Part shown: positions 1 to 64,000 of the stretch, one piece after another
Layout of the letters: each line of letters begins with the position of its first letter
Position numbering within the stretch: the stretch's first letter is position 1
Source: Inhella gelatinilytica
GTDB taxonomy: Bacteria > Pseudomonadota > Gammaproteobacteria > Burkholderiales > Burkholderiaceae_C
Direction: 5' to 3'
Assembly (NCBI RefSeq): GCF_016093295.1
Contig: NZ_JAEDAL010000002.1
Span: 558,001-622,000, forward strand
DNA: 64,000 nucleotides
Notes under the pieces: generated by a model
Told to the model about the DNA's origin: nothing
Database searches by the model: none
Seen by the model: the letters and a program-made list of their open reading frames with translations, nothing else
Made by a program: the position numbers and the translations under genes

Positions 1-174
1 GGGTCGGCTCAATTGGGCCGGTGGCGGGACCACCGCCGTGACGTGGTGACGGATTTCGAACGGGCCTACGGCGAGGCTCCCGGCCCCCTGCGTTTTGTGG
101 CGGTGATGTCCGACAGCGACAACACCCAGGGTCGAGTTCGAGCTTGGTACGGTCCGGTTCGCTGGGGCGTTTAA
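1..174 (+). CDS. DUF3047 domain protein, C-terminal fragment
   Basis: The window opens inside a plus-strand gene in frame 1 that ends at TAA 172-174, leaving 57 residues. The visible part contains DVVTDFERAYGEAPG followed by VAVMSDSDNTQG and WYGPVRW. These match my memory of the C-terminus of DUF3047 proteins, which carry an (A/V)VM(S/T)D(S/T)DNT core and end in a short aromatic strand. DUF3047 proteins are usually exported and of unknown function. The start and any signal peptide lie outside the window, so localisation cannot be judged. The gene is convergent with the next one, with 36 bases between them and no strong terminator hairpin. Confidence 0.7.
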   Translation, partial: GSAQLGRWRDHRRDVVTDFERAYGEAPGPLRFVAVMSDSDNTQGRVRAWYGPVRWGV

Positions 175-210
175 GTTGCCCTGAACGAAGCGACTCGCAG
201 CGGCGTGGCT

Positions 211-1074
211 TTATTGCACCCGGTCCGCGAGCGCCATCCACACCGGGTTGAGACGTCCAGACAGCGCGGGCAGACTGCCCAACTCGGTGCGACTTTCGGT
301 GGGTGAGTGGAAGTCACTGCCGCGTGAGGCGAGGAGGCCAAACTCCAACGCCATGTCGGCATAGCGGAGCATCTCCGCCTCGGAGTGGCTGCCGGTCACG
401 ACCTCTACGCCCAGGCCACCATGGGCCTTGAACTCGCTGAAGAGGGCGAATTCTTCGGTCGGTGTGAAGTCATAACGGGCCGGATGTGCAATGACGGCCA
501 GCCCCCCGGACTCTCGAATCCAGCGGATGGCATCGCCGAGCGCCGCCCACCGGTGGGGCACGAAGCCCGGTTTGCCCTCTTTGAGAAAACGCCGGAACAC
601 CTCCCCCACATCGCTGCAGTGGCCGCTTTCCACCAGGAAGCGGGCAAAGTGGGTGCGCGAGATGAGCTCTGGGTTGCCCACGTGTTTGAGTGCGCCTTCA
701 AAGGCGCCCGGAATACCGACCGCGGCCAAACTGGCGGCCATGTCGCGCGCCCGCCGCTCGCGGCCCCCGCGGGTTTGGCGCAGGCCTTCGATGAGTCGGG
801 GATCGGTTTCATCCACGCCCAGGCCGACGATGTGGACGACTTGGCCCGCAAAGCTGACCGAGATCTCCACGCCCGCCAAGAACCCCATGCCCAGCGCCTG
901 GGCTGCGGTGCGGGCTTGTCCGATACCCGCCACTTCGTCGTGATCGGTGAGTGCCCAGACCTCGACGCCGTTCAGGGCCGCTCGCTCTGCCAGTGATGGG
1001 GGGCTCAACGTGCCATCGCTGAAGGTGGAGTGGCAGTGCAGGTCGGCGTTGGTCAGGGCGTGAAGCGCAGGCAT
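211..1074 (-). CDS. rnm: PHP-domain phosphoesterase (RNase AM / 3',5'-nucleotide bisphosphatase family)
   Basis: This 287-residue protein begins with the PHP signature [17 protein letters not shown] (about residues 9-25). It continues with [16 protein letters not shown], a central metal-ligand HPARYDF segment and the C-terminal GSDFHSP. Together these are the full set of His/Asp/Glu ligands for the trinuclear metal centre of PHP phosphoesterases. The size and motif spacing match the YciV/TrpH family, whose E. coli member trims the 5' end of rRNAs (RNase AM) and whose Chromobacterium member removes the 3' phosphate from 3',5'-bisphosphonucleosides. The enzyme should be cytosolic. It is transcribed divergently from the following chemoreceptor. 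The family assignment is secure; the exact substrate is inferred. Confidence 0.88.
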
Positions 1075-1176
1075 CTGCGAATTATCAAAGGGTCAGCGGG
1101 CAGGATTTCACGACCTCCGTCCAAGGAAGGAGACTGCGCCGCACTACAGTCTTGGGCGCTCAGAGTAGAGGAAACG

Positions 1177-2673
1177 ATGCGAGATCTCAGCATTCGCTTG
1201 CGGTTGTGGTCGGTGATTGCGGCTTTTGCCGTGGTGATCTTGATTGGTTCGGCGATGGGCCTGACCGGCACCTATTTGGGAACGGCCTCCACGGCCGAGA
1301 TCTACCAGGAGCGGACGTTGCCCATGGCCGCGGTCGCCCGACAGCAAGCTGCGGCCTTGGAGGCCCAATCGCAGCTTCAGACTGCACTCGAGCGCCCGGA
1401 CGCTGCCTCGGGCTTTGAGACGGCCCTGGCTGGACTGGAAGCGTCCACCAAGGGCGTGAAGCTGCCCCCCAGCCTGACATCGGCCCATGAGCGGCTGCAC
1501 CGAGAAGGCGCTGAACCTCTCAAGGCCGCCCTCAAGGCCGGGGATGCAGACGGTGCCCGGGCCGCGGCTTCGGGCCCCTGGGCCTCGGCGCTTGCCGGTC
1601 TGCGCGAGCAGCAATCTCAGGCCAGTCAGCGCTGGGCGGCCGAGGCCAAGGCCACGCAAGACCTTGCGCAGTGGCGGTTCCGCACCATGGTGTGGGTGGT
1701 GGTCGTGGGGGTCGCGATCGCATTCGCTGCGGTGGGCTGGTACGGCCGGTGGCTCTTGCAGTCCATTACCAAGCCTCTGAATCAAGCGGTTCGCTTGGCC
1801 GAAGCGGTGGCCGCCGGTGACCTGACGACGGAAGTTGACAGCCGGGGCCGCAACGAAGTCGCGCAACTGATGCAAGCCCTGGAGCGCATGAACGCCAATT
1901 TGGGCCACATCGTGTCGCAAGTGCGCCAAGTTGCCGACAGCATCGCCACTGGTTCGTCGGAAATTGCCAGCGGCAATGCCGACCTGTCGCAGCGCACCGA
2001 GGCGCAGGCCAGCAACCTTCAGCAGACCGCTTCCGCGATGGAGGAGTTGCAAGGGACCGTGCGTCAGAACGCGCAAGCTTCGAATCAAGCCAACTCGCTG
2101 GCGGGCAGCGCCCGCAGTGCGGCGACGGAAGGTGGGGCACTCATGGCGCGAGTTGTGGACACCATGCAGGGCATCACCCAGAGCTCGCGAAAGATCGCGG
2201 ACATCGTGGGTCTGATTGATGGCGTGGCCTTCCAGACCAACATCCTGGCGCTGAACGCGGCCGTCGAGGCGGCCCGTGCGGGCGAGGCCGGGCGCGGTTT
2301 TGCCGTGGTGGCCGGTGAGGTGCGCATGCTGGCGCAGCGCTCCGCTGAAGCGGCGCGCGAAATCAAGACCCTGATCGAGCAGTCCGTGGAGACCGTGGAA
2401 TCGGGCAGTCAGCAGGTGAACGAAGCCGGCCGCTCCATGGGTGACATCGTGCAGCGCGTTCAACAGGTGGGCGATTTGATTGGCGAAATCAGCGTGGCCT
2501 CTCACGAACAAAACCAAGGCATTGAGCGGGTCAGTGCCTCGGTGGTGGAGCTGGATCAGGTCACCCAAGCCAATGCGGCCTTGGTGGAAGAAAGCGCGGC
2601 CGCCGCCGAAAGCCTGCGCAACCAGGCGGGCCAGTTGGTGGCGCTGGTCAGCGCGTTCAAAGTTCGAACCTAG
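1177..2673 (+). CDS. methyl-accepting chemotaxis protein (small periplasmic domain)
   Basis: A 498-residue transmembrane chemoreceptor. I chose ATG 1177, preceded by AGAGGAA, over an upstream in-frame start, because residue 1 then sits just before the first membrane segment (about 9-30). A helical periplasmic domain of about 150 residues follows (4HB_MCP-like), then TM2 (about 180-202), a HAMP domain, and the signalling hairpin with the near-invariant tip [19 protein letters not shown]. The C-terminus ends VSAFKVRT and has no xWxxF CheR/CheB-docking pentapeptide. Adaptation would depend on other tethered receptors. The ligand cannot be predicted. The gene is monocistronic, and its stop overlaps the stop of the convergent recJ gene. 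Confidence 0.92.
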
Positions 2674-4418
2674 TCGGTCTCGGCCTCGATCAACAACTGC
2701 AGTCGCGTCTGACCCTGGTAGGTGTTGCGGCTGAGGCGGTACGCCAAGCGAGGGTGGCGCGTTGACAGGGGGTCATCTCGACGGAACCACATGGCGTCCC
2801 ATTCGGTGGCGCCGGAGGGGACGCGCAAACGAAGCTTGAGGTGACCACTGCCGACAACCCGTTGGTCGCGCACCTCAAAGTGATCGAGGAACAAGGGGGG
2901 CTCAAACCCTTGCCCCCAGACCTGTTGCTCCAGAGTCTCCGTCAGCGCAAGCGTTAACTCGTCCGCAGCAAGCCCGCCGTCGTGCAGCAGTTCCCGCTGC
3001 AACTGAGGGGGTGTAAGCCAGGCCTCGGCCACGGTCATCAGCGCGGCGCCCAGACGGGCCACACCTTCAGGTCCGCATTGCAGCGTGCATCCTGCGGCCA
3101 TGGCGTGCCCGCCAAACTTGGCGAGCAATTCGGGCTCCTGCTTGGCCACCCAGTCCAACGCATCCCGAAGATGAAAGCCCGGGATGGAGCGCCCCGAACC
3201 CTTGATGCGTCCATCGGCGCCCCGCGCGAAGACAAAGCAGGGCCGGTGCAGTGCGTCCTTGAGTCGACCCGCCAGGATGCCCACGACGCCCTCATGAAAC
3301 GCTTCATCAAACAGCGCCAAGGCGGGTGGTGGCGGGCCCACCGGCAAGACCCGAGCCAGCAGGGCTTGCGCCTGTTCTTGCATCTGGGATTCCACGGCTC
3401 GCCGTTCGCCATTGATATGGTCCAACTGCAGGGCCAGGTCATGGGCGCGTTGTGGATCGTCGGTGCGTAGACACTCAATGCCCAGGCGCATGTCGGCCAG
3501 CCGGCCAGCCGCATTGATCCGTGGGCCCAATGCAAACCCAAAGTCTTGGCTGCTGGCTTGTCGAGCGTCTCGTCCGGCCACTTGAAAAAGGGCGCGCAAG
3601 CCCGGCTGCATCTGTCCTGCACGGATGCGGCGCAATCCCTGGGCCACCAGGCGCCGGTTGTTGGCGTCCAGGCGCACCACATCGGCGACCGTTCCCAGGG
3701 CCACCAAATCCAGAAGGCCATCCAGCTTGGGCTGCTCACCCGAAGACCAGACGCCTCGGTTTCGCAGCGCGGCGCGCAAGGCCAGCAGCAAGTAGAAGGC
3801 CACACCCACCCCGGCCAAGGCTTTACTGGGAAAGTCGCAGTCGGGCTGGTTGGGGTTGACGATGGCGTCAGCAGCAGGGAGTTGAATCAGCCCGGCCGCG
3901 TCCACCGCACACAGGTGGTGGTCGGTCACGATAACAACGAGCCCATGACCCTTGGCGTAAGCCACGCCCTCCAAACTGGCGATGCCGTTGTCCACCGTGA
4001 TCAGCACGTCGGCTCCTTGCGCCAGGGCTAGGTCGACGATGCTGGGCGTTAGACCATAGCCATGCACTGCGCGGTCGGGTACGACGTAATCCAAGGATTC
4101 GGACGGCGCGCCAAGCAGGGCCAGGCCGCGAAGCAAGGTGGCGCACGCGGTCGCGCCGTCACAGTCATAGTCCGCCACCACACAGAGGCGGCGTTGCTCC
4201 TGAATGGCAGTGGCGAGCAGGTCGGCCGCCTTGGCAATCCCTTTGAGCTGGTCCGGTCGATGAAGTTGGGCCAGTTCTGGATTCAGTTCGGCGGCGTCGC
4301 GTACCCCGCGTGCGGCGAAAAGCCGCGCCAGCAGCGGCGGGACGCCCTGCTGCTCTAAGGCCCACGCGGCGCGGGGCTGGGATTCACGCGCCCGAACGCG
4401 GAGGCGGTGCGTGCTCAT
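2670..4418 (-). CDS. recJ: single-stranded-DNA-specific 5'-3' exonuclease RecJ
   Basis: 582 residues, the usual RecJ length. Motif I is DYDCDG (83-88), a VDNG motif lies near 142-145, and the DHH motif is TDHHLC (165-170). The C-terminal half has the DHHA1 nucleic-acid-binding signature KGSGRSIPG...GGHAMAAG, followed by the OB-fold region. RecJ degrades ssDNA 5' to 3' in RecF-pathway recombination and in base-excision and mismatch repair, using Mn2+/Mg2+ held by the DHH residues. The start codon overlaps the stop of the upstream PGAM-like gene (ATGA), so the two are translationally coupled. Confidence 0.97.
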
Positions 4419-5284
4419 GGGTTGTGTACCTCCAAGGCCTCAACTTGGCTTTGTGCCCAAGTCGCCGGTCGTTGGGGCCACCCCAAACGGGCCAAACCCC
4501 GCCGCCACGCCGAACCCGGTATCCAGCTGTGGGCGCGTGCGCCTCCTGCCAGGGTTAGCTGGACGGTCTGGCCAGCCCGCCAGGCCGATTCCAGCTCGGC
4601 GATCGGCCCTGCATCCAGTTCGTCACCGGGACAGGGGTCGACCCAGAGCCGCGCCTCGGGGGGCAGCGGGGCCGGTGAGCCCACCTCAGGGCTGACGCCC
4701 CACATCCAGAGCGAATGAATGGCCTGGTCCCCCCGCTCAATGCGACTTTGATTTATGGGGTGCTGGTGCAGACTCATCTGGATTTCGTTCTGCAGGCGAC
4801 GCAACCAGCGCTCTTGTGGAAGCCACGGGGTCAAGGCTCGATGTTGAATTCGCTCGAGGCTCGCGACCCTCAAGTCAGCCAGTTGGGCATGCCCCACCAA
4901 AAATTCCCCTTGGCCGAGGGGCTCGAGTCTCCATCCCGCTCCCTCCGTGAACAGGGGGGCGATCACGGCCAAGAGTGCGTGGGCGTCTTCGGAAGAGAGA
5001 GCGGGCAGAGCATGGGCGTGGGCTTGTTGGGCGTCCAACTCCAAGTGAAGCGGGGAAAGAACGGCCCAGGGTCCTTGCCCATGCAGCCCGCGCTCTGAAG
5101 CCAACCAGCCCGCGGGTGAGGGTTCGGGGACGCCCCGGAGGTGGGCCACCACGCGCTCAAAGGGGGTGTACAACGCTTCAGCCTCCCCGCCCACTTCGGT
5201 GCTCAGACGGCTCCACTGGGTTAATAGACGCGTCAAACGAGGACCGGGCGTCAGCCCGGGGGCACAGGCAATCAGGCAATGCAT
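4415..5284 (-). CDS. phosphoglycerate-mutase-like hypothetical protein upstream of recJ
   Basis: A protein of about 289 residues starting MHCLIACAPG. The frame can be extended 11 codons upstream to a TTG, but ATG 5284 fits the short hydrophobic N-terminal strand better. I recall a conserved Burkholderiales family next to recJ that is loosely annotated as a phosphoglycerate mutase-type or regulatory protein. Features consistent with that family are the ending motif of an acidic DPCPGDE segment followed by a Trp-rich tail, and WLPQERWLRRLQNEIQMSLHQHP. No metal-binding or phosphoserine motif of a real cofactor-independent mutase is visible, so enzymatic activity is doubtful. It overlaps recJ by four bases. 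Function unknown. Confidence 0.75.
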   Translation of the reverse strand: MHCLIACAPGLTPGPRLTRLLTQWSRLSTEVGGEAEALYTPFERVVAHLRGVPEPSPAGWLASERGLHGQGPWAVLSPLHLELDAQQAHAHALPALSSEDAHALLAVIAPLFTEGAGWRLEPLGQGEFLVGHAQLADLRVASLERIQHRALTPWLPQERWLRRLQNEIQMSLHQHPINQSRIERGDQAIHSLWMWGVSPEVGSPAPLPPEARLWVDPCPGDELDAGPIAELESAWRAGQTVQLTLAGGARAHSWIPGSAWRRGLARLGWPQRPATWAQSQVEALEVHNP

Positions 5285-5353
5285 GGGGGGATTATCCGAA
5301 GCCAGCGCCTGCGACAATCGCGCCCCTTCATCTGTCCCTGTGGCCCTGCCTCC

Positions 5354-6121
5354 ATGACCCTGACGTTCATCCTGCTTGCGACCCTGATTGGTGGCGTGTT
5401 GTCAGTGCTGGTCGCGGCCGGGTTGTCAACGGCGTTGCTGTCGCGTGTGGTGCCGCACCTGGTGAGCCTGTCGACTGGCGTGCTGCTGGGGACCGCGCTG
5501 GGCCACGTCTTGCCGGAAGCCTTTGAAGGCGCAGCCTCCACCCATGCGCTGTTTTTGACCTTGCTGGGCGGCTTGCTGTTCTTTTTCTTGCTGGAAAAGG
5601 TGGAGTTGTACCGTCACACCCACCACCACGAAGGGGATGGTCATGCGCATCACCATCACTTCGACCGAGACCAAGCGGGGCGCGGTGGCTTGGCGGTGCT
5701 GGTGGGTGACAGCGTGCACAACTTCTGCGATGGGGTCTTGATCGCCGCGGCGTTCCTGACCGACCCTCATTTGGGCTGGATGACCGCCTTGGCCGCCATC
5801 GCTCATGAAATTCCCCAGGAAGTGGGGGACTACTTGGTGCTGCTGAACGCCGGGTTCACGCGGGCGCGGGCGCTGGCCTACAACTTGTTGTCGGGGCTTG
5901 CGGCCGTGCTGGGTGGCGTGTTGGGTTACTACCTGATCCAGCCGTTTTCGGCGCTGTTGCCCTACCTGATGGTGGTGGCCGCCTCCTGCTTTGTCTATGT
6001 GGCCGTGGCCGACTTGATTCCCCAGTTGCAACGCCGCCTGCCGTGGCGCGCCACCGCCTCGCAGTTGCTCTGGCTGGCTGTGGGCTTGGCGGCGACGTTC
6101 GCCCTGCCAAATGGTCACTGA
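5354..6121 (+). CDS. ZIP-family divalent metal transporter
   Basis: 255 residues with about eight predicted membrane spans. I chose ATG 5354 because the codons before it are hydrophilic and sit directly before TM1 (MTLTFILLATLIGG). A His-rich loop lies between TM3 and TM4 (residues 88-102, HTHHHEG...HAHHHH). The ZIP signature follows: HNFCDGVLIAAAF (His122 onward, TM4) and HEIPQEVGDY (His151 onward, TM5), which form the binuclear metal site. ZIP proteins move Zn2+, Fe2+ or Mn2+ into the cytosol. The HEIPQE(V/L)GD form is typical of ZIPB/GufA-like bacterial members. No Zur or Fur operator is evident upstream. It is convergent with the stress-protein gene. Confidence 0.92.
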   Translation: MTLTFILLATLIGGVLSVLVAAGLSTALLSRVVPHLVSLSTGVLLGTALGHVLPEAFEGAASTHALFLTLLGGLLFFFLLEKVELYRHTHHHEGDGHAHHHHFDRDQAGRGGLAVLVGDSVHNFCDGVLIAAAFLTDPHLGWMTALAAIAHEIPQEVGDYLVLLNAGFTRARALAYNLLSGLAAVLGGVLGYYLIQPFSALLPYLMVVAASCFVYVAVADLIPQLQRRLPWRATASQLLWLAVGLAATFALPNGH

Positions 6122-6164
6122 GGGCCACTGAGGGCCGCCCAGCCGGGGTGGCGTAACGCGTGCC

Positions 6165-6599
6165 TTAGCGCACGACCAGCACTGGAATCTTGCTGTGCGT
6201 GAGGACCTTTTGGGTTTCACTGCCCAGAAGGAGGGCGGAAACGCCGCGGCGACCGTGGCTGGCCATGACGATCAGGTCGGCCTTGAGGCGCTCAGCATGG
6301 TCGACGATGGAACGCCACGGCTGGGTGCCTTCGACGCTGCTGGATTCACAGCGCACGCCGGCGGCCATCGCCACGCGCTGGACCTCCAGCAAACGCTCGT
6401 TGGCGACGCGCAACTCCGCATCCAGGTGCTCTTGCGGGCTGATGGGCTGGGTTTCAGCCAGGGGGCTGTAGGGATAGGGCTCGGTGACCGTGAGCGCATA
6501 CAACTGGCTACCCAAGCGTTGCGCCAATTCCACTGCCTGCTGAACCGCCAAGGCCGTGATTTCCGAACCATCCGTTGTAACCAAAATGCGTGCGTACAT
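6165..6599 (-). CDS. universal stress protein, UspA family
   Basis: 144 residues forming a single Usp domain. It begins MYARILVTTDGSE, and the ATP-binding loop is near the C-terminus: ASHGRRGVSALLLGSET, the G-x2-G-x9-G-(S/T) pattern. It ends with the hydrophobic strand IPVLVVR. The ATP-binding pattern places it with the nucleotide-binding (MJ0577-like) branch. A good Shine-Dalgarno (CTGGAGGATT) precedes the start at 6599. It is a stand-alone gene in the cytosolic stress-response family; the trigger cannot be read from the sequence. Confidence 0.93.
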   Translation of the reverse strand: MYARILVTTDGSEITALAVQQAVELAQRLGSQLYALTVTEPYPYSPLAETQPISPQEHLDAELRVANERLLEVQRVAMAAGVRCESSSVEGTQPWRSIVDHAERLKADLIVMASHGRRGVSALLLGSETQKVLTHSKIPVLVVR

Positions 6600-6663
6600 A
6601 GGCCAATCCTCCAGTGAGCCGGCGCAGTGTGCCGCGTGAGTTGACCGCGCGCTTTGCGGTTCG

Positions 6664-7521
6664 TCAACCCATCGCTACGGGCCGCCGCGGGTCCCGGCAC
6701 CACTCACTCCAGGAGCCGGGGTAGAGCACGCCCTCGCCCAGCCCGGCGAGGGCTTGACTGAAGAGGTTGTGGCAAGCGGTCACGCCCGATCCGCACTGGT
6801 GCACGGTGGCGCCGTTCACCGCCCCGTGCTGCACCCATTCGGCTCGCAGCTGTGCGGCGGGCTTGAAGCGACCATCGGCCTGCAAGTTCAGACCGAAGGG
6901 GCGATTCACGGCCCCCGGGATGTGCCCCGGTTGTGCGTCCAAGGGTTCCACTTCACCTCGGTAGCGCTCTGGCCCCCGGGCATCGACAAGCAGCACGGCA
7001 CCCAGTTGCGCTTGCACCTGGTCGGCCGTCGTCGTTCGCATGCCCTCAGGCGGCAAGCTGAGGGGCACGGGTGCGGCCTGCGGCATGGCAGTCTCCCGCG
7101 CGGAATCACCGCCGGCGGCCAGCCAGGCCCCCCACCCGCCATTGAGCAGCTGGATCTGGGTTTCACCCAGCCACCGCAGCATCCACCAGAGTCGCGCGGC
7201 ATACATCCCGCCTTGGGCGTCATAAGCCACGACCGGTCGACCCGGCTGCCAGCCCAAGCCGGCGAGGCGGGCCGCAAAGTCTTCGCGGGTGGGTAGTGGA
7301 TGCCGTCCTCGGAAGTGGCCATCCACATCCTTGGGTCCGCTCAGGTCCTCATCCAGGTGCAGGTAAAAGGCGCCGGGGATGTGGCCCTGCGCAAAGGACT
7401 CCCGCCCACTGGCCGGGTTGCTTAACTCGAACCGACAGTCCAGGACCAAGGGGGGATGGGGCCCGCGCAGGGTTTCGCGCAGGGCGCTGGCTTCAATCAA
7501 CACGGGCGTGAGGTCATTCAT
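6664..7521 (-). CDS. sseA: 3-mercaptopyruvate / thiosulfate sulfurtransferase (tandem rhodanese)
   Basis: 285 residues with two rhodanese domains. The N-terminal domain is inactive-type (LVLDCRFEL, GHIPGAFYLHLDEDLS). The C-terminal catalytic domain has VDARGPERYRG, GHIPGAVNRPF and the active-site loop HQCGSGVTAC with Cys243. The CGSGVT loop is the form associated with mercaptopyruvate sulfurtransferases (SseA) rather than CRKGVT of thiosulfate enzymes. ATG 7521 is chosen because it overlaps the stop of the upstream EamA gene by eight bases, while the extended frame to 7641 would lie inside that gene. It transfers sulfane sulfur from 3-mercaptopyruvate to thiophilic acceptors. Confidence 0.93.
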   Translation of the reverse strand: MNDLTPVLIEASALRETLRGPHPPLVLDCRFELSNPASGRESFAQGHIPGAFYLHLDEDLSGPKDVDGHFRGRHPLPTREDFAARLAGLGWQPGRPVVAYDAQGGMYAARLWWMLRWLGETQIQLLNGGWGAWLAAGGDSARETAMPQAAPVPLSLPPEGMRTTTADQVQAQLGAVLLVDARGPERYRGEVEPLDAQPGHIPGAVNRPFGLNLQADGRFKPAAQLRAEWVQHGAVNGATVHQCGSGVTACHNLFSQALAGLGEGVLYPGSWSEWCRDPRRPVAMG

Positions 7522-8488
7522 TGTGCAAATCCGAGGGCAGGGTGCGTGAAGTTTGCTGGGTCCTGAGGGCGGTGGCGGTCCACCCTGCGCCGATGATGAG
7601 GGCAATGCCCAGTGTCGCGATCCAACCGGGTTGTTCGCCAAACATCCACCAGCCGAGCAGGGCAGAAAACACGATGCCGCTGTAGTTCAAGCTGGCATTG
7701 ACCAGCACTTTGCCGTGTGTGTAGGCGGAGGTCATGAGGATTTGCGCGACCGAGGCCGTCAGCCCCACTGCGGCCAGGAGTGCAAAACTCTCCAACGTCC
7801 AGGCGCGGAGCTCGGTCGTGGAGGGCACGATGCCCATGAGCGCGCCCCCGGCACCTGTGCCGGCCAGGGAAAAGTAAAACACCACGCGCAGCTCGGGCTC
7901 GCCGGCGCGCCCCAGGGCGGTTACCTGCAGGTAGGCCACGGCGGCCAGCACCCCCGAGGCGAGCCCGGCCAGGGCCCAAGGCCATTGATTGCGTTCAAAC
8001 GTGGGCTGAAGGACCAAGGCCACGCCCACAAACCCCACCAGCACGGTGGCGAGCAGTCGCGGATCCAGGCGCGACGCACCCATCAACACAGCGCCACCGA
8101 GCAGAAAAAGCGCCATCCAAATGGCGCTCATTTGGTTGAGGGTCATCGCTGTGGCCAGGGGCAGGCCCGAGATGGCCCAAAACCACAAACACAGCGCGGC
8201 CACGCCAATGGTGCCGCGCCACAGGTGCATCCCGGGAAGCTTGGTGCGCAGGGGCACCCGCTGGTGCCGGGCCAGCGCAGCGATCAGGAGGACCCCGATG
8301 AGCCCGCGCCCCGCCACGATTTCTGCGGCGCTGAAATGCGCACTGGCCAGCTTGACGCACAAACCCATCAAGCTGAACAACAGCGTGGCCCCCAGCATGC
8401 GCAGCGCGCTGGAGGCCAGCAAAAAGCGCCCCGAAGGGCGCTGGTTGTTGGACGCGCGGTTCAAAGGGCCATCTTGGCGCGATACCAC
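7514..8488 (-). CDS. EamA/RhaT-family (DMT superfamily) permease
   Basis: Up to 324 residues with ten hydrophobic segments in two EamA repeats. The first begins at MLGATLLFSLMGLCVKLAS and the second near WALAGLASGVLAAVAYL. The listed start is a GTG that lies inside the end of the upstream Rieske gene; ATG 8398, just before TM1, is a credible alternative. DMT permeases export small metabolites, amino acids or their derivatives, but the substrate cannot be inferred. The gene overlaps its neighbours at both ends in the same direction, so it is probably co-transcribed with the Rieske oxygenase and sseA. Confidence 0.88.
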   Translation of the reverse strand: MVSRQDGPLNRASNNQRPSGRFLLASSALRMLGATLLFSLMGLCVKLASAHFSAAEIVAGRGLIGVLLIAALARHQRVPLRTKLPGMHLWRGTIGVAALCLWFWAISGLPLATAMTLNQMSAIWMALFLLGGAVLMGASRLDPRLLATVLVGFVGVALVLQPTFERNQWPWALAGLASGVLAAVAYLQVTALGRAGEPELRVVFYFSLAGTGAGGALMGIVPSTTELRAWTLESFALLAAVGLTASVAQILMTSAYTHGKVLVNASLNYSGIVFSALLGWWMFGEQPGWIATLGIALIIGAGWTATALRTQQTSRTLPSDLHNE

Positions 8489-9579
8489 TCATGGAAGTGC
8501 TTCATGCCATCTTCCATGGGCGTCTGGTAGGGCCCCACTTCGTTGTCGCCCCGGGCAAAGAGGGCCTTGCGGCCGGCATCCATGCGCTCGCCGATCTCGT
8601 CGTCTTCGATGCAGGTTTCCATGTAGGCCGCTTGCTGGGCTTCCACGAATTCCCGTTCGAAGGCGGCAATTTCTTCGGGGTAGAAAAACTCCACCACGTT
8701 CAGCGTCTTTTCTGGGCCCATCGGGTACAGGTTGGAGACCACGAGCACATGGGGGTACCACTCGACCATGAGGGTCGGGTAGTAGGTCAACCAGATGGCG
8801 CCTTGCTGCGGCGGCTGGCCGCCCCGGAACTTCAGCAACTGGTCGTGCCACTGGCTGTACACCTTGGAGCCGGCCTTTCGACCCACAGCCAAGTTGGCAT
8901 TGACGCCCACCGTTTGCACCGAGAACTCGCCACCCCACTGCCAAGCCAAGTCGTCGCAAGTGACGAAATTGCCCAAGCCGGGGTGGAACGGCCCCACGTG
9001 GTAGTCCTCCAGGTAGACCTCGATGAAGGTCTTCCAGTTGTAGTTGCAGGTGTGCATTTCGACTTTGTCGAGCACATAGCCGCTGAAGTCCAGATCCTTC
9101 AGCACCTGGAGCGAATTCAAGTCCGCGCCGATGTCGCGACCGTTGTCCTCAAACAGCAGGCCATTCCATTCCCGCAAGTTCCACTTGTTTAGGTTTAAAC
9201 AAGGGTCTTCGGGAAAGTGCGGCGCGCCCACCAAATCACCCTGCAGTCCATAGGTCCAGCGGTGCAGCGGGCAAACGATGTTGGCGCCGCTGTTGCCTCG
9301 GCCTTTCAACATCACCGCCTGGCGGTGTCGGCAAATATTGGAAATCAGTTGGATGCCATCGTGTCCGCGCACGAGCGCGCGGCCTTCACCTTCCTGAGCC
9401 AAGGCGAAGTAATCCCCCACTTCGGGCACGGCCAACTTGTGCCCGACGTAACGGGGTCCAGGCCGGATGATGCGCTCCATCTCGCGCTCATACAGCGCTT
9501 GATCGAAGTAAGCAGAAACGTGAAGCTGAGTGGTGCTACTGTTTTTCAGCGCCCCGATGGCCAGGCTCAGATCCGACAT
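8461..9579 (-). CDS. Rieske [2Fe-2S] aromatic ring-hydroxylating oxygenase, alpha subunit-like
   Basis: 372 residues. The Rieske motif is complete: C83-R-H85 ... C103-P-L-H106 ([12 protein letters not shown] and [10 protein letters not shown]). The catalytic domain has the mononuclear iron ligands in [15 protein letters not shown] (His194, His199), with a bridging Asp at 192. ATG 9579 is preceded by GGAGGAA; longer frames add only hydrophilic sequence. Enzymes of this type accept electrons from a reductase or ferredoxin to oxidise aromatic rings, quaternary amines or similar substrates. No beta subunit, ferredoxin or reductase gene is adjacent, so it must borrow an electron-transfer partner. 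The substrate is unknown. Two hairpins lie in its leader. Confidence 0.9.
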
Positions 9580-9637
9580 GATCCAAGGGTTCCTCCAAGA
9601 CACCCGTTCCGCGCGCAGTCTGCGCCGCTGAACGTAC

Positions 9638-9685
9638 AAAACCCGGCAAAAGCCGGGCAGGCATGCCCGCTGGGAAGCGGCGGGC
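9638..9685 (-). promoter_or_regulatory. tandem hairpins with short U-run in leader of Rieske gene (candidate attenuator)
   Basis: Read on the minus strand there are two perfect stem-loops. The first pairs GCCCGC (9685-9680) with GCGGGC (9670-9665) around a 9-base loop. The second pairs CCCGGC with GCCGGG (9657-9652 and 9647-9642) around a TTTT loop and is followed directly by TTTTGT. The arrangement sits about 60 bases upstream of the Rieske ATG. It resembles an intrinsic terminator or attenuator in the leader. The U-run is only four bases, so strength is uncertain. Confidence 0.45.
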
Positions 9686-9755
9686 GGGACCGACGATTCT
9701 ACCAATCCGGGGGAACCCGAGGGGCAGGGGGCCGGGAGGAGGCCTGTCTAACTGT

Positions 9756-9780
9756 GGGGCTGAGCCCCCGAACCTACAAT
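9756..9780. promoter_or_regulatory. GGGGCT-G-AGCCCC inverted repeat next to a -10-like TACAAT
   Basis: Bases 9756-9768 form a perfect 6+1+6 palindrome in the divergent region between the Rieske gene and xseB. TACAAT at 9775-9780 is a good -10 match, placed 30 bases before the xseB start. The palindrome covers the position expected for the -35 element, so it could be an operator. No consensus -35 is visible. This is a pattern-based call only. Confidence 0.3.
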
Positions 9781-9810
9781 CGCCCGCTTTTGTCTGAGTC
9801 TGGCTCGTTC

Positions 9811-10047
9811 ATGCCCAAGAGCGTCAAGCCCACCCCCCCCGCGAGCTTTGAAGCGGCCCTGACCGAGTTGGAACAACTGGTCGGCAGTCTGGAGTCGGGG
9901 GCCCTGCCGCTGGATCAACTGCTAACCGGTTACCAACGCGGTTCGGACCTGCTTGCCTATTGTCGAGAACGCTTGGAGGCGGTCGAGCAGCAAGTCAAAG
10001 TGCTGGAAGACGGCAGCCTCAAGCCCTGGCGAGAGGAATCCGCATGA
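9811..10047 (+). CDS. xseB: exodeoxyribonuclease VII small subunit
   Basis: 78 residues with the XseB core: [32 protein letters not shown], then [17 protein letters not shown]. The family is short, helical and of this length. XseB binds the large subunit XseA to degrade ssDNA to oligonucleotides; xseA is not in this window. Placement directly upstream of ispA and dxs is the classic proteobacterial xseB-ispA-dxs arrangement. ATG 9811 is the only start that gives the normal N-terminus; the long upstream frame is spurious. A C8 run lies near codon 8. Confidence 0.95.
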
Positions 10048-10928
10048 GCGCGGACTTTCAAACCTGGGCGCAAACGGAGCGGGCCCGATGTGAGCAGCTG
10101 CTGGATGCCTGGGTGCGTGCGGATGCACCGGCCGGGCTCGGTGAGGCCATGCGCTACGGGGTGCTGGGGGGCGGCAAGCGCCTGCGTCCCTTGCTCGCGC
10201 TGGCAGCCTGCGAGGCCGTGGGGGGCGACCGCGGTGCTGCGGAGCGAGCTGCTGTGGCGGTGGAACTCATCCATGCGTACTCCCTGATCCACGATGACAT
10301 GCCCTGCATGGACAACGATGTGCTGCGCCGCGGCAAGCCGACGGTCCATGTCGCTTTCGGCGAGGCCCAGGCCATGCTCGCGGGCGACGCCATGCAGGCC
10401 CTGGCGTTCGAAGTGTTGACGCCCGAAACTGGCGTGGAGCCGGCACTGCAGGCCCAGCTCTGCCGCCTGCTGGCGCGAGCCTCGGGCTATGCCGGCATGG
10501 CGGGCGGTCAGGCCATCGATTTGGCGGCCACCGGCCAGACGCTCAATGAGGCGGAGTTGCAGGCCATGCACCGGCTCAAGACCGGCGCCCTGCTGGAGGC
10601 CAGCGTGCTCATGGGCGCTGCCTGTGGCCAGACCCCTGCGGCACAGTGGCAGGCGCTGCAAACCTACGGCCAGGCCTTGGGGCTGGCCTTCCAGGTGGTG
10701 GACGACATCTTGGACGTCACCCAAGACAGCGCCACGCTGGGCAAGACAGCTGGCAAGGATGGCGAGGCCAACAAACCGACGTATGTGAGTGTGCTCGGGC
10801 TGGAGGCGTCGCGCCGCTTTGCCGATCGACTGCACGCGCAGGCGCTCGAAGCCCTGGCGCGCACCCCGGATCTGGCGGTGCGCCGCCTGCGTGAGCTGGC
10901 CGATGTGGTCGTGGCGCGAGAACATTGA
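10044..10928 (+). CDS. ispA: farnesyl diphosphate synthase
   Basis: 294 residues. The first Asp-rich motif is in [12 protein letters not shown] (about 82-92) and the second in [11 protein letters not shown] (about 217-227). [10 protein letters not shown] (42-51), for IPP binding, and GGQAIDL are also present. The short DDxxxxD form of the first motif is typical of bacterial FPP synthases. It condenses IPP with DMAPP and GPP to farnesyl diphosphate for quinones and undecaprenyl phosphate. Its ATG overlaps the xseB stop (ATGA), and dxs follows two bases after its stop, so the three form one operon. Confidence 0.96.
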
Positions 10929-10930
10929 AC

Positions 10931-12799
10931 ATGGACAGCTTGCTCAACACCATTCACAGCCCGGCCGATTTGAAGGCCTTGAGCCGGGCCGACCTGCACC
11001 GCTTGGCCGACGAATTGCGCCAATACGTGGTCGATTCCGTTTCCAAGACGGGCGGTCACTTTTCGAGCAACCTCGGCACGGTCGAGCTGACGATTGCGCT
11101 GCACGCGGTGTTTGACACCCCGCGCGACCGCATCGTGTGGGACGTGGGCCACCAGACCTACCCGCACAAGATTCTGACCGGGCGGCGTGAGCGCATGCAC
11201 ACGCTGCGCCAGTTCGGGGGCTTGTCCGGCTTCCCGCGCCGGGATGAAAGCGAGTACGACACCTTTGGCACGGCACACAGCAGCACCAGCATTTCCGCCG
11301 CCCACGGCATGGCCATGGCGGCCAAGCTCAAGGGCGAGGAGCGCCGTGCGATTGCCGTGATCGGCGATGGGGCCATGACTGCGGGTATGGCCTTCGAAGC
11401 CTTGAACAACGCGGGCGTGGCCCATGGGGGCCTGATGGGCGATTTGCTCGTCATCCTCAACGACAACGACATGTCGATCAGCCCGCCGGTGGGGGCGCTG
11501 AACAAGTACCTCAGTCGTCTCATGAGCGGCCGGCTCTACGACGACGTGCGCGAAGGGGCCAAGGCGGTGCTGAAGAACACGCCGCTTTATGAGTTTGCGC
11601 GCCGCTTTGAAGAGCACACCAAGGGCATGTTTGTGCCCGGCACCATCTTTGAGGAGTTTGGCTTCAACTACGTCGGTCCGATCGACGGGCATGACCTTGA
11701 CGCCTTGATCCCAACGCTGGAGAACCTCAAGCACCGCAAGGGCCCGCAGTTCCTGCACGTGATCACCAAGAAGGGTCAGGGCTACAAACTGGCCGAAGCC
11801 GACCCGGTGAAGTACCACGGCCCGTCGCCCTTTGACCCCGTGAAGGGCATCGAGGCGCCGGCCAAAGCGCCCAAGACCAGCTTCACCCAGGTTTTCGGCA
11901 GCTGGTTGTGCGATCAAGCCGAGGCCGACCCCCAATTGGTTGCCATCACCCCCGCCATGCGCGAGGGCTCCGGCATGGTGGAGTTTCACAAGCGCTACCC
12001 GACGCGCTACTTTGATGTGGGGATTGCCGAGCAGCACGCGGTGACCTTCGCCGCCGGCCTGGCCTGCGAGGGGCTCAAGCCCGTGGTGGCGATCTATTCA
12101 ACCTTTCTGCAGCGGGCCTACGACCAACTCATCCACGATGTGGCGCTGCAGGATTTGGACGTTTTGTTCGCGCTGGATCGCGCGGGCCTGGTGGGGGCCG
12201 ATGGGGCGACCCACGCCGGCAACTACGACATCGCCTTCACGCGTTGCATCCCGAAAATGGCCGTGCTGACCCCGGCCGACGAGCGGGAGTGCCGCCAATT
12301 GCTGTCCACGGGCTACCAACACCGCGGCCCGGTCACCGTACGCTACCCGCGCGGGGCCGGGTGCGGCGCCGACCCCGGCCGGGATCTCGCGGTCCTGCCC
12401 TGGGGCCGGGGCGAGCAGCGCCGTGCGGGCCAGGGCGGCATCGCGATCCTGGCGTTTGGCACCTTGCTCTACCCAGCGCTGCAGGCGGCTGAACGCCTGG
12501 ATGCCACGGTGGCCAATATGCGGTTCGTGAAGCCACTGGACACCGAGCTGGTCGAGCAGCTGGCGCGTGAGCACCGTCTGCTCGTGACCGTCGAGGACGG
12601 CTGCGTGATGGGTGGCGCCGGCAGCGCGGTGCTGGAGCACCTGCAGCAGGTCGGCCTGACCGTGCCGGTGCTGCAGTTGGGCCTGCCCGATGCCTTCGTC
12701 GAACACGGGGACCCGGCGCTGCTGATGGCGCGCTGCGGCCTGGATGCCGAGGGGTTGGAGCGCCAGATCCGGGCGCGCTGGGCCCGTCTGAATGGATAA
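10931..12799 (+). CDS. dxs: 1-deoxy-D-xylulose-5-phosphate synthase
   Basis: 622 residues. Recognisable Dxs blocks are [35 protein letters not shown], the thiamine-diphosphate motif [31 protein letters not shown] and [16 protein letters not shown]. The transketolase pyrimidine-binding and C-terminal domains are in order. It makes DXP from pyruvate and glyceraldehyde 3-phosphate, the entry step of the MEP pathway. It lies next to ispA, which uses the pathway's products. I chose ATG 10931 over a TTG six bases earlier that overlaps the ispA stop. Confidence 0.97.
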
Positions 12800-13604
12800 A
12801 CGCTTGATGAGCCCGACGCCCTTGCACCATCCCATCCCCGACACGCAAAGCGAGCGCGATGAGCGCCACTTGGCCATTCAGCAGGTGGGCGTCAAACGCG
12901 TGCGCTTTCCGCTGCAGCTCAAACTGGGTGCCCAGATGCAGGGCACGGTGGGGGAATGGTCCCTGGATGTGGCCCTGCCCGCCGAGAAAAAGGGCACGCA
13001 CATGTCGCGCTTCGTGGCATGGCTGGAAGCGGGGGCCGATTTGGCCTTCGATGCCGCCCTGCTGCGGGCCCGCCATGTCGACATGCTGAACCTCCTGGGG
13101 GCCGTCAGTGGGCGCAGCGAGGTGAGCTTCACGTTCTTCATCAAGAAGCGGGCGCCGGTGTCGGGCATTGAGAGCCGGCTGGACCACCAGGCGCGCTGGA
13201 TCGTCGAGACCGATGCCCAAGGGCACACGCGGCTGTGGCAAGAAGTGGCGGTGCCGGTCAAGTCGCTGTGCCCTTGCTCCAAGGAAATCAGTGATTACGG
13301 CGCTCACAACCAGCGCTCGCTGGTCACGATTCGGGCGGAGCTGCTGGGGGACGACCTGCCGTTCGCGCAGCAGGTGCGTTTTGCCGAGGAGTCGGCCTCC
13401 AGCGAGTTGTGGCCGCTGCTCAAGCGCGCGGACGAGAAGTGGGTCACCGAGCGGGCCTACGAGAACCCCCGTTTTGTCGAAGACCTGGTGCGTGAAGTGG
13501 CGCTGCGCTTGAACAAAGAGCCCCGTATCGGGCACTACCGCGTTGAAGTGGAGAACTTCGAGTCGATTCACGCGCACTCGGCGTTTGCGGTCATCGAGCG
13601 CTGA
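12792..13604 (+). CDS. folE2: GTP cyclohydrolase FolE2 (type IB)
   Basis: 270 residues matching FolE2 (COG1469) in length and motifs: KGTHMSRF, a strongly conserved block; [17 protein letters not shown] with the active-site Cys; and [14 protein letters not shown] and [12 protein letters not shown] near the C-terminus. FolE2 makes dihydroneopterin triphosphate from GTP in folate or pterin synthesis and can use metals other than zinc. The start overlaps the dxs stop by eight bases (a second ATG at 12807 is possible), implying co-transcription with the isoprenoid genes. I see no Zur site here. Confidence 0.95.
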
Positions 13605-13613
13605 GGGCAGGCC

Positions 13614-14252
13614 TCACTCGAATAGCCGCAAGTCGCGCACCTTGCCCACCAGCTGGGCCGCGCTGCTGACCTGCATCTTGCGCATCAGGTTCTCGCGGTG
13701 TTTGTCCACGGTCTTGGGCGAGAGGTGCAGGTGCTCGGCCATCTGCGCGTTGCTTTGACCTTCGCAAATCATCCGGGTGATTTGCAGCTCGCGGGGAGTG
13801 AGTGCCAATTGGGTGGTGTCGGCCGCCCTTTGTACGCCCGGCTCGATGACGTGCTCGCCGCGCAAGACGCGCTTGAGGGCTTCAATGAGGTCGGTGCCAC
13901 TGCCGGCCTTGGGCAGCACCCCGTGGAGGCCCAGATCCACCAGCTGTCGCAACACCACCGGCGATTGCGCCCCGGTGAGGGCCACGATGCGCAGGGCGGG
14001 GTGGCGCTGCTTCAGCCAGGCCGCCAGGGCCGCGCTGTCGCCGCCGGGCATGTGGTAGTCCAGCAGCAGCAGGTCGGGTTGGTGTTCGGCCACCAGGGCT
14101 TGAAGGGTTTCCAGCGTGGCCGTCTCCGCCACAATTTGCCACCCGGGCTCCAGGCCCAGCAAGAGTTTGAGGCCCTCCCGAAACATGACATGGTCGTCCG
14201 CCAGCAGCAGTCGTACCGTCGCAGTGGGGGCGCTGGTGCGCGTCATCGTCAT
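13614..14252 (-). CDS. response regulator, NarL/FixJ type (LuxR HTH)
   Basis: 212 residues. The receiver domain has acidic residues LLADDH (about 17-21) and the phospho-acceptor in LLLLDYHMPGG (Asp65), with the T and K positions in ALTGA and LPKAG. A LuxR-type helix-turn-helix follows: LTPRELQITRMICEGQSNAQ to KTVDKHRENLMRKM (about 147-190). It pairs with the divergently oriented histidine kinase. The ATG at 14252 overlaps the kinase start region head to head, with no spacer. Target genes are unknown. Confidence 0.92.
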   Translation of the reverse strand: MTMTRTSAPTATVRLLLADDHVMFREGLKLLLGLEPGWQIVAETATLETLQALVAEHQPDLLLLDYHMPGGDSAALAAWLKQRHPALRIVALTGAQSPVVLRQLVDLGLHGVLPKAGSGTDLIEALKRVLRGEHVIEPGVQRAADTTQLALTPRELQITRMICEGQSNAQMAEHLHLSPKTVDKHRENLMRKMQVSSAAQLVGKVRDLRLFE

Positions 14253-16059
14253 GCTGATGCTGGGGTTGGCGGGGGCGCTGGGATTCTATGGAGGATGGGC
14301 GCAGGCGGCCCCGCAGACAGGGGTCTGTACCGCAGCGCTTGAATCCCAAACCCTGGCGGCGTGCGGCCGCTCCGAGCGCCCAGAGTGGGGCGCGGTGCAC
14401 GGGCGTTGGCTGCGTATTGACCTGGAGGCCCAGCAGGCCCTGGAGCGACGATTGGCGCTGGGGGTGCCGGACGTGGAGCACCTGGCCCTGTGGATCGAGC
14501 ATCCCGGGGCGGCACCGCGCCGGCTCCTGGAGCTGGATGCCGGCGCGGCGTATTCGGACCGGCCCATCCAAGCCCCTCGGTTGGCGCTGCCCGTGCCCCT
14601 GCAGCCGGGCTTGCAGACCCTGTGGCTGAACTATCGGGTCCATGCCGAGGGGGTGCTGCAGCCGCGTCTACTCAGCCCCGATGCCGAACGGGCCCGACAA
14701 GGCCGGGTGGACCTGATCAACGGCCTGCTGTTCGGCGTGTTGTTGAGCCTGGCGGTGCTGGTGTTGGTGATGAGCCGGGTGGCGCCCGGGGCGGCGTACC
14801 GCGCCTATGGGGCCTATGGCCTGGTCTTGCTCACCGGTGTGGGGTCGCTCCTGCAGACCGAAGGGTATGCCTTCGCCGCGCTGTGGCCCCAGGCCGCGGG
14901 CTGGAACCAGGTGGCCCCGCGGGTCCTGGGCATGTTGGGTCTGGTGGCCCATGCCTTTTTTGCGCTGCGTTTCCTGCAGTTGCCCCGGTCGCAACCTCGA
15001 GTGGCTCTTGCCCATCAGGTCTGGATGGCGCTGGCCTTGCTGGCCTTGTACCCCGACGTTCACGACACCTGGGCTGTGGCCCTGGCGCTGGCCTATGTGC
15101 CCTTGGCGCTGGGGGCCGCCTGGCGGGCCTGGCGCCAGGGTCTCGCGGGGACGGCGCTCTACGGCCTGGGCGTTCTGAACCTCATGGTGTGGACCGTGGT
15201 GCTCTTTGGCCTGGGCGTGCTGGGGCGCAACCCGTTGCCGGCGCTGGACTTCATCGAGTTCCCCAAGATTGGTTTGGCGTTGGAAGCTGCGTTTCTGTCC
15301 GCGGCCCTGGTGCAGCGGGCGCGCGAGCAGGCCCAGCGCCTGGCCGAGCAGCGCATGCGCCGCCTAGCCGAGGCGGAGGAATTGGCCGAGGCGGAGTCGC
15401 AGCGCCGCGCCGCACTGGAGTTGGCGCAGCGGCAGGGCTTGCGCTTGGCTGGGGCCAGCCACGACATCTCGCAGCCTCTGGCGTCGCTGCGCTTTGCCAT
15501 CGAGGCGCTCAAGCGGACCGACGCCCCGACGGCCATTGCCCAGCACCTGGACCGCACGGTGGCCTATGCCCAAACCCTGCTGGGCGATTTGATTGAGCAA
15601 ACCCGGGCGGAGCTGCCACCCACGCCCGATCGGCTCTCGGTGGCGGCTTGGCTTGAGGAAGTGGCCGCGGGTCACCACGCCGCGGCGTCAGCCCGTGGCC
15701 TGCAGCTTCGGGTGCGCGCACCGGGTGGCAGCTTGCAGGGCTCGCAGCTCATCCTCGCGCGCATCTTGCACAACCTTGTGGGGAATGCCGTGCGCTACAC
15801 CCAGCGCGGGGGCGTGCTCCTGGCCGCACGCCGGCGCAGCGGCGGCTGGTGGCTGCAGGTTTGGGACACCGGGCCCGGTCTGACGGCCGCGCAATTGGAC
15901 CGACTGCAGCGCCCCTTTGAGCGGGGCGACACCGAACACCCGGGCTACGGCCTCGGGCTCTTCATCGTCAAGGGCTTGTGTGCGCAGTGCGGCTACGACT
16001 TCCAGGTGATCAGCCGCCCCGGGCGCGGTTCCCGGTTTGCAGTCTGGGTGCCGGACTGA
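14236..16059 (+). CDS. 7TMR-DISM-type sensor histidine kinase
   Basis: About 607 residues. The start is uncertain: GTG 14236 gives a basic n-region for the signal sequence VRVIVMLMLGLAGALG...WAQA; ATG 14251 would also work. Domain order is signal peptide; a periplasmic beta-rich domain (7TMR-DISMED2-like) to about residue 155; seven membrane spans (about 160-360); a coiled-coil linker; a HisKA box ASHDISQPLASLRFAIEALK with His409; and an HATPase with N box NLVGNAVRYT, G1 DTGPGL and G2 GYGLGLFIVKG. The HDISQPL box is the form found in hybrid and 7TMR-DISM kinases. The signal is probably periplasmic and carbohydrate-like by family, but this is inference. Its partner regulator is encoded divergently. 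Confidence 0.9.
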   Translation: MRVIVMLMLGLAGALGFYGGWAQAAPQTGVCTAALESQTLAACGRSERPEWGAVHGRWLRIDLEAQQALERRLALGVPDVEHLALWIEHPGAAPRRLLELDAGAAYSDRPIQAPRLALPVPLQPGLQTLWLNYRVHAEGVLQPRLLSPDAERARQGRVDLINGLLFGVLLSLAVLVLVMSRVAPGAAYRAYGAYGLVLLTGVGSLLQTEGYAFAALWPQAAGWNQVAPRVLGMLGLVAHAFFALRFLQLPRSQPRVALAHQVWMALALLALYPDVHDTWAVALALAYVPLALGAAWRAWRQGLAGTALYGLGVLNLMVWTVVLFGLGVLGRNPLPALDFIEFPKIGLALEAAFLSAALVQRAREQAQRLAEQRMRRLAEAEELAEAESQRRAALELAQRQGLRLAGASHDISQPLASLRFAIEALKRTDAPTAIAQHLDRTVAYAQTLLGDLIEQTRAELPPTPDRLSVAAWLEEVAAGHHAAASARGLQLRVRAPGGSLQGSQLILARILHNLVGNAVRYTQRGGVLLAARRRSGGWWLQVWDTGPGLTAAQLDRLQRPFERGDTEHPGYGLGLFIVKGLCAQCGYDFQVISRPGRGSRFAVWVPD

Positions 16060-16141
16060 GGCGACCAAGGGCAGCGATTCAACCCACGATTACGGTGGAT
16101 ACCGTATCGGCTTGAAGGGGGGTGATTTCTAGCATGGCTGC

Positions 16142-17296
16142 ATGCTGAAACACCTTCTCCCCCACCCGGCCACGCTTTGGCGGGCCGCCCTTCACGTCAG
16201 CCATGGGGCACGCCATTGGCGCGCGCTGAGCTCGCAGCCGCGGCTGGACGTGGTTTTCATCACCAACGTGCGCGACGAGGCCGAGCGGCAGCGCTTTTTT
16301 GCCGTCCCGCAGCTGCGCGAGCAGCATGCCAGTGGGCCGCGGGTGTCCCTGCAGGGCATTGAGGCGCAAGTGCGCGGCTTCAACATCACAGCCGCCGAGC
16401 TGCTCACCCGCGACGGCCGCAAGTTGGCGCGTGAGCTGTTCATCGACTGCGTGCGCTGGGCGCAAGAGCAGGGGGCGCGCGTGGTGCTGCTGGCGGCCTC
16501 GACCAAACGGCTGTTCGGGCGGGATGGCGGCGAGCTCAAAGCGATGTTCCCGGAGCTGGTGTTCACCATCGGTGACAACGGCACGGCCTGGCTGCTGGCG
16601 CAGGATGCCGAACGGGCCCTGAAGCTGTGTGCTCAAGCGCGCCCCCGCATCCTCGTCGTGGCGCCTTATGGGATTCTGGGCCGCGCGGTTTCGGCCCACT
16701 TGGCCGGCCTGGGCCATGACGTCGTCGGGTGGGGCCCGACGGACAAGCTGCTGGCCGATTGGTCGGCTGAGAGCGGCCTGCCGGCCCGCAATCGCCTGGC
16801 GGACATCGGTCCCGTGGACTTGGTGATCACCTGCAGCCACAGCCCTGAAGCCCAGCTCACCGCCGAACGCCTGCGGGGCCTGCGCCGCGGTTCGGGCTCC
16901 CTGGTGGTGGTGGACGTGTCGGAGCCTGCCAATGTCGAGCCCGCGGCGCTGGCTGCTTGCCAGGACTGGGTGCTGCGGCAGGACGCGGGCAACGCGCACG
17001 CGGCGGGCTTGCGCTACGGCCTGGGCCCCTTGGGCTGGCGGCGCCTTCACCTGTCGCGTGGCACGGTGTTCGGCTGCTTCGCCGAAGCCATGGCGCTGCA
17101 CCACACGATTTTCCGGCGTCATTCGAGCCTGGCCCTGCGCCGAGATTGGTTTGAGGTCTCGGCCTTCAATCAGTTTGTGGTGGCCGAAGCCTTTGCTGAG
17201 CTGGGCGTGGGCTTGCCCGCGCCGCATTGCTTTGGGCGCCCGCTGGGCCTGGAGCCGCGGCTGTCGGTGGCGGCATCCCCCTTGGCCCGCGCCTAA
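16142..17296 (+). CDS. NAD(P)-binding reductase resembling long-chain acyl-ACP reductase (COG5322-like)
   Basis: 384 residues, not a textbook family. An N-terminal domain has RELFIDCVRWAQEQGARVVL leading into LAASTKRLFG. A Rossmann-type segment follows, ILVVAPYGILGRAVSAHLAG (about 170-189). A later block, GTVFGCFAEAMALHH, resembles the C-terminal FACFAESMLLEFE of cyanobacterial acyl-ACP reductase (AAR), recalled from memory; VVVDVSEPANVEP also aligns with its IDGGYPKN region. AAR makes fatty aldehydes. I cannot confirm the catalytic Cys or the acyl substrate. It is the first gene of a four-gene operon with an MMPL exporter 12 bases downstream, which suggests the enzyme makes or modifies the exported lipid. 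Function is inferred. Confidence 0.7.
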   Translation: MLKHLLPHPATLWRAALHVSHGARHWRALSSQPRLDVVFITNVRDEAERQRFFAVPQLREQHASGPRVSLQGIEAQVRGFNITAAELLTRDGRKLARELFIDCVRWAQEQGARVVLLAASTKRLFGRDGGELKAMFPELVFTIGDNGTAWLLAQDAERALKLCAQARPRILVVAPYGILGRAVSAHLAGLGHDVVGWGPTDKLLADWSAESGLPARNRLADIGPVDLVITCSHSPEAQLTAERLRGLRRGSGSLVVVDVSEPANVEPAALAACQDWVLRQDAGNAHAAGLRYGLGPLGWRRLHLSRGTVFGCFAEAMALHHTIFRRHSSLALRRDWFEVSAFNQFVVAEAFAELGVGLPAPHCFGRPLGLEPRLSVAASPLARA

Positions 17297-17308
17297 GGAG
17301 CTCAGTCC

Positions 17309-19807
17309 ATGGCCCATTCTTTGTTTCAGTCGCGGCGCATGGCCGCCGTGCTCTGCGCCCTGGCTCTGTTGCTCACGGGTTTCTTCGCGGTGCTCAACCT
17401 GCGGGTGCCGTCGGCCGGCATCGTGCAGGACGCCCTGCTCGACACAGACAACCGCTACGCCCGCTGGGATGCCGAAGCGCGAGACCGCAGCTTCGTCAAC
17501 CAGGGCGAAGCCCTCAGCCTGGTGCTGAGCTTTCCGCAGGGCATGGACCGGGCGGCCCTGGATCAGGTGCTGCGGCTGACCGACGAGGCCCAGGCCCTGT
17601 TCCCCGAGGGCAGGGTGTGGAGCCTGGCGCGCAACGCCGTCGACTACCAGGCCGACGGGGCCACGCTGCGCAGCGAACCTTGGCTCAGCGCGGCGCGCCT
17701 GGCCCGGACCGACTTTGACCTGGCGGCTTGGCGTGCCGGTGTTGCGGCCGACCGCAGCGTCCTCGGCACCCTGGTGGGTCCGGCGTTTGACCACACGCAG
17801 ATCCTCGTGTTTCTGCCTGCCGACTATGACGAGCAGGGCGTGGTGGACCGGATCGCCGAGCACCTGGAGCAGCGCAGCATCTCCAAGCTGGAGTGGTTGC
17901 TCTGGAAGGGGGACATTCAACCGGTTGCCGCGTATGCCAATGTCTCCTTGGGCGGTTGGTCTGTGGCGCGCGGCTTGATGCACTACGCGCTGATTTCGGA
18001 CGTGATGCGCTACTCCACGCTCGGCCTGCTGCTGGCCACGCTGGCGGCGGTGTTCTCGCTGGGGTCCTGGCGCCAGGCGCTGCAGGTCAGTGGCTTGATC
18101 CTGATTTCCTTTGTGGTGGCACGGGGCTCCATCACCTTGATGGCGGACTGGGGGCTGCGCTTCTGGGGGCACCCGGTGTATGAGCGCGTGTACTTCCTGC
18201 TCGTGATGTCGGCCTTGATCGTTTCGGGCTTGTCGCTGTTCGTCCGCGCGTTTGAGGCCTTCAACGAGCAATGGCGCGCGGACCCCGAGGCCGATGCCGC
18301 CGAACTCTGGCGCCGCGTGCGTCCGCAGCAGGCCCGCTTCAACGTGGTGATTGCCATTGCTGTGCTGAACTTCGCCACCCTGCCGCAAATTGGCATTCGG
18401 GGGCTGCTGGAGGTGGGCGTGCTCAGTGCCATCGGCTTGCTGACCCAGCGCTTGATGGTCTCGACCCTCCTGCCGGCGATGCATGTGTGGCTGGGCGGAC
18501 GGCCGCAAGAGTTGGCGGGGCGCTGGCCCGGCATGCAGGCCTATCAACGGGCGGTCCGGCGGGTGCCGCGCATGGCTTACGCGCTGCTGCAGCGCCTGGG
18601 CCCGCAGCGGGGGCTGGCGCTGGCCCTCGGGCTCACGGGGCTGAGCCTGGCGGCGGCTCTGGGGGTGGTGGTGCACGATGCCCGTCACCCCGCCGAAGCC
18701 CGCTGGATTGCCGTGCAGGAGCGCCCCATCGACTACCTGCCCGGCACCATCGTGGACCGGGCCCGCCACCTGCTCAATCGCCCGGATGGCTTGGGCTTTG
18801 CCCGCCTGAACTTCCTGGCCCAGCCCAGCGGTGGCGGTGAGGTGACCGACCCGCAGTTTTTGGCCGATGTGGCCGCGCTGCAGCGCCGCATGGCCATGCT
18901 GCCGGGAGCCCTGCCGGTGCGTTCGGTGCTGGACAAGCTTGCCGAGGTGCAGGCCAAGACGGAGGGGCTACCCCTGGTGGGCGATGGGCTGGGTGCGTTG
19001 CCCGCCAGCACGGCGCAAGCCCACGAGCAGTTGCAACTGATTCGCTGGGACTTCGCCGACGCGGCCTTGGCGGACTATTTCTGGGCCCGCGATGGCGTGG
19101 TGGTCTTCGCCGCCCACGCGGCAGACAACTCGCGCGACCTGCGGCAGTTTGCCGACGCCGTGATGCAGCTGGCCCAGGCGGAGTTTCCGCGTCTGCGGGT
19201 GTTGCCCTTTGGGCGGTTGCACACCTATCACCAGACCGACGAGTACATCAGCCAAGGCAAGCCGCTGAACGTGCTGCTCTCGTTCCCGCTGGTGCTGGGC
19301 ATTTGCTGGTTCTGGTTGGTGTGGGCTCAGCGAGGGGGCTCTGCCGGCTCGCAGCTGTCGCCTTGGCGCGGAGCGCTGGCGCTTTGCCTGCCGTTTGTGT
19401 TCGCCTACGCCCTGGTGATCGTGGTGATGGCCCTGTTTGGCTTGCCCTTGGACCAAGCCACGGCCTGCGCCACCGCCTTGGGCATCAACGCGGCGGTGGA
19501 CTTCGGCTTTTACTTGCTGGAAGACTTCCGCCAAGCCCTGGCCCAGCGGGGGGATGCAGAGGCCGCGCTTCACGAGGCGCTGGCCGAGCGGGGGCAGGTC
19601 ACGGTGATTGACGCCAAGCTCAACACCGTGTGCTTCAGCCTGCTGTTGATGTCCAGCTTTGTGCCCATCCAACGCCTCGGTCTTCTGCTCATCTTGCTGC
19701 TGTTGGCCTGCGCCTTTGGCGTGCTCTTCTTGATGACGGGCGTGCTGCGCCACTGCGTGCGTCGCCGCGCGTCCGCCCCCCAAACCCAACCGGAGCTGAG
19801 CGCATGA
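17309..19807 (+). CDS. MMPL/RND-family lipid exporter
   Basis: 832 residues with the RND topology of two repeats: TM1 (about 10-30), a large periplasmic loop, a block of five spans (about 225-395), a further span (about 435-455), a second periplasmic loop, and a final block (about 650-820) containing ATALGINAAVDFGFYLLED. That GINAAVDF(G) segment matches the TM10 signature of MMPL transporters. A strong Shine-Dalgarno (AAGGAGC) precedes ATG 17309. MMPL proteins without a membrane-fusion partner usually move lipids or hydrophobic compounds to the periplasm. A LolA-like carrier and an outer-membrane barrel immediately downstream, both translationally coupled, support export through the envelope. 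Confidence 0.9.
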   Translation: MAHSLFQSRRMAAVLCALALLLTGFFAVLNLRVPSAGIVQDALLDTDNRYARWDAEARDRSFVNQGEALSLVLSFPQGMDRAALDQVLRLTDEAQALFPEGRVWSLARNAVDYQADGATLRSEPWLSAARLARTDFDLAAWRAGVAADRSVLGTLVGPAFDHTQILVFLPADYDEQGVVDRIAEHLEQRSISKLEWLLWKGDIQPVAAYANVSLGGWSVARGLMHYALISDVMRYSTLGLLLATLAAVFSLGSWRQALQVSGLILISFVVARGSITLMADWGLRFWGHPVYERVYFLLVMSALIVSGLSLFVRAFEAFNEQWRADPEADAAELWRRVRPQQARFNVVIAIAVLNFATLPQIGIRGLLEVGVLSAIGLLTQRLMVSTLLPAMHVWLGGRPQELAGRWPGMQAYQRAVRRVPRMAYALLQRLGPQRGLALALGLTGLSLAAALGVVVHDARHPAEARWIAVQERPIDYLPGTIVDRARHLLNRPDGLGFARLNFLAQPSGGGEVTDPQFLADVAALQRRMAMLPGALPVRSVLDKLAEVQAKTEGLPLVGDGLGALPASTAQAHEQLQLIRWDFADAALADYFWARDGVVVFAAHAADNSRDLRQFADAVMQLAQAEFPRLRVLPFGRLHTYHQTDEYISQGKPLNVLLSFPLVLGICWFWLVWAQRGGSAGSQLSPWRGALALCLPFVFAYALVIVVMALFGLPLDQATACATALGINAAVDFGFYLLEDFRQALAQRGDAEAALHEALAERGQVTVIDAKLNTVCFSLLLMSSFVPIQRLGLLLILLLLACAFGVLFLMTGVLRHCVRRRASAPQTQPELSA

Positions 19808-20589
19808 GCGGTCTTGTTTCCCTATCGACTGGCGGCACCAGCCGCCGCCAAGCGGTGCTGACCCTCGCCGTCTTGACGGGCCCTTGCGCCTGGGCCCGCG
19901 ACGCGGACGATGCCCTGGGCACGGTGCGCGACCTGTGGGCGCGCTACCGCCTGGGTGTTGAGACCGAGCAGGAAACGGTGCGCGTGCGTGTTGAGCGGGA
20001 GGGGCAAGCGCCCGAGCTCAAGCGCTTGCAGCGCAGCCTGCGCTTTCGTCCCGATGGCGGCTTCATCGTGCTGGTTCGCTTCCTGGAGCCGGCGTTGGAC
20101 AAGGGCCTGAGCCTGCTGATCGAACAGTCGCCCGGCAAGCCCGCGCTCATGGCGCTGCGCATGCCCAGTTGGCCGCAGGCCCGGCGTATCGCGGGGGATC
20201 GCGAGGCGCGCAGCTTCGGGGGCACGGACCTGACGTTTGAGGACAACCGTCAATTGCTGGGCGAGGCCGTGGCGGACTGGCAGTACCGCGCGCTGGAGGG
20301 CGGGCGCATCGAAGCCCAGCCGCGCGCGGGCACCGCCAGCGGTTATGGGCGTCGGGTGTTGCAGGTGACGGCCGAAGGGGGCTTGGCCCAAGTGGATTAC
20401 TTCGACGCGGCGGGGCGCTGGCTCAAAACGCAGCGCCAGGACGGTCTTCAGGTGGGGCCGGGCGGGCGCTGGCGCGCGGACCGGGTGGTGGTGAGCGTGG
20501 CCGGCGGGCGAAGCCTGTTTGAGGTCGAGCAGCGCCAGTTTGGCTTGAACCTGACCGAGGCTTGGTTTCAGGCCCAGCTGGCCGCATGA
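19804..20589 (+). CDS. LolA-like outer-membrane lipoprotein-sorting protein
   Basis: 261 residues. An N-terminal signal follows a twin-arginine, SRRQAVLTLAVLTG, and ends CAWA, so Tat export is possible. The mature part is beta-rich with blocks LRFRPDGGFIVLVRFLEPALDKG, GTDLTFEDN and GLAQVDYFDAAGRWLK. These resemble the LolA-like fold of COG2834/PF17131 proteins, which shield lipids in a half-barrel. The ATG overlaps the MMPL stop (ATGA). The likely role is a periplasmic lipid carrier between the MMPL exporter and the outer membrane. The family call is solid in outline; the cargo is unknown. Confidence 0.82.
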   Translation: MSGLVSLSTGGTSRRQAVLTLAVLTGPCAWARDADDALGTVRDLWARYRLGVETEQETVRVRVEREGQAPELKRLQRSLRFRPDGGFIVLVRFLEPALDKGLSLLIEQSPGKPALMALRMPSWPQARRIAGDREARSFGGTDLTFEDNRQLLGEAVADWQYRALEGGRIEAQPRAGTASGYGRRVLQVTAEGGLAQVDYFDAAGRWLKTQRQDGLQVGPGGRWRADRVVVSVAGGRSLFEVEQRQFGLNLTEAWFQAQLAA

Positions 20590-21785
20590 ACGCGCTGCGT
20601 TGGAGGCCTTGGGGGATGAGCGTCGCCCTGGCCTTGGGGCTCCCGGGTTCGGTGCTGGCTCAAGGACTCAGCGCTCCCCAGATGGAGGCGCTGGCCTTGT
20701 GGGCGCCGTCAGGCCAGCGCGAAGCGGGCCTGCGGGCCCAGTGGGAGTGGGAGACGAACGCGCAGGACGGGTCGAACCAGTCCTGGGTCCGCCAAGCCCG
20801 GCTGCGGGTGGATGCTCAGGCCCGGCAGGGGCAGGGGACGGGGCTGCGTTTGGGTGAAGTTTGGCTTCAGGGGGAAGCAGTCGGAGCTGGCGCGCCGAGA
20901 GCCGGCGGCTCGTGGCAGTGGCGACTGGGGCGGCAGGTGTGGGCCTGGGCCTTGACGGACACGGTCAGCCCTGGGGATCTCGTCAACCCGCGCGATGCCA
21001 CCGACCCGACGCGCCCCGTGCACCGCGCCCTGTGGGGCGGCACCGTGCGCTGGCAGTCCGGGGCCGCCGAGCTGGAGGCGCTGCTGGCTCGCTCGGAGGC
21101 TGCACCGCTGCCCCACGGGGCCTGGGCGATGCCCCTTCCCCCCGGGCTGGTGTGGGCGCAACCGGCTTCGCCGGGCGGCTTGCTGGCCCTGCGCGCTCGC
21201 TGGCGCACGGCCGAAGGGGCCGAGTGGCGCTGGGTGGCCGCCCACGGGCCCAGCGTGGCGCCGGTCTTGAGCGCGACGCCCAATGGCTTGCAGGCGTGGC
21301 AGCCGCGCCAGCACAGCCTGGTGCTGCAGGCCCTGCGGCCGCTGGATGGCCAGAGCTTCATCCGGGCGGAACTGGCGCGCTTTTGGAAGGGGGCGAACGG
21401 CGAGTCGGGCGGGGCAGCGTTCACCCAGTGGGTGCTGAGCGTGGACCGCGAATGGGCCTGGGGTGAGGGCAGCGTTTACGGGCTCTTGCAGTGGCAGGAC
21501 AGCCGCGGCGAGCGGTCGAGCCTCGGCCCCGACCTGCGCCGGGCTTTGGATGGCCAGTGGCTGGGGCGCCTGCAATGGCGCGGGGATGATGGGCGCCAAC
21601 TGCAGTTGGAAGCCGTGGGGCGCCGCGGCGAGAGCCTGCTGCGGATTGCTTGGATTCAGTCCTGGGCGGGGCAGTGGGAAACCGAAGCGGGGTGGCAGGC
21701 TGTAGAGGGGCGCTCTGGGCAGTTCTGGCACGCCTGGGCGGTCAACGATGGCGCCTATGTGCGCCTGCGTTGGCGGGGCGCCTGA
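20586..21785 (+). CDS. putative outer-membrane beta-barrel, partner of MMPL/LolA-like system
   Basis: 399 residues. A signal peptide (MNALRWRPWGMSVALALGLPGSVLAQ) is followed by a Trp- and Gln-rich mature chain of alternating polar and aromatic strands, ending with the C-terminal aromatic pattern AYVRLRWRGA. Blocks such as TDTVSPGDLVNPRDATDPTRP resemble the D-x-x-N-P-R-D motif of DUF1302-type barrels that accompany LolA-like (DUF1329) proteins and RND exporters. The start overlaps the previous stop (ATGA), and the gene ends the operon, overlapping the convergent lysR gene by 31 bases. Probably an outer-membrane exit or receptor for the exported lipid; this is inferred from context. Confidence 0.75.
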   Translation: MNALRWRPWGMSVALALGLPGSVLAQGLSAPQMEALALWAPSGQREAGLRAQWEWETNAQDGSNQSWVRQARLRVDAQARQGQGTGLRLGEVWLQGEAVGAGAPRAGGSWQWRLGRQVWAWALTDTVSPGDLVNPRDATDPTRPVHRALWGGTVRWQSGAAELEALLARSEAAPLPHGAWAMPLPPGLVWAQPASPGGLLALRARWRTAEGAEWRWVAAHGPSVAPVLSATPNGLQAWQPRQHSLVLQALRPLDGQSFIRAELARFWKGANGESGGAAFTQWVLSVDREWAWGEGSVYGLLQWQDSRGERSSLGPDLRRALDGQWLGRLQWRGDDGRQLQLEAVGRRGESLLRIAWIQSWAGQWETEAGWQAVEGRSGQFWHAWAVNDGAYVRLRWRGA

Positions 21786-22675
21786 GGCGGCTCCTGGAGT
21801 GTCGCCCGCAGCGCCGCCTCAAACGGGGCGGCCAGCCGGTGGCGCGGGCGTTGCAGCGGGCGCAGGAGCGTCAAGCGAAAGGGCAAGGTCCAGTCCAAAG
21901 GCCGCGCGACCAGCTCCGGGCCGGCGCAGGCCCGTGCAGTGAACGGGTTGACGATGGACAGACCCAAGCCGGCCGCCACCAGGGCGCATACCGCTACCGC
22001 GCTGTGGGTTTGCAGCCGCAGCACGCGCGCGACGCCTGCGGCCGCAAACGCGGCGTCGATCTGACGCCGGTAGGGGTCGTCATCCGCCAAGCTGATGAAG
22101 GGTTGCCCCCCGAAGTCGGTCAGGCTCAGGCGCGCACGCTGGGCCAAGGGGTGGTGTGCCGGCAGCACGGCCAATTCCGCCGTTTCGGAGAGCGGCTCGC
22201 TTTCGCAGCCGGGCGGGGGCTGCACCTGTTCCGTGAGAGCCACATCAAAGCGTTGGGCGGCCATGGCCTCCACCAGAGACATGCCCTCGGCAGGTGTGAG
22301 GTCGACGTGCGCTTCGGGGTGCTCCAGGGCGAACCTTTTGAGCACTGCGGGCACCAGGGCGTGGGCCAGCGCGGGTTGGGCCAGCACCTGCAGGGGCTGG
22401 GCTTCGGCTTGCGCCAGCGCCAGGGCCCGCGATTGCACGGCCGCCAGCCCTTGGTAGTGCTGCTGCACTACTTCAAACAGGCTGTGGGCAGCGGCGGTGG
22501 CCCGCAATCGCCCCCCAGTGCGCTCAAAGAGGGCGTAGCCCAGTTGCTGCTCCATGCGGGCGAGCTCACGGCTGAGCGTGGGTTGGCTGCTGTTCAGGGC
22601 CTGGGCTGCGGCACTCACGCCCCCCGCTTGCATCAAGGCGCGAAACACGTCGATCTGGCGGTGGGTCATGGGCAT
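21755..22675 (-). CDS. lysR: LysR-type regulator divergent to lysA
   Basis: 306 residues. The N-terminal winged helix-turn-helix is MTHRQIDVFRALMQAGGVSA then AAQALNSSQPTLSRELARME. The periplasmic-binding-like effector domain starts near residue 90. In E. coli lysR lies divergent to lysA and activates it in response to diaminopimelate/lysine; the same arrangement here supports the name. Weak points are that LysR-type regulators are abundant, and that this gene also overlaps the end of the lipid-export operon. The divergent intergenic region (69 bases) contains an inverted repeat suitable for LysR binding. Confidence 0.85.
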   Translation of the reverse strand: MPMTHRQIDVFRALMQAGGVSAAAQALNSSQPTLSRELARMEQQLGYALFERTGGRLRATAAAHSLFEVVQQHYQGLAAVQSRALALAQAEAQPLQVLAQPALAHALVPAVLKRFALEHPEAHVDLTPAEGMSLVEAMAAQRFDVALTEQVQPPPGCESEPLSETAELAVLPAHHPLAQRARLSLTDFGGQPFISLADDDPYRRQIDAAFAAAGVARVLRLQTHSAVAVCALVAAGLGLSIVNPFTARACAGPELVARPLDWTLPFRLTLLRPLQRPRHRLAAPFEAALRATLQEPPQAPRQRRRT

Positions 22676-22744
22676 GCTCTCAGCATATCCAAAATGGATT
22701 GACAGGCAAAAAATAAGTATTGGACTGAATGGATTGGGCGGCGC
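22676..22744. promoter_or_regulatory. lysR-lysA divergent control region
   Basis: A 69-base, locally AT-rich intergenic segment. ATCC-AAAAT-GGAT (22687-22699) is an inverted repeat compatible with an LTTR site. TTGACA at 22699-22704 is a perfect -35 hexamer toward lysA. No good -10 lies at 16-18 bases from it, which would fit activator dependence. A second GGATT lies near 22731. Confidence 0.4.
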
Positions 22745-24028
22745 ATGCTCGCAGCCATGAACACACTGGATCTCTCACCTCGCACCCTCCAGACCCTGGC
22801 CCACACCCATGGCACCCCGCTGTGGGTGATGGATGCCCCCACCATTCGACGGCAGGTCGAGCGGTTGCGGGCCTTTGACGCCATCCGCTACGCCCAAAAA
22901 GCCAATCCCAACACCCATGTGTTGCGCCTGATGCGCAGCCTGGGCGTCAAGGTGGATGCCGTCAGTCGAGGCGAAGCCCTGCGCGCGCTGGCCGCTGGCT
23001 ACTGCGGAGGGGCCGCCCGCGCTCCGCTGGCGGAGGCCGCAGCGGCGGAGATCGTTTACACCGCCGACCTGCTCGACCGCGAAAGCCTGGACTTCGTGGT
23101 GCAGCAGGGCTTGGTGGTGAATTGCGGCTCCCTGGACATGCTGCATCAGCTCGGGGCGCGCAGCCCGGGCCACGCGGTCTGGCTGCGGCTGAACCCGGGT
23201 TTTGGCCACGGCCACAGCCGTAAAACCAACACCGGTGGGGAGGGCAGCAAGCACGGGATTTGGCACACCCAATTGGCTGAAGCCTTGGCGGTGATCCGAG
23301 CAACGGGCTTGCGCCTGTTGGGGCTGCACATGCACATCGGATCGGGGGTGGACTATGGCCATTTGGCGCAAGTCGGGGCCGCCATGCTGGCGGCGTTGAC
23401 GGTGGTCCACGCGGCCGGGATGGACGTTCACGCCGTGTCTGCGGGCGGCGGCTTGTCCATTCCGTACCGCGCGGGCGACCCGGCGGTCGATACCGATCAC
23501 TACTTTGCCTGCTGGGATGCACCCCGCCGCGCCGCGGAGGCCTTGTTTGGCCACCCGCTGCACCTGGAAATCGAGCCGGGCCGGTTCTTGGTGGCCGAGG
23601 CGGGGTGCCTGCTGACCGAGGTCCGCGCCGTCAAGCGTCAGGGCGCGGTGGACTATGTGCTGGTGGATGCCGGCTTTAACGAGTTGATGCGCCCGGCGAT
23701 GTACGGCGCGCACCACGGCCTGCGTTTGATCCCGGCGGACGAGCGCAGCGCGGGCGCGCTCCAGCCCACTGTGGTGGCAGGTCCGCTCTGTGAAAGCGGC
23801 GATGTCTTCACGCAGGGTGAAGGCGGCGAGTTGCGCCCGCAACCCCTGCCGCCGGCGGTGGTGGGGGATCTGCTGGTGGTCGATCACACGGGGGCCTATG
23901 GCAGCGCCATGAGCAGCAACTACAACAGTCGCCCGCTGGCCGCCGAGGTGCTGGTGGACGGGGCGACGGCCCGACTCATCCGCCGTCGCCAAAGCGTGGA
24001 GGAGCTGCTGGCGCTGGAGGCGGTTTGA
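22745..24028 (+). CDS. lysA: diaminopimelate decarboxylase
   Basis: 427 residues of fold-type III PLP enzyme. The PLP-binding lysine is in RYAQKANPNTHVLRLMRSLG (Lys52). Further landmarks are GLHMHIGSG, SAGGGLSIPY, EIEPGRFLVAEAG, CESGDVF (catalytic Cys from the adjacent subunit) and DHTGAYGSAMSSNYNSRP. It decarboxylates meso-diaminopimelate to lysine. Sequence blocks follow the E. coli-like LysA subgroup. The second ATG at 22757 is an alternative start. It is controlled from the shared region with the divergent lysR. Confidence 0.96.
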   Translation: MLAAMNTLDLSPRTLQTLAHTHGTPLWVMDAPTIRRQVERLRAFDAIRYAQKANPNTHVLRLMRSLGVKVDAVSRGEALRALAAGYCGGAARAPLAEAAAAEIVYTADLLDRESLDFVVQQGLVVNCGSLDMLHQLGARSPGHAVWLRLNPGFGHGHSRKTNTGGEGSKHGIWHTQLAEALAVIRATGLRLLGLHMHIGSGVDYGHLAQVGAAMLAALTVVHAAGMDVHAVSAGGGLSIPYRAGDPAVDTDHYFACWDAPRRAAEALFGHPLHLEIEPGRFLVAEAGCLLTEVRAVKRQGAVDYVLVDAGFNELMRPAMYGAHHGLRLIPADERSAGALQPTVVAGPLCESGDVFTQGEGGELRPQPLPPAVVGDLLVVDHTGAYGSAMSSNYNSRPLAAEVLVDGATARLIRRRQSVEELLALEAV

Positions 24029-24127
24029 TCGCCTTTTCCGATGGCGGTCATTTAATTAATCAAAACTAACGAGTGCGTGCAGTCGATACAGTTCACTCCA
24101 TACCAACCCACCCCTGAGGAGTGATTC

Positions 24128-24691
24128 ATGTCCCTGATCAACACCACCGTGGCCCCGTTCAAGGCCGATGCTTTCCACAACGGCCAGTTCGTGACCGTGT
24201 CCGACGAAAGCCTGAAGGGCAAGTGGTCGGTGCTGGTGTTCATGCCCGCAGCCTTCACCTTCAACTGCCCGACCGAAGTGGAAGACGCCGCTGAGCACTA
24301 TGCCGAGTTCCAAAAGCTGGGCGCCGAGATCTACATCGTCACCACCGACACGCACTTCGCGCACAAGGTGTGGCACGAGACCAGCCCGGCCGTGGGCAAG
24401 GCCAAGTTCCCGCTGGTGGGTGACCCGACCCACGCGCTGACGAACGCCTTTGGCGTGCACATCCCGGAAGAAGGCTTGGCCTTGCGCGGCACCTTCGTGA
24501 TCAACCCCGAAGGTCAGATCAAGACCGCCGAAGTGCACGACAACGCCATCGCCCGTGACATGAAGGAGACCCTGCGCAAACTCAAGGCCGCCCAGTTCGT
24601 CGCCACCCACCCCGGTCAAGTGTGCCCGGCCAAGTGGGACACGGGTGCCAAGACGATCACGCCCTCTCTCGACCTGGTCGGCAAGATCTAA
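24128..24691 (+). CDS. ahpC: alkyl hydroperoxide reductase peroxiredoxin subunit
   Basis: 187 residues, a typical 2-Cys AhpC1-type peroxiredoxin: peroxidatic Cys47 in AAFTFNCPTEVED, resolving Cys166 in HPGQVCPAKW, and the C-terminal tail PSLDLVGKI. It reduces H2O2, organic peroxides and peroxynitrite, and is recharged by AhpF. A strong Shine-Dalgarno (TGAGGAG) lies before ATG 24128. The 99-base upstream region is AT-rich (TTTAATTAATCAAAAC) and probably contains the promoter, but no OxyR site can be read with confidence. ahpF follows after a 207-base gap with secondary structure. Confidence 0.97.
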   Translation: MSLINTTVAPFKADAFHNGQFVTVSDESLKGKWSVLVFMPAAFTFNCPTEVEDAAEHYAEFQKLGAEIYIVTTDTHFAHKVWHETSPAVGKAKFPLVGDPTHALTNAFGVHIPEEGLALRGTFVINPEGQIKTAEVHDNAIARDMKETLRKLKAAQFVATHPGQVCPAKWDTGAKTITPSLDLVGKI

Positions 24692-24728
24692 AGCACGGAT
24701 CAGCCGACTGCGCGGGCCGATCTTGGGC

Positions 24729-24769
24729 CTGCGGTGCTCGCCGTACGGGAGTACGGCTGTGCGCTGCAG
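24729..24769. repeat. long stem-loop (REP-like) between ahpC and ahpF
   Basis: An imperfect palindrome of 41 bases. The outer 9-bp stem is 24729-24737 with 24761-24769, including two G-T pairs. After a small internal loop, a perfect 7-bp stem GCCGTAC / GTACGGC (24740-24746, 24751-24757) closes a GGGA tetraloop. No U-run follows, so it is not an intrinsic terminator. It could be a dispersed palindromic element, or an mRNA processing or stability hairpin that sets different ahpC and ahpF levels. Confidence 0.5.
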
Positions 24770-24787
24770 AGCCAACCTCGACCCGCT

Positions 24788-24812
24788 CGCGACGGCTGCT
24801 CTCGCGCTTTTT
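24788..24812 (+). terminator. weak candidate terminator after ahpC
   Basis: A 5-bp stem CGCGA / TCGCG (24788-24792, 24802-24806) with a 9-base loop is followed by CTTTTTC and further T-rich sequence (24807-24824). The stem is short. It could give partial termination between ahpC and ahpF. Confidence 0.3.
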
Positions 24813-24898
24813 CTGATGCTTTTGCTTTTGAATTTTCATCAGCACGCGGCCTCATGATTGGGGCTGCTGGCTGAGCTCGCCTCAACCGGACGCCCACC

Positions 24899-26464
24899 AT
24901 GCTCGACGCCGCCCTGAAAACCCAGCTCCAGGCCTATCTGGAGCGCGTGACGCAGCCTTTTGAGATCGTCGCCACGCTCGACGACTCGGGCAGCAGCCAG
25001 GAGATGCTGGCGCTGCTGCAGGACATCGCTGCGATGTCCGACAAGATTCAGCTCCGCACCGACGGCCAGGACGCCCGGCGCCCCTCGTTCAGCTTGCAGC
25101 GCCAGGGCACGGCGATGAACCTGCGCTTTGCGGCGATTCCCCTGGGCCATGAGTTCACCTCTCTGGTGCTGGCGCTCCTGTGGGTGGGCGGGCATCCGCC
25201 CAAGGTGGCGCCTGCGGTGATTGAGCAGATCCAGGCCTTGGACGGCGACTATCGCTTCGAGGTCTATATGTCCCTGAGCTGCCACAACTGCCCGGATGTG
25301 GTGCAGGCGCTTAGCTTGATGGCGGTGCTGAACCCGCGGGTGCAGACCACCGTCATCGACGGCGCCCTGTACGAGGCCGAGGTCACGGCCCGCAACGTGA
25401 TGGCCGTGCCCTGTGTCGTGCTCAATGGTGAGATCTGGGGCGCGGGCAAGATGGCGCTCGAAGAGATCGTGGCCAAGCTGGACACCGGTGCCCAAGCCCG
25501 TGAGGCGGCCCTGCTCAGCGCCAAGGCCCCGTACGACGTGCTCATCGTGGGGGGCGGGCCCGCTGGCGCGGCGGCTGCGGTCTATGCCGCGCGCAAAGGC
25601 ATTCGCACGGGGGTGGCGGCCGAGCGTTTCGGTGGCCAGGTCAACGACACGCTGGCGATCGAGAACTACATCTCGGTTCTGGAGACTGATGGCCCCAAGT
25701 TCGCGGCGGCGCTGGAAGCCCATGTCAAAGCCTATGACGTGGACGTCATGAACTTGCAGCGTGCCGACAAGCTGGTGCCCGCAGCCGAGCCTGGGGGCTT
25801 GATCGAGGTGCAACTCGCCAGCGGAGCGACGCTCAAGAGCAAGACGGTCATCCTCTCCACCGGTGCGCGCTGGCGCAATGTCAACGTGCCGGGCGAGCAG
25901 GAGTACAAAAATAAGGGGGTGGCTTACTGTCCGCACTGCGATGGCCCCTTGTTCAAGGGCAAGGATGTGGCCGTGATCGGGGGCGGCAACTCCGGCGTGG
26001 AGGCCGCCATCGACCTGGCCGGCGTCGTGCGTCACGTCACCGTGTTCGAGTTCATGCCGGAGCTCAAGGCCGATGCCGTGCTGGTCAAGAAGCTCAAGAG
26101 CCTGCCCAACGTCACCGTGCACACCCACGCGCAGACGATGGAGATCACCGGCGCGGACGGCAAGGTCAATGGCCTGCGCTACAAGGACCGCAAGACCGAG
26201 GCCGAGCACCTCGTGCCGCTGCAGGGGGTTTTCGTTCAGATCGGTCTGGTGCCCAACACCGAATGGCTCAAAGGCACGGTGGAACTGAGCCGATTTGGCG
26301 AAGTCGTCGTGGACGCCAAGGGGGCGACTTCGGTGCCCGGCGTGTTCGCTGCGGGGGACTGCACGACGGTGCCCTTCAAGCAAATCGTCATTGCGGCCGG
26401 TGACGGCGCCAAGGCAGCGCTGGGTGCGTTTGATGCGCTCATGCGGATGCCGGTGGGCACCTGA
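24899..26464 (+). CDS. ahpF: alkyl hydroperoxide reductase flavoprotein subunit
   Basis: 521 residues with the AhpF layout: an N-terminal tandem thioredoxin-like domain with redox centre SCHNCPD (Cys128, Cys131), an FAD-binding segment [14 protein letters not shown] (about 214-227), a CPHCDG redox centre (Cys344, Cys347), an NADPH segment [17 protein letters not shown], and the C-terminal FAD motif [13 protein letters not shown]. It passes electrons from NADH to AhpC. There is a short purine-poor leader before ATG 24899. It lies in the same direction as ahpC, separated by structured DNA. Confidence 0.97.
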
Positions 26465-26474
26465 GGGTTCTGGA

Positions 26475-26520
26475 GCCCCCCAACTGGGGGCCACGGACTC
26501 CCCCTTTTGTGGGATGTCCG
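26475..26520 (+). terminator. two small hairpins after ahpF
   Basis: GCCCCC-CAACT-GGGGGC (26475-26491) is a perfect 6-bp stem just after the ahpF stop. A second imperfect stem, GGAC-T-CCC with GGG-AT-GTCC, follows to 26520 and has CCTTTTG in its loop. No clean U-run follows either stem. A likely 3'-end structure of the ahpF transcript; termination efficiency is unknown. Confidence 0.35.
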
Positions 26521-26570
26521 CGCAGTTACAAGCTGTTTCAATCGGTTCACGCAACACGCAGGGGGTTTGC

Positions 26571-26954
26571 ATGAACGACTGGCAACTGGCGCCGCTGATG
26601 GCCGGACTGACGGTGGGGCTCGCTTTTGGTGGCGGTGTGGTGGCCCTCTGGGCGGAGCGGCGGCGCCGGGCTTGGCGGTCATTTGCCCAACGCGCCGAGC
26701 AGGCGCGTCAGCATTTGCTTCAGCAAAACACCCAAGCCCGCAAGCAAGTGGAATTGGTGCAAGCCGAGCTGAATGCGGCCCGCCACCTGTTGGCGGTCCA
26801 CTCCGCGCAGACCGGTCAGTCGCGTTTCCCCGACGGCGCGGCGACCCCAGGGCGTACAGAGCCAGCCGGCCCCGTTATTGGGTACCTGCAAACGGATTTG
26901 GAGCGCAGCGCGGATGGGTTCGCCTCCACACAAGTCGTTTGGCGTGCGCATTGA
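26571..26954 (+). CDS. small single-pass membrane protein with coiled coil, hypothetical
   Basis: 127 residues that I do not recognise. One N-terminal membrane segment (about 7-27, LMAGLTVGLAFGGGVVALW) is followed by the basic stop-transfer ERRRRAW. A helical segment rich in Gln and Ala (about 35-80) could form a short coiled coil. A polar tail of about 45 residues follows. GGGGG lies close to ATG 26571 and serves as a plausible ribosome-binding site. It is located between ahpF and another small conserved gene. No function is proposed. Confidence 0.55.
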   Translation: MNDWQLAPLMAGLTVGLAFGGGVVALWAERRRRAWRSFAQRAEQARQHLLQQNTQARKQVELVQAELNAARHLLAVHSAQTGQSRFPDGAATPGRTEPAGPVIGYLQTDLERSADGFASTQVVWRAH

Positions 26955-27044
26955 TGGGTGATGCGGAAGGCGGGCCGGACGTGGCCTCGCGTCCAGTGGC
27001 CCACCTAACATGCTCGCAATCCTGTTTTTCCATAGACTGCGCGC

Positions 27045-27281
27045 ATGAAACCTTATGACATTGAGCTGCAACGACTGAAATCCATTCGCCATGACAAGGG
27101 CATGGTGGAGGTGAGCGTCGACGCCCTGGTGGCTGCGCGGCCGCTGCGCGACGAAGGCGCCTCGACGTCCGTGTTACGCCTGCCCGTGGAGCACGCCCGC
27201 ACGCTGCTGATCTTGCTCAAGCAAAACCTCGCCGAATTGGACAAGCTCCAGCCGCGCAGCCGGCGTTCCGGCCGCGCCTGA
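27045..27281 (+). CDS. conserved small hypothetical protein
   Basis: 78 residues: MKPYDIELQRLKSIRHDKGM, VEVSVDALVAARPLRDEGAS, then TSVLRLPVEHARTLLILLKQ and a basic tail LQPRSRRSGRA. I recall close relatives in many Burkholderiales genomes, with the invariant RP(L/F)R(D/E)EGASTSVL block and a basic C-terminus. That argues it is a real gene despite the lack of a Shine-Dalgarno. It is cytosolic and highly charged, and could bind nucleic acid. Function unknown. Confidence 0.72.
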   Translation: MKPYDIELQRLKSIRHDKGMVEVSVDALVAARPLRDEGASTSVLRLPVEHARTLLILLKQNLAELDKLQPRSRRSGRA

Positions 27282-27307
27282 GGCGCTCGGCCCCGGGCTG
27301 GCGGGCT

Positions 27308-27931
27308 TCAGCCCTCTGCGCGCCGGTGGTGGAACGACCCGCAGCCCAATTCCGCCAGCAAGCGGTCGATCGTGTCCTGATGGGGCACCTCGAGCAAGCG
27401 GCGCGGATAGCGGGGTGCGGCGCGGTCATCCACCCAGTGCCGGTTCCAGCCGCGGGTGGTGGCAATGAACTCCCGCGCAAAGTCTTCTCCCAGGTGCGGG
27501 AACTCTTCCAGGCAGGCCGTCAAGATGACGTCCAGGTACGACTGGGCGATGGGGCACTCGGGTGTGGGTTGGCCCGGATGGTCGGCCACATAGGCCATCA
27601 CCGGCCCCGGGTGCGGTAAGGCCAGGGGTTGGTGCGTCTGCGGGTCCAGCACGGCCGATGGCGTCAGCGTGAAGCGTGTGTAGCCCGCCTCGCGCGCGTC
27701 CAGTCGCTCCAGTTGGGCCGGGCTGACGGCGAACACCACGCCGCTGCAGTCGCTCTCAGGAGCTACGCGCAGACTCACGGCCGTCATGCCGCGCACGGGA
27801 GCTGCCGTGCTCCATTCGCGCTGCACCCCGCGCACCCGCGCAGCGAAGGCCGCGCCATGCGGCCCGATGGTCAGCGCGCGACTGGCGGGCAGCAGCAGGC
27901 TGCCGTAGCCAAAGATCCAAGTCGTGGGCAT
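27308..27931 (-). CDS. gamma-glutamylcyclotransferase-fold (GGCT-like) protein
   Basis: 207 residues. The substrate-loop motif FGYGSLLLP is near the N-terminus (7-15). The catalytic-type acidic residue lies in LDAREAGYTR (about 75-84), followed by PVMAYVAD. These are hallmarks of the GGCT/AIG2 fold, which cyclises gamma-glutamyl amines. The later SYLDVILTACLE and a C-terminal extension of about 60 residues are typical of longer bacterial members. The substrate is unknown. It is convergent with the small upstream gene and co-directional with the acetyltransferase gene. Confidence 0.82.
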   Translation of the reverse strand: MPTTWIFGYGSLLLPASRALTIGPHGAAFAARVRGVQREWSTAAPVRGMTAVSLRVAPESDCSGVVFAVSPAQLERLDAREAGYTRFTLTPSAVLDPQTHQPLALPHPGPVMAYVADHPGQPTPECPIAQSYLDVILTACLEEFPHLGEDFAREFIATTRGWNRHWVDDRAAPRYPRRLLEVPHQDTIDRLLAELGCGSFHHRRAEG

Positions 27932-27944
27932 GGCGCCGGGGGCT

Positions 27945-28400
27945 TCAGAGCTCCAAGGTCATGAACACGCTGTAGGGGTCCAAGGCGTAGTCCCCGAACG
28001 GTCCACATTCTTTGAATCCGGCGCTGGCGTAGAGCTGGTGGGCGGCTCCGAACGTCTCGGCGGGGCCGGTTTCCAAACTCAAACGCGTGTAGCCGCGCCG
28101 CCGGGCCTCGGCCACGATGTGGTTCAGCACCGCCCGGCCGGCGCCCTGGCGGCGCGCGGCGCTGGGCGTGCGCATGGATTTGATTTCTCCATGCTGAGCA
28201 TCCAAAGCCTTGAGTGCGCCGCACCCCACGAGCACCCCGTCCACGCGGGCCGACCAAAACGTAATGTCCGGCCGCTTGAGCTTGCTCACGTCCAGCGCGT
28301 GCACGCTTTCGGGCGGAGAGAGTTCGTACATGTGACGCAAATGCTCTTCCAAGAGGGCGTAGACGTCGGGGCGGGCGGGGTCGTCGATCTCAATCTGCAT
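27945..28400 (-). CDS. GNAT-family N-acetyltransferase
   Basis: 151 residues from ATG 28400. An in-frame ATG at 28433 would add 11 residues inside cusA. The GNAT core is visible: strand VGCGALKAL, then motif [21 protein letters not shown] with the acetyl-CoA pyrophosphate loop RRQGAG, then [20 protein letters not shown] and [16 protein letters not shown]. The SLETG...[13 protein letters not shown] form is common in PhnO/YedL-like acetyltransferases of small-molecule amines. It overlaps the end of cusA by 11 bases. Its link to metal efflux may be only positional. Confidence 0.88.
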
Positions 28401-31400
28401 GGGGCGGCGCTGGGCGGGGGTGTTGGGCGGCATTCTGATTCATCCACCAAAACGCCGCCGGCAGCACAAAGAGCGACAGCAGCGGGGCCGTCACCATGCC
28501 GCCCACCATGGGGGCGGCGATACGGCTCATGACCTCGGAGCCGGTGCCGCTGCCCAGCAGAATGGGCAGCAGGCCGGCCAGGATGACGGCCACCGTCATG
28601 GCCTTGGGGCGTACGCGCTGCACGGCGCCGTCCATGATGGCGTCGTGCAGGGCTTCCACGGTATGCAAGCCCTGGCGCTGCCGCTCCGCCCAGGCGTTCT
28701 TCAGGTAGAGCAGCATGATGACGCCGAACTCCGCCGCCACGCCGGCCAGGGCGATGAAACCCACCCCGGTGGCGATGGACTGGTGATAGCCGAGCAGGTA
28801 GAGGAACCAAAAGCCGCCCACCAGTGCGAAGGGCAGGGTCGCCATGATGAGCAGGGCCTCGCGGGCATTGCCAAAGCAGAGCACCAGGAGCACAAAGATG
28901 ATGGCCAGCGTGGCCGGAACCACCACCTGGAGGCGGGCGTTGGCGCGCTCCAGGAACTCGAACTGGCCGGAGTAAGCCAGGCTCATGCCGGGCTCCAGCT
29001 GGACCTGCTCGGCCACAGCGCGGCGCAGGTCTTGCGCCACGGCGGCCAGGTCGCGCCCGCGCACGTCCACAAACACCCAGCCCGAAGGGCGGGCGTTTTC
29101 GCTCTTGATCATGGGCGGGCCGTCGGCCACGGCCACGCGCGCCACCGCGCCCAGGGTCAGGCGCTGGCCCATGTCGGTGAGCAGCGGCAGGTTGCGCACG
29201 CGCTCCTCGGTGTCGCGCCACTCACGCGGGTAGCGCACGCTGAGGGGAAAGCGGGCGCGGCCCTCTACCGTTTCGCCTGCCATCTCGCCGCCGATCAGGC
29301 TGGCCACCACCGAATGCACCTGGGCGACGCTCAGTCCGTAGCGGGCAGCCGCTGCGCGGTCCACGTCGATGTCCAGGTAGCGCCCGCCGGTCAAGCGTTC
29401 GGCCAGGGCCGAGCTCACGCCCGGCACGCCCTTGGCGACTTGCTCCACCCGCTGGGCCACGCGCTCGATGGCGGCGAGCCGGTCGCCCATCACCTTGACG
29501 CCAATGGGGCTCTTGATGCCGGTGGCCAGCATGTCGATGCGGTTGCGGATCGGGGGCACCCAGAGGTTGGCGAGCCCGGGCACCTTGACGGCCTGATCCA
29601 GCTCGTCGATCAGCTTCTCGGGCGTCATGCCCGGCCGCCATTCCTCCCGAGGTTTGAGCCGGATGGTGGTCTCAAACATCTCCAGCGGCGCGGGGTCGGT
29701 GGCGGTTTCGGCCCGGCCGGCCTTGCCGGAGACGCTGAGCACCTCGGGCACGGTTTTGATCATGCGGTTGGTCTGCTGCAAGAGCGCCGAGGCCTTCTGG
29801 GCCGACAGGCCGGGCAGGGCGGTGGGCATGTAGAGCAAGTCGCCCTCGTCCAGCGGTGGCAGGAATTCGCCCCCCAGGCGGGAGAGCGGCCACAGCAGGC
29901 TCAGCAGCACCAAGGCGGCCACGGCCAGCGTGGTCTTGGGCCAGTGCAGAACGGCCGTCAGCGCAGGGCGGTAGACCGCGATCAGGGCCCGGTTCAGCGG
30001 GTTGCGGCCCTCGTCGGGGATGCGCCCGCGAATCCAATACCCCATCAGCACCGGCACCAGGGTCACGGCCAGCCCAGCCGCCGCCGCCATGGCATAGGTC
30101 TTGGTGAAGGCCAGTGGGCCGAAGAGCCGCCCCTCCTGCGCCTGCAGAGTGAACACCGGCACGAAGGAGAGGGTGATGATGAGCAGCGAGAAAAAGAGCG
30201 CCGGGCCCACCTCCACGGCCGCGTCGCCCATCAAGCGCCAACGCGCCTCGCCCGCCAAAGTTTCGCCGGGGTGGCGGTGCTGCCAGGCTTCCAGGTGTTT
30301 GTGGGCGTTTTCAATCATCACCACCGCGGCGTCCACCATGGCGCCAATGGCGATGGCGATCCCGCCGAGCGACATGATGTTGGCGTTCAGGCCTTGGGCG
30401 TGCATGACGATGAAGGCCGCGCCGATGCCCAGCGGCAGCGAGACGATGGCCACAAAAGCCGAGCGCACATGCCACAGGAAGAGCGCGCACACGGCGGCCA
30501 CGACCAGGAACTCCTCCACCAACTTGTTGCGCAGGTTGGCGATGGCGCGGTCGATGAGCTGGCTGCGGTCGTAGGTGGTCACCACCTCCACGCCGGCTGG
30601 CAGCGAGGGCTTGAGCTCGCTCAGCCGCGCCTGCACGGCGGCAATCGTGTCGCGAGCGTTTTTGCCCGAGCGCAGCAGCACCACGCCGCCCACGGCCTCG
30701 CCCTGGCCGTCCAGCTCGGCAATGCCGCGCCGCATCTCGGGGCCGTGTTGCACCGTGGCGATGTCGCCCAGCAGCACGGGGGCGCGGCCGGCGAGCTTGA
30801 TCGGAATGCCGCGCACCTCGTCCAGGTTCTTCAAGTAGCCGCTGGCGCGCACCATGAGCTCGGTCTCGCCCAACTCCAACACGCCGCCGCCGGTTTCCTG
30901 GTTGGACTGGCGCAGGGCCTCTATGGCCTGTTCGTGGCTGACGCCCAGCGCGGCCATGCGCACCGGGTTCAGCACCACTTGGGTTTGGCGCACCATGCCA
31001 CCCACGGTGGCGACCTCGGCCACATTGGGCAGGGCTTTGAGCTCGTAGCGCAGCCAGCTGTCTTGCAAGGCGCGCAGCTGGGCCAGGTCCAGCTGGCCGC
31101 TGCGGTCCACCAGCGCGTACTGGTAGACCCAGCCCACGCCTGTGGCATCGGGGCCGATGGCCGTGCGCGCTTGGGGCGGCAGGCGACCCTGGATTTGATT
31201 CAGTGTCTCCAGCACCCGGGAGCGGGCCCAGTACAGGTCGGTGCCGTCCTCAAACAGCACGTAGATGAAGCTGTCGCCAAAGAACGAGAACCCGCGCACG
31301 CTCTTGGCACCGGGGGTGGACATCAGCGTGGTGGCCAGCGGGTAGGTGACTTGGTTTTCCACCAACTGCGGCGCCTGGCCGGGCCAGGTGGTGCGCAGAA

Positions 31401-31542
31401 TCACCTGCACGTCCGAGAGATCGGGCAGGGCGTCCACCGCCGTGTGGCGCACGGCCAGCACGCTCCAGGCCAGCAGGCCCACGGTGGCCAACAGCACCAA
31501 GAAGCGGTTGACGACGGACCAGCGAATGAGGGCGGCGATCAT
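28390..31542 (-). CDS. cusA: Cu(I)/Ag(I) efflux RND transporter, CusA/SilA type
   Basis: 1,050 residues, the normal heavy-metal RND length, with 12 membrane spans. TM4 has the [22 protein letters not shown] charge-relay region. The three methionines of the E. coli CusA metal site align by their flanking sequence: [29 protein letters not shown] and [11 protein letters not shown]. The [12 protein letters not shown] block is diagnostic of the monovalent-cation branch. It should pump Cu+ or Ag+ from periplasm or cytosol through CusB and CusC. The start overlaps the cusB stop by four bases, and the order is cusC-cusB-cusA. No cusRS genes lie nearby in the window. Confidence 0.95.
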
Positions 31543-33044
31543 GGGTGGCCTCCTGGCGTGGTGGTGGCCTTGGGCTTTTCCAGCTTCTCCAGTTTTTGCA
31601 CCGTGAGGCCGTCGTTGCCTTGGCTGACCTGGATGCGCACCTTGTCCCCCACCTTCAAGCCATGGGCCACATGGGCGTTGGCCAGCGGGAAGGGCATGGT
31701 CATGCCGCCCATCTTGAGCGTCGGGAACGGGCCGTGTGCGAGGGTGACTTCCAGACCGTCGAGGGCCTCGATCACGCCCTCGCTGGCGTGCAGCACGGGG
31801 CCCGCCGCACTGGCAGTTGCACGGGCGGGCGCGGCTTGAAGGCCGGCCAGATTGGCCTCGGAGTCGATCAAGAACTGTCCGCTGGCCACCACCTGCTGGC
31901 CGACGCCGAGCCCGCTGCGGATGCGGGTCAGGGGGCCCACTTCGCCCGCCAGCGTCACTTCGACGGGGCGGAAGCGGCCTTCGCCCTCGGACACCATCAC
32001 CAGGGAGCGCTGGCCGGTGCGAATCACCGCCTCGGTGGGCACGGCGGGCAGGGCCTCACCGGCGCCCGCTGTCGATTGCACGTGCGCCTGGGCGGTGAAG
32101 CCCGGGCGCAGCTTGCCGCCGGGGTTGGGCAGCTCCACGCGGGCGCGCAGGCTGCGCGAGGCCTCGTCCAAGGCCGGTAGCAGGGACGTGACGGTGCCCT
32201 TGACGGGCTGGCCGGGCCGTGCGGTGAATTCCGCGTGCACGCTTTGCCCCACCTGAATCTGGGCCGCCTGGGCCTCGGGAACGGTCAGCTCCAGCCACAC
32301 GCGGCCAAGGCCCTGGATTTTGGCCAGCGTGGCGCCCGCCATCAGGCTCATGCCGGCGCGCACGTCCAACTCTTGAATCAAGCCGCCGCGCGGGGCGCGC
32401 AGGGTGAGGCGGGCACGCACCTGGCCCGTTTGCTGCAGCTCGCGAATCTGCGTCTCGGGCAAGCCCGTGAGGCGCAGGCGGTTCAGCGCGGCTTCGGCCA
32501 ACTCGGGCTGGGTGCGCAGGCTCAAAAACTCTTGCTGCGCGGCCGCCCATTCGGGCACCAACAGCTCGGCCAGGGGCTGGCCCTCGTGCACCACGTCGCC
32601 GGGCGCCAGCGGCCAGACCTTCTCCACAAACCCGGCCACGCGGGTCTGGACCACCGCGACGTCGCGCTGGTCAAAGCCCAGCGCCCCATGCAGCACCCAC
32701 TCGGCTGCGGCGGGGGCGCTGGTGACGGGCGCGAGCCGCAGGCCCAGGTTTTGGCTCACGCGCGGGTCAATGCGCACGGTGCCGCCCTCGACCTCGTCGG
32801 CGTACTTGGGCACCAGCTCCATATCCATGAAAGGCGATCGGCCGGGCTTGTCGAACTTCGTCGCCGGGGCCATGGGGTCGTACCAGTACAGCACTTTGCG
32901 TTCAGTGCTGGCCGCTGCGGCGGGGGCTGTTGCGCTGGCACTGGGGTGATTGCCGCTGGGCTTGACCGACCAGCGACCGGCCAAAACGCCGGCACCGACC
33001 AGCGCCACAGCCAACAGGGTCAGGGGAAGGGGGTGGCGCATCAT
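31539..33044 (-). CDS. cusB: efflux adaptor CusB/SilB with C-terminal CusF-like domain
   Basis: 501 residues from ATG 33044, which overlaps the cusC stop (ATGA). Layout: N-terminal anchor (about 5-22); a heavy-metal-binding YHS-like segment [16 protein letters not shown] (53-68) continuing [14 protein letters not shown]; lipoyl and beta-barrel adaptor domains; then a CusF-like OB domain (about 420-492). In CusF numbering the ligands H36, M47 and M49 correspond exactly in spacing to His437, Met448 and Met450, but the capping Trp44 is replaced by Met445. C-terminal CusF fusions are known in SilB of Cupriavidus metallidurans. It links CusA to CusC and hands over Cu+/Ag+. Confidence 0.93.
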
Positions 33045-34333
33045 GGTTGGGCTCCAGTCCATTCGCGGGTCAGCATCAAGCGGGCTGCCCATTGGTCGCG
33101 CTCGCTCTCCAGAGCGAGGGCCTTGAGTTCGGCTTCCAAAAGCTCGCGGCGGGCGCTCAGTACCGCACGGAGTGGGCCGTTGCCGCTGCGGTAGGCATCC
33201 AAGGCGATCTGGCTGCGTTGCTGTGCGAGCGGCAGGGCCTCGTCGCGTTGGCGCCTGAGCGCAGTGTGGGCCCGCTGTTGCTCGGCCAGGCCCATGGCCA
33301 GCTCGGCCTCGTGTTCTCGCCGCATCGCGTCGAGGTCCGCTGCGGTGGCACGCAGCAGCGCTTCGCGGGCGCGCACTTGAGCATCCTGACGGTTGCGCGG
33401 GAAGAGGGGCAGGTCCAGGCTGACCATGATCGAAACCATGTCGTCATAGGCCGGCCCACGCTTTTGGAGGACGACTTCCACGCTCCAGTCGGGCTTGCGC
33501 ATGGCGTCGGCCTCGCGCCGTTCGGCCTGGGCCTCGGCCTGCATCGCGCTGGCGGCCCGCAGCTCAGGGTGGTCGGCCAGGGTGCCGTGCAAGGTGTCGG
33601 CGTTTGGCGTCCACGTCGGCGGCGGGCCGGACAGTTCGGCGTCGGCGGCTGCTCCAATCCAGCGCTTGAGGGTAGCGTGGGCCACGGCGCGCTGGGCGTG
33701 CAGTTCGTCGCGCCGCTCAGCCAGCATCAAGGCTTCGCGCCTCGGCATGAGCGCGTCTTCCACCATCGCCCGACCGGCGGCCAGCTGCGCTTGCGTGGTT
33801 TGAAGCAGCAAGTGGTTCTCGGCTTCGAGCTTTTCCAGCGCGCTGAGCTGGCGTTCCAGGTGGTGGCGTTGCAACCACGCCAGGGCCACCTCGCGCTGGG
33901 CCAGGACGCGAGCCGATTGCAGTTCCGCCTGGGTCCGCAGGGTTTGGGCGTCGGCCCTGTCGCGCCAGGCGGCGCGCTTGGCGGCGTTGGGCAGTTCCTG
34001 CATGACGCCAATGCGGCGCATGGTCATGCTGTCGCGCGTCAAGGCGAAGCGATCCATGCCGTTGATCGGCAGGTTCTCGATGCCGAAGCGGAGCTGCGGG
34101 TCGGGCCGCTCGCCCGCACTGAGGGCTGCCGCGCGCGCGGCATCCAGGCGCGCTTGGGCGGCGATCAGCGTCGGGGGGTGGTGCAGGGCTTGTTCCAGCG
34201 CCTGGGCAAAGCTCAGGCCGGGGGAGGCCAGCGAAGACGCCCCGGCCTGGAGGGGGGCGAGCACGACGGCCGCGAGGGCATAGGAGGGCGCCCACCGCCA
34301 CAAGCGGAGGCGCAAAAACGACAGGGGTGACAT
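33041..34333 (-). CDS. cusC: outer-membrane efflux channel of the Cus system (TolC family)
   Basis: 430 residues. A signal sequence ends near LQAGASS, followed by two OEP repeats rich in long helices: SFAQALEQALHHPPTLIAAQ, LAQREVALAWLQRHHLERQL, and a second repeat around HPELRAASAMQAEAQAERRE. MVSIMVSLDLPLF(P/S) matches TolC-family strand motifs. It is the outer-membrane channel through which CusA and CusB expel copper or silver. It has a good Shine-Dalgarno (GGGAG) and is the first gene of cusCBA. A Cys-rich peptide gene lies upstream in the same direction. Confidence 0.93.
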   Translation of the reverse strand: MSPLSFLRLRLWRWAPSYALAAVVLAPLQAGASSLASPGLSFAQALEQALHHPPTLIAAQARLDAARAAALSAGERPDPQLRFGIENLPINGMDRFALTRDSMTMRRIGVMQELPNAAKRAAWRDRADAQTLRTQAELQSARVLAQREVALAWLQRHHLERQLSALEKLEAENHLLLQTTQAQLAAGRAMVEDALMPRREALMLAERRDELHAQRAVAHATLKRWIGAAADAELSGPPPTWTPNADTLHGTLADHPELRAASAMQAEAQAERREADAMRKPDWSVEVVLQKRGPAYDDMVSIMVSLDLPLFPRNRQDAQVRAREALLRATAADLDAMRREHEAELAMGLAEQQRAHTALRRQRDEALPLAQQRSQIALDAYRSGNGPLRAVLSARRELLEAELKALALESERDQWAARLMLTREWTGAQP

Positions 34334-34410
34334 GGGAACTCCCGCAAACCGGCGTTCTCAGACGCCGACCGCCCGGCCGCTCAGGGCCTGGCACCAGACA
34401 AGGTTGGGGC

Positions 34411-34752
34411 TTAGGCGTGGCGCGGAGGGCGCCAAAGCGAAGACGGCGCGCCGTCGGTAGCCGCTTCAGGTCGTGGCTGAGGGACCCCATGCGCCGCAGG
34501 GGCGTGTGCCGCGGGACTCAACCCACTCGGCAGTGCGATTGGCGTGGCCGGGCACTTTTGGGCACAAGCACTCCTGCTCGCGTGGGCGCCGTCAGCGCAG
34601 CAATCGGGAACGGAGTCCGGCGCATCGACCGCCATGCCCGCGTCTTGGCTGTGCATGGGACAGGGGGCGGGAAGGACGTTCAACGCAGCCCAACTCGACG
34701 CGGGCAGGGCCAACATCAAGAGCCAGGTGAGGAGAACGCGTAGCAGCTTCAC
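34411..34752 (-). CDS. Cys/His-rich secreted small protein, likely metal-related
   Basis: 113 residues from a GTG start. There is a clear signal peptide (MKLLRVLLTWLLMLALPASSWA). The mature part holds potential metal ligands CPMHSQDAGM, PDCCADGAH and SACAQKC, then a long Ala/Pro/His-rich tail. It resembles, in style only, small CopL- or DUF2946-type proteins placed at the head of copper-resistance operons. Co-directional with cusC 78 bases away, it could be periplasmic and bind Cu+ or Ag+. I cannot place it in a named family, and the absence of a Shine-Dalgarno lowers confidence. Confidence 0.6.
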   Translation of the reverse strand: MKLLRVLLTWLLMLALPASSWAALNVLPAPCPMHSQDAGMAVDAPDSVPDCCADGAHASRSACAQKCPATPIALPSGLSPAAHAPAAHGVPQPRPEAATDGAPSSLWRPPRHA

Positions 34753-34791
34753 GCGCTAATTGGAAACCAAAAGTCTCGAGAGAGGAAGCGC

Positions 34792-34865
34792 TGGAGCGGG
34801 TGATGGGAATCGAACCCACGTATCAAGCTTGGGAAGCTGGCGTTCTACCATTGAACTACACCCGC
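34792..34865 (-). tRNA. tRNA-Gly (anticodon CCC), CCA encoded
   Basis: On the minus strand a 74-base cloverleaf can be drawn: acceptor GCGGGTG / CACCCGC, D-arm GTTC-AATGGTA-GAAC, anticodon loop TTCCCAA giving anticodon CCC, T-arm GTGGG-TTCGATT-CCCAT, then T and the encoded CCA. It decodes GGG. In the anticodon stem CCAGC pairs with GCTTG, leaving a C-U mismatch at the second pair. Related betaproteobacterial genes, as I recall them, have GCTGG there. The identity is clear from the GCGGGTGTAGTTCAATGGTA 5' half. Confidence 0.95.
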
Positions 34866-34989
34866 GTGAGGCCGCGCATGTTACGGGAGTTTTGGCCGTT
34901 TTTGCCTGCGTGCGGCCAAATAGGCGGCCGTCGCCCCAGGTCAGGGCTTTGCGACACACTAGAGCCCCGCGTAGCTCTTGGATGCTTGC

Positions 34990-36564
34990 ATGAAGACCCG
35001 CTCCGAACGACTCCAAGCCCTATGCGATGCACCGCCGCTTGACTTGGTGGTGGTCGGAGGCGGGGCGACGGGTGCCGGCGTGGCCCTGGACGCGGCAGCG
35101 CGCGGCTACGCCGTTGCCCTGCTGGAGGCGGATGATTTCGCCAAAGGGACGAGTTCCCGTGCGACCAAGTTGGTGCACGGCGGCGTCCGGTATCTGGCCC
35201 AGGGGCAGTTGGGTTTGGTGCGCGAGGCCCTGCGTGAGCGGCGAACCCTGCTGGCCAATGCGCCGCATCTGGCCAGCCCGTTGCGCTTTGTGCTGCCGGC
35301 CTACCGCCCCTGGCAAGTCCCTTTTTTTGGCCTGGGCTTGATGGCCTACGACCTGCTGGCCGGGCGCTCGGCCTTGGGGCGCACGCGATGGTTGGGCCGC
35401 ACGGCAACCCAAAAGGCGTTGCCCGGAGTGAATCCCAACGGGCTGTGGGGGGGCATTCAGTATTGGGATGCGCAGTTTGACGATGCCCGGTTGGCCCTGG
35501 CACTGGCTCGCTCGGCTGAGCGGGCGGGCGCCTTGGTACTCAATCACTGCCCCGTGGAAGGGCTGCGTTGGCAGGCGGACAAAGTGGCGGGGGTGGTAGC
35601 GGTGGAGGCAGAGACCGGCTCGCGGTTGACGCTGAACACCCGATGCGTGATCAACGCCACCGGCGTGTGGGTCGACGACTTGCGCGAGCGCGACCATCAA
35701 GGCCGACCGCCCGAGCCCCTGGTTACGGTCAGCCAAGGCGTGCACTTGGTCGTCGATCGCCAATTTCTGCCGTCAGAGCAGGCCCTTTTGGTGCCCAAAA
35801 CCGAGGATGGCCGGGTACTTTTTGCCGTGCCGTGGATGGGACGGGTGATCTTGGGCACCACCGACACGCCGCGCCGCGACAAGCCCTTGGAGCCGCAAGC
35901 GTTCGACGAGGAGATTGAGTTCATCTTGCGCGAAGCGGGGCGGGTCTTGGTGCACCCCCCCGGCCGCAGCGATGTCCTGAGCGTGTGGGCTGGTCTGAGA
36001 CCGTTGGCTCGCCCCAATTCCGGTCCGGGCAACCCGACCGGAACGGGTGGCATCAGTCGCGAGCACCACATCGAAGTGCGACCCAGTGGCTTGGTCAGCG
36101 TGACGGGGGGCAAGTGGACCACCTATCGCGCGATGGCGGAAGACGTCCTGTCGGCGTGTATGGCGGGCGGTTGGCTCGACCGGCGCCCGGGGGGCGTGAC
36201 CGCGCAGTGGCCGCTTGTCGGCGCGCAACCCTTGCAGCGCCCCTTGCACCAGATTCAGGGGCTGGCGCGCTATGGCAGCGAAATCGAGCAGGTGCAGTCC
36301 CTGCCTGGAGCGGATCGGTGGCTGCACCCCGAGTTGAGTGAGGCGATGGTGCGGTTTGCGGCGCGCTGGGAAATGGCCCGAACGGTCGAAGACGTGTTGG
36401 CTCGGCGGGTGCGCTTGCTCTTCTTGGATGCGCGTGCAGCGTTGGCGGTGGCAGAACCCGTTGCGGACTTGCTCCGGGAGGAAACCGGTGTCGATCCCCA
36501 GTTGGATGCATTTCGTGCCCTGGCACACGGCTATTGCCTTACGGATACCGTCGCACCCGAATGA
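34990..36564 (+). CDS. glpD: FAD-dependent glycerol-3-phosphate dehydrogenase
   Basis: 524 residues from ATG 34990; a TTG four codons upstream is less likely. The FAD motif is VVVGGGATGAGVALDAAARG, followed by the GlpD block GTSSRATKLVHGGVRYL. WAGLRPLARP and VTGGKWTTYR are the other hallmarks of GlpD. It oxidises glycerol 3-phosphate to dihydroxyacetone phosphate at the membrane, feeding quinones. glpK and glpF are not adjacent, so here it stands alone between a tRNA and a permease gene. Confidence 0.95.
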   Translation: MKTRSERLQALCDAPPLDLVVVGGGATGAGVALDAAARGYAVALLEADDFAKGTSSRATKLVHGGVRYLAQGQLGLVREALRERRTLLANAPHLASPLRFVLPAYRPWQVPFFGLGLMAYDLLAGRSALGRTRWLGRTATQKALPGVNPNGLWGGIQYWDAQFDDARLALALARSAERAGALVLNHCPVEGLRWQADKVAGVVAVEAETGSRLTLNTRCVINATGVWVDDLRERDHQGRPPEPLVTVSQGVHLVVDRQFLPSEQALLVPKTEDGRVLFAVPWMGRVILGTTDTPRRDKPLEPQAFDEEIEFILREAGRVLVHPPGRSDVLSVWAGLRPLARPNSGPGNPTGTGGISREHHIEVRPSGLVSVTGGKWTTYRAMAEDVLSACMAGGWLDRRPGGVTAQWPLVGAQPLQRPLHQIQGLARYGSEIEQVQSLPGADRWLHPELSEAMVRFAARWEMARTVEDVLARRVRLLFLDARAALAVAEPVADLLREETGVDPQLDAFRALAHGYCLTDTVAPE

Positions 36565-36611
36565 TGCTCGCCAGCTGACTCTTCGCTTCGACACCTCGAT
36601 TGAATGGCCAA

Positions 36612-39113
36612 ATGAACACACTGCACTGGGCTTGGCAGCGCATGCTGCGCGATATCCGATCGGGGGTGCTGAGGTTGCTTGCGCTGGGCATGGTGCTGGC
36701 CGTGGCCGCCGTGGCCTCGGTGACCTTGCTCACGGCCCGCATCGACGCCGGGATGGTCCGGGATGCCGCGCAGCTGCTGGGCGGCGATGTGGTGATCGCC
36801 AGTGATCAGCCTGTGCAGCCCGCGTGGCAGACCGAAGCGGCTGGTCTGGGGTTGGGGCAAACGGAGACCCTGGCCTTCCCGTCGATGGCCCGTGCTCGGG
36901 ACGATCAGGGGGGGGCAACGCGTCTGGTGGCCGTGAAGGCGGTGGACCGCCAGTACCCCCTGCGGGGGAGGTTGCGTCTGGTTGACGGACGAACTGTGGG
37001 CGGGCCCGACCCCGGAACGGTCTGGGTGGATCCTGCGGTCCTGGACGCCCTGCAATTGCACGTGGGGGATCGAGTGGGCCTGGGGGACGTCGAGCTTCTC
37101 GTGGCCGGGGTGATCGAGCAGGAACCGGACCGAGGCGCCGGTTTCTTGAACTTTGCCCCCCGGGTGATGATGGCGCGTGCGGACGTGGCCGCTTCGAACC
37201 TGGTTCAGGCCAACAGCCGGGTGGGCTATCGGTGGGCCCTGGTGGCGTCGCTGGATCAAGCGGACACCTTGCGCAGCTGGCAGGCTGAGCTGAAAGCGCG
37301 ATTGGAGCGGGGCGAATGGCGGGGCGCGCGGTTGGAGAATTTGGAAGGCGGACGGCCTGAACTGCAACAGGCGCTGGGTCGCGGCACCCAGTTTTTCGGT
37401 TTGGTGTCGCTGCTCGCCGCCCTGCTGGCGACGCTGGGCGTTGCACTGGCTGCGCGCGAGTACGCCCTGCAACAGGTCAATGAAAGTGCCCTGCTGCGGG
37501 TGCTGGGGCAAAGCAGTCGGACGTTGGCTTGGGCCTACACCCTGGAGTTGCTGCTGGTCGGCACCGCGGCGTGTCTGGTGGGGCTGCTCGCGGGGTGGCT
37601 GGCCCAACAGGGGTTGGTGCTGGCGCTCCGTGGATTGCTTCCAAGCGAGTTGCCGCTGGCGAATTGGCGCAGCGCGTTGTTGCCGATGGGTTTGGGGTTG
37701 ACCGTCCTGCTGGCGTTTGGCTTGCCCCCGGTGTTGCGACTGGCCCGTGTGAGTCCCATGCAAATTTTGCGCCGTGGTCAAGGTTTGCGCACAACGCCGA
37801 CAGCTGTCGGCGTGGCGGTGCTGGGCGGGGCGGGCTTTGTTGGCCTGCTGGCCGCTGTGGCGGGACAGAGAACCGTCGCGCTGGTGATTTTGGGTGGGTT
37901 CGCGATCGCACTGGGCGTGTTCGCAGCGGTGGCTGCGCTGGTGTGGCAGGGACTCAAACGGCTCGCCCGGTCCGCCAGCGGATCGGTCACGCTCCGTCTG
38001 GTCGCCCGGCAGGGGGCGGCCAGACCGGGCATGGCGCTGATGCAAGTGGCCGCATTGGGAACGGGCCTGCTGGCGCTGACGCTATTGGCCACGGTGCGGA
38101 CGAACTTGATGGAAAGTTGGCGGGCCTCGGGTCCGAGTCTGGGGCCGGACCGTTTTGTCATCAATCTCCAGTCGGATCAGTTGCCGGCCTTTCGCCTGGC
38201 GCTGGAGTCGGCCGGTGTGAAACCCATCGACCTGGCGCCGACCTATCGTGGGCGCTTGGTGGCCATCAACGGAAAGGGCGTTTCGGACTGGAGGCTCCCG
38301 AACGAGCGCGGGCGCCGCTTGGCCGAGCGCGAGTTCAACCTGAGTCACGCCGCAGCGGTGCCAGAGCACAACCAGGCCCTCGAGGGGGCCTGGACGGGTG
38401 AGGGTCTCAGTGTGGAGGAGGGGCTTGCCCGGGATTTGGGGCTCAAGGTCGGCGATTGGCTCGCTTTTGACATGGCGGGAGAACGGGTCGAAGCGCAAGT
38501 CATCCAGTTTCGTCGGGTGGAGTGGTCCTCGATGCGGCTGAACTTTTTTGTGCTGTTTCAGCGCAGCCCCCAGCCCGAGCCTCCTACCACCTGGCTCGCG
38601 ACGTTTCGAGCCCCGCCGGACCGCAGCCTGGATCGGCAGCTGGTGGCGGCATTCCCGAACCTGACGGTGGTGGATGTGTCGGCCCAGCTGGCCCAAGTCC
38701 AGACCGTGTTGGACCAAGTGACCTTGGCCATTGAAGGCCTGAGCTTGTTTACCCTCGCGGCAGGGGCGACGGTTTTGGTCGGGGCGCTGCGCGCCACGCG
38801 CGAGGCGAGGGTTCGGGACTTCGCCTTGATGCGTGCCATGGGCGCCAGCAATCGGCTCCTGCAGCGGGTTCAGCGGTTCGAATTGTTGGGGCTTGGGACG
38901 CTGGCTGGGGCGCTCGCGGGGGCGCTTTCGCTGGGGGTGAGCGCGGTACTGGCGACGACGGTCCTGGAGTTGAACTGGCGGCCCCAGTTGTGGATTCCTG
39001 TGGCCACTGCGGGGGCCGGCGCGCTGTTGGCCTGGGGGGTGGGCAGCTGGACGCTGCGCAGTGTTTTGCAGCGCCCTGTGGTCACCACGCTGCGCGCAGC
39101 GACGGTGGAGTGA
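36612..39113 (+). CDS. FtsX-like ABC transporter permease (YbbP family)
   Basis: 833 residues from ATG 36612. The N-terminal membrane segment (LLALGMVLAVAAVASVTLLT) is followed by a periplasmic domain with GGDVVIASD. Two FtsX permease modules follow (about 245-480 and 700-830), giving roughly ten spans in total, with ATREARVRDFALMRAMGASNRLL in the last module. The large single-chain form matches E. coli YbbP (COG3127), which works with ATPase YbbA in a MacB-like envelope system. The expected ATPase gene is not adjacent, which is unusual. The substrate is unknown. Confidence 0.88.
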   Translation: MNTLHWAWQRMLRDIRSGVLRLLALGMVLAVAAVASVTLLTARIDAGMVRDAAQLLGGDVVIASDQPVQPAWQTEAAGLGLGQTETLAFPSMARARDDQGGATRLVAVKAVDRQYPLRGRLRLVDGRTVGGPDPGTVWVDPAVLDALQLHVGDRVGLGDVELLVAGVIEQEPDRGAGFLNFAPRVMMARADVAASNLVQANSRVGYRWALVASLDQADTLRSWQAELKARLERGEWRGARLENLEGGRPELQQALGRGTQFFGLVSLLAALLATLGVALAAREYALQQVNESALLRVLGQSSRTLAWAYTLELLLVGTAACLVGLLAGWLAQQGLVLALRGLLPSELPLANWRSALLPMGLGLTVLLAFGLPPVLRLARVSPMQILRRGQGLRTTPTAVGVAVLGGAGFVGLLAAVAGQRTVALVILGGFAIALGVFAAVAALVWQGLKRLARSASGSVTLRLVARQGAARPGMALMQVAALGTGLLALTLLATVRTNLMESWRASGPSLGPDRFVINLQSDQLPAFRLALESAGVKPIDLAPTYRGRLVAINGKGVSDWRLPNERGRRLAEREFNLSHAAAVPEHNQALEGAWTGEGLSVEEGLARDLGLKVGDWLAFDMAGERVEAQVIQFRRVEWSSMRLNFFVLFQRSPQPEPPTTWLATFRAPPDRSLDRQLVAAFPNLTVVDVSAQLAQVQTVLDQVTLAIEGLSLFTLAAGATVLVGALRATREARVRDFALMRAMGASNRLLQRVQRFELLGLGTLAGALAGALSLGVSAVLATTVLELNWRPQLWIPVATAGAGALLAWGVGSWTLRSVLQRPVVTTLRAATVE

Positions 39114-39131
39114 CCGACCGCGAGCGTCTGG

Positions 39132-40943
39132 CTAGCGGTGGCGTTGGCCCACCTTAAAAACGGAAATGATTTCGCTCAAGCGGTGGGCTTGCTCTTTCAG
39201 GCTTTCCGCCGCTGCGGCCGACTCCTCGACCAACGCGGCGTTTTGCTGCGTGGCTTGGTCCAGTTGCACCATGGTGGTGTTGACGCTGGCGATGCCGTGA
39301 CTTTGCTCCCCCGCTGCGGCGGTAATTTCTCCAATGATGTCGGACACCCGCTGCACGCCGGAGACGATTTCCTCCATCGTCACGCCGGCCTCCTGAACCA
39401 GTTTGGAGCCCGCCTCGACCCGCTCGACACTGGCGCCTATCAAACTCTTGATTTCTTTGGCGGCTTCGGCAGAGCGGCCGGCCAGCGACCGCACTTCGCC
39501 GGCCACAACTGCAAAGCCGCGACCCTGCTCACCGGCTCGGGCGGCTTCGACCGCCGCATTGAGCGCCAAGATGTTGGTTTGGAAGGCGATGCCGTCGATC
39601 ACGCCAATGATGTCGTGAATCTTGCGGGAACTGGTGTGGATGTCGTCCATGGTGGCGACCACCTGATTCACGACAGCGCCTCCCTTTTGAGCCGAGGTGG
39701 CCGCGGCACTGGCCAGCTGATTGGCCGTGGTGGCCGCGTCGGCCGTGTGTCGCACGGCGGCGGTCAGGCCATCCATGGACGAGGTGGCTTGCTGCAAATT
39801 CGAGGCCGTTTGTTCCGTGCGCCGCGACAGGTCCTGCGCGCCGGTGGCAATTTCGCTGGAGGCCACGCCCATTGACCCCGTGGCGCTGTGAACGTCCTGC
39901 AGGATGCCTTGAAGCTTGCCCACGAAGTCGTTGAAGCCTTGCGCAATGTGGGCCACTTCATCGTTGCCGCTGTCCGGCAGTCGACGGGTCAAATCTCCAC
40001 CCCCAGCGGAGATGTCTTGCATGGCATCCCGCACCCGCTCGAGGCCCGTAAACAGACGGCGCACGACGCTGGCAATGAGGAAACCGGCCAACGCAATCAT
40101 CACCACGGCCACGCCGATGGCCTTCCACAGCAGCGAGCGCAGCGGCGCCAAGGCTTCAGACGCATCGGCTGCCACAACCAGCGTCCACGGGGTCCCTGCA
40201 ACCGGGGCGCTGCGAAACAACAGGGACTGATCTGCGCTGTGAGCTTCTAACCAACCCTGGTCGGCCCCTGCAGCTTTCAAGCCCGCGACGGTCAGCTCGG
40301 GCGCCACATTCGTCGCAGGTTGAAGAATCACTTTGGGATTGGCATGCGCCATGACCCGCCCGTCAGCTGCGACCAAGAAAGCGAAGCCAGACGGCGTGGG
40401 TCGAATGCCTTTGAGAATGGACACCACACCCGTCATGAATACATCGGACGCGATGACGGCCTTGGTTTCGGTGCCTTCTTTGACCGCGTAGGCGAAGGTG
40501 ACGACGGGCTGCTGGGTGGCGGTATCCAGGTAGGGCTCGGTGAGGACCACCTCCGAAGCGGCGGCGGCGAGCTTGTACCAGGGGCGGGCGGTCGGGTCGA
40601 AATCGGCGGGCAGGTTTTCGTCCTTGTGCATCAGCATGCGCTTATCGGCGTGGCCGATGTAGGCGAAGTCCAAGCTGCCGGAGATGGCGGCCTGAACCAA
40701 GGGCGGGCGAGGGTTCTCTAAAGCCACCGCGGGCTGAAGTGACTTCAAGATATTGCCCTGCACCGTGGCCCAGCCGCCGATGGATTGGGCTTGCCCCCGA
40801 GCCACTTCATTCAGCCGCGCCAGGGTTTGGGCCTGCACATGGCTGCGGGCATCAAAGTAGCTGGCCAACGTGGCAGCCAAGAGGGCCAACAGCACGACAC
40901 CGGTACACAAGGCGAGCAAACGCTTCTGCAAACTGGACTGCAT
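39132..40943 (-). CDS. methyl-accepting chemotaxis protein with dCache_1 sensor, probably amino-acid sensing
   Basis: 603 residues: TM1 (about 8-28), a dCache_1 periplasmic domain to about 275, TM2 (about 280-300), HAMP and the signalling hairpin with [19 protein letters not shown]. The membrane-distal module contains Arg120, Trp122, Tyr123, Tyr138, Asp140 and Asp167. Their spacing (2, 1, 15, 2, 27) is the same as the amino-acid-binding R126/W128/Y129/Y144/D146/D173 set of Pseudomonas PctA as I remember it. The position of PctA Tyr121 is Phe here. The ligand is therefore probably an L-amino acid. There is no CheR pentapeptide. Confidence 0.93.
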
Positions 40944-40993
40944 CGAGAGTCTCCTGGCGTGCCGTTCACGCCCTGGGTTGGGGTGCTGGCGAC

Positions 40994-43180
40994 TTAGAAG
41001 GTCTCCCAGTCGTCATCCGCAGGCGGTGGGGCCGGCCTGGCGGCCGGAGCGGGGGGGGGCTTGGGCGCAGCGGCCTTCGGCGCAGCGGCGGGACGAAGGG
41101 TGGGTGCGGGGGAGGGGGGGCGGGGGCTTGTGGCGCTGCCCGCCCCCGGGGTGGACTTGGGCGCCGGGGTGCGGGCCTTGGTCATTGCAGGGGGTTTGAG
41201 CGAGGGCGAGGGCGCCTTGATTGGGGAGGTACCCACGCCCTTGCTCATCCCGGGCGAATCGGTGCCCGTCCGGAAGATGGCAATGGCCTCCACCAAGCGT
41301 TGGGCCTGATCGCGCAGGCTTTCGGCGGCCGCAGCAGACTCCTCCACCAGGGCTGCGTTTTGCTGCGTCATCTGATCCAGTTGCACCACGGATTGATTGA
41401 CCTGCGAAATGCCGTCGCTTTGTTCTGTGGAGGCGGCGGCAATATCGCCAATGATGTCCGAGACCCGCTGCACGCCAGAGACGATGTCATTCATGGCGGA
41501 ACCGGCGTCTTGAACCAGCCGAGCCCCGGTTTCGACCTTTTCAACGCTGGTGTTAATCAGCGTCTTGATCTCTTTGGCGGCTTCGGCGCTGCGGCCGGCC
41601 AGGGTTCGGACCTCGCCAGCCACCACCGCAAAGCCCCGCCCTTGTTCGCCGGCGCGTGCGGCTTCGACCGCTGCGTTCAGCGCCAGGATGTTGGTTTGGA
41701 AGGCAATGCCGTCAATCACGCCAATGATGTCGCTGATCTTGCGCGAGCTGGCGCTGATTTCGTCCATGGTTTGCACCACCTGCCCCACCACCGACCCGCC
41801 CCGGGCGGCTGCGGTCGAGGTGTCGCTCACCAACTGTTGGGCCACCCGCGCCGAATCGGCGGTTTGCCGCACGGTGCCGGTCAGGTGCTCCATGGAACCG
41901 GCGGCCGCCTGCAGATTGGACGCGGTCTGTTCCGTGCGTTGGCTCAAGTCTTGGTTGCCGGTTGCGATTTCACGGCTGGCCACGCCGATGGAGTCGACTG
42001 AGTGGCGCACCGTGCCGATCGTGTTGGCCAGATGGGCGCGCATGGATTCAGTGTCTCGAATGAGCTGCCCGATTTCATCTTGACGGGAGCTGGTGACGGA
42101 CTGAGACAGGTCGCCGTTGGAAACGGCGTCCATGGCGGCTGAGAGCTTGGCCATGGGCTGGGCCACCCAGCGGCTGACGAGCCAGAACAGGCCAAATCCG
42201 AGCGCGAGCGTGGCCGCCACCAAAAGTCCCCAGAACGGCAACAGGATGGACCAGTTCTGGGCCATGGCTTCGCTGCGTTTGACTTGGGCGACGACCAAGA
42301 CGCCCGCGGCCTTGCTGGCGTGGGCAACGCCGAAATACCCGCCGCCGCCATGCCCCAGCATCTCGGGCAAATCATCAATAACGGTTTGGTGAGCCTCGGG
42401 GTCGATGGCTGCCAACGCCTTGGCCAGCGCGGGTGACACGTCGGCCACTTTCTTGCCGCGGGCTGTCGGGTGCGCGTAGAAGCGGGAATTGGCGGCATCC
42501 TGTGCGTTTTGTACGACCGCCACACCGCCGCTGTCGAAGAAGTGAATGTCTTTGACCATCTGGCCCAGGGCGTTGTTGAAAACGTCCAAATCAAACCCGA
42601 CCGACAGGATGCCGATGACCTTGCCGTCTTCACCCTTGAGCGGCTCGTAGTGCACCATGAAGGCCCGGTCTTGCAGAAGTTCTGGTGCGGAATAGGCTTG
42701 ACCCGCGAGCGCCGCTGCGCGGGCAGGGTGGGTTCCCAGGGCGCCGCCCAGTTCGCGTCCGCCGTCGGCCTTCTTGACCGAGGTCGTGATGCGAACGAAG
42801 TCATCCCCCTTGCGCACAAAGCCCTGCGCAACACCCCCTGTGGTGTTGGCAAATTTGTCCACCGCGCTGTAGTTCTCGTTCAGCTTGGGACCCCAATCGC
42901 GCAGTTCGCCCGTCTCTTCATTGAGCTGGAACTGCGGCCCGAATTCCTGACGGAATGAGCCATAGCTGCGCTTGACCAAGGCCCGGGCGGTGTCGTTGAT
43001 GGCCGTGATGGTGTCTTCCATGGCCTGACCGCGATCGGACGCCCAGGTTTCGACGGCGCGGTTGGCATTGCGCATCAGCAGCAAGCTGAGCAGCACACTG
43101 GTCAAGAACAACACGGCGGCAACCGCACCGATGCCAATGAGGGTGACGCGTCGTGCGAGGGTGGATTGGGTGTTTGCCAT
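40994..43180 (-). CDS. methyl-accepting chemotaxis protein with Cache_3/Cache_2 sensor and DWETF tail
   Basis: 728 residues: TM1 (about 13-36), a large periplasmic Cache_3-Cache_2-type domain (about 40-330), TM2 near 332-355, HAMP, and a full signalling domain ([19 protein letters not shown]). A low-complexity Pro/Ala/Lys tail of about 90 residues ends in DDDWETF. The last five residues match the NWETF-type docking pentapeptide for CheR/CheB, here on a long flexible tether. It is the only receptor in the window with such a tail. The start codon lies nine bases after the U-run of a strong terminator, and no Shine-Dalgarno is visible. Confidence 0.93.
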
Positions 43181-43188
43181 ACAGATCT

Positions 43189-43214
43189 AAAAAATCGGGG
43201 GCCCCAAGGCCCCC
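43189..43214 (-). terminator. intrinsic terminator after cheW
   Basis: On the minus strand GGGGGCC-TTGG-GGCCCCC forms a perfect 7-bp GC stem with a 4-base loop (43214-43197), followed by GATTTTTT (T-run 43194-43189). It lies 33 bases after the cheW stop and immediately before the next receptor gene. This is the best intrinsic terminator in the window. Confidence 0.85.
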
Positions 43215-43246
43215 ATATTCACTCCATGTGGAGATGGAGGCAAGTG

Positions 43247-43759
43247 TCAGGCGATGCTTTCCATCAGGCCCATGTCGGCGCTGCTCATCAAACCCTCGAT
43301 GTCCATCAAGATCAGCATGCGATCGGTCACCGTGGCGATGCCGGTGATGTAGCTGGTGTTGACGGCGGCCGCCGTCATTTCGGGGGCGGGCCGTATCTGA
43401 TCGCGGCTCAGTTCGAGCACATCGGACACCGAGTCCACCACCGCGCCCACCACCCGATTGCGCACATTCAGCACGATGACCACCGTGAACGCATTGACCT
43501 CGGCGCTGGCGCAATGCAGCTTGACGCGCAAGTCCACGATGGGAACGATGACCCCGCGCAGATTCACCACGCCCTTGATGAAATCGGGGGCGTTGGCGAT
43601 CCGCGTGGGCTGTTCGTACGAACGGATTTCCTGAACCTTCAGGATGTCCATACCGTACTCTTCGGTACCCAGCCGGAAGGTGAGGTACTCACCGGTTGCG
43701 GCGAGGCGCGACTGTGCCGGTGCCGTCATGGCGTTGGCGGGAGCTTGCATCAAATTCAT
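43247..43759 (-). CDS. cheW: chemotaxis coupling protein CheW
   Basis: 170 residues with the CheW SH3-like fold: [69 protein letters not shown] and [20 protein letters not shown]. It links chemoreceptors to CheA at the inner-membrane arrays. A short Ala/Pro-rich N-terminal extension of about 20 residues precedes the domain. It is the last gene of cheZ-cheY-cheA-cheW, followed by a strong terminator. Confidence 0.96.
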
Positions 43760-43781
43760 GGGGCACCCTGAGGGTTTGAGA

Positions 43782-45932
43782 TTAGTGACGTGACTTGCGA
43801 ACCAGGGCGCCGATGTCCAGGATCAAGGCCACTCGGCCATCCCCCATGATGGTGGCGCCCGAGACGTCGTGAACCTTGCGGTAGTTGGCCTCCAGGTTTT
43901 TCACCACGACCTGCTGCTGACCCAGCAACTCGTCCACCAGCAGGGCCACACGCCCCCCTTCGGCTTCGACCACGACCATGATGGTGGAAACATGCTCGAA
44001 GTCAAAGCGTGGAACGTCGAACACCTTCTCAAGTTCAATCACCGGCATGAACTCGTCCCGCACCTCGACCACGCGGCCAGAACCGGCCACTGTCTTGATG
44101 GTGTCGGCCTTGACTTGGAAGCTTTCGACAACCGAGGACAGCGGCAAGATGTATACCTCGTCTCCCACCCCCACGCTCATGCCGTCCATGATGGCCAAGG
44201 TCAGAGGCAGGCGCACCGAGACTTTCATCCCGTAGCCCTCGGCCGAGTCGATTTCGACATGCCCTCCCAGGGAGGTGATGTTCTTTTTCACCACATCCAT
44301 GCCCACGCCTCGACCGGACACATCCGTGACTTGATCGGCCGTTGAAAAACCAGGCGCGAAGATGAGATTCCAGACGTCGGAATCGCTCATGCCCTCGTGC
44401 GCATCAATGCCCTTTTCCTGGGCTTTGCTGATCAGCTTCTGGCGGTTTAACCCCCGCCCATCATCGCGAACCTCGATGACGATGCTGCCGCCTTGGTGGC
44501 TGGCCACCAGGGTGATCGTGCCGTGTTCGGGCTTGCCTTTGGCCAGACGGTCCGCAGGCGATTCAATGCCGTGATCGCAACTGTTGCGCACCAAGTGGGT
44601 CAGCGGGTCGGTGATCTTCTCGACCAGGCTCTTGTCCAACTCGGTGGCTTCCCCTTGGGTGACCAGTTCCACTTTCTTGCCCAGCTTGGCGGCGAGGTCC
44701 CGCAGCATGCGGGGGAAACGGTTGAACACGACCGACATGGGAATCATGCGGATCGACATCACCGCTTCTTGGAGGTCGCGGGTGTTGCGCTCCAAGTCGG
44801 CCAGGCCCGAGGTGAGCTGCTGGTATAGCCCCGGGTCCACGTTGCGGCTGTTTTGCGCCAGCATGGCTTGGGTGATCACCAACTCACCCACCAGGTTGAT
44901 GAGCTGGTCCACCTTTTCGATCGAGACCCGCAGCGTGCTTTGGTCGGTGCCGCCCGCGGCAGGCTTGGGGGCTGCGGCGGCGGGTTTGGCCGTCGGAACC
45001 ACGGCCGTTGCTGGCTTGGCGGCTTCTGCTGCGGGGGCGGCCGCGGCTGCCGGGGCGGCCACTTCGGGCGCGCCCGGGGCATCGTCGAAAAATCCGTAGC
45101 CCAGATCTTCTTGCTTTTGCGGCTTTTCTTCTTTGGGCGCCCCCGGCGCCCCCGAATAAAAGCCGTAGCCGGGACCGATGGGACTCAACTTCACCTGTTC
45201 GCGCGCTACGTGGAAGGTGAACAGGTCCAGCAATTCGTTGTCGCTGCTGGTCGTGGTGACCTTGAAGCGTCGCATGCCGTCGGCGGCCTGACCGCCATCG
45301 AGCATTTCGATGGTCCCGAGGTCCGTGATTTCTTTGAACAACTCGACCAGGTTGTCGGCCTGAGCGGGATTGCTCAGCGGACCGACCACCAATTCCAGCT
45401 GTCTCGGGCCTCCCGCCGTCGGGGCCGCCGCGGGGGTGGGCGCGGCGGCCGGAGCCGCGGCAGGCGCTGCCCGGGGTGCGGGGGCGGGGGCCGCGCCGCC
45501 TTCCAATGTGCCCCCGTCGACCAGAGTGCGAATGGACGCGACGAGCCCCTCGCTTTCGACCGGCTCGCTGCTCGTGCCCGCATGACGGCCGAGCAGGCCC
45601 CGCAGGGCGTCACCCGACTGCAGCAGGATGTCCACCATCTGGGTGGTGGGCTGCAACTCATGGCGCCGCAGTTTGTCCAGCAGCGTCTCCATGATGTGGG
45701 TGAGCTCCGCCACATCCGAAAAACCAAAGGTGGCAGCACCGCCTTTGATGGAGTGCGCACAGCGGAAGATGGCGTTGAGTTCTTCGTCATCGGCCGCTTC
45801 GACATTCACATTGAGCAGCAATTGCTCCATGTTGTCGAGGTTCTCGCCCGCCTCTTCAAAGAAGACTTGGTAGAACTGGCTGAGGTCAATGCCTGCGCCG
45901 AGGTTGGCACCTTCGTTGGTCATTTCACCCAT
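43782..45932 (-). CDS. cheA: chemotaxis sensor kinase CheA
   Basis: 716 residues in the standard five-domain order. P1 HPt carries His60 in [18 protein letters not shown]2-like CheY-binding module (about 180-240) is flanked by Ala/Pro-rich linkers. P3 dimerisation starts near [20 protein letters not shown]. The P4 ATPase carries [12 protein letters not shown] (N box) and [13 protein letters not shown]. The P5 CheW-like domain is at the C-terminus ([15 protein letters not shown] to [11 protein letters not shown]). ATG 45932 has GGGAG at a good distance. It phosphorylates CheY in response to receptors. Confidence 0.97.
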
Positions 45933-45955
45933 GGAGGCTCCCGGTCACACGTCGA

Positions 45956-46318
45956 TTAGCGAATCACTTTACCGATCACTTCGATCAGCTTGGCGGGATC
46001 GAAGGGCTTGACCAACCAGCCTGTTGCGCCGGCGGCACGGCCGGCTTGTTTCATGGCGTCGCTGGATTCGGTGGTCAGGATCAGGATGGGCGTGGTCTTG
46101 AATTTGGGGTTTTCGCGCAACTTCTTGACCAAACTGATGCCATCCATGCGCGGCATGTTTTGGTCCGTCAGCACCAAGTCGAAATCTCGTTGGGAGGCCT
46201 TTTCCCAGGCGTCTTGACCGTCGACAGCTTCCACCACGTTGAAGCCAGCGTTCTTCAGGGTGAAGGCGACCATCTGGCGCATCGAGGCGGAATCGTCCAC
46301 CGCAAGGATTGAGTGCAT
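45956..46318 (-). CDS. cheY: chemotaxis response regulator CheY
   Basis: 120 residues, a stand-alone receiver starting MHSILAVDDSASMRQMV. I chose ATG 46318; the longer frame adds only an untypical N-terminus inside cheZ. Phospho-acceptor Asp52 is in LVLTDQNMPRMDG, with the conserved Thr (ILTTES) and Lys (LVKPFDP). Phospho-CheY binds FliM, which is encoded downstream in the window, to change motor rotation. It lies in an operon between cheZ and cheA. Confidence 0.95.
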   Translation of the reverse strand: MHSILAVDDSASMRQMVAFTLKNAGFNVVEAVDGQDAWEKASQRDFDLVLTDQNMPRMDGISLVKKLRENPKFKTTPILILTTESSDAMKQAGRAAGATGWLVKPFDPAKLIEVIGKVIR

Positions 46319-46343
46319 CGTGTGCTCTCCGTTTTCTACAGAC

Positions 46344-46838
46344 TTAGAACAATTCGACGGAGCCGGCATCGACTTCGTCTTGGGTTACGGGGTTCGGGCG
46401 GTTGGGGGCTTCGATTACCAAAGCTTCGCCGTCCTCATCATCGGTGCCAAAGGCTTCACGGGCCAGTTTGTCAGCGCAGGCCCGAAGACGCTGACTGGTG
46501 TGAGCGATCAGCTGCGTTGACATGTCTTGGAACTGCAAAGCGGTTACGGCACCCGCTACATATTGAAGCGCTTGGGCGAATTCTCCGGGCGATAAGGGCT
46601 GGCCCTGGGACACACGCTGTGCCAACGATTGGATTTCTCCCGATGCGCCAAAGAAATTCACGGAGAGCGCCTCGCCAGCGTCATCCAGCAGACGCTGCAA
46701 GCGCTCCAGATCATTGGTGACGGACATCAGGTGATCCTGGATTTCAGCCGCAGCCAGCAGCGTGAAGCGGGCCTCGCCGGCGGACGCGCCAAACGCTTCT
46801 GCATCGAGCGGGGCGTCCGATGGATCGTTTCCCTGCAT
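46344..46838 (-). CDS. cheZ: CheY-P phosphatase CheZ (short form)
   Basis: 164 residues from ATG 46838, which is preceded by GGAGG; a longer frame to 46883 has a poorer site. The catalytic-type segment is LQFQDMSTQLIAHTSQRL, retaining Asp and Gln at the spacing of E. coli CheZ Asp143 and Gln147. The extreme C-terminus VTQDEVDAGSVELF is the amphipathic CheY-binding helix. It is about 50 residues shorter than the enteric protein. It dephosphorylates CheY-P. It lies first in the che operon. Confidence 0.88.
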   Translation of the reverse strand: MQGNDPSDAPLDAEAFGASAGEARFTLLAAAEIQDHLMSVTNDLERLQRLLDDAGEALSVNFFGASGEIQSLAQRVSQGQPLSPGEFAQALQYVAGAVTALQFQDMSTQLIAHTSQRLRACADKLAREAFGTDDEDGEALVIEAPNRPNPVTQDEVDAGSVELF

Positions 46839-47014
46839 GGGGCCTCCAGTGGAGCGGTTAAACACGACCGCAGAGCGGTTCACTGAAGGCTAGCCTACTC
46901 GAAGCCGCGCGGACATTCACCGTTTCTTGCCTAGGGTAATCCCTTTTGGCTGCGCCAGATACCACAGGCACTTTGCCGGGTGTCGCAAAAGGGTTGCCGC
47001 GGCATACTCGGCCG

Positions 47015-48184
47015 ATGGCTTTATTGGAGCAAATGCAGGGGATCCCGGACACGGCTGAAGGGCTCGGAGCGCAACCGGGCTTGACGGTCTTGCATGTCGA
47101 GGACTCTGAACTCGATCATTTGATGATCCAGGCCCTGGTTCGACAGTCGGGCGTTGCCGTGCACTGGACTCGCGTGGAGACGCGCGATGCATTTGAGCAG
47201 GCCTTGACGCAGCCATGGGATGCCGTGGTGTGCGATTACCAACTGCCCGATACCAGTGGATTGGAGTTGTTGCAGCGCTTGCGTGCGCAGGATCAAGTGT
47301 TGCCTTTCATCCTGGTCTCGGGGGAGATTGGTGAGGAAGTCGCGGTAGCCGCCATGAAGGAGGGGGCCTCGGACTATTTGCTCAAAGGCCATCTGGCCCG
47401 CCTCGGGGTGGCGTTGCAGCAGGCCGTGCGGGCTGCTCACGCCGAACGGTCGCGGCGTGCCGCCGATCAAGCGCTGCGCAAGTCCACTCGTCAGTTGCAG
47501 GAACTCACGGCGCATTTGCAGCAGCGCATTGAAGCGGAGCGGGCGGCACTGGCTCGCGAACTGCATGATGATGTGGGCAGTGCCTTAACCGCCCTGAAGT
47601 TTGAACTGGCGGGGATTCAACGCCACGCGGCTGACGATGCGCAGCGACGACGCAGCCAGCGGGCGATTGAAACCCTCACCATGGCCATGGAGGCCAGTCG
47701 CCGCCTGATGGCGGATTTGCGCCCGCCCATCCTGCAGGAGGGGGTGGTGGCGGCCTTGCAGTGGTTGGTGCAGGATTTCGAACGTCGGCATGCCATTGCG
47801 ATTCAATGTGAGGGCTTGGTGGACGATCCAACGGTCGGCTCCGAGTTGTCTCTGGTGATCTACCGTTTCGTCCAAGAGGCCTTGCACAACGTGGCCAAGC
47901 ACGCGCAGGCGACTCAAGTTCGCGTCGAACTGCATCAAAGCTCTGGCGTCTTGGGGGTGGAGGTTCATGACAATGGCCGGGGCATGGAGGCGGATGCCGC
48001 CGACCGGCCGGGTCACTTTGGGCTTCGCGGGCTGCAAGAGCGGGCCGCGAGTGTGGGAGGTTGGGTGGATTTGAGTTCACGTCCCGGACACGGGGTTCAG
48101 TTGGTGTTGTCCATTCCACGGGATGGCAATTGGGAGCTGCGGGGTTCGGAAGACGCCGCGTGGTGGGCGGAGGACGGCGCATGA
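47015..48184 (+). CDS. receiver-histidine kinase, NarX-type (HisKA_3)
   Basis: 389 residues, soluble, with no membrane span. An N-terminal receiver domain with Asp74 (AVVCDYQLPDTSG) and KEGASDYLLKG is followed by a coiled coil (about 142-178). A HisKA_3 box ARELHDDVGSALTALKFELA (His184) and an HATPase domain follow (EALHNVAKHAQA, HDNGRGM, GLRGLQERA). The receiver-first architecture suggests it is controlled by another kinase or works with a sensory partner. ATG 47015 was chosen over a TTG at 46946. The stop overlaps the response-regulator start. Confidence 0.9.
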   Translation: MALLEQMQGIPDTAEGLGAQPGLTVLHVEDSELDHLMIQALVRQSGVAVHWTRVETRDAFEQALTQPWDAVVCDYQLPDTSGLELLQRLRAQDQVLPFILVSGEIGEEVAVAAMKEGASDYLLKGHLARLGVALQQAVRAAHAERSRRAADQALRKSTRQLQELTAHLQQRIEAERAALARELHDDVGSALTALKFELAGIQRHAADDAQRRRSQRAIETLTMAMEASRRLMADLRPPILQEGVVAALQWLVQDFERRHAIAIQCEGLVDDPTVGSELSLVIYRFVQEALHNVAKHAQATQVRVELHQSSGVLGVEVHDNGRGMEADAADRPGHFGLRGLQERAASVGGWVDLSSRPGHGVQLVLSIPRDGNWELRGSEDAAWWAEDGA

Positions 48185-48819
48185 TTCGCGTGCTGTTGTG
48201 TGACGACCATGCCTTGATTCGGCGCGGCATGCGCGATACCTTGGTGGACGCCGGGGACATCGATGTGGTGGGCGAAGTAAGCGACTACGGCAGTTTGCGC
48301 GAGTGGTTGCGTACGGGGTCGCGCCCTGACGTGTTGCTGTTGGACATCAACCTGCCCGGTCGAAGCGGATTGGATGTACTGCACGTGTTCAAGGACGAAC
48401 CGGACGCCCCGCGGACCTTGGTGGTGTCGATGTACCCGGAAGAGCAATACGCCATTCGCTGCTTGCGGGGCGGTGCCTTTGGTTATGTGAACAAGGGTGG
48501 GGACCCGGCGGAGTTGGTGCAGGCTGTGCGCATGGTGGCGCAAGGGCGCAAGTACGTGACGCCTGAGATCGCCCAAATGCTAGTGGAGAACCTGACGGCG
48601 CCCCAGCCGGAGCAGGCGCATCAAAAGCTCTCCGACCGCGAATTGCAGACCTTGGTCTTGATCGCCTCCGGCAAGCGACTGTCGGACATTGCCGAAGAAT
48701 TGGTGCTCAGCCCCAAGACGGTCAGCGTGTATCGCGCCCGGGTGCTCGAAAAACTCGGGCTGTCCAACAACTCTGAGCTGACGGTGTACGCGATCCGGCA
48801 GGGGTTGGTTCAAGGCTGA
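48181..48819 (+). CDS. response regulator, NarL/FixJ type, partner of upstream kinase
   Basis: 212 residues. The receiver has CDDH (7-10) and Asp55 in LLLDINLPGRSG, with VVSMYPEEQYA and YVNKGG completing the site. The LuxR helix-turn-helix is LSDRELQTLVLIASGKRLSD to KTVSVYRARVLEKLGL. The start overlaps the kinase stop (ATGA). It resembles the UvrY/GacA-RcsB group in general form. The gene lies five bases ahead of the diguanylate cyclase gene, so it may control or be co-expressed with the c-di-GMP module. Confidence 0.92.
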   Translation: MIRVLLCDDHALIRRGMRDTLVDAGDIDVVGEVSDYGSLREWLRTGSRPDVLLLDINLPGRSGLDVLHVFKDEPDAPRTLVVSMYPEEQYAIRCLRGGAFGYVNKGGDPAELVQAVRMVAQGRKYVTPEIAQMLVENLTAPQPEQAHQKLSDRELQTLVLIASGKRLSDIAEELVLSPKTVSVYRARVLEKLGLSNNSELTVYAIRQGLVQG

Positions 48820-48824
48820 CCACC

Positions 48825-50075
48825 ATGGGCCGCTTTACCCAACACTCCCTGGTTCGGCGCTTGACGCGCCTGAACCTGGCGGTGATGGCAGGGGCCCTGG
48901 CGCTGAGTTTTCTGCTTACTCAAGCCTGGGTTTTTTTGTTGGCCCGGCAGCGCCAGCAAGAGGCCACGGAAGCGGCGGCTGGCGTGATGGCACAGAACGT
49001 TGCGCCCATGCTGGCGTTCGAGGACTCGCGCGCAGCACAAGCCCTGCTGGACGAGTTGGTCAGTCGCCGGGGCGCGGATTTGATGGCGGTTACGGTCCAG
49101 GACCGAGCCGGTCGCGTGTATGCCCAGTGGCAGCGCACCCGGGCGCCAGCGCACCCCAGTTGGTTGCCTGGGTTTGGTCAGTCCTACGAACGGCGCATGC
49201 CGGTGATGGTGCAAGGCGAGCGGCTGGGTGAATTGGTATGGGTTGAAAGCCTGCAAGGCCTGGAGCGGGTGATGTTGCGCATCTGGCTGGGCAGTTTGGC
49301 CTTGTTTGGTGCGACCGGGGCGTTGGCCATCGCGGCCCTGAGAGCCGTCCAGCGGCGGGCGCTATCGCCCCTCATTGCCTTGACAGATCTCACCGAGCAA
49401 GTGGCCCAATCGCAGGATTACAGCTTGCGAGCCCCCGTGGTGCGGCAGGACGAGGTGGGGCGACTGGCAGGGCGCGTCAATGAAATGCTGGGTCGCATCG
49501 AGGCTTGGCATGCCGATTTGCGCGCTCAGCTGGAGCACGAGCAACGAGCGGGGCATGAGCTCCACCGCCTGGCCCACCGCGATCACCTAACCGGGTTGCC
49601 CAATCGCTTGTCATTCGACTTGGAATTGGAGCGCCATGTGGTGCATGTGCAGCAAGGTGGCTATGAACTGGGCCTGATGTTCATCGACCTGGATCACTTC
49701 AAAGCCATCAACGATGTTCTGGGCCATGACGCTGGCGATGAGGTGCTGGTGGAGGTGACCCAGCGGATGCATCATTCGCTTCGGGTCAGCGACACCTTGT
49801 TCCGGCTGGGGGGCGATGAGTTCGCCCTGCTGATCGCACCCTTGGGCAGCGAACCCTCGATGGAGCATTTGGCAGAGCGGCTCATCCAGGCGGTGGGAGA
49901 ACCGTTGTCGATTCGTGGACGGGTGATGCCGCTGGGGGCAAGTGTGGGTGGGGCCATTGCGCCGCGTCATGGCCGCGACGCGGCGACCCTGCTGCGTTGC
50001 GCGGATGCCGCCATGTACGAAGCCAAAGCGGCAGGCAAGCACTGTTTTCGGATGGCGCGACATGACAACGATTAG
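48825..50075 (+). CDS. diguanylate cyclase with CHASE8-like sensor and HAMP (YfiN-like)
   Basis: 416 residues: TM1 (about 18-40); a periplasmic domain of about 105 residues with AAGVMAQNVAPMLAFEDSRA, the pattern of CHASE8/YfiN sensors; TM2 (about 151-173); HAMP; and GGDEF. The active site GGDEF (329-333) is intact, with an RVSD inhibitory I-site nine residues before it (320-323) and the DxLT motif HRDHLTGLPNR. It makes c-di-GMP from two GTP and is product-inhibited. The neighbouring yfiR-like gene suggests periplasmic repression of this enzyme. Confidence 0.93.
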   Translation: MGRFTQHSLVRRLTRLNLAVMAGALALSFLLTQAWVFLLARQRQQEATEAAAGVMAQNVAPMLAFEDSRAAQALLDELVSRRGADLMAVTVQDRAGRVYAQWQRTRAPAHPSWLPGFGQSYERRMPVMVQGERLGELVWVESLQGLERVMLRIWLGSLALFGATGALAIAALRAVQRRALSPLIALTDLTEQVAQSQDYSLRAPVVRQDEVGRLAGRVNEMLGRIEAWHADLRAQLEHEQRAGHELHRLAHRDHLTGLPNRLSFDLELERHVVHVQQGGYELGLMFIDLDHFKAINDVLGHDAGDEVLVEVTQRMHHSLRVSDTLFRLGGDEFALLIAPLGSEPSMEHLAERLIQAVGEPLSIRGRVMPLGASVGGAIAPRHGRDAATLLRCADAAMYEAKAAGKHCFRMARHDND

Positions 50076-52023
50076 GGCGCGATTCGCTTGGAGTCTGGTC
50101 CTGGGGCTGGCAGCTCAGGTTGCAGCAGCGCAAGACAGTGGGCCATCGCTGGAGGACTTGCTGCGTCAGGAGCCAGATCGCCCCAGCGCCGATGTCGCCG
50201 TGAGCACGGCAGCGCGCCTGGCGCAAAGCAGCGCACAAGCGCCTGGCGTGACCCGGGTCGTCACCCGGCAAGACATTCAACGGCTGGGTCTTCGCACCTT
50301 GGCCGATGTGCTGCGTCTCTTCCCGGGTTTGTATTTGGCCCAGGACGACCTGTTTACGCAGATGGGCGTCCGTGGGATCGGCCGACCAGGAGACCTGAAC
50401 GCACGGATTCTGTTCTTGCTCGATGGCCTGCGCCTGAACGAAAACATTTATGACGCGGGGCAGGTCGACGAAGACTTTGTGGTCGACGTCAGCGAGATCG
50501 AGCGCGTGGAGTTCACCTCGGGGTCGGGGTCGGCGCTGTACGGCAACAACGCCTTCTTGGGGGTGGTGCAAGTCTTTACCCGGCGGGCCGATCCGTCCGC
50601 AGCCGTGCGGGTTCGATGGCGTTGGGATGGCCCGCAGCGCTTCACCACCCACCTGAGTGCCGGACACCGGCTGGACTCCGGTGCGGAATGGGGGTTCTCC
50701 GCCACGCGGATGCGTGCGCGCAGACAAGAACTCTTCGACGCCCTGCCGGCCTACGCCGTGGCGGATCAACAGCGCCTGAACGAGGATCGGGCGGACAAAC
50801 TGAACCTGCGTTGGATTCAGGGGGGCCTGCGGGCACGCTTGGGCGCCGTGGACCGCATCAAAGGTTTTCCGGTCGAGTTGGGCATATCCGTCCCGGCGGG
50901 TTTGGCCCAGGCTGTGGATCGCACCCGCATTCATTGGGGACAGGTGCAATGGGAGCAGCCGCTGGGTGACAGCGCCTGGCTTCAGTTGGGCGCTGCGCGT
51001 CAACAGTTGCTTTACCGATACGACGAGCCGTTTCAGAGTCGCAGTGGGCGCAAGGGGGTTTTTCGATTCGAAACCCTGGGCCTGTGGGACTTGGTGGAGG
51101 CTCGGGCGGGCGGCGCGTGGACGGATCAGCACGAATGGATGCTGGGGGTGGAAGGGCAAAACGACCGGATGCAACGGATCCGGTACTTTGTTCTGGGCGA
51201 CGACGACAGCGCGGACGACGCGCGCCATCAGCGTTGGGGCTTTTGGGTCCAGGACGTTTGGCGCCAAAGTGACAACCAGCGTTGGGTTCTGGGCTGGCGA
51301 GCGGATCGGCTGCAGGGGCAAGGGTGGCGCACCCATCCCCGGGTCGCCTACGTGTGGTCACCCGCGGAGGGCCGGCAACTCAAGCTGAGCTATGGCGGCG
51401 CGTTCCGGGCGCCCAATCGGTCGGAAAGCCTGCACAACAGTTCTCAGGATTTGGCACCGCCGCCGGCAGAACGGGTTCGAAGCCTGGAGCTGGCGTGGGA
51501 AGCCCCGCTGGGCGAACGCTGGCGCGGGCGATGGGTGGTGTACGGCGGGCGCGTTCGCAACCTCATCGATGCCGGGCCGGACGACGCCTATTACAGCGCC
51601 AGTCCTCCCGTGCGCAGCCGTGGTTTGGAATGGGAAGTGGAGGGCCGTTGGCGGGGCGGAGCCAGTGTGCAGGCCAGCGTGGCGGTGCAGCAGTCTCGCT
51701 ACGCGGGGGGGGAGCGTTTGAGCAACAGCCCGACCGCTTTGGCACGCCTTCGGTTTTCTTTGCCGCTGGGTGAGGCGTGGCGCCTCTCGGTCCACGGTGA
51801 GGCGGTGGGGGCGCGGCGTGTCGATGACGAACGGATCGCCGGCTATGGCGTGTGGCATGCGAACGTCGTCTGGCACGTGGAACCGCAATGGGATGTGTTC
51901 CTTGGCGTTCGGAACCTGGCGGACCGGCGCTACTGGGATGCACCGGCGGTTTCAGGGGGTGCGCCCATTGAACAGCACGGGCGTCAGGCCCACATGGGGG
52001 TGGAATGGCGCTTCCGTCCCTGA
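50062..52023 (+). CDS. TonB-dependent receptor in YfiN/YfiR operon
   Basis: 653 residues from ATG 50062, overlapping the cyclase stop by 14 bases. A signal peptide ends in VAAAQ. The plug domain includes VTRVVTRQDIQRLGLRTLAD, VLRLFPGLYL and SEIERVEFTSGSGSALYGNN. The remaining 500 or so residues form a beta-barrel with the usual Arg/Gly-rich strands and an ending AHMGVEWRFRP. No obvious TonB box can be assigned with certainty. The substrate is unknown. Its position between a YfiN-like cyclase and YfiR is notable because the classic system has the OmpA-like YfiB instead. Confidence 0.9.
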   Translation: MTTIRARFAWSLVLGLAAQVAAAQDSGPSLEDLLRQEPDRPSADVAVSTAARLAQSSAQAPGVTRVVTRQDIQRLGLRTLADVLRLFPGLYLAQDDLFTQMGVRGIGRPGDLNARILFLLDGLRLNENIYDAGQVDEDFVVDVSEIERVEFTSGSGSALYGNNAFLGVVQVFTRRADPSAAVRVRWRWDGPQRFTTHLSAGHRLDSGAEWGFSATRMRARRQELFDALPAYAVADQQRLNEDRADKLNLRWIQGGLRARLGAVDRIKGFPVELGISVPAGLAQAVDRTRIHWGQVQWEQPLGDSAWLQLGAARQQLLYRYDEPFQSRSGRKGVFRFETLGLWDLVEARAGGAWTDQHEWMLGVEGQNDRMQRIRYFVLGDDDSADDARHQRWGFWVQDVWRQSDNQRWVLGWRADRLQGQGWRTHPRVAYVWSPAEGRQLKLSYGGAFRAPNRSESLHNSSQDLAPPPAERVRSLELAWEAPLGERWRGRWVVYGGRVRNLIDAGPDDAYYSASPPVRSRGLEWEVEGRWRGGASVQASVAVQQSRYAGGERLSNSPTALARLRFSLPLGEAWRLSVHGEAVGARRVDDERIAGYGVWHANVVWHVEPQWDVFLGVRNLADRRYWDAPAVSGGAPIEQHGRQAHMGVEWRFRP

Positions 52024-52526
52024 GCTGTCGGGCCTTGAGTCTGAGCCTCCTGCTGTGCCTCGCGGGCGGCGGGGCGGGTGCCGCATCGGAAGAGGAATTG
52101 CGGGCGGCCTTTGTGTACCGCTTTGCCCAGTTTACGCAGTGGCCGTCAGCACTGGGGGACCTCGTGGTGTGTGGCGCGCGCTTGGGTGAGACGGAAGAGC
52201 CCCTGCGGCGCTTGGACGGTCGAGCCCTCGGGGCCGCCACGGTTCGGTATCGGCGGGTCGAGTCGCCGCGGGAAGCCAGCACACAGTGTCAGGTGCTGGT
52301 GCTGGGCCACTCCGACGTGGCCGCGTTGCGCCACTGGGTTCAGGGCTTGGGCTCCGCCTCGGTGCTTGTGGTTGGCTTAAGCGCGGAATCGTGGCGGGCC
52401 GGGGCCTCCATTGCCCTGCTGACCGAACCCCATGGCTTGGCGTTCAGCGTGAATCAAAGCGAAGCCCAGCGACGGGGCCTGCAGGTGTCGGCCCAGGTCT
52501 TGAAGCTGGCGCGCGAAGTGCGCTGA
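52005..52526 (+). CDS. yfiR: YfiR-family periplasmic protein (DUF4154)
   Basis: 173 residues. A signal peptide (MALPSLSCRALSLSLLLCLA) is followed by the DUF4154 landmarks: EEELRAAFVYRFAQFTQWP, a single Cys in LVVCGARLG, a second in STQCQVLVLG, and GLAFSVNQSEAQRRGLQVSA then QVLKLAREVR. This matches YfiR, which sits in the periplasm and inhibits the diguanylate cyclase YfiN. Two Cys residues correspond to one disulfide of the P. aeruginosa protein; the second disulfide pair is absent. The start overlaps the receptor gene by 19 bases. It is the last gene of the operon and meets fliR tail to tail. Confidence 0.88.
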   Translation: MALPSLSCRALSLSLLLCLAGGGAGAASEEELRAAFVYRFAQFTQWPSALGDLVVCGARLGETEEPLRRLDGRALGAATVRYRRVESPREASTQCQVLVLGHSDVAALRHWVQGLGSASVLVVGLSAESWRAGASIALLTEPHGLAFSVNQSEAQRRGLQVSAQVLKLAREVR

Positions 52527-53291
52527 TCAGGCAAAGGCGGCAAGCAGGCGCGCCAGGGTTTGTTCCAATGGGGTCTGCATCAGGGGCAGGGTGGCGACCA
52601 AACCCAGCAGGCCCACTGTGACGGTGAGCGGGAAGCCCACCGCAAACACGTGAATTTGCGGCGCCACGCGGGAGATCACGCCCAGCGCCAGATTGACGAA
52701 GAGCAACAGGGCGACGACTGGCAGGGCGATCCACAGCCCTGCGCGAAAGATCTCTGCCCCCCACGATTGCGGTGAGGCCAGGCGCAGAAACGCAAACGGC
52801 TCCTGCCCGACTGGGAAAACATGAAAGCTCTGGGCCAGCGCCTGGATCAGCAGCAAGTGCCCGTTCGTGGCGATGAAGAGAAACGCCACCAGGGTGCCGA
52901 AAAATCGGGCGGTGGCCGTACCCTGCATGCCGGTGCCCGGATCGAAAAAGCCAGCGAAGTTCAGGCCCATCTGCAAGCCCACGATTTCGCCTGCGAATTC
53001 CAGCGTTGCAAACACCAGGCGGACGGCAAATCCCATGGAGAGGCCGATCAAGAGCTGTTGGGTGATCAACAGCACCAGCAGCGAGGGGCTGTCCAGCGGC
53101 AGCACCGGCATGGGTGGAAGCGAGGCTTGGCTGGCGAGAGCAAAGAACAGGGACAAACCGATGCGCAGGGGGATGGGGACGGCGCGTTGGCTGAACAGGG
53201 GCATGCCGGACAGCAAAGCCAGGCAGCGCAAAAAGGGCCAGAGCAGCGGGTTGAGCCAAGCCAGGATCTGGGCTTCGGTGAACCCAATCAT
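52527..53291 (-). CDS. fliR: flagellar export apparatus membrane protein FliR
   Basis: 254 residues from ATG 53291. Six or more hydrophobic spans run across the chain: FLRCLALLSGMPLF, IGLSLFFALASQ, LLVLLITQQLLIGLSMGFAV, and GTATARFFGTLVAFLF, with the conserved FAGEIVGLQMGLNFAGFFDP loop. That loop is a FliR hallmark. FliR joins FliP and FliQ in the export gate of the flagellar type III system. The gene ends the fliF-R cluster and abuts the convergent yfiR stop with no spacer. Confidence 0.95.
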   Translation of the reverse strand: MIGFTEAQILAWLNPLLWPFLRCLALLSGMPLFSQRAVPIPLRIGLSLFFALASQASLPPMPVLPLDSPSLLVLLITQQLLIGLSMGFAVRLVFATLEFAGEIVGLQMGLNFAGFFDPGTGMQGTATARFFGTLVAFLFIATNGHLLLIQALAQSFHVFPVGQEPFAFLRLASPQSWGAEIFRAGLWIALPVVALLLFVNLALGVISRVAPQIHVFAVGFPLTVTVGLLGLVATLPLMQTPLEQTLARLLAAFA

Positions 53292-53355
53292 GACCAACTC
53301 GGGCGGCAACGGTCGGGCTGACGAGCAGCGGCGCGGCAATCGCGGGCCATGGCCG

Positions 53356-53625
53356 TTACCCGACGGCGCTGGGGATCATTTTCAGGACCCGCTGGATGTA
53401 CTCGACCAGTGTGGTGAGCATCCAGGGGCCGGCAGCGGCCAGTGTGGCCATGGCCGCCAGCACTTTCGGAACGAAGGAAAGCGTGGCTTCGTTGATCTGT
53501 GTCGCGGCTTGCAAAACGGACACCGCAACCCCCACCACCAAGACCACGGTCAGCAGCGGCGCTGCCACGGTCAGCAACATCCACAAGGCTTGCTGACTGA
53601 AGGTGAAAACTTGTTGAGCGTCCAT
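53356..53625 (-). CDS. fliQ: flagellar export apparatus protein FliQ
   Basis: 89 residues, the standard FliQ length, starting MDAQQVFTFSQQALWMLLTV. It has two membrane helices (about 15-40 and 50-75) joined by QAATQINEATLSFVPKVLA, the most conserved FliQ segment. It assembles with FliP and FliR as the helical export gate. It starts seven bases after the fliP stop. The longer upstream frame is spurious. Confidence 0.96.
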   Translation of the reverse strand: MDAQQVFTFSQQALWMLLTVAAPLLTVVLVVGVAVSVLQAATQINEATLSFVPKVLAAMATLAAAGPWMLTTLVEYIQRVLKMIPSAVG

Positions 53626-53632
53626 GGTGCGG

Positions 53633-54367
53633 CTAGGTTTGGAAGGAGGCGGCCAGCGAACCGATGAGCAGGTTCCAGCCATCGGCCAACACAAACAACA
53701 TCAGCTTGAAAGGCAAGGCCACCAAAACGGGGGACAGCATCATCATCCCGAGGCTCATCAGCACGCTGGCGACGATCATGTCGATCACCAAAAAGGGAAT
53801 GAAGATCAAGAAGCCAATCTGAAATGCGGTCTTCAACTCGCTGGTCACAAACGCTGGGACCAGCACTGTGAAGGGAACTTGGTCGGGTTTGATGTTGGGG
53901 CTGACCTTGCCCAATCTGGAAAAGAGCGCCAGATCACTCTGCCGGGTCTGCTTGAGCATGAAGGCCCGCATGGGTGCTTGGGCCTTGTCCAGTGCTTCAG
54001 GGAAGGCGATTTGGCCGCTGGAGTAGGGCTCCCAGGCCTCCTTGTAGACCCGATCCAAGGTCGGGCTCATCACAAAGAACGTCAGGAACAGTGACAAACC
54101 AATGATGACTTGATTGGGCGGTGCCGACTGCGTGCCCAGCGCCTGACGCATCAGGGACAGCACGATGACGATGCGTGTGAACCCGGTCATCATCAAAATG
54201 ACCGCGGGCAGGAAACCCAGCGCGGTGAAGAACAGCAGGGTTTGAATGGGTACGGAATAACTCGTGCCGCTGCTGCCCTGGCCGATGAGCAGGGGCAAAT
54301 TCGCGTTTTGCGCCCAGGCGTTTGCGCTGAGCCCCAGCAGGATGAGAGCCGCTGGCCACTTCCTCAT
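53633..54367 (-). CDS. fliP: flagellar export apparatus protein FliP
   Basis: 244 residues. A cleavable-type signal ([20 protein letters not shown]) is followed by [60 protein letters not shown] and the C-terminal block [20 protein letters not shown], all core FliP signatures. It is the gate subunit that nucleates the FliPQR complex. Start and stop overlap or abut fliO and fliQ. Confidence 0.97.
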
Positions 54368-54693
54368 GGCTGGCCCCCTCGGGCTCGCGCCAGCAGTTGA
54401 CCGAAAGTGGGCGGGGCTTCGCTGGGGGAGGGGGCCTCGCCGGGCTTGAGCTCCTGCAGCAGCTGAATGGACTGGGGCGTGACGCCCAGCAGCAGGTGAC
54501 GAACCTGCTCGCCCTCACCGATCGCGACGGTGATGAGCTTTTGCTGCGGCCCCAGCGCCAGCACGCCCACCATGCGCAATCCGCTGCCGCCGTGCAGGCG
54601 ACCCATGGGGCTGCGTTTGAACATCCACAGGGCCAGCGGAATGACCGCCAACACCAGCAGAAACCACAGTGCGGGAGCGAAGGAATTGCCCAT
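54364..54693 (-). CDS. fliO: flagellar biosynthesis protein FliO
   Basis: 109 residues from ATG 54693 with a single membrane helix ([18 protein letters not shown], about 7-24), then a cytosolic domain with [20 protein letters not shown] and [17 protein letters not shown], which are FliO signatures. FliO assists stable assembly of FliP. It overlaps the fliP start by four bases. The ending QLLARARGG is typical. Confidence 0.9.
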
Positions 54694-54759
54694 GACGCCG
54701 ATTCTTGGCGTCACAGACCGGGGGCAATCGCCGGGAATGCGGGGCATTGCCCCCCTTCT

Positions 54760-55212
54760 TCAGGCCTTTGAAAGGCGTCGCATGCGCTCGCTGGGCGTGA
54801 CGATGTCGGTCAATCGAATCCCAAACTTGTCGTTCACCACCACCACTTCGCCTTGAGCGATCAGGTAACCATTGACCAGCACGTCCATGGGCTCGCCGGC
54901 CAACGCATCCAGTTCCACCACGGAGCCTTGCGCCAATTGCAGGATGTTCTTGATCGGGATTCGTGTACGACCCAGTTCAACGGTGAGCTGAACGGGGATG
55001 TCCAGAATCATGTTGATGTCGTTGCCCGTGCTGGGGAGCGACGTGGGGGCGAAGTTGTTGAAGCTTGCCGGAGCGACTTGCTCCGGCTGCGTTTGCACTT
55101 CGTCGGCGACGGCGGGGGGCGCGGCCGAAGACTCTGCCAGCGCGGCGGCCCACTCGGCGGCCAAGGCGTCCTGATCGTCGGCGGGTGTGCTTGCGAAATC
55201 GTCAGTTGTCAT
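54760..55212 (-). CDS. fliN: flagellar motor switch protein FliN
   Basis: 150 residues. An acidic, Ala-rich N-terminal half (about 1-65) is followed by a SpoA domain: MILDIPVQLTVELGRTRIPI, GSVVELDALAGEPMDVLVNG and GEVVVVNDKFGIRLTDIVTP. It forms the C-ring base with FliM and takes part in export substrate docking and switching. The start overlaps the fliM stop by 11 bases, so the two are translationally coupled. Confidence 0.96.
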   Translation of the reverse strand: MTTDDFASTPADDQDALAAEWAAALAESSAAPPAVADEVQTQPEQVAPASFNNFAPTSLPSTGNDINMILDIPVQLTVELGRTRIPIKNILQLAQGSVVELDALAGEPMDVLVNGYLIAQGEVVVVNDKFGIRLTDIVTPSERMRRLSKA

Positions 55213-56206
55213 TGCGTACCCCCAGCCAGGTTTGATCGGCCCCGGTCAACATTTCTTGGATCTTCACGGCATAGCGGTTGTTGCTGGTGCCGTAGTGGCA
55301 GTCGAACACCGGCACCCCGTCGACTTTGGCCTTGATCATGGACTCCAAATCCAGTTCGATGAAGTCGCCGGGTTTGAAGGCCAGCAGTTGCTCAATCGTT
55401 GCCGGTGCGGTGCCCAGTTCGGCCACCAACTCCACTTCGGCCGCTTGGATCTGAGTCTTGAGCAAATTGATCCAACGACGATCGGGCTCGGTGCTGTCAC
55501 CTTGCGTGGTGCTGTAGAGCACGTCGCGAATGGGTTCCAGCGTGGAGTAGGGAATGCAGAAATAGATGGTGCCGGTGGTTTCGCCCACTTCCAGCGTGAA
55601 GCTGCTGGAGACCACGATCTCGCTGGGGGTAGCGATGGTGGCGAACTGCGGTTGCATCTCGCTGCGCTGGTACTCCAGTTCAAGCGGGTAGATGCCGCGC
55701 CAGGCCTTGTGATATTCCGCGCAAATGACTTCGACCAAGCGCAAGATCACACGCTGTTCGGTTGGCGAAAAGTCCCGGCCCTCAATCCGCGCATGGAACT
55801 TGCCAATGCCACCAAAGAGCGAGTCGATCACCGCGAACACCAGGGTGGGGTCGCAAACAATCAGCCCATTGCCGCGCAGGGGCTTGACCGACATGATGTT
55901 GAAGTTCGTCGGCACCACAATTTCACGCAGGAAGTGGCTGTACTTCTGCACCTTGATGCCGCCAATGGCGACTTCTGGGCTCTTGCGGATGAAATTGAAC
56001 AAGCCGACGCGAATATTGCGGGCGAAGCGTTCGTTGATGATTTCCATCGTGGGCATGCGCCCACGGACGATTCGCTCTTGGCTGGCGAGGTTGTACTCGC
56101 GTATGCCACCCTCTGGAACTTCTTCCTCTTCGAGCTTCTGGCTTTCCCCCGTGATGCCTTGAAGCAGGGCATCGACTTCGTCTTGCGACAGGATCTGCTG
56201 GTTCAT
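55202..56206 (-). CDS. fliM: flagellar motor switch protein FliM
   Basis: 334 residues. The N-terminal CheY-binding peptide LSQDEVDALLQGITGE is intact. The middle CheC-like domain includes VGLFNFIRKSPEVAIGGIKV and KPLRGNGLIVCDPTLVFAVI, then DSLFGGIGKFHARIEGRDFS. The C-terminal SpoA domain completes it. FliM receives CheY-P, encoded in the che operon of this window, and relays it to FliG. Confidence 0.97.
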   Translation of the reverse strand: MNQQILSQDEVDALLQGITGESQKLEEEEVPEGGIREYNLASQERIVRGRMPTMEIINERFARNIRVGLFNFIRKSPEVAIGGIKVQKYSHFLREIVVPTNFNIMSVKPLRGNGLIVCDPTLVFAVIDSLFGGIGKFHARIEGRDFSPTEQRVILRLVEVICAEYHKAWRGIYPLELEYQRSEMQPQFATIATPSEIVVSSSFTLEVGETTGTIYFCIPYSTLEPIRDVLYSTTQGDSTEPDRRWINLLKTQIQAAEVELVAELGTAPATIEQLLAFKPGDFIELDLESMIKAKVDGVPVFDCHYGTSNNRYAVKIQEMLTGADQTWLGVRNDN

Positions 56207-56218
56207 CTTTGACCCCCG

Positions 56219-56821
56219 TTACTGCACGATGAACTGGGAAAAGTGAACATTGCTGACGGGCAGGGCCAAGGGCGCCTTCTTCTTTTTCTTCTTCTTTTTC
56301 TTGGCCGTATCGGTGTCTTCTTCGCTCGCCTCGTCCAGGTCGACCTCATAGCCCAGCGGTCGAACGGCTTCGCGTTGGATCTCTTTTTGCAGGCGCTCCT
56401 TGCCCTCGCTGCTCAGCAAATCCGCCGCGCTCTTGCGCGACAAAACCATCAAGACACCCGACCGAACGGAAGGCAGGTAGCCCTTGAGGGTGTCGGCCGT
56501 CTTCTGGTCGACGACCTCCAAACTGATGCCAATTTGGGCATACCGATCCACGTCTTGATCGGTCAAATTGACCGTGAAGGGTTCCAGGGGCATGTAAACC
56601 GGTGGTGTGCCCGGTTTGGCCTTGGCGACTTCGACCTGGGGTGCATGGTCATCCACCGCCTCTTCACCATCCTCGTCCGCCTTGGGCTTTTTCTTCAGCA
56701 GCATGAGCGCCGCTCCGCCGCCAACCGCGACCAAGAGCACCACGATCACCAGGATCATGATGAGTTTCTTTTTGCCGCCTCCAGCCGGTGCAGCCGCTTC
56801 TGCCGCTTCTGCCTTGGCCAT
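56219..56821 (-). CDS. fliL: flagellar basal-body-associated protein FliL
   Basis: 200 residues. One membrane helix (LIMILVIVVLLVAVGGGAAL, about 20-40) follows a basic, Ala-rich N-terminus, and a periplasmic stomatin-like domain with YMPLEPFTVNLTDQDVDRYA follows. FliL binds the stators and strengthens motor torque. A run of nine consecutive lysines near residues 173-181 precedes the conserved C-terminal NVHFSQFIVQ, which is an unusual insert. A strong Shine-Dalgarno (GAGGAGA) and a candidate sigma-28 promoter lie upstream. Confidence 0.94.
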   Translation of the reverse strand: MAKAEAAEAAAPAGGGKKKLIMILVIVVLLVAVGGGAALMLLKKKPKADEDGEEAVDDHAPQVEVAKAKPGTPPVYMPLEPFTVNLTDQDVDRYAQIGISLEVVDQKTADTLKGYLPSVRSGVLMVLSRKSAADLLSSEGKERLQKEIQREAVRPLGYEVDLDEASEEDTDTAKKKKKKKKKAPLALPVSNVHFSQFIVQ

Positions 56822-56890
56822 GGGTTCTCCTCGTGTGGGTCCAAAACGGGTGTTGCCCGAGTTTCGATTATTGGTCGCGCCTGCTGGATT

Positions 56891-56917
56891 GAATCGGTCA
56901 ATCTGGCTGGGGATTTA
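56891..56917 (-). promoter_or_regulatory. candidate sigma-28 (FliA) promoter upstream of fliL
   Basis: On the minus strand TAAA (56917-56914) is followed after exactly 15 bases by ACCGATTC (56898-56891), which matches the FliA consensus TAAA-N15-GCCGATAA at all four -35 bases and five of eight -10 bases. It overlaps the fliK stop codon and lies 70 bases before the fliL start. Single-site pattern match only. Confidence 0.4.
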
Positions 56918-58909
56918 GGCGTAAAGGTCCAGCAGACCGTGTTGCCGCTGCCTAGCGGACGGGTTGGCCCCTTCGTTGGGGGCGGGCGGGGTGAAGTGTG
57001 ACCGCGGCTGGAACTCCGGTTTGCCGGACGGTTGATCGCCCCGGCCGCCCCGCACGTCGGTCTGACCGAGTTGCAAGCCCTCACGCTGCAAAGCCTGTTG
57101 GAGCTCCGGCACGCTGGATTGCAGGGCCTCGCGGGTTTCTGACTGGGTCGCATGGAGCATCACGTGGGCTTCCTGACCATCGATGCGGATGTGCACTTCC
57201 ACGGGGCCCAACTCGGCGGGGTTGAGGTGCAACTGGGCGTGCTGCACACCGTCGGCCGCCCAGGTACTGACTTGGCTGCCCAATTCGGCGCCAAATTGAG
57301 GGCTCCAGGGAGAGGCCGTCAAGGCGGCCTGAACTGGGGCTGGGGCCCCGGACGTGAGCACGGTGGGGCTCGACATCAGCGCGGAAACCGGGAGGGCCGG
57401 CAGGGGGCTCGGGCCGGCCTCGCGGTCCGCCGTTTGACGGATGCGGCGGAACCCCTCAGCGGTTTCCAACGCGGCGCTCAAGGTGCTGACCGCTGACATC
57501 GCGGCCGTAGGGAGGGCGGAAGGGTTGTGATGGGCCGCCATCCGTTCGGTAGGGAGTTCCACGCGCGGGGAACCGGGGCGCTCGAAGGCGGCGTTGCCGG
57601 GCGCGGGGGTGGGCCGCGGGGGGCCTTCGCCACTCCCAGGGTTGAAGGCCCTGGCGTCTATGCCAAGCCCTTCCCCTGCGGTAACCGCTGGGTTGATTTC
57701 AGGGGATGACGCCGGCGCCTCAGGGCCGGGCAGCGTGGTCGGGTTCGGGGCCTTGGCCGCGGCCGTGAGCGCTCCAGGACGGGGGCCGAGACCGGGCGCG
57801 GAGCCTGTTCCGAACGGCCGCCCCGCCCCCTTGACGGGTGGCTCTGCCATGGGCGGGATTGGCGCCCCGGCGAATTCGCCCAGGGCCGGTTGCGCATCCG
57901 TGAGGTTGGTGCCCACTGCGCGGCCCGCGGCCGCCGGGTGGTCGCTTCTGGCACGGGTCGCCGCCACTGTGGGGCCCAGGGACGGATGCGCCGCAGACGG
58001 TCGTTCCGAGGTGAGGCCCACCGACCGGAGCGAAAGACCCGCGGCGGCGACACCGGGTTCAGTGGGAGAGACGGGTTGAAATGGCGCCTGAGGGCTCACC
58101 GGAGCGCCCAGGGCACCGTGGAGGTCGGGCCCCGGGACCCCGGCGGGTGCGGTCAGTGGCTGCGTCGGCGGCAAGTCGGGTCGCGAGCGCGGTCCGCTCT
58201 CGACGTCGGCGCCCTGCGTAATTGGTTCGCCTGAAGCCCCGAGGCTCGACCCGGCGAGTTGAAGGGGTGTTGGCGTTTCCTCGGCCGACGTCGCTACGTC
58301 AGGTATCCAGCGATCGGCCAAGACGTGGCTCGCGCCGCCGCCAGCCTTCCACGGGGATTTGGTTTGAATTCCTGCGCGGCCCAAGCCTTCGCCGGGGTTC
58401 GGGTGGGGCGAGGCCTTGACGTTGCGTTCGGGCCGTTCGCCTGTCTGGGTGGGGAGCGTCGAGCTGAACGGGAGAGAGTGGTCCGGGTTGGACGGCACTT
58501 TGGCGAATTCAGGGGGTTGAGACCACGCCGAAGGAACGGGCATGAGTGCCGACGCACTTTGGGCCGAAGGCTGCTCAGGTTGGCGCTCCCCAGAGGTCGC
58601 CAACAGCCGGGCCAGGGGTGATTCGGTGGACGAAGTCCAGTCCGCAGTCGGGTCTTTCACCTCGGCGATCACAGGGAGCGGCCCCGGTACCGTGTCAGCC
58701 GCTTGGGGCGGGGCTGTTTCTGTCGCCGACAGGGGCTGAAGCGCCGCGGCAGAGGACTCCGCCCCAGGTGTTGCCCCGTCGCCGCCCTCCAGTTGAGCCG
58801 CCAATACCTCGGCGAAAAGCGGGCCGTCGCTCAGGCCGTCGGCACTGCCCGTTCCCGTTGGGGCGGCGAGGAAATCGAAGGCGGATGGAGGGGCAATGAC
58901 AGGGGCCAT
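56915..58909 (-). CDS. fliK: flagellar hook-length control protein FliK
   Basis: 664 residues. A long low-complexity Pro/Ala/Gly/Thr region (about 1-530) is followed by the Flg_hook domain, with QLHLNPAELGPVEVHIRIDG and SVPELQQALQREGLQLGQTD (about 560-620). The C-terminal domain is the diagnostic part; the N-terminal ruler varies greatly among species. FliK measures hook length and switches the export apparatus. It is longer than the enteric protein (about 405 residues), mostly in the ruler region. Confidence 0.92.
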   Translation of the reverse strand: MAPVIAPPSAFDFLAAPTGTGSADGLSDGPLFAEVLAAQLEGGDGATPGAESSAAALQPLSATETAPPQAADTVPGPLPVIAEVKDPTADWTSSTESPLARLLATSGERQPEQPSAQSASALMPVPSAWSQPPEFAKVPSNPDHSLPFSSTLPTQTGERPERNVKASPHPNPGEGLGRAGIQTKSPWKAGGGASHVLADRWIPDVATSAEETPTPLQLAGSSLGASGEPITQGADVESGPRSRPDLPPTQPLTAPAGVPGPDLHGALGAPVSPQAPFQPVSPTEPGVAAAGLSLRSVGLTSERPSAAHPSLGPTVAATRARSDHPAAAGRAVGTNLTDAQPALGEFAGAPIPPMAEPPVKGAGRPFGTGSAPGLGPRPGALTAAAKAPNPTTLPGPEAPASSPEINPAVTAGEGLGIDARAFNPGSGEGPPRPTPAPGNAAFERPGSPRVELPTERMAAHHNPSALPTAAMSAVSTLSAALETAEGFRRIRQTADREAGPSPLPALPVSALMSSPTVLTSGAPAPVQAALTASPWSPQFGAELGSQVSTWAADGVQHAQLHLNPAELGPVEVHIRIDGQEAHVMLHATQSETREALQSSVPELQQALQREGLQLGQTDVRGGRGDQPSGKPEFQPRSHFTPPAPNEGANPSARQRQHGLLDLYA

Positions 58910-58922
58910 GGAAGCCTCGCGG

Positions 58923-59366
58923 TTAGGGGGTGAGCGACCGGTGCGCCCGGGCCGCCCATTCGTCGTTCAATTTCTGGTCTTGCCGTTGCGCGATTTGCAA
59001 GGCCTCGGACTGGCGGCGCTCGATCAATTTCTTGAGGGAGGCCACGCGAAGCTCCCGTTGCTGTAGGGCGTCGCGCGTCGCGTTCCAACGGGACTCCAAG
59101 ACCTGGATCAGCTGCCCCTGCTGTCCCAGGGCCTGACTCAGCCGCTCAGCGAAGCTGTGGACACACTGAAAAGTCTCGATCCCTACACCGTTCTGGGCCT
59201 CGCCGATCCAGCGTTGCTGGTAGCTGGCGCGGTACTGCACCAAATCGTCCGCTTGGCTCTGAGCGCGTGCAAGCGCGGCTTGGGCCTCGCCATGGGCCGC
59301 AAGCGCGGCATCCCGTTCGCGCTCGGCGTGTTCCAGCAGCAGGGCAAGGGTGTTCGAGGTGCTCAT
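58923..59366 (-). CDS. fliJ: flagellar export chaperone FliJ
   Basis: 147 residues, almost entirely one long antiparallel helical coiled coil: ERERDAALAAHGEAQAALAR, AQSQADDLVQYRASYQQRW, then LQQRELRVASLKKLIERRQS. It is the central stalk-like protein of the FliHIJ ATPase complex. Length and helical character match FliJ. It lies three bases after the fliI stop and is co-directional. Confidence 0.92.
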   Translation of the reverse strand: MSTSNTLALLLEHAERERDAALAAHGEAQAALARAQSQADDLVQYRASYQQRWIGEAQNGVGIETFQCVHSFAERLSQALGQQGQLIQVLESRWNATRDALQQRELRVASLKKLIERRQSEALQIAQRQDQKLNDEWAARAHRSLTP

Positions 59367-59369
59367 GAC

Positions 59370-60779
59370 TTAGACCTTGATCACCGCACCCAGTTGGGCG
59401 ACGGCCTGACCCAGTGACGCCGGACTGTGCATGTCCTGCTGAAGGAAATGCGCCATGTCGTTGTGGAGACGAACGGCCGCATCCAGATCGGGGTCGTGAC
59501 CCGGCGCGTAAGCGCCCAACTGAATGAGGTCGCGCGCCTTGTTGTACTTGGCCAGCAACTGCCGGAAGCGGCGGGCTTGTTCCAAGTGTTCTCCCGGCGT
59601 AACGGCCGGCATGACGCGACTGATGGAGCGTTCCACATCGATCGCTGGGTAGTGCCCCGCCTCGGCCAACTCGCGGCTGAGCACGATGTGTCCGTCCAAA
59701 ATGCCCCGCGCTGCATCGGCGATGGGGTCTTGCTGGTCGTCGCCCTCACTCAGCACCGTGTAGAACGCGGTGATGGACCCGCCGCCCGGCACGCTATTGC
59801 CACTTCGTTCCACCAATTGCGGCAGCTTGGCGAAACAAGAAGGGGGGTAGCCCTTGGTGGCCGGGGGCTCGCCGATGGCCAGGGCGATTTCACGCTGAGC
59901 CTGGGCATAGCGGGTGAGACTGTCCATCAGCAGCAGCACGTGTTGCCCGCGGTCGCGGAAGTGCTCAGCAATCGCCGTGGCGTAGGCGGCGCCTTGCAGG
60001 CGCACCAGGGGCGGCGCATCGGCGGGAGCGGCCACGACCACCGAACGGTCCAGCCCCTCTTGTTCCAGGATGTCTTCGATGAACTCTTTGACCTCACGGC
60101 CCCGCTCGCCGATGAGCCCGACCACGATGACGTCTGCAGCCGTGTAGCGAGCCATCATGCCCAGCAACACCGATTTGCCGACCCCAGTGCCCGCAAACAG
60201 GCCGATGCGCTGACCGCGCCCGACGGTCAGCAGGGCGTTGATGGCCCGTACACCCGTGTCCAGGGGCGTGCGAACGGGGTCACGATCCATGGCATTGATG
60301 GGCCGGCGGGCCATGGGCTCACGGACGACAGGGTGCAGTGGGCCCAAGCGATCCATGGGGTGGCCATGGGCGTCGACCACGCGCCCCAGCAGCCCTTCGC
60401 CCATGGGCAAGTGCAGGCCGCGGTCGGCATCGCGCCGCCACGGGTGACGCGGCTCCCCCAAGCGTGGCGGGCGGGGGGGCGTGTTTCTGGGCCGGACTCG
60501 GGCTCCACTGGAGAGGCCATGGAGTTCGTCGGTCGGCATCAAAAACGCGCGGTCGCCATGAAAACCCACCACTTCCGCGCGCGCAGGGCGGTCACCGGGC
60601 CGGGCCTCCGGCATCTGAATGTCGCAGAGCGAACCGACGGGAACTTGCACACCGCTGGCCTCCAGCACCAAGCCGGCCACGCGGGTAAGTTTGCCCGCGG
60701 CTTCAAAAGGCAAGGGGTCTGCCGCGTGGCGCTCCAGGTCGCTAAGGAAGTGCTGCCAGCGATTCAGGCGCTCCGTCAT
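59370..60779 (-). CDS. fliI: flagellum-specific ATPase FliI
   Basis: 469 residues. Walker A AGTGVGKS (196-203) sits in [15 protein letters not shown]. Walker B-like [20 protein letters not shown] and the F1-type [20 protein letters not shown] follow, typical of type III secretion ATPases rather than F1 beta subunits. It powers export of flagellar substrates with FliH and FliJ. The start overlaps the fliH stop by four bases. Confidence 0.97.
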
Positions 60780-61558
60780 GGTGCATCCAATGCGTTCGGC
60801 TCTTCTGGGGCATCGGTCTCGCTGCTCCAGGCACTGGACACGCCCACTTGGGCCGCCACTTGTTTCCAGCGCTGGGCCACGAAGGCGTCCACGCTCCCGA
60901 GGTCGGATTCAACGCGGCAGTCGCCGCGGTGAAGGCTGGCGTCCGCCAACAGGTGGGCCCCGCGCGCTTTCAGGACGTCCGCCGCACCCTCCTGAACCAA
61001 GGGCAGGTCGTCAGGGTGGACAAAGAGGCGAACGTGGCGGGCACTCAGCATCAAGGCGTCCAGGGCGTCATGTGCCACTTTGGCGATGTGCTCAGGGTGC
61101 TGGCGCAACTCTTCGCGAACGATTTGCCGCGCCAACTCCACGGCAGTGCGGGTCAGCGCCTCGGCCATTTGCGATTCCAAGTCGGCGAAGGCCTGATCAA
61201 AGCTGCGAACCAGGGCACCCACCTGGGCCGCAACTTGGCGGGCATGGCTCTGCTTGAAAGCCTCGGCACTGGCTTGGCCGTCGCGCAGGCCATCCTGATA
61301 GCCCGCCTGGCGGGCGGCCGCCAGAATTTCCCGGGGGTCGGGCGGCGGGGGGGGGGGCGGGGTTTCAACTTTGGGCGCCGGAGCGCTGATGGGGGGGCGT
61401 GCCGGAGCCTCGCCCCCCAAGGAGTCCGGGCGCCAGGCTTGCACACCCTCCAACTCCTCGCGCGGGATGAACCGCCCGTAGCTGGGTTTGGCGCCGGTGC
61501 CCGGGGGGGGCGGCACGTTGGGGAAGGACTTGGCGTTCATGGTGCTGAAGGATGACAT
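60776..61558 (-). CDS. fliH: flagellar assembly protein FliH
   Basis: 260 residues. A Pro-rich variable N-terminal part includes a seven-Pro run. A helical region ([20 protein letters not shown]) follows, then the FliH domain with [20 protein letters not shown] and an ending [20 protein letters not shown]. It regulates FliI and tethers it to the C-ring. The coding region contains C11 and C8 homopolymers. A second in-frame ATG at 61540 is a possible start. Confidence 0.9.
61347..61357. repeat. G11 homopolymer inside fliH (C11 on the coding strand)
   Basis: Eleven consecutive G on the plus strand encode part of the FliH poly-Pro segment (about residues 67-73). Long mononucleotide tracts are prone to slippage. 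A +1 or -1 change would shift the frame and remove the FliH core domain. A second run of eight lies in fliH at 61503-61510. Confidence 0.85.
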
Positions 61559-61576
61559 GGCGAGCCCCCAATCCCA

Positions 61577-62581
61577 TTACAGGAATTGGTCGTCCCCTCC
61601 GGTGGCCAACACGATCTGACCTTCGTCCACCAAGCGGCGCACGATCTTGAGCATTTCCTTTTGCTCGGCCTCGACTTCGGACAGGCGCACCGGGCCGCGC
61701 GAATCCAAGTCTTCGCGCAGGGTTTCGGCCGCGCGGCTGGACATGTTGCGGAAGATCTTTTCCCGCAAATCCGGATTGGCCCCCTTGAGCGCCAGCACCA
61801 ACGACTCGCTTTGCACTTCTTTGAGCAGGGATTGGATGCCCTTGTCGTCGATCTTTTCCAGGTCGTCGAAGGTGAACATGTTGTCCATGACCTTCTGTGC
61901 CAAGTCGGAGTCCAACTCGCGGATGTAGTCCAGCGCCGAGGCCTCGGTGGCACTGCCCATCATGTTGATGATTTCGGCCGCGGCCTTGACACCGCCCAGG
62001 CTGCTCTTCTTCATGCGGTCGCCGCCGGCCAGGATCTGGCTCATGACCTCATTCAGGTCCTTGAGCGCCGTGGGCTGCACACCGTCCAACGTGGCAATAC
62101 GGATCAACACCTCATTGCGCTGCCGCTCGGTCCACAGTTTCAGGACGGAGGCCACTTGATCGAAGTCCAGATGGGCCAGGATGGCGGCCACGATCTGTGG
62201 GTGCTCGTTGCGCAGCAGTTCGGCCACAGAGCCGGGGTCCATCCATTTCAGACTTTCAATGGACGACACGTCGCTGCCTTGCAGGATGCGGTCGAGCAGC
62301 AGGTTGGCCTTGTCTTCGCCCAGGGCCTTGCGCAACACCTGGCGCACGTACTCATCGGTGTCGCTCACCAGCATGCTTTGCTGGTCGGCCACCTTATCGA
62401 ACTGGCCCAGCACATCGTCCACGCGAGCCCGGGGCACGACCTTGAGCTTGGCAATGGTTTCGCCGAGTTTTTGAACTTCCTTGGGCTGCAAGTGCTTGAA
62501 TACCTCGGAGGCTTCCTCTTCACCCAGGCACATCAGCAAGATGGCGGCGTCTTCTACGCCCTTGTCGTCCATGCCGCTCAT
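61577..62581 (-). CDS. fliG: flagellar motor switch protein FliG
   Basis: 334 residues. N-terminal domain AAILLMCLGEEEASEVFKHL interacts with FliF; EHPQIVAAILAHLDFDQVAS is the ARM/EHPQ motif; the C-terminal torque helix domain has FTFDDLEKIDDKGIQSLLKE and MSSRAAETLREDLDSRGPVR with the charged residues that contact the stator. It is the rotor torque component. Its start overlaps the fliF stop by four bases. Confidence 0.97.
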   Translation of the reverse strand: MSGMDDKGVEDAAILLMCLGEEEASEVFKHLQPKEVQKLGETIAKLKVVPRARVDDVLGQFDKVADQQSMLVSDTDEYVRQVLRKALGEDKANLLLDRILQGSDVSSIESLKWMDPGSVAELLRNEHPQIVAAILAHLDFDQVASVLKLWTERQRNEVLIRIATLDGVQPTALKDLNEVMSQILAGGDRMKKSSLGGVKAAAEIINMMGSATEASALDYIRELDSDLAQKVMDNMFTFDDLEKIDDKGIQSLLKEVQSESLVLALKGANPDLREKIFRNMSSRAAETLREDLDSRGPVRLSEVEAEQKEMLKIVRRLVDEGQIVLATGGDDQFL

Positions 62582-64000
62582 ATCGTGGGCTCCTCACCGT
62601 TGATCCAGGCCCGCACGATGTTGGCCACGGCCAAGGGGTTGTCTTTGGCCATGGCGCGGGCGCGTTGCAGCTTGGTTTGATCGAGCGGCGTTTCCAGACG
62701 CGGCATGGCTTCCACCGGCGCCGGAAGGACGGCTTGTTCCCCCACCACCTCAGACAGCGTTGCTCCGGGCTTCGCTGTTGGGCCTTCGACCTCAACTGGG
62801 GGCGGGTAGGCCGCGCGCAGCGCAGGACGCACCATGCCAAACACGATGATGAGGGCCACGAGCACCAAGGCAGCGGGCACGGCGCCAAAGCCAATGGCTT
62901 CGCGCACGATGGGCTGCTGCCACAGCGGGGTGTCCACGGTTTCCACCTTGGGTTGCACGAAGGGGCTGCTCACAACCTGCAGCGAGTCGCCGCGCTGCTC
63001 GACAAAGCCCACGGCTTCCCGCACCAAGGCGGTGATGCGATCCATCTCCGCCTGCGGCAAGGCTTCGGTGGTGGTTTTTCCCTTGGCGTCGGTTTTGCTG
63101 CGGTGGTTCAGGACCACGGCGGCGGTGAGGCGTTTGACCGTGCCGGTCGCCAGACGGGTGACTTTTACCGTCTTGTCGACCTCGTAGTTGCGGGTTTCGT
63201 CCCGCCGACTGCTGGTGTTGCCGCTGCCGCCCTGCTGAGCGGCCTGCAAGGGCCCGCTGGCACCGGTCACGGGCGCGGTCGCCTGTACCGGCGGCTGGTT
63301 GGACGAGGCGCCCGGAACGCCCGTGGGGGGTTGCACGTTCGTGTTCTGGCTCTCGTTCACCACGTGGCTGCGAAGGGTTTGCTGGGCGGTGTTGCCCTGA
63401 TTGGGCGCATACGCTTCGCTGGTTTGCTCGCTCTGAGAGAAGTCGATATCCGCGGTCACCGTGGTGCGGAAATTCTCCCGTCCCACCAGGGGTTCCAGCA
63501 GCGCCTGAATGCGGGTGGCCAGGCTGTGTTCCAGGTTTTGCTTGTAGAGCATCTGCTGGGCGTCCATGCCCAACGCGCCCTGGCCGTCTTCGTTGTTGGA
63601 CAGCAGCTTGCCCGTTTGATCCAACACACTCACGGCCTTGGGGTTGAGCTCGGGAACCGAGGCCGAAACCAAATGGATGATGCCGGCGATTTGGTTGCGA
63701 TCCAAGTTGCGACCCCCTCGCACATGCAGCATGACCGAAGCGCTGGGCTTTTGCTGCTCGCGGAAGAAGCCCGTCTGCTGGGGAATGGCCAAGTGAACGC
63801 GGGCGTCGGCCACGTCGGCCAGCGCGGTGATGGTTCGGGTCAATTCACCTTCCAAGGCGCGCTGGAAGTTCAGGCGTTCGTTGAATTGCGTTTGCCCGAT
63901 CGACGGTTTGTCCAATAACTCAAAGCCCACCAAACTGCCCTTGGGCAGGCCATTGCTCGCCAGCTTCATGCGCAGGTCGTACACCTGGGAAGCAGGCACC
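62578..64000 (-). CDS. fliF: flagellar MS-ring protein FliF, partial
   Basis: The 5' part lies beyond the window; 474 codons remain and the first visible codons are not a start. Visible blocks are VPASQVYDLRMKLASNGLPK, FQRALEGELTRTITALADVA, ARVHLAIPQQTGFFREQQKP and a beta-collar region. A C-terminal membrane helix PAALVLVALIIVFGMVRPAL follows, then the FliG-binding tail ending ANIVRAWINGEEPTI. It forms the MS-ring, the base of the motor. It heads the fliF-R cluster as far as the window shows. Confidence 0.96.
   Translation of the reverse strand, partial: VPASQVYDLRMKLASNGLPKGSLVGFELLDKPSIGQTQFNERLNFQRALEGELTRTITALADVADARVHLAIPQQTGFFREQQKPSASVMLHVRGGRNLDRNQIAGIIHLVSASVPELNPKAVSVLDQTGKLLSNNEDGQGALGMDAQQMLYKQNLEHSLATRIQALLEPLVGRENFRTTVTADIDFSQSEQTSEAYAPNQGNTAQQTLRSHVVNESQNTNVQPPTGVPGASSNQPPVQATAPVTGASGPLQAAQQGGSGNTSSRRDETRNYEVDKTVKVTRLATGTVKRLTAAVVLNHRSKTDAKGKTTTEALPQAEMDRITALVREAVGFVEQRGDSLQVVSSPFVQPKVETVDTPLWQQPIVREAIGFGAVPAALVLVALIIVFGMVRPALRAAYPPPVEVEGPTAKPGATLSEVVGEQAVLPAPVEAMPRLETPLDQTKLQRARAMAKDNPLAVANIVRAWINGEEPTI

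Follow-up and report, generated by a model that had tools for sequence, protein, structure and literature searches.

Genes for TonB-dependent receptors (TBDRs) and for YfiR (DUF4154) proteins form a recurrent pair. In the genomes sampled YfiR is found more often with a TBDR than with YfiB, and the known YfiBNR system makes up one clade of an unrooted tree. This suggests that YfiR signalling more often takes its input from TBDR-type receptors than from the lipoprotein YfiB. In the window, i.e. the whole stretch of 64,000 nucleotides that was analysed, a YfiN-like cyclase, a TBDR and YfiR are encoded together, and we hold it somewhat probable that the three constitute one signalling module, in which the ligand state of the receptor would be relayed to YfiR and from there to the cyclase by way of the receptor's N-terminal segment. 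As far as can be seen this reading is new, with no printed account of a TBDR-YfiR link found in the literature searched (subscription papers and preprints lay outside the search).

Gene content of the window locus

The genes and short motifs of the locus are the following, in window positions.

47015-48184, + strand: kinase with REC, HisKA_3 and HATPase domains (Pfam), judged a chemotaxis/flagellar neighbour of the module
48181-48819, + strand: NarL/LuxR response regulator (Pfam), likewise judged a chemotaxis/flagellar neighbour
48825-50075, + strand: YfiN-like CHASE8-HAMP-GGDEF diguanylate cyclase (Pfam), module core
49002-49025, + strand: F-x-D stretch APMLAFED in the cyclase periplasmic helix, comparable to the AAVVF(xD) motif of YfiN
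49782-49823, + strand: RVSD-x5-GGDEF of the cyclase, with the I-site RVSD five residues ahead of the active-site GGDEF
50062-52023, + strand: BtuB/Cir-like TBDR with Plug and barrel but no STN domain, module core
50146-50163, + strand: SLEDLL segment, receptor residues 29-34, between signal peptide and TonB box, a candidate periplasmic contact
50191-50217, + strand: candidate TonB box DVAVSTAAR, receptor residues 44-52, at the point from which the receptor model can be superposed on BtuB (residues 6-7 of the latter)
52005-52526, + strand: YfiR (DUF4154; Pfam), with a signal peptide and one domain

Pfam, together with a check of starts and overlaps, bears out the original prediction for 47015-52526: there are five genes on the plus strand, and their products have the domains named in it. 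The kinase and regulator frames share an ATGA overlap, the end of the cyclase gene overlaps the start of the TBDR gene by 14 nt and the end of the latter overlaps the start of yfiR by 19 nt, so that the predicted placement of a TBDR between cyclase and YfiR in overlapping frames also holds. The same is true of the predicted absence of YfiB from the locus: no OmpA gene was found by the OmpA profile in the 15.5 kb around the module (L033), and the eight OmpA domains of the genome lie elsewhere, none of them at either of its two YfiR loci. The second DUF4154 gene of this genome again forms part of a TBDR-YfiR-CHASE8-GGDEF-EAL arrangement. To the left of the module, the minus strand carries cheZ-, cheY-, cheA- and cheW-like genes and a chemoreceptor gene, names read from the sequences; the cheY-like product is a lone receiver domain (Pfam, 1.6e-29) and the cheZ-like product matched no Pfam family. 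The genes fliR, fliQ, fliP, fliO, fliN, fliM and fliL are located to the right, fliR being identified by Pfam (2.7e-66) and the others named from sequence.

The cyclase matches CHASE8 (2e-11), HAMP (1.1e-8) and GGDEF (6.8e-45), and the intact GGDEF and RxxD I-site attributed to it are found at 49782-49823. AAVVF(xD) is the motif by which YfiN contacts YfiR (PMC3375315, PMC3838380), and an F-x-D-type motif occurs in 185 of the 216 CHASE8 transducers examined. The sole Pfam family matched by YfiR is DUF4154 (4.4e-29), and its structure model (pLDDT 88.6, built from 71 sequences) resembles P. aeruginosa YfiR (4yn7) with Z 19.6. Cys56 and Cys95 match Cys71 and Cys110 of the P. aeruginosa protein, but the second cysteine pair is lacking, the alignment placing W and A at the positions of Cys145 and Cys152. 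The closest named YfiR is that of Inhella proteolytica (66%).

The receptor matches the Plug (1.9e-17) and barrel (3.7e-24) families, and Pfam and the structure model (pLDDT 91.6) both give a Plug with a 22-strand-type barrel. The nearest solved fold is BtuB (Z 42.5 over 524 residues, 2.1 A), and BtuB and Cir are the best matches in structure as well as in sequence. Both structures align to the receptor from residue 44 onward, i.e. behind the SLExL segment; the TonB box of BtuB we take to lie at its residues 6-7. Leu33 of the SLEDLL segment is L in 56 of 60 YfiR-linked receptors. The SLExL pattern is present in 89/118 linked receptors (mean after shuffling 15.1) as against 3/20 of the own genome's other receptors (mean after shuffling 1.65), and many of the 29/118 linked receptors that it misses are near-variants. 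One clade holds 113 of 117 linked TBDRs and takes in just four of the 20 other TBDRs, the latter all sampled from the own genome. The linked receptors are, judged by sequence, a subfamily of their own. An STN-type transducer of the FecA/FpvA kind was considered and rejected, the window receptor matching only Plug and barrel in Pfam and STN being absent from the families matched by all 60 linked receptors scanned.

Partners of YfiR across genomes

DUF4154 was sought in whole genomes and its neighbours were classed using profiles grown from proteins of the window itself. The family draw covers 100 genomes, 34 with DUF4154, and 56 places, two of them in the own genome, with up to 15 kb each. Among its 56 YfiR genes, 43 lie beside a TBDR gene, 12 beside an OmpA/YfiB gene, one beside neither and none beside both. 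The TBDR gene is directly upstream on the same strand in 42 cases and on the other strand in one. In all 12 TBDR-free OmpA-linked loci the cyclase gene is followed by the OmpA gene. The linkage is above chance: with 26 Plug domains in the 3.52 Mb of the own genome (about 3,200 genes), fewer than 2% of genes are estimated to touch a TBDR gene, against 43 of the 56 DUF4154 genes. Beyond 4 kb from these 56 genes, the 370 kb of flank contained no further TBDR. The original prediction was to be given up if relatives lacked the linkage; the linkage proved to be conserved, with YfiR, a TBDR and a CHASE8 transducer lying together in the absence of YfiB.

At class level, DUF4154 is encoded in 66 of 370 genomes and 49 of 71 rows are TBDR-linked, the set comprising 70 of 120 places outside the own genome (the 30 best, with 1.5 kb flanks, and 40 from further down the list). 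It gives 71 rows since two genes lie on L145, one of which is the L104 gene and was thus counted twice. In the phylum set (88 of the 100 places not in other sets, 12 being left out), DUF4154 occurs in 84 of 397 genomes, and 49 of 88 rows are TBDR-linked and 17 OmpA-linked. A named set of 44 window-type loci was found with a close YfiR alignment (A2); this alignment yields window-type relatives only, and these loci thus say nothing on other phyla. A TBDR is present in 42 of the 44, a complete CHASE8-GGDEF cyclase in 38 and the kinase with the regulator in 22, loci cut by contig ends included. The TBDR-YfiR pair is also annotated independently by name, RefSeq-style, on the Sphingobium plasmid pSRL1. 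The pairing is, in sum, recurrent.

The TBDR gene varies in position and may precede yfiR, follow it or stand behind the kinase gene. At L050, where the receptor and YfiR frames overlap, the upstream position was assigned manually. The TBDR-YfiR spacing has a median of 1 nt, with 121 of 142 values between -120 and +30, figures biased by the choice of the start closest to the receptor. The outputs of the TBDR-linked rows outside the named set are 79 CHASE8 kinases, 22 CHASE8-GGDEF-EAL and 10 plain CHASE8-GGDEF proteins (some cut by the flank); in the OmpA-linked rows CHASE8-GGDEF is found in 29/29. The order YfiR, CHASE8 hybrid kinase, TBDR is seen at L234, L236, L237, L241, L243, L244, L258 and L260 (mostly family f192). 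Fusions of YfiR to a histidine kinase number seven, four of them beside a TBDR (L155, L275, L288 and L289, in varied orientation). In Roseateles toxinivorans (L173/L075, counted as TBDR-linked on receptor remnants), cyclase and receptor persist as remnants spread over several reading frames, some 1.7 kb of sequence being missing, while YfiR is intact; here both membrane components of the module have been lost in nature. An IS30 transposase gene stands between receptor pieces and YfiR-CHASE8-GGDEF on a plasmid of Pseudoalteromonas sp. HL-AS1 (L313).

No row holds a TBDR and an OmpA gene together. Of the 149 long-flank loci (66 short-flank rows being left out of this table), 92 have a TBDR, 28 an OmpA gene, 29 neither and none both, and Cys145 and Cys152 of YfiR occur together in 28 of 29 OmpA-linked rows against 0 of 183 TBDR-linked rows (about 178 distinct genes, L162, L173, L194 and L202 very likely being L055, L075, L049 and L057), counts that are not independent events since the unrooted YfiR tree has a single change between TBDR and OmpA partners. 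In this tree, a clade of 33 comprises all 29 OmpA-linked rows, four rows with neither partner and no TBDR-linked row, and these four are 'neither' rows that carry the Cys145/Cys152 pair; the window YfiR falls outside it. The two cysteines are critical for local structure at the YfiB interface according to the P. aeruginosa crystal study (PMC4655355). Arg60, Arg175, His/Asn177 and Pro178, residues of the YfiB face known from the YfiB-YfiR complex (PMC4887326), are typical of OmpA-linked YfiR proteins and replaced in TBDR-linked ones. In six family genomes (G004, G007, G013, G058, G067 and G075) a TBDR-linked and an OmpA-linked system coexist, each keeping to its own partner. The loci with neither partner, which include 15 of 40 in the class set, are a point against the module reading. 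Among the loci without TBDR and OmpA, the neighbour of YfiR at L123, L152 and L119 is a chemoreceptor, a DAHL-domain kinase or a glycosyltransferase; YfiR inputs other than TBDR or YfiB may exist. The description of the locus as having a TBDR in place of YfiB thus stands as regards a TBDR without YfiB, but the implied default is to be reversed, since the TBDR is the commoner partner in the sample and the YfiB-linked YfiR proteins mark one branch of the unrooted tree.

Where a genome has paralogous copies of the pair, receptor and YfiR have diversified in step. In 29 modules from 11 genomes with at least two modules, YfiR and TBDR distances correlate with a Spearman coefficient of 0.73, against 0.18 +- 0.09 when partners are swapped within genomes (0/5000 swaps as high as 0.73). 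Plain operon duplication would also yield such co-diversification.

Proposed signal relay and its alternatives

In P. aeruginosa, YfiR binds the periplasmic domain of YfiN, which results in repression, and is recruited to the outer membrane by YfiB (PMC3375315, PMC4655355). In the reading favoured here, the receptor would be the outer-membrane hand in place of YfiB, with the TBDR as outer-membrane input, YfiR as periplasmic relay and the CHASE8-HAMP-GGDEF protein as inner-membrane output. Ligand occupancy of the receptor, or TonB-driven movement, would change the N-terminal segment offered to YfiR; the SLExL stretch ahead of the TonB box would be the YfiR-facing segment, acting as the N-terminal linker of YfiB does in P. 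aeruginosa. YfiR would then hold or release the periplasmic helix of the cyclase, changing c-di-GMP. Within this reading, the relay, the contact site and the sign are what we infer, and direct contact between receptor and YfiR is ranked first, import of a YfiR ligand second.

In the latter case the TBDR would import a ligand, YfiR would bind it as a one-lobe binding protein and occupied YfiR would switch the cyclase, with no receptor-YfiR contact needed. Though unlikely, this is a serious rival to direct contact, since the folds nearest to the model after YfiR itself are 3lkv (Z 13.3) and 3lft (Z 13.2), the latter an ABC binding domain solved with L-Trp. P. aeruginosa YfiR has likewise been reported to bind vitamin B6 or L-Trp in the YfiB pocket, but with an affinity in the millimolar range (PMC4887326). 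The own genome also encodes a YfiR-free counterpart of the module (L314, contig C17, 6546-13487), in which an ABC_sub_bind protein takes the place of YfiR beside a HAMP histidine kinase and two tandem TBDRs; the kinase weakly matches the grown CHASE8 profile and does not match Pfam CHASE8. This ABC_sub_bind protein adjoins a kinase in all five family loci found, but a TBDR is present in only two of the five, the flanks of the other three being too short to tell. Uptake and binding would also leave the conserved receptor segment ahead of the TonB box unexplained.

The receptor could instead be cargo, or a co-regulated uptake gene that travels with the YfiR-cyclase pair and does not signal to it. 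Operons can contain genes that share timing only, and 29 of the 149 long-flank loci lack both TBDR and OmpA. However, the adjacency survives the changes of gene order described above and spans GGDEF, GGDEF-EAL and kinase outputs as well as YfiR-kinase fusions, and the mutual exclusion of TBDR and YfiB, together with cognate pairing, speaks against mere linkage, which makes this explanation improbable.

The original prediction further placed the module under its own two-component control, with the adjacent kinase and LuxR regulator as module parts that set its expression. The two genes overlap or abut the cyclase gene in the window, the Inhella/Roseateles/Paucibacter group retains the order of all five genes, and the pair is found in half of the named loci (22/44). 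Among the 41 named loci with 5 kb upstream, however, the pair adjoins cheZ in 22/22 loci that have it and is absent from 19/19 that lack cheZ; named loci without the pair keep cyclase-TBDR-YfiR or TBDR-YfiR, and the core module occurs without the pair in Oxalobacteraceae and at loci of Janthinobacterium, Duganella and Rugamonas. Close relatives of the regulator (at least 62% identity) occur in 66 of the 100 family genomes, and 23 of the 30 best regulator places show no CHASE8 cyclase downstream within the 1.5 kb flank, as at L328, which has cheZ, kinase, regulator and fliR but no module. At two of these 23 places (L343 and L347) the regulator is followed by a different GGDEF gene, one without CHASE8. 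Two-component control as a part of the module is thus not supported and very improbable, since the pair is part of the chemotaxis/flagellar locus, where it is also found when the module is missing. The module thus seems to have been inserted between the regulator gene and fliR.

Setting out from direct receptor-YfiR contact, a broader proposal is possible but stays tentative: TBDRs may be the general, perhaps the original, outer-membrane input of YfiR across Pseudomonadota, and so a second route, free of STN domains and sigma factors, by which these receptors would signal to the cytoplasm; a short stretch preceding the TonB box would pass the ligand signal by way of YfiR to a cyclase or histidine kinase, and YfiB may be a late replacement that came with the second YfiR disulfide.

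Relation to known systems

The window module shares with BtuB and Cir the fold of its receptor, but differs from them in the additional conserved segment ahead of the TonB box and in the linkage to signalling genes. As in FecA/FpvA-type signalling, a TBDR would serve as outer-membrane sensor; unlike in those systems, no STN domain occurs in the linked receptors (0/60), no FecR-like regulator or ECF sigma factor was found among the eight window proteins scanned by Pfam, and the relay would consist of YfiR and a membrane cyclase or kinase. If true, TBDRs would have a further way of signalling besides the STN/anti-sigma route.

As Malone et al. 2012 observed (PMC3375315), YfiB is missing from many YfiNR pairs, whose input they left open; outside Pseudomonadota, their paper names Geobacter, Acidobacteria and Opitutus. 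The window module resembles these pairs in combining YfiR with a YfiN-like sensor, with varied outputs (GGDEF-EAL, kinase) and no yfiB. It differs in that its partner is a TBDR; the main text of that paper, in which TonB is not mentioned, names no outer-membrane partner. A TBDR partner provides the YfiB-less YfiNR systems with a candidate sensor and a testable route from ligand to c-di-GMP.

Like YfiBNR of P. aeruginosa and HmsCDE of Yersinia, the window combines a DUF4154 protein with a CHASE8(PAS)-HAMP-GGDEF cyclase in one operon, keeps the Cys71-Cys110 pair and has the F-x-D motif on the cyclase helix. It is unlike them in having a TBDR and no YfiB, in the gene order cyclase-TBDR-YfiR, and in a YfiR that lacks Cys145-Cys152 and the conserved YfiB-contact residues and lies outside the YfiB-linked clade. 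If the proposed relay is true, the textbook YfiBNR system would be re-read as a single specialised offshoot within a broader family of receptor-YfiR systems.
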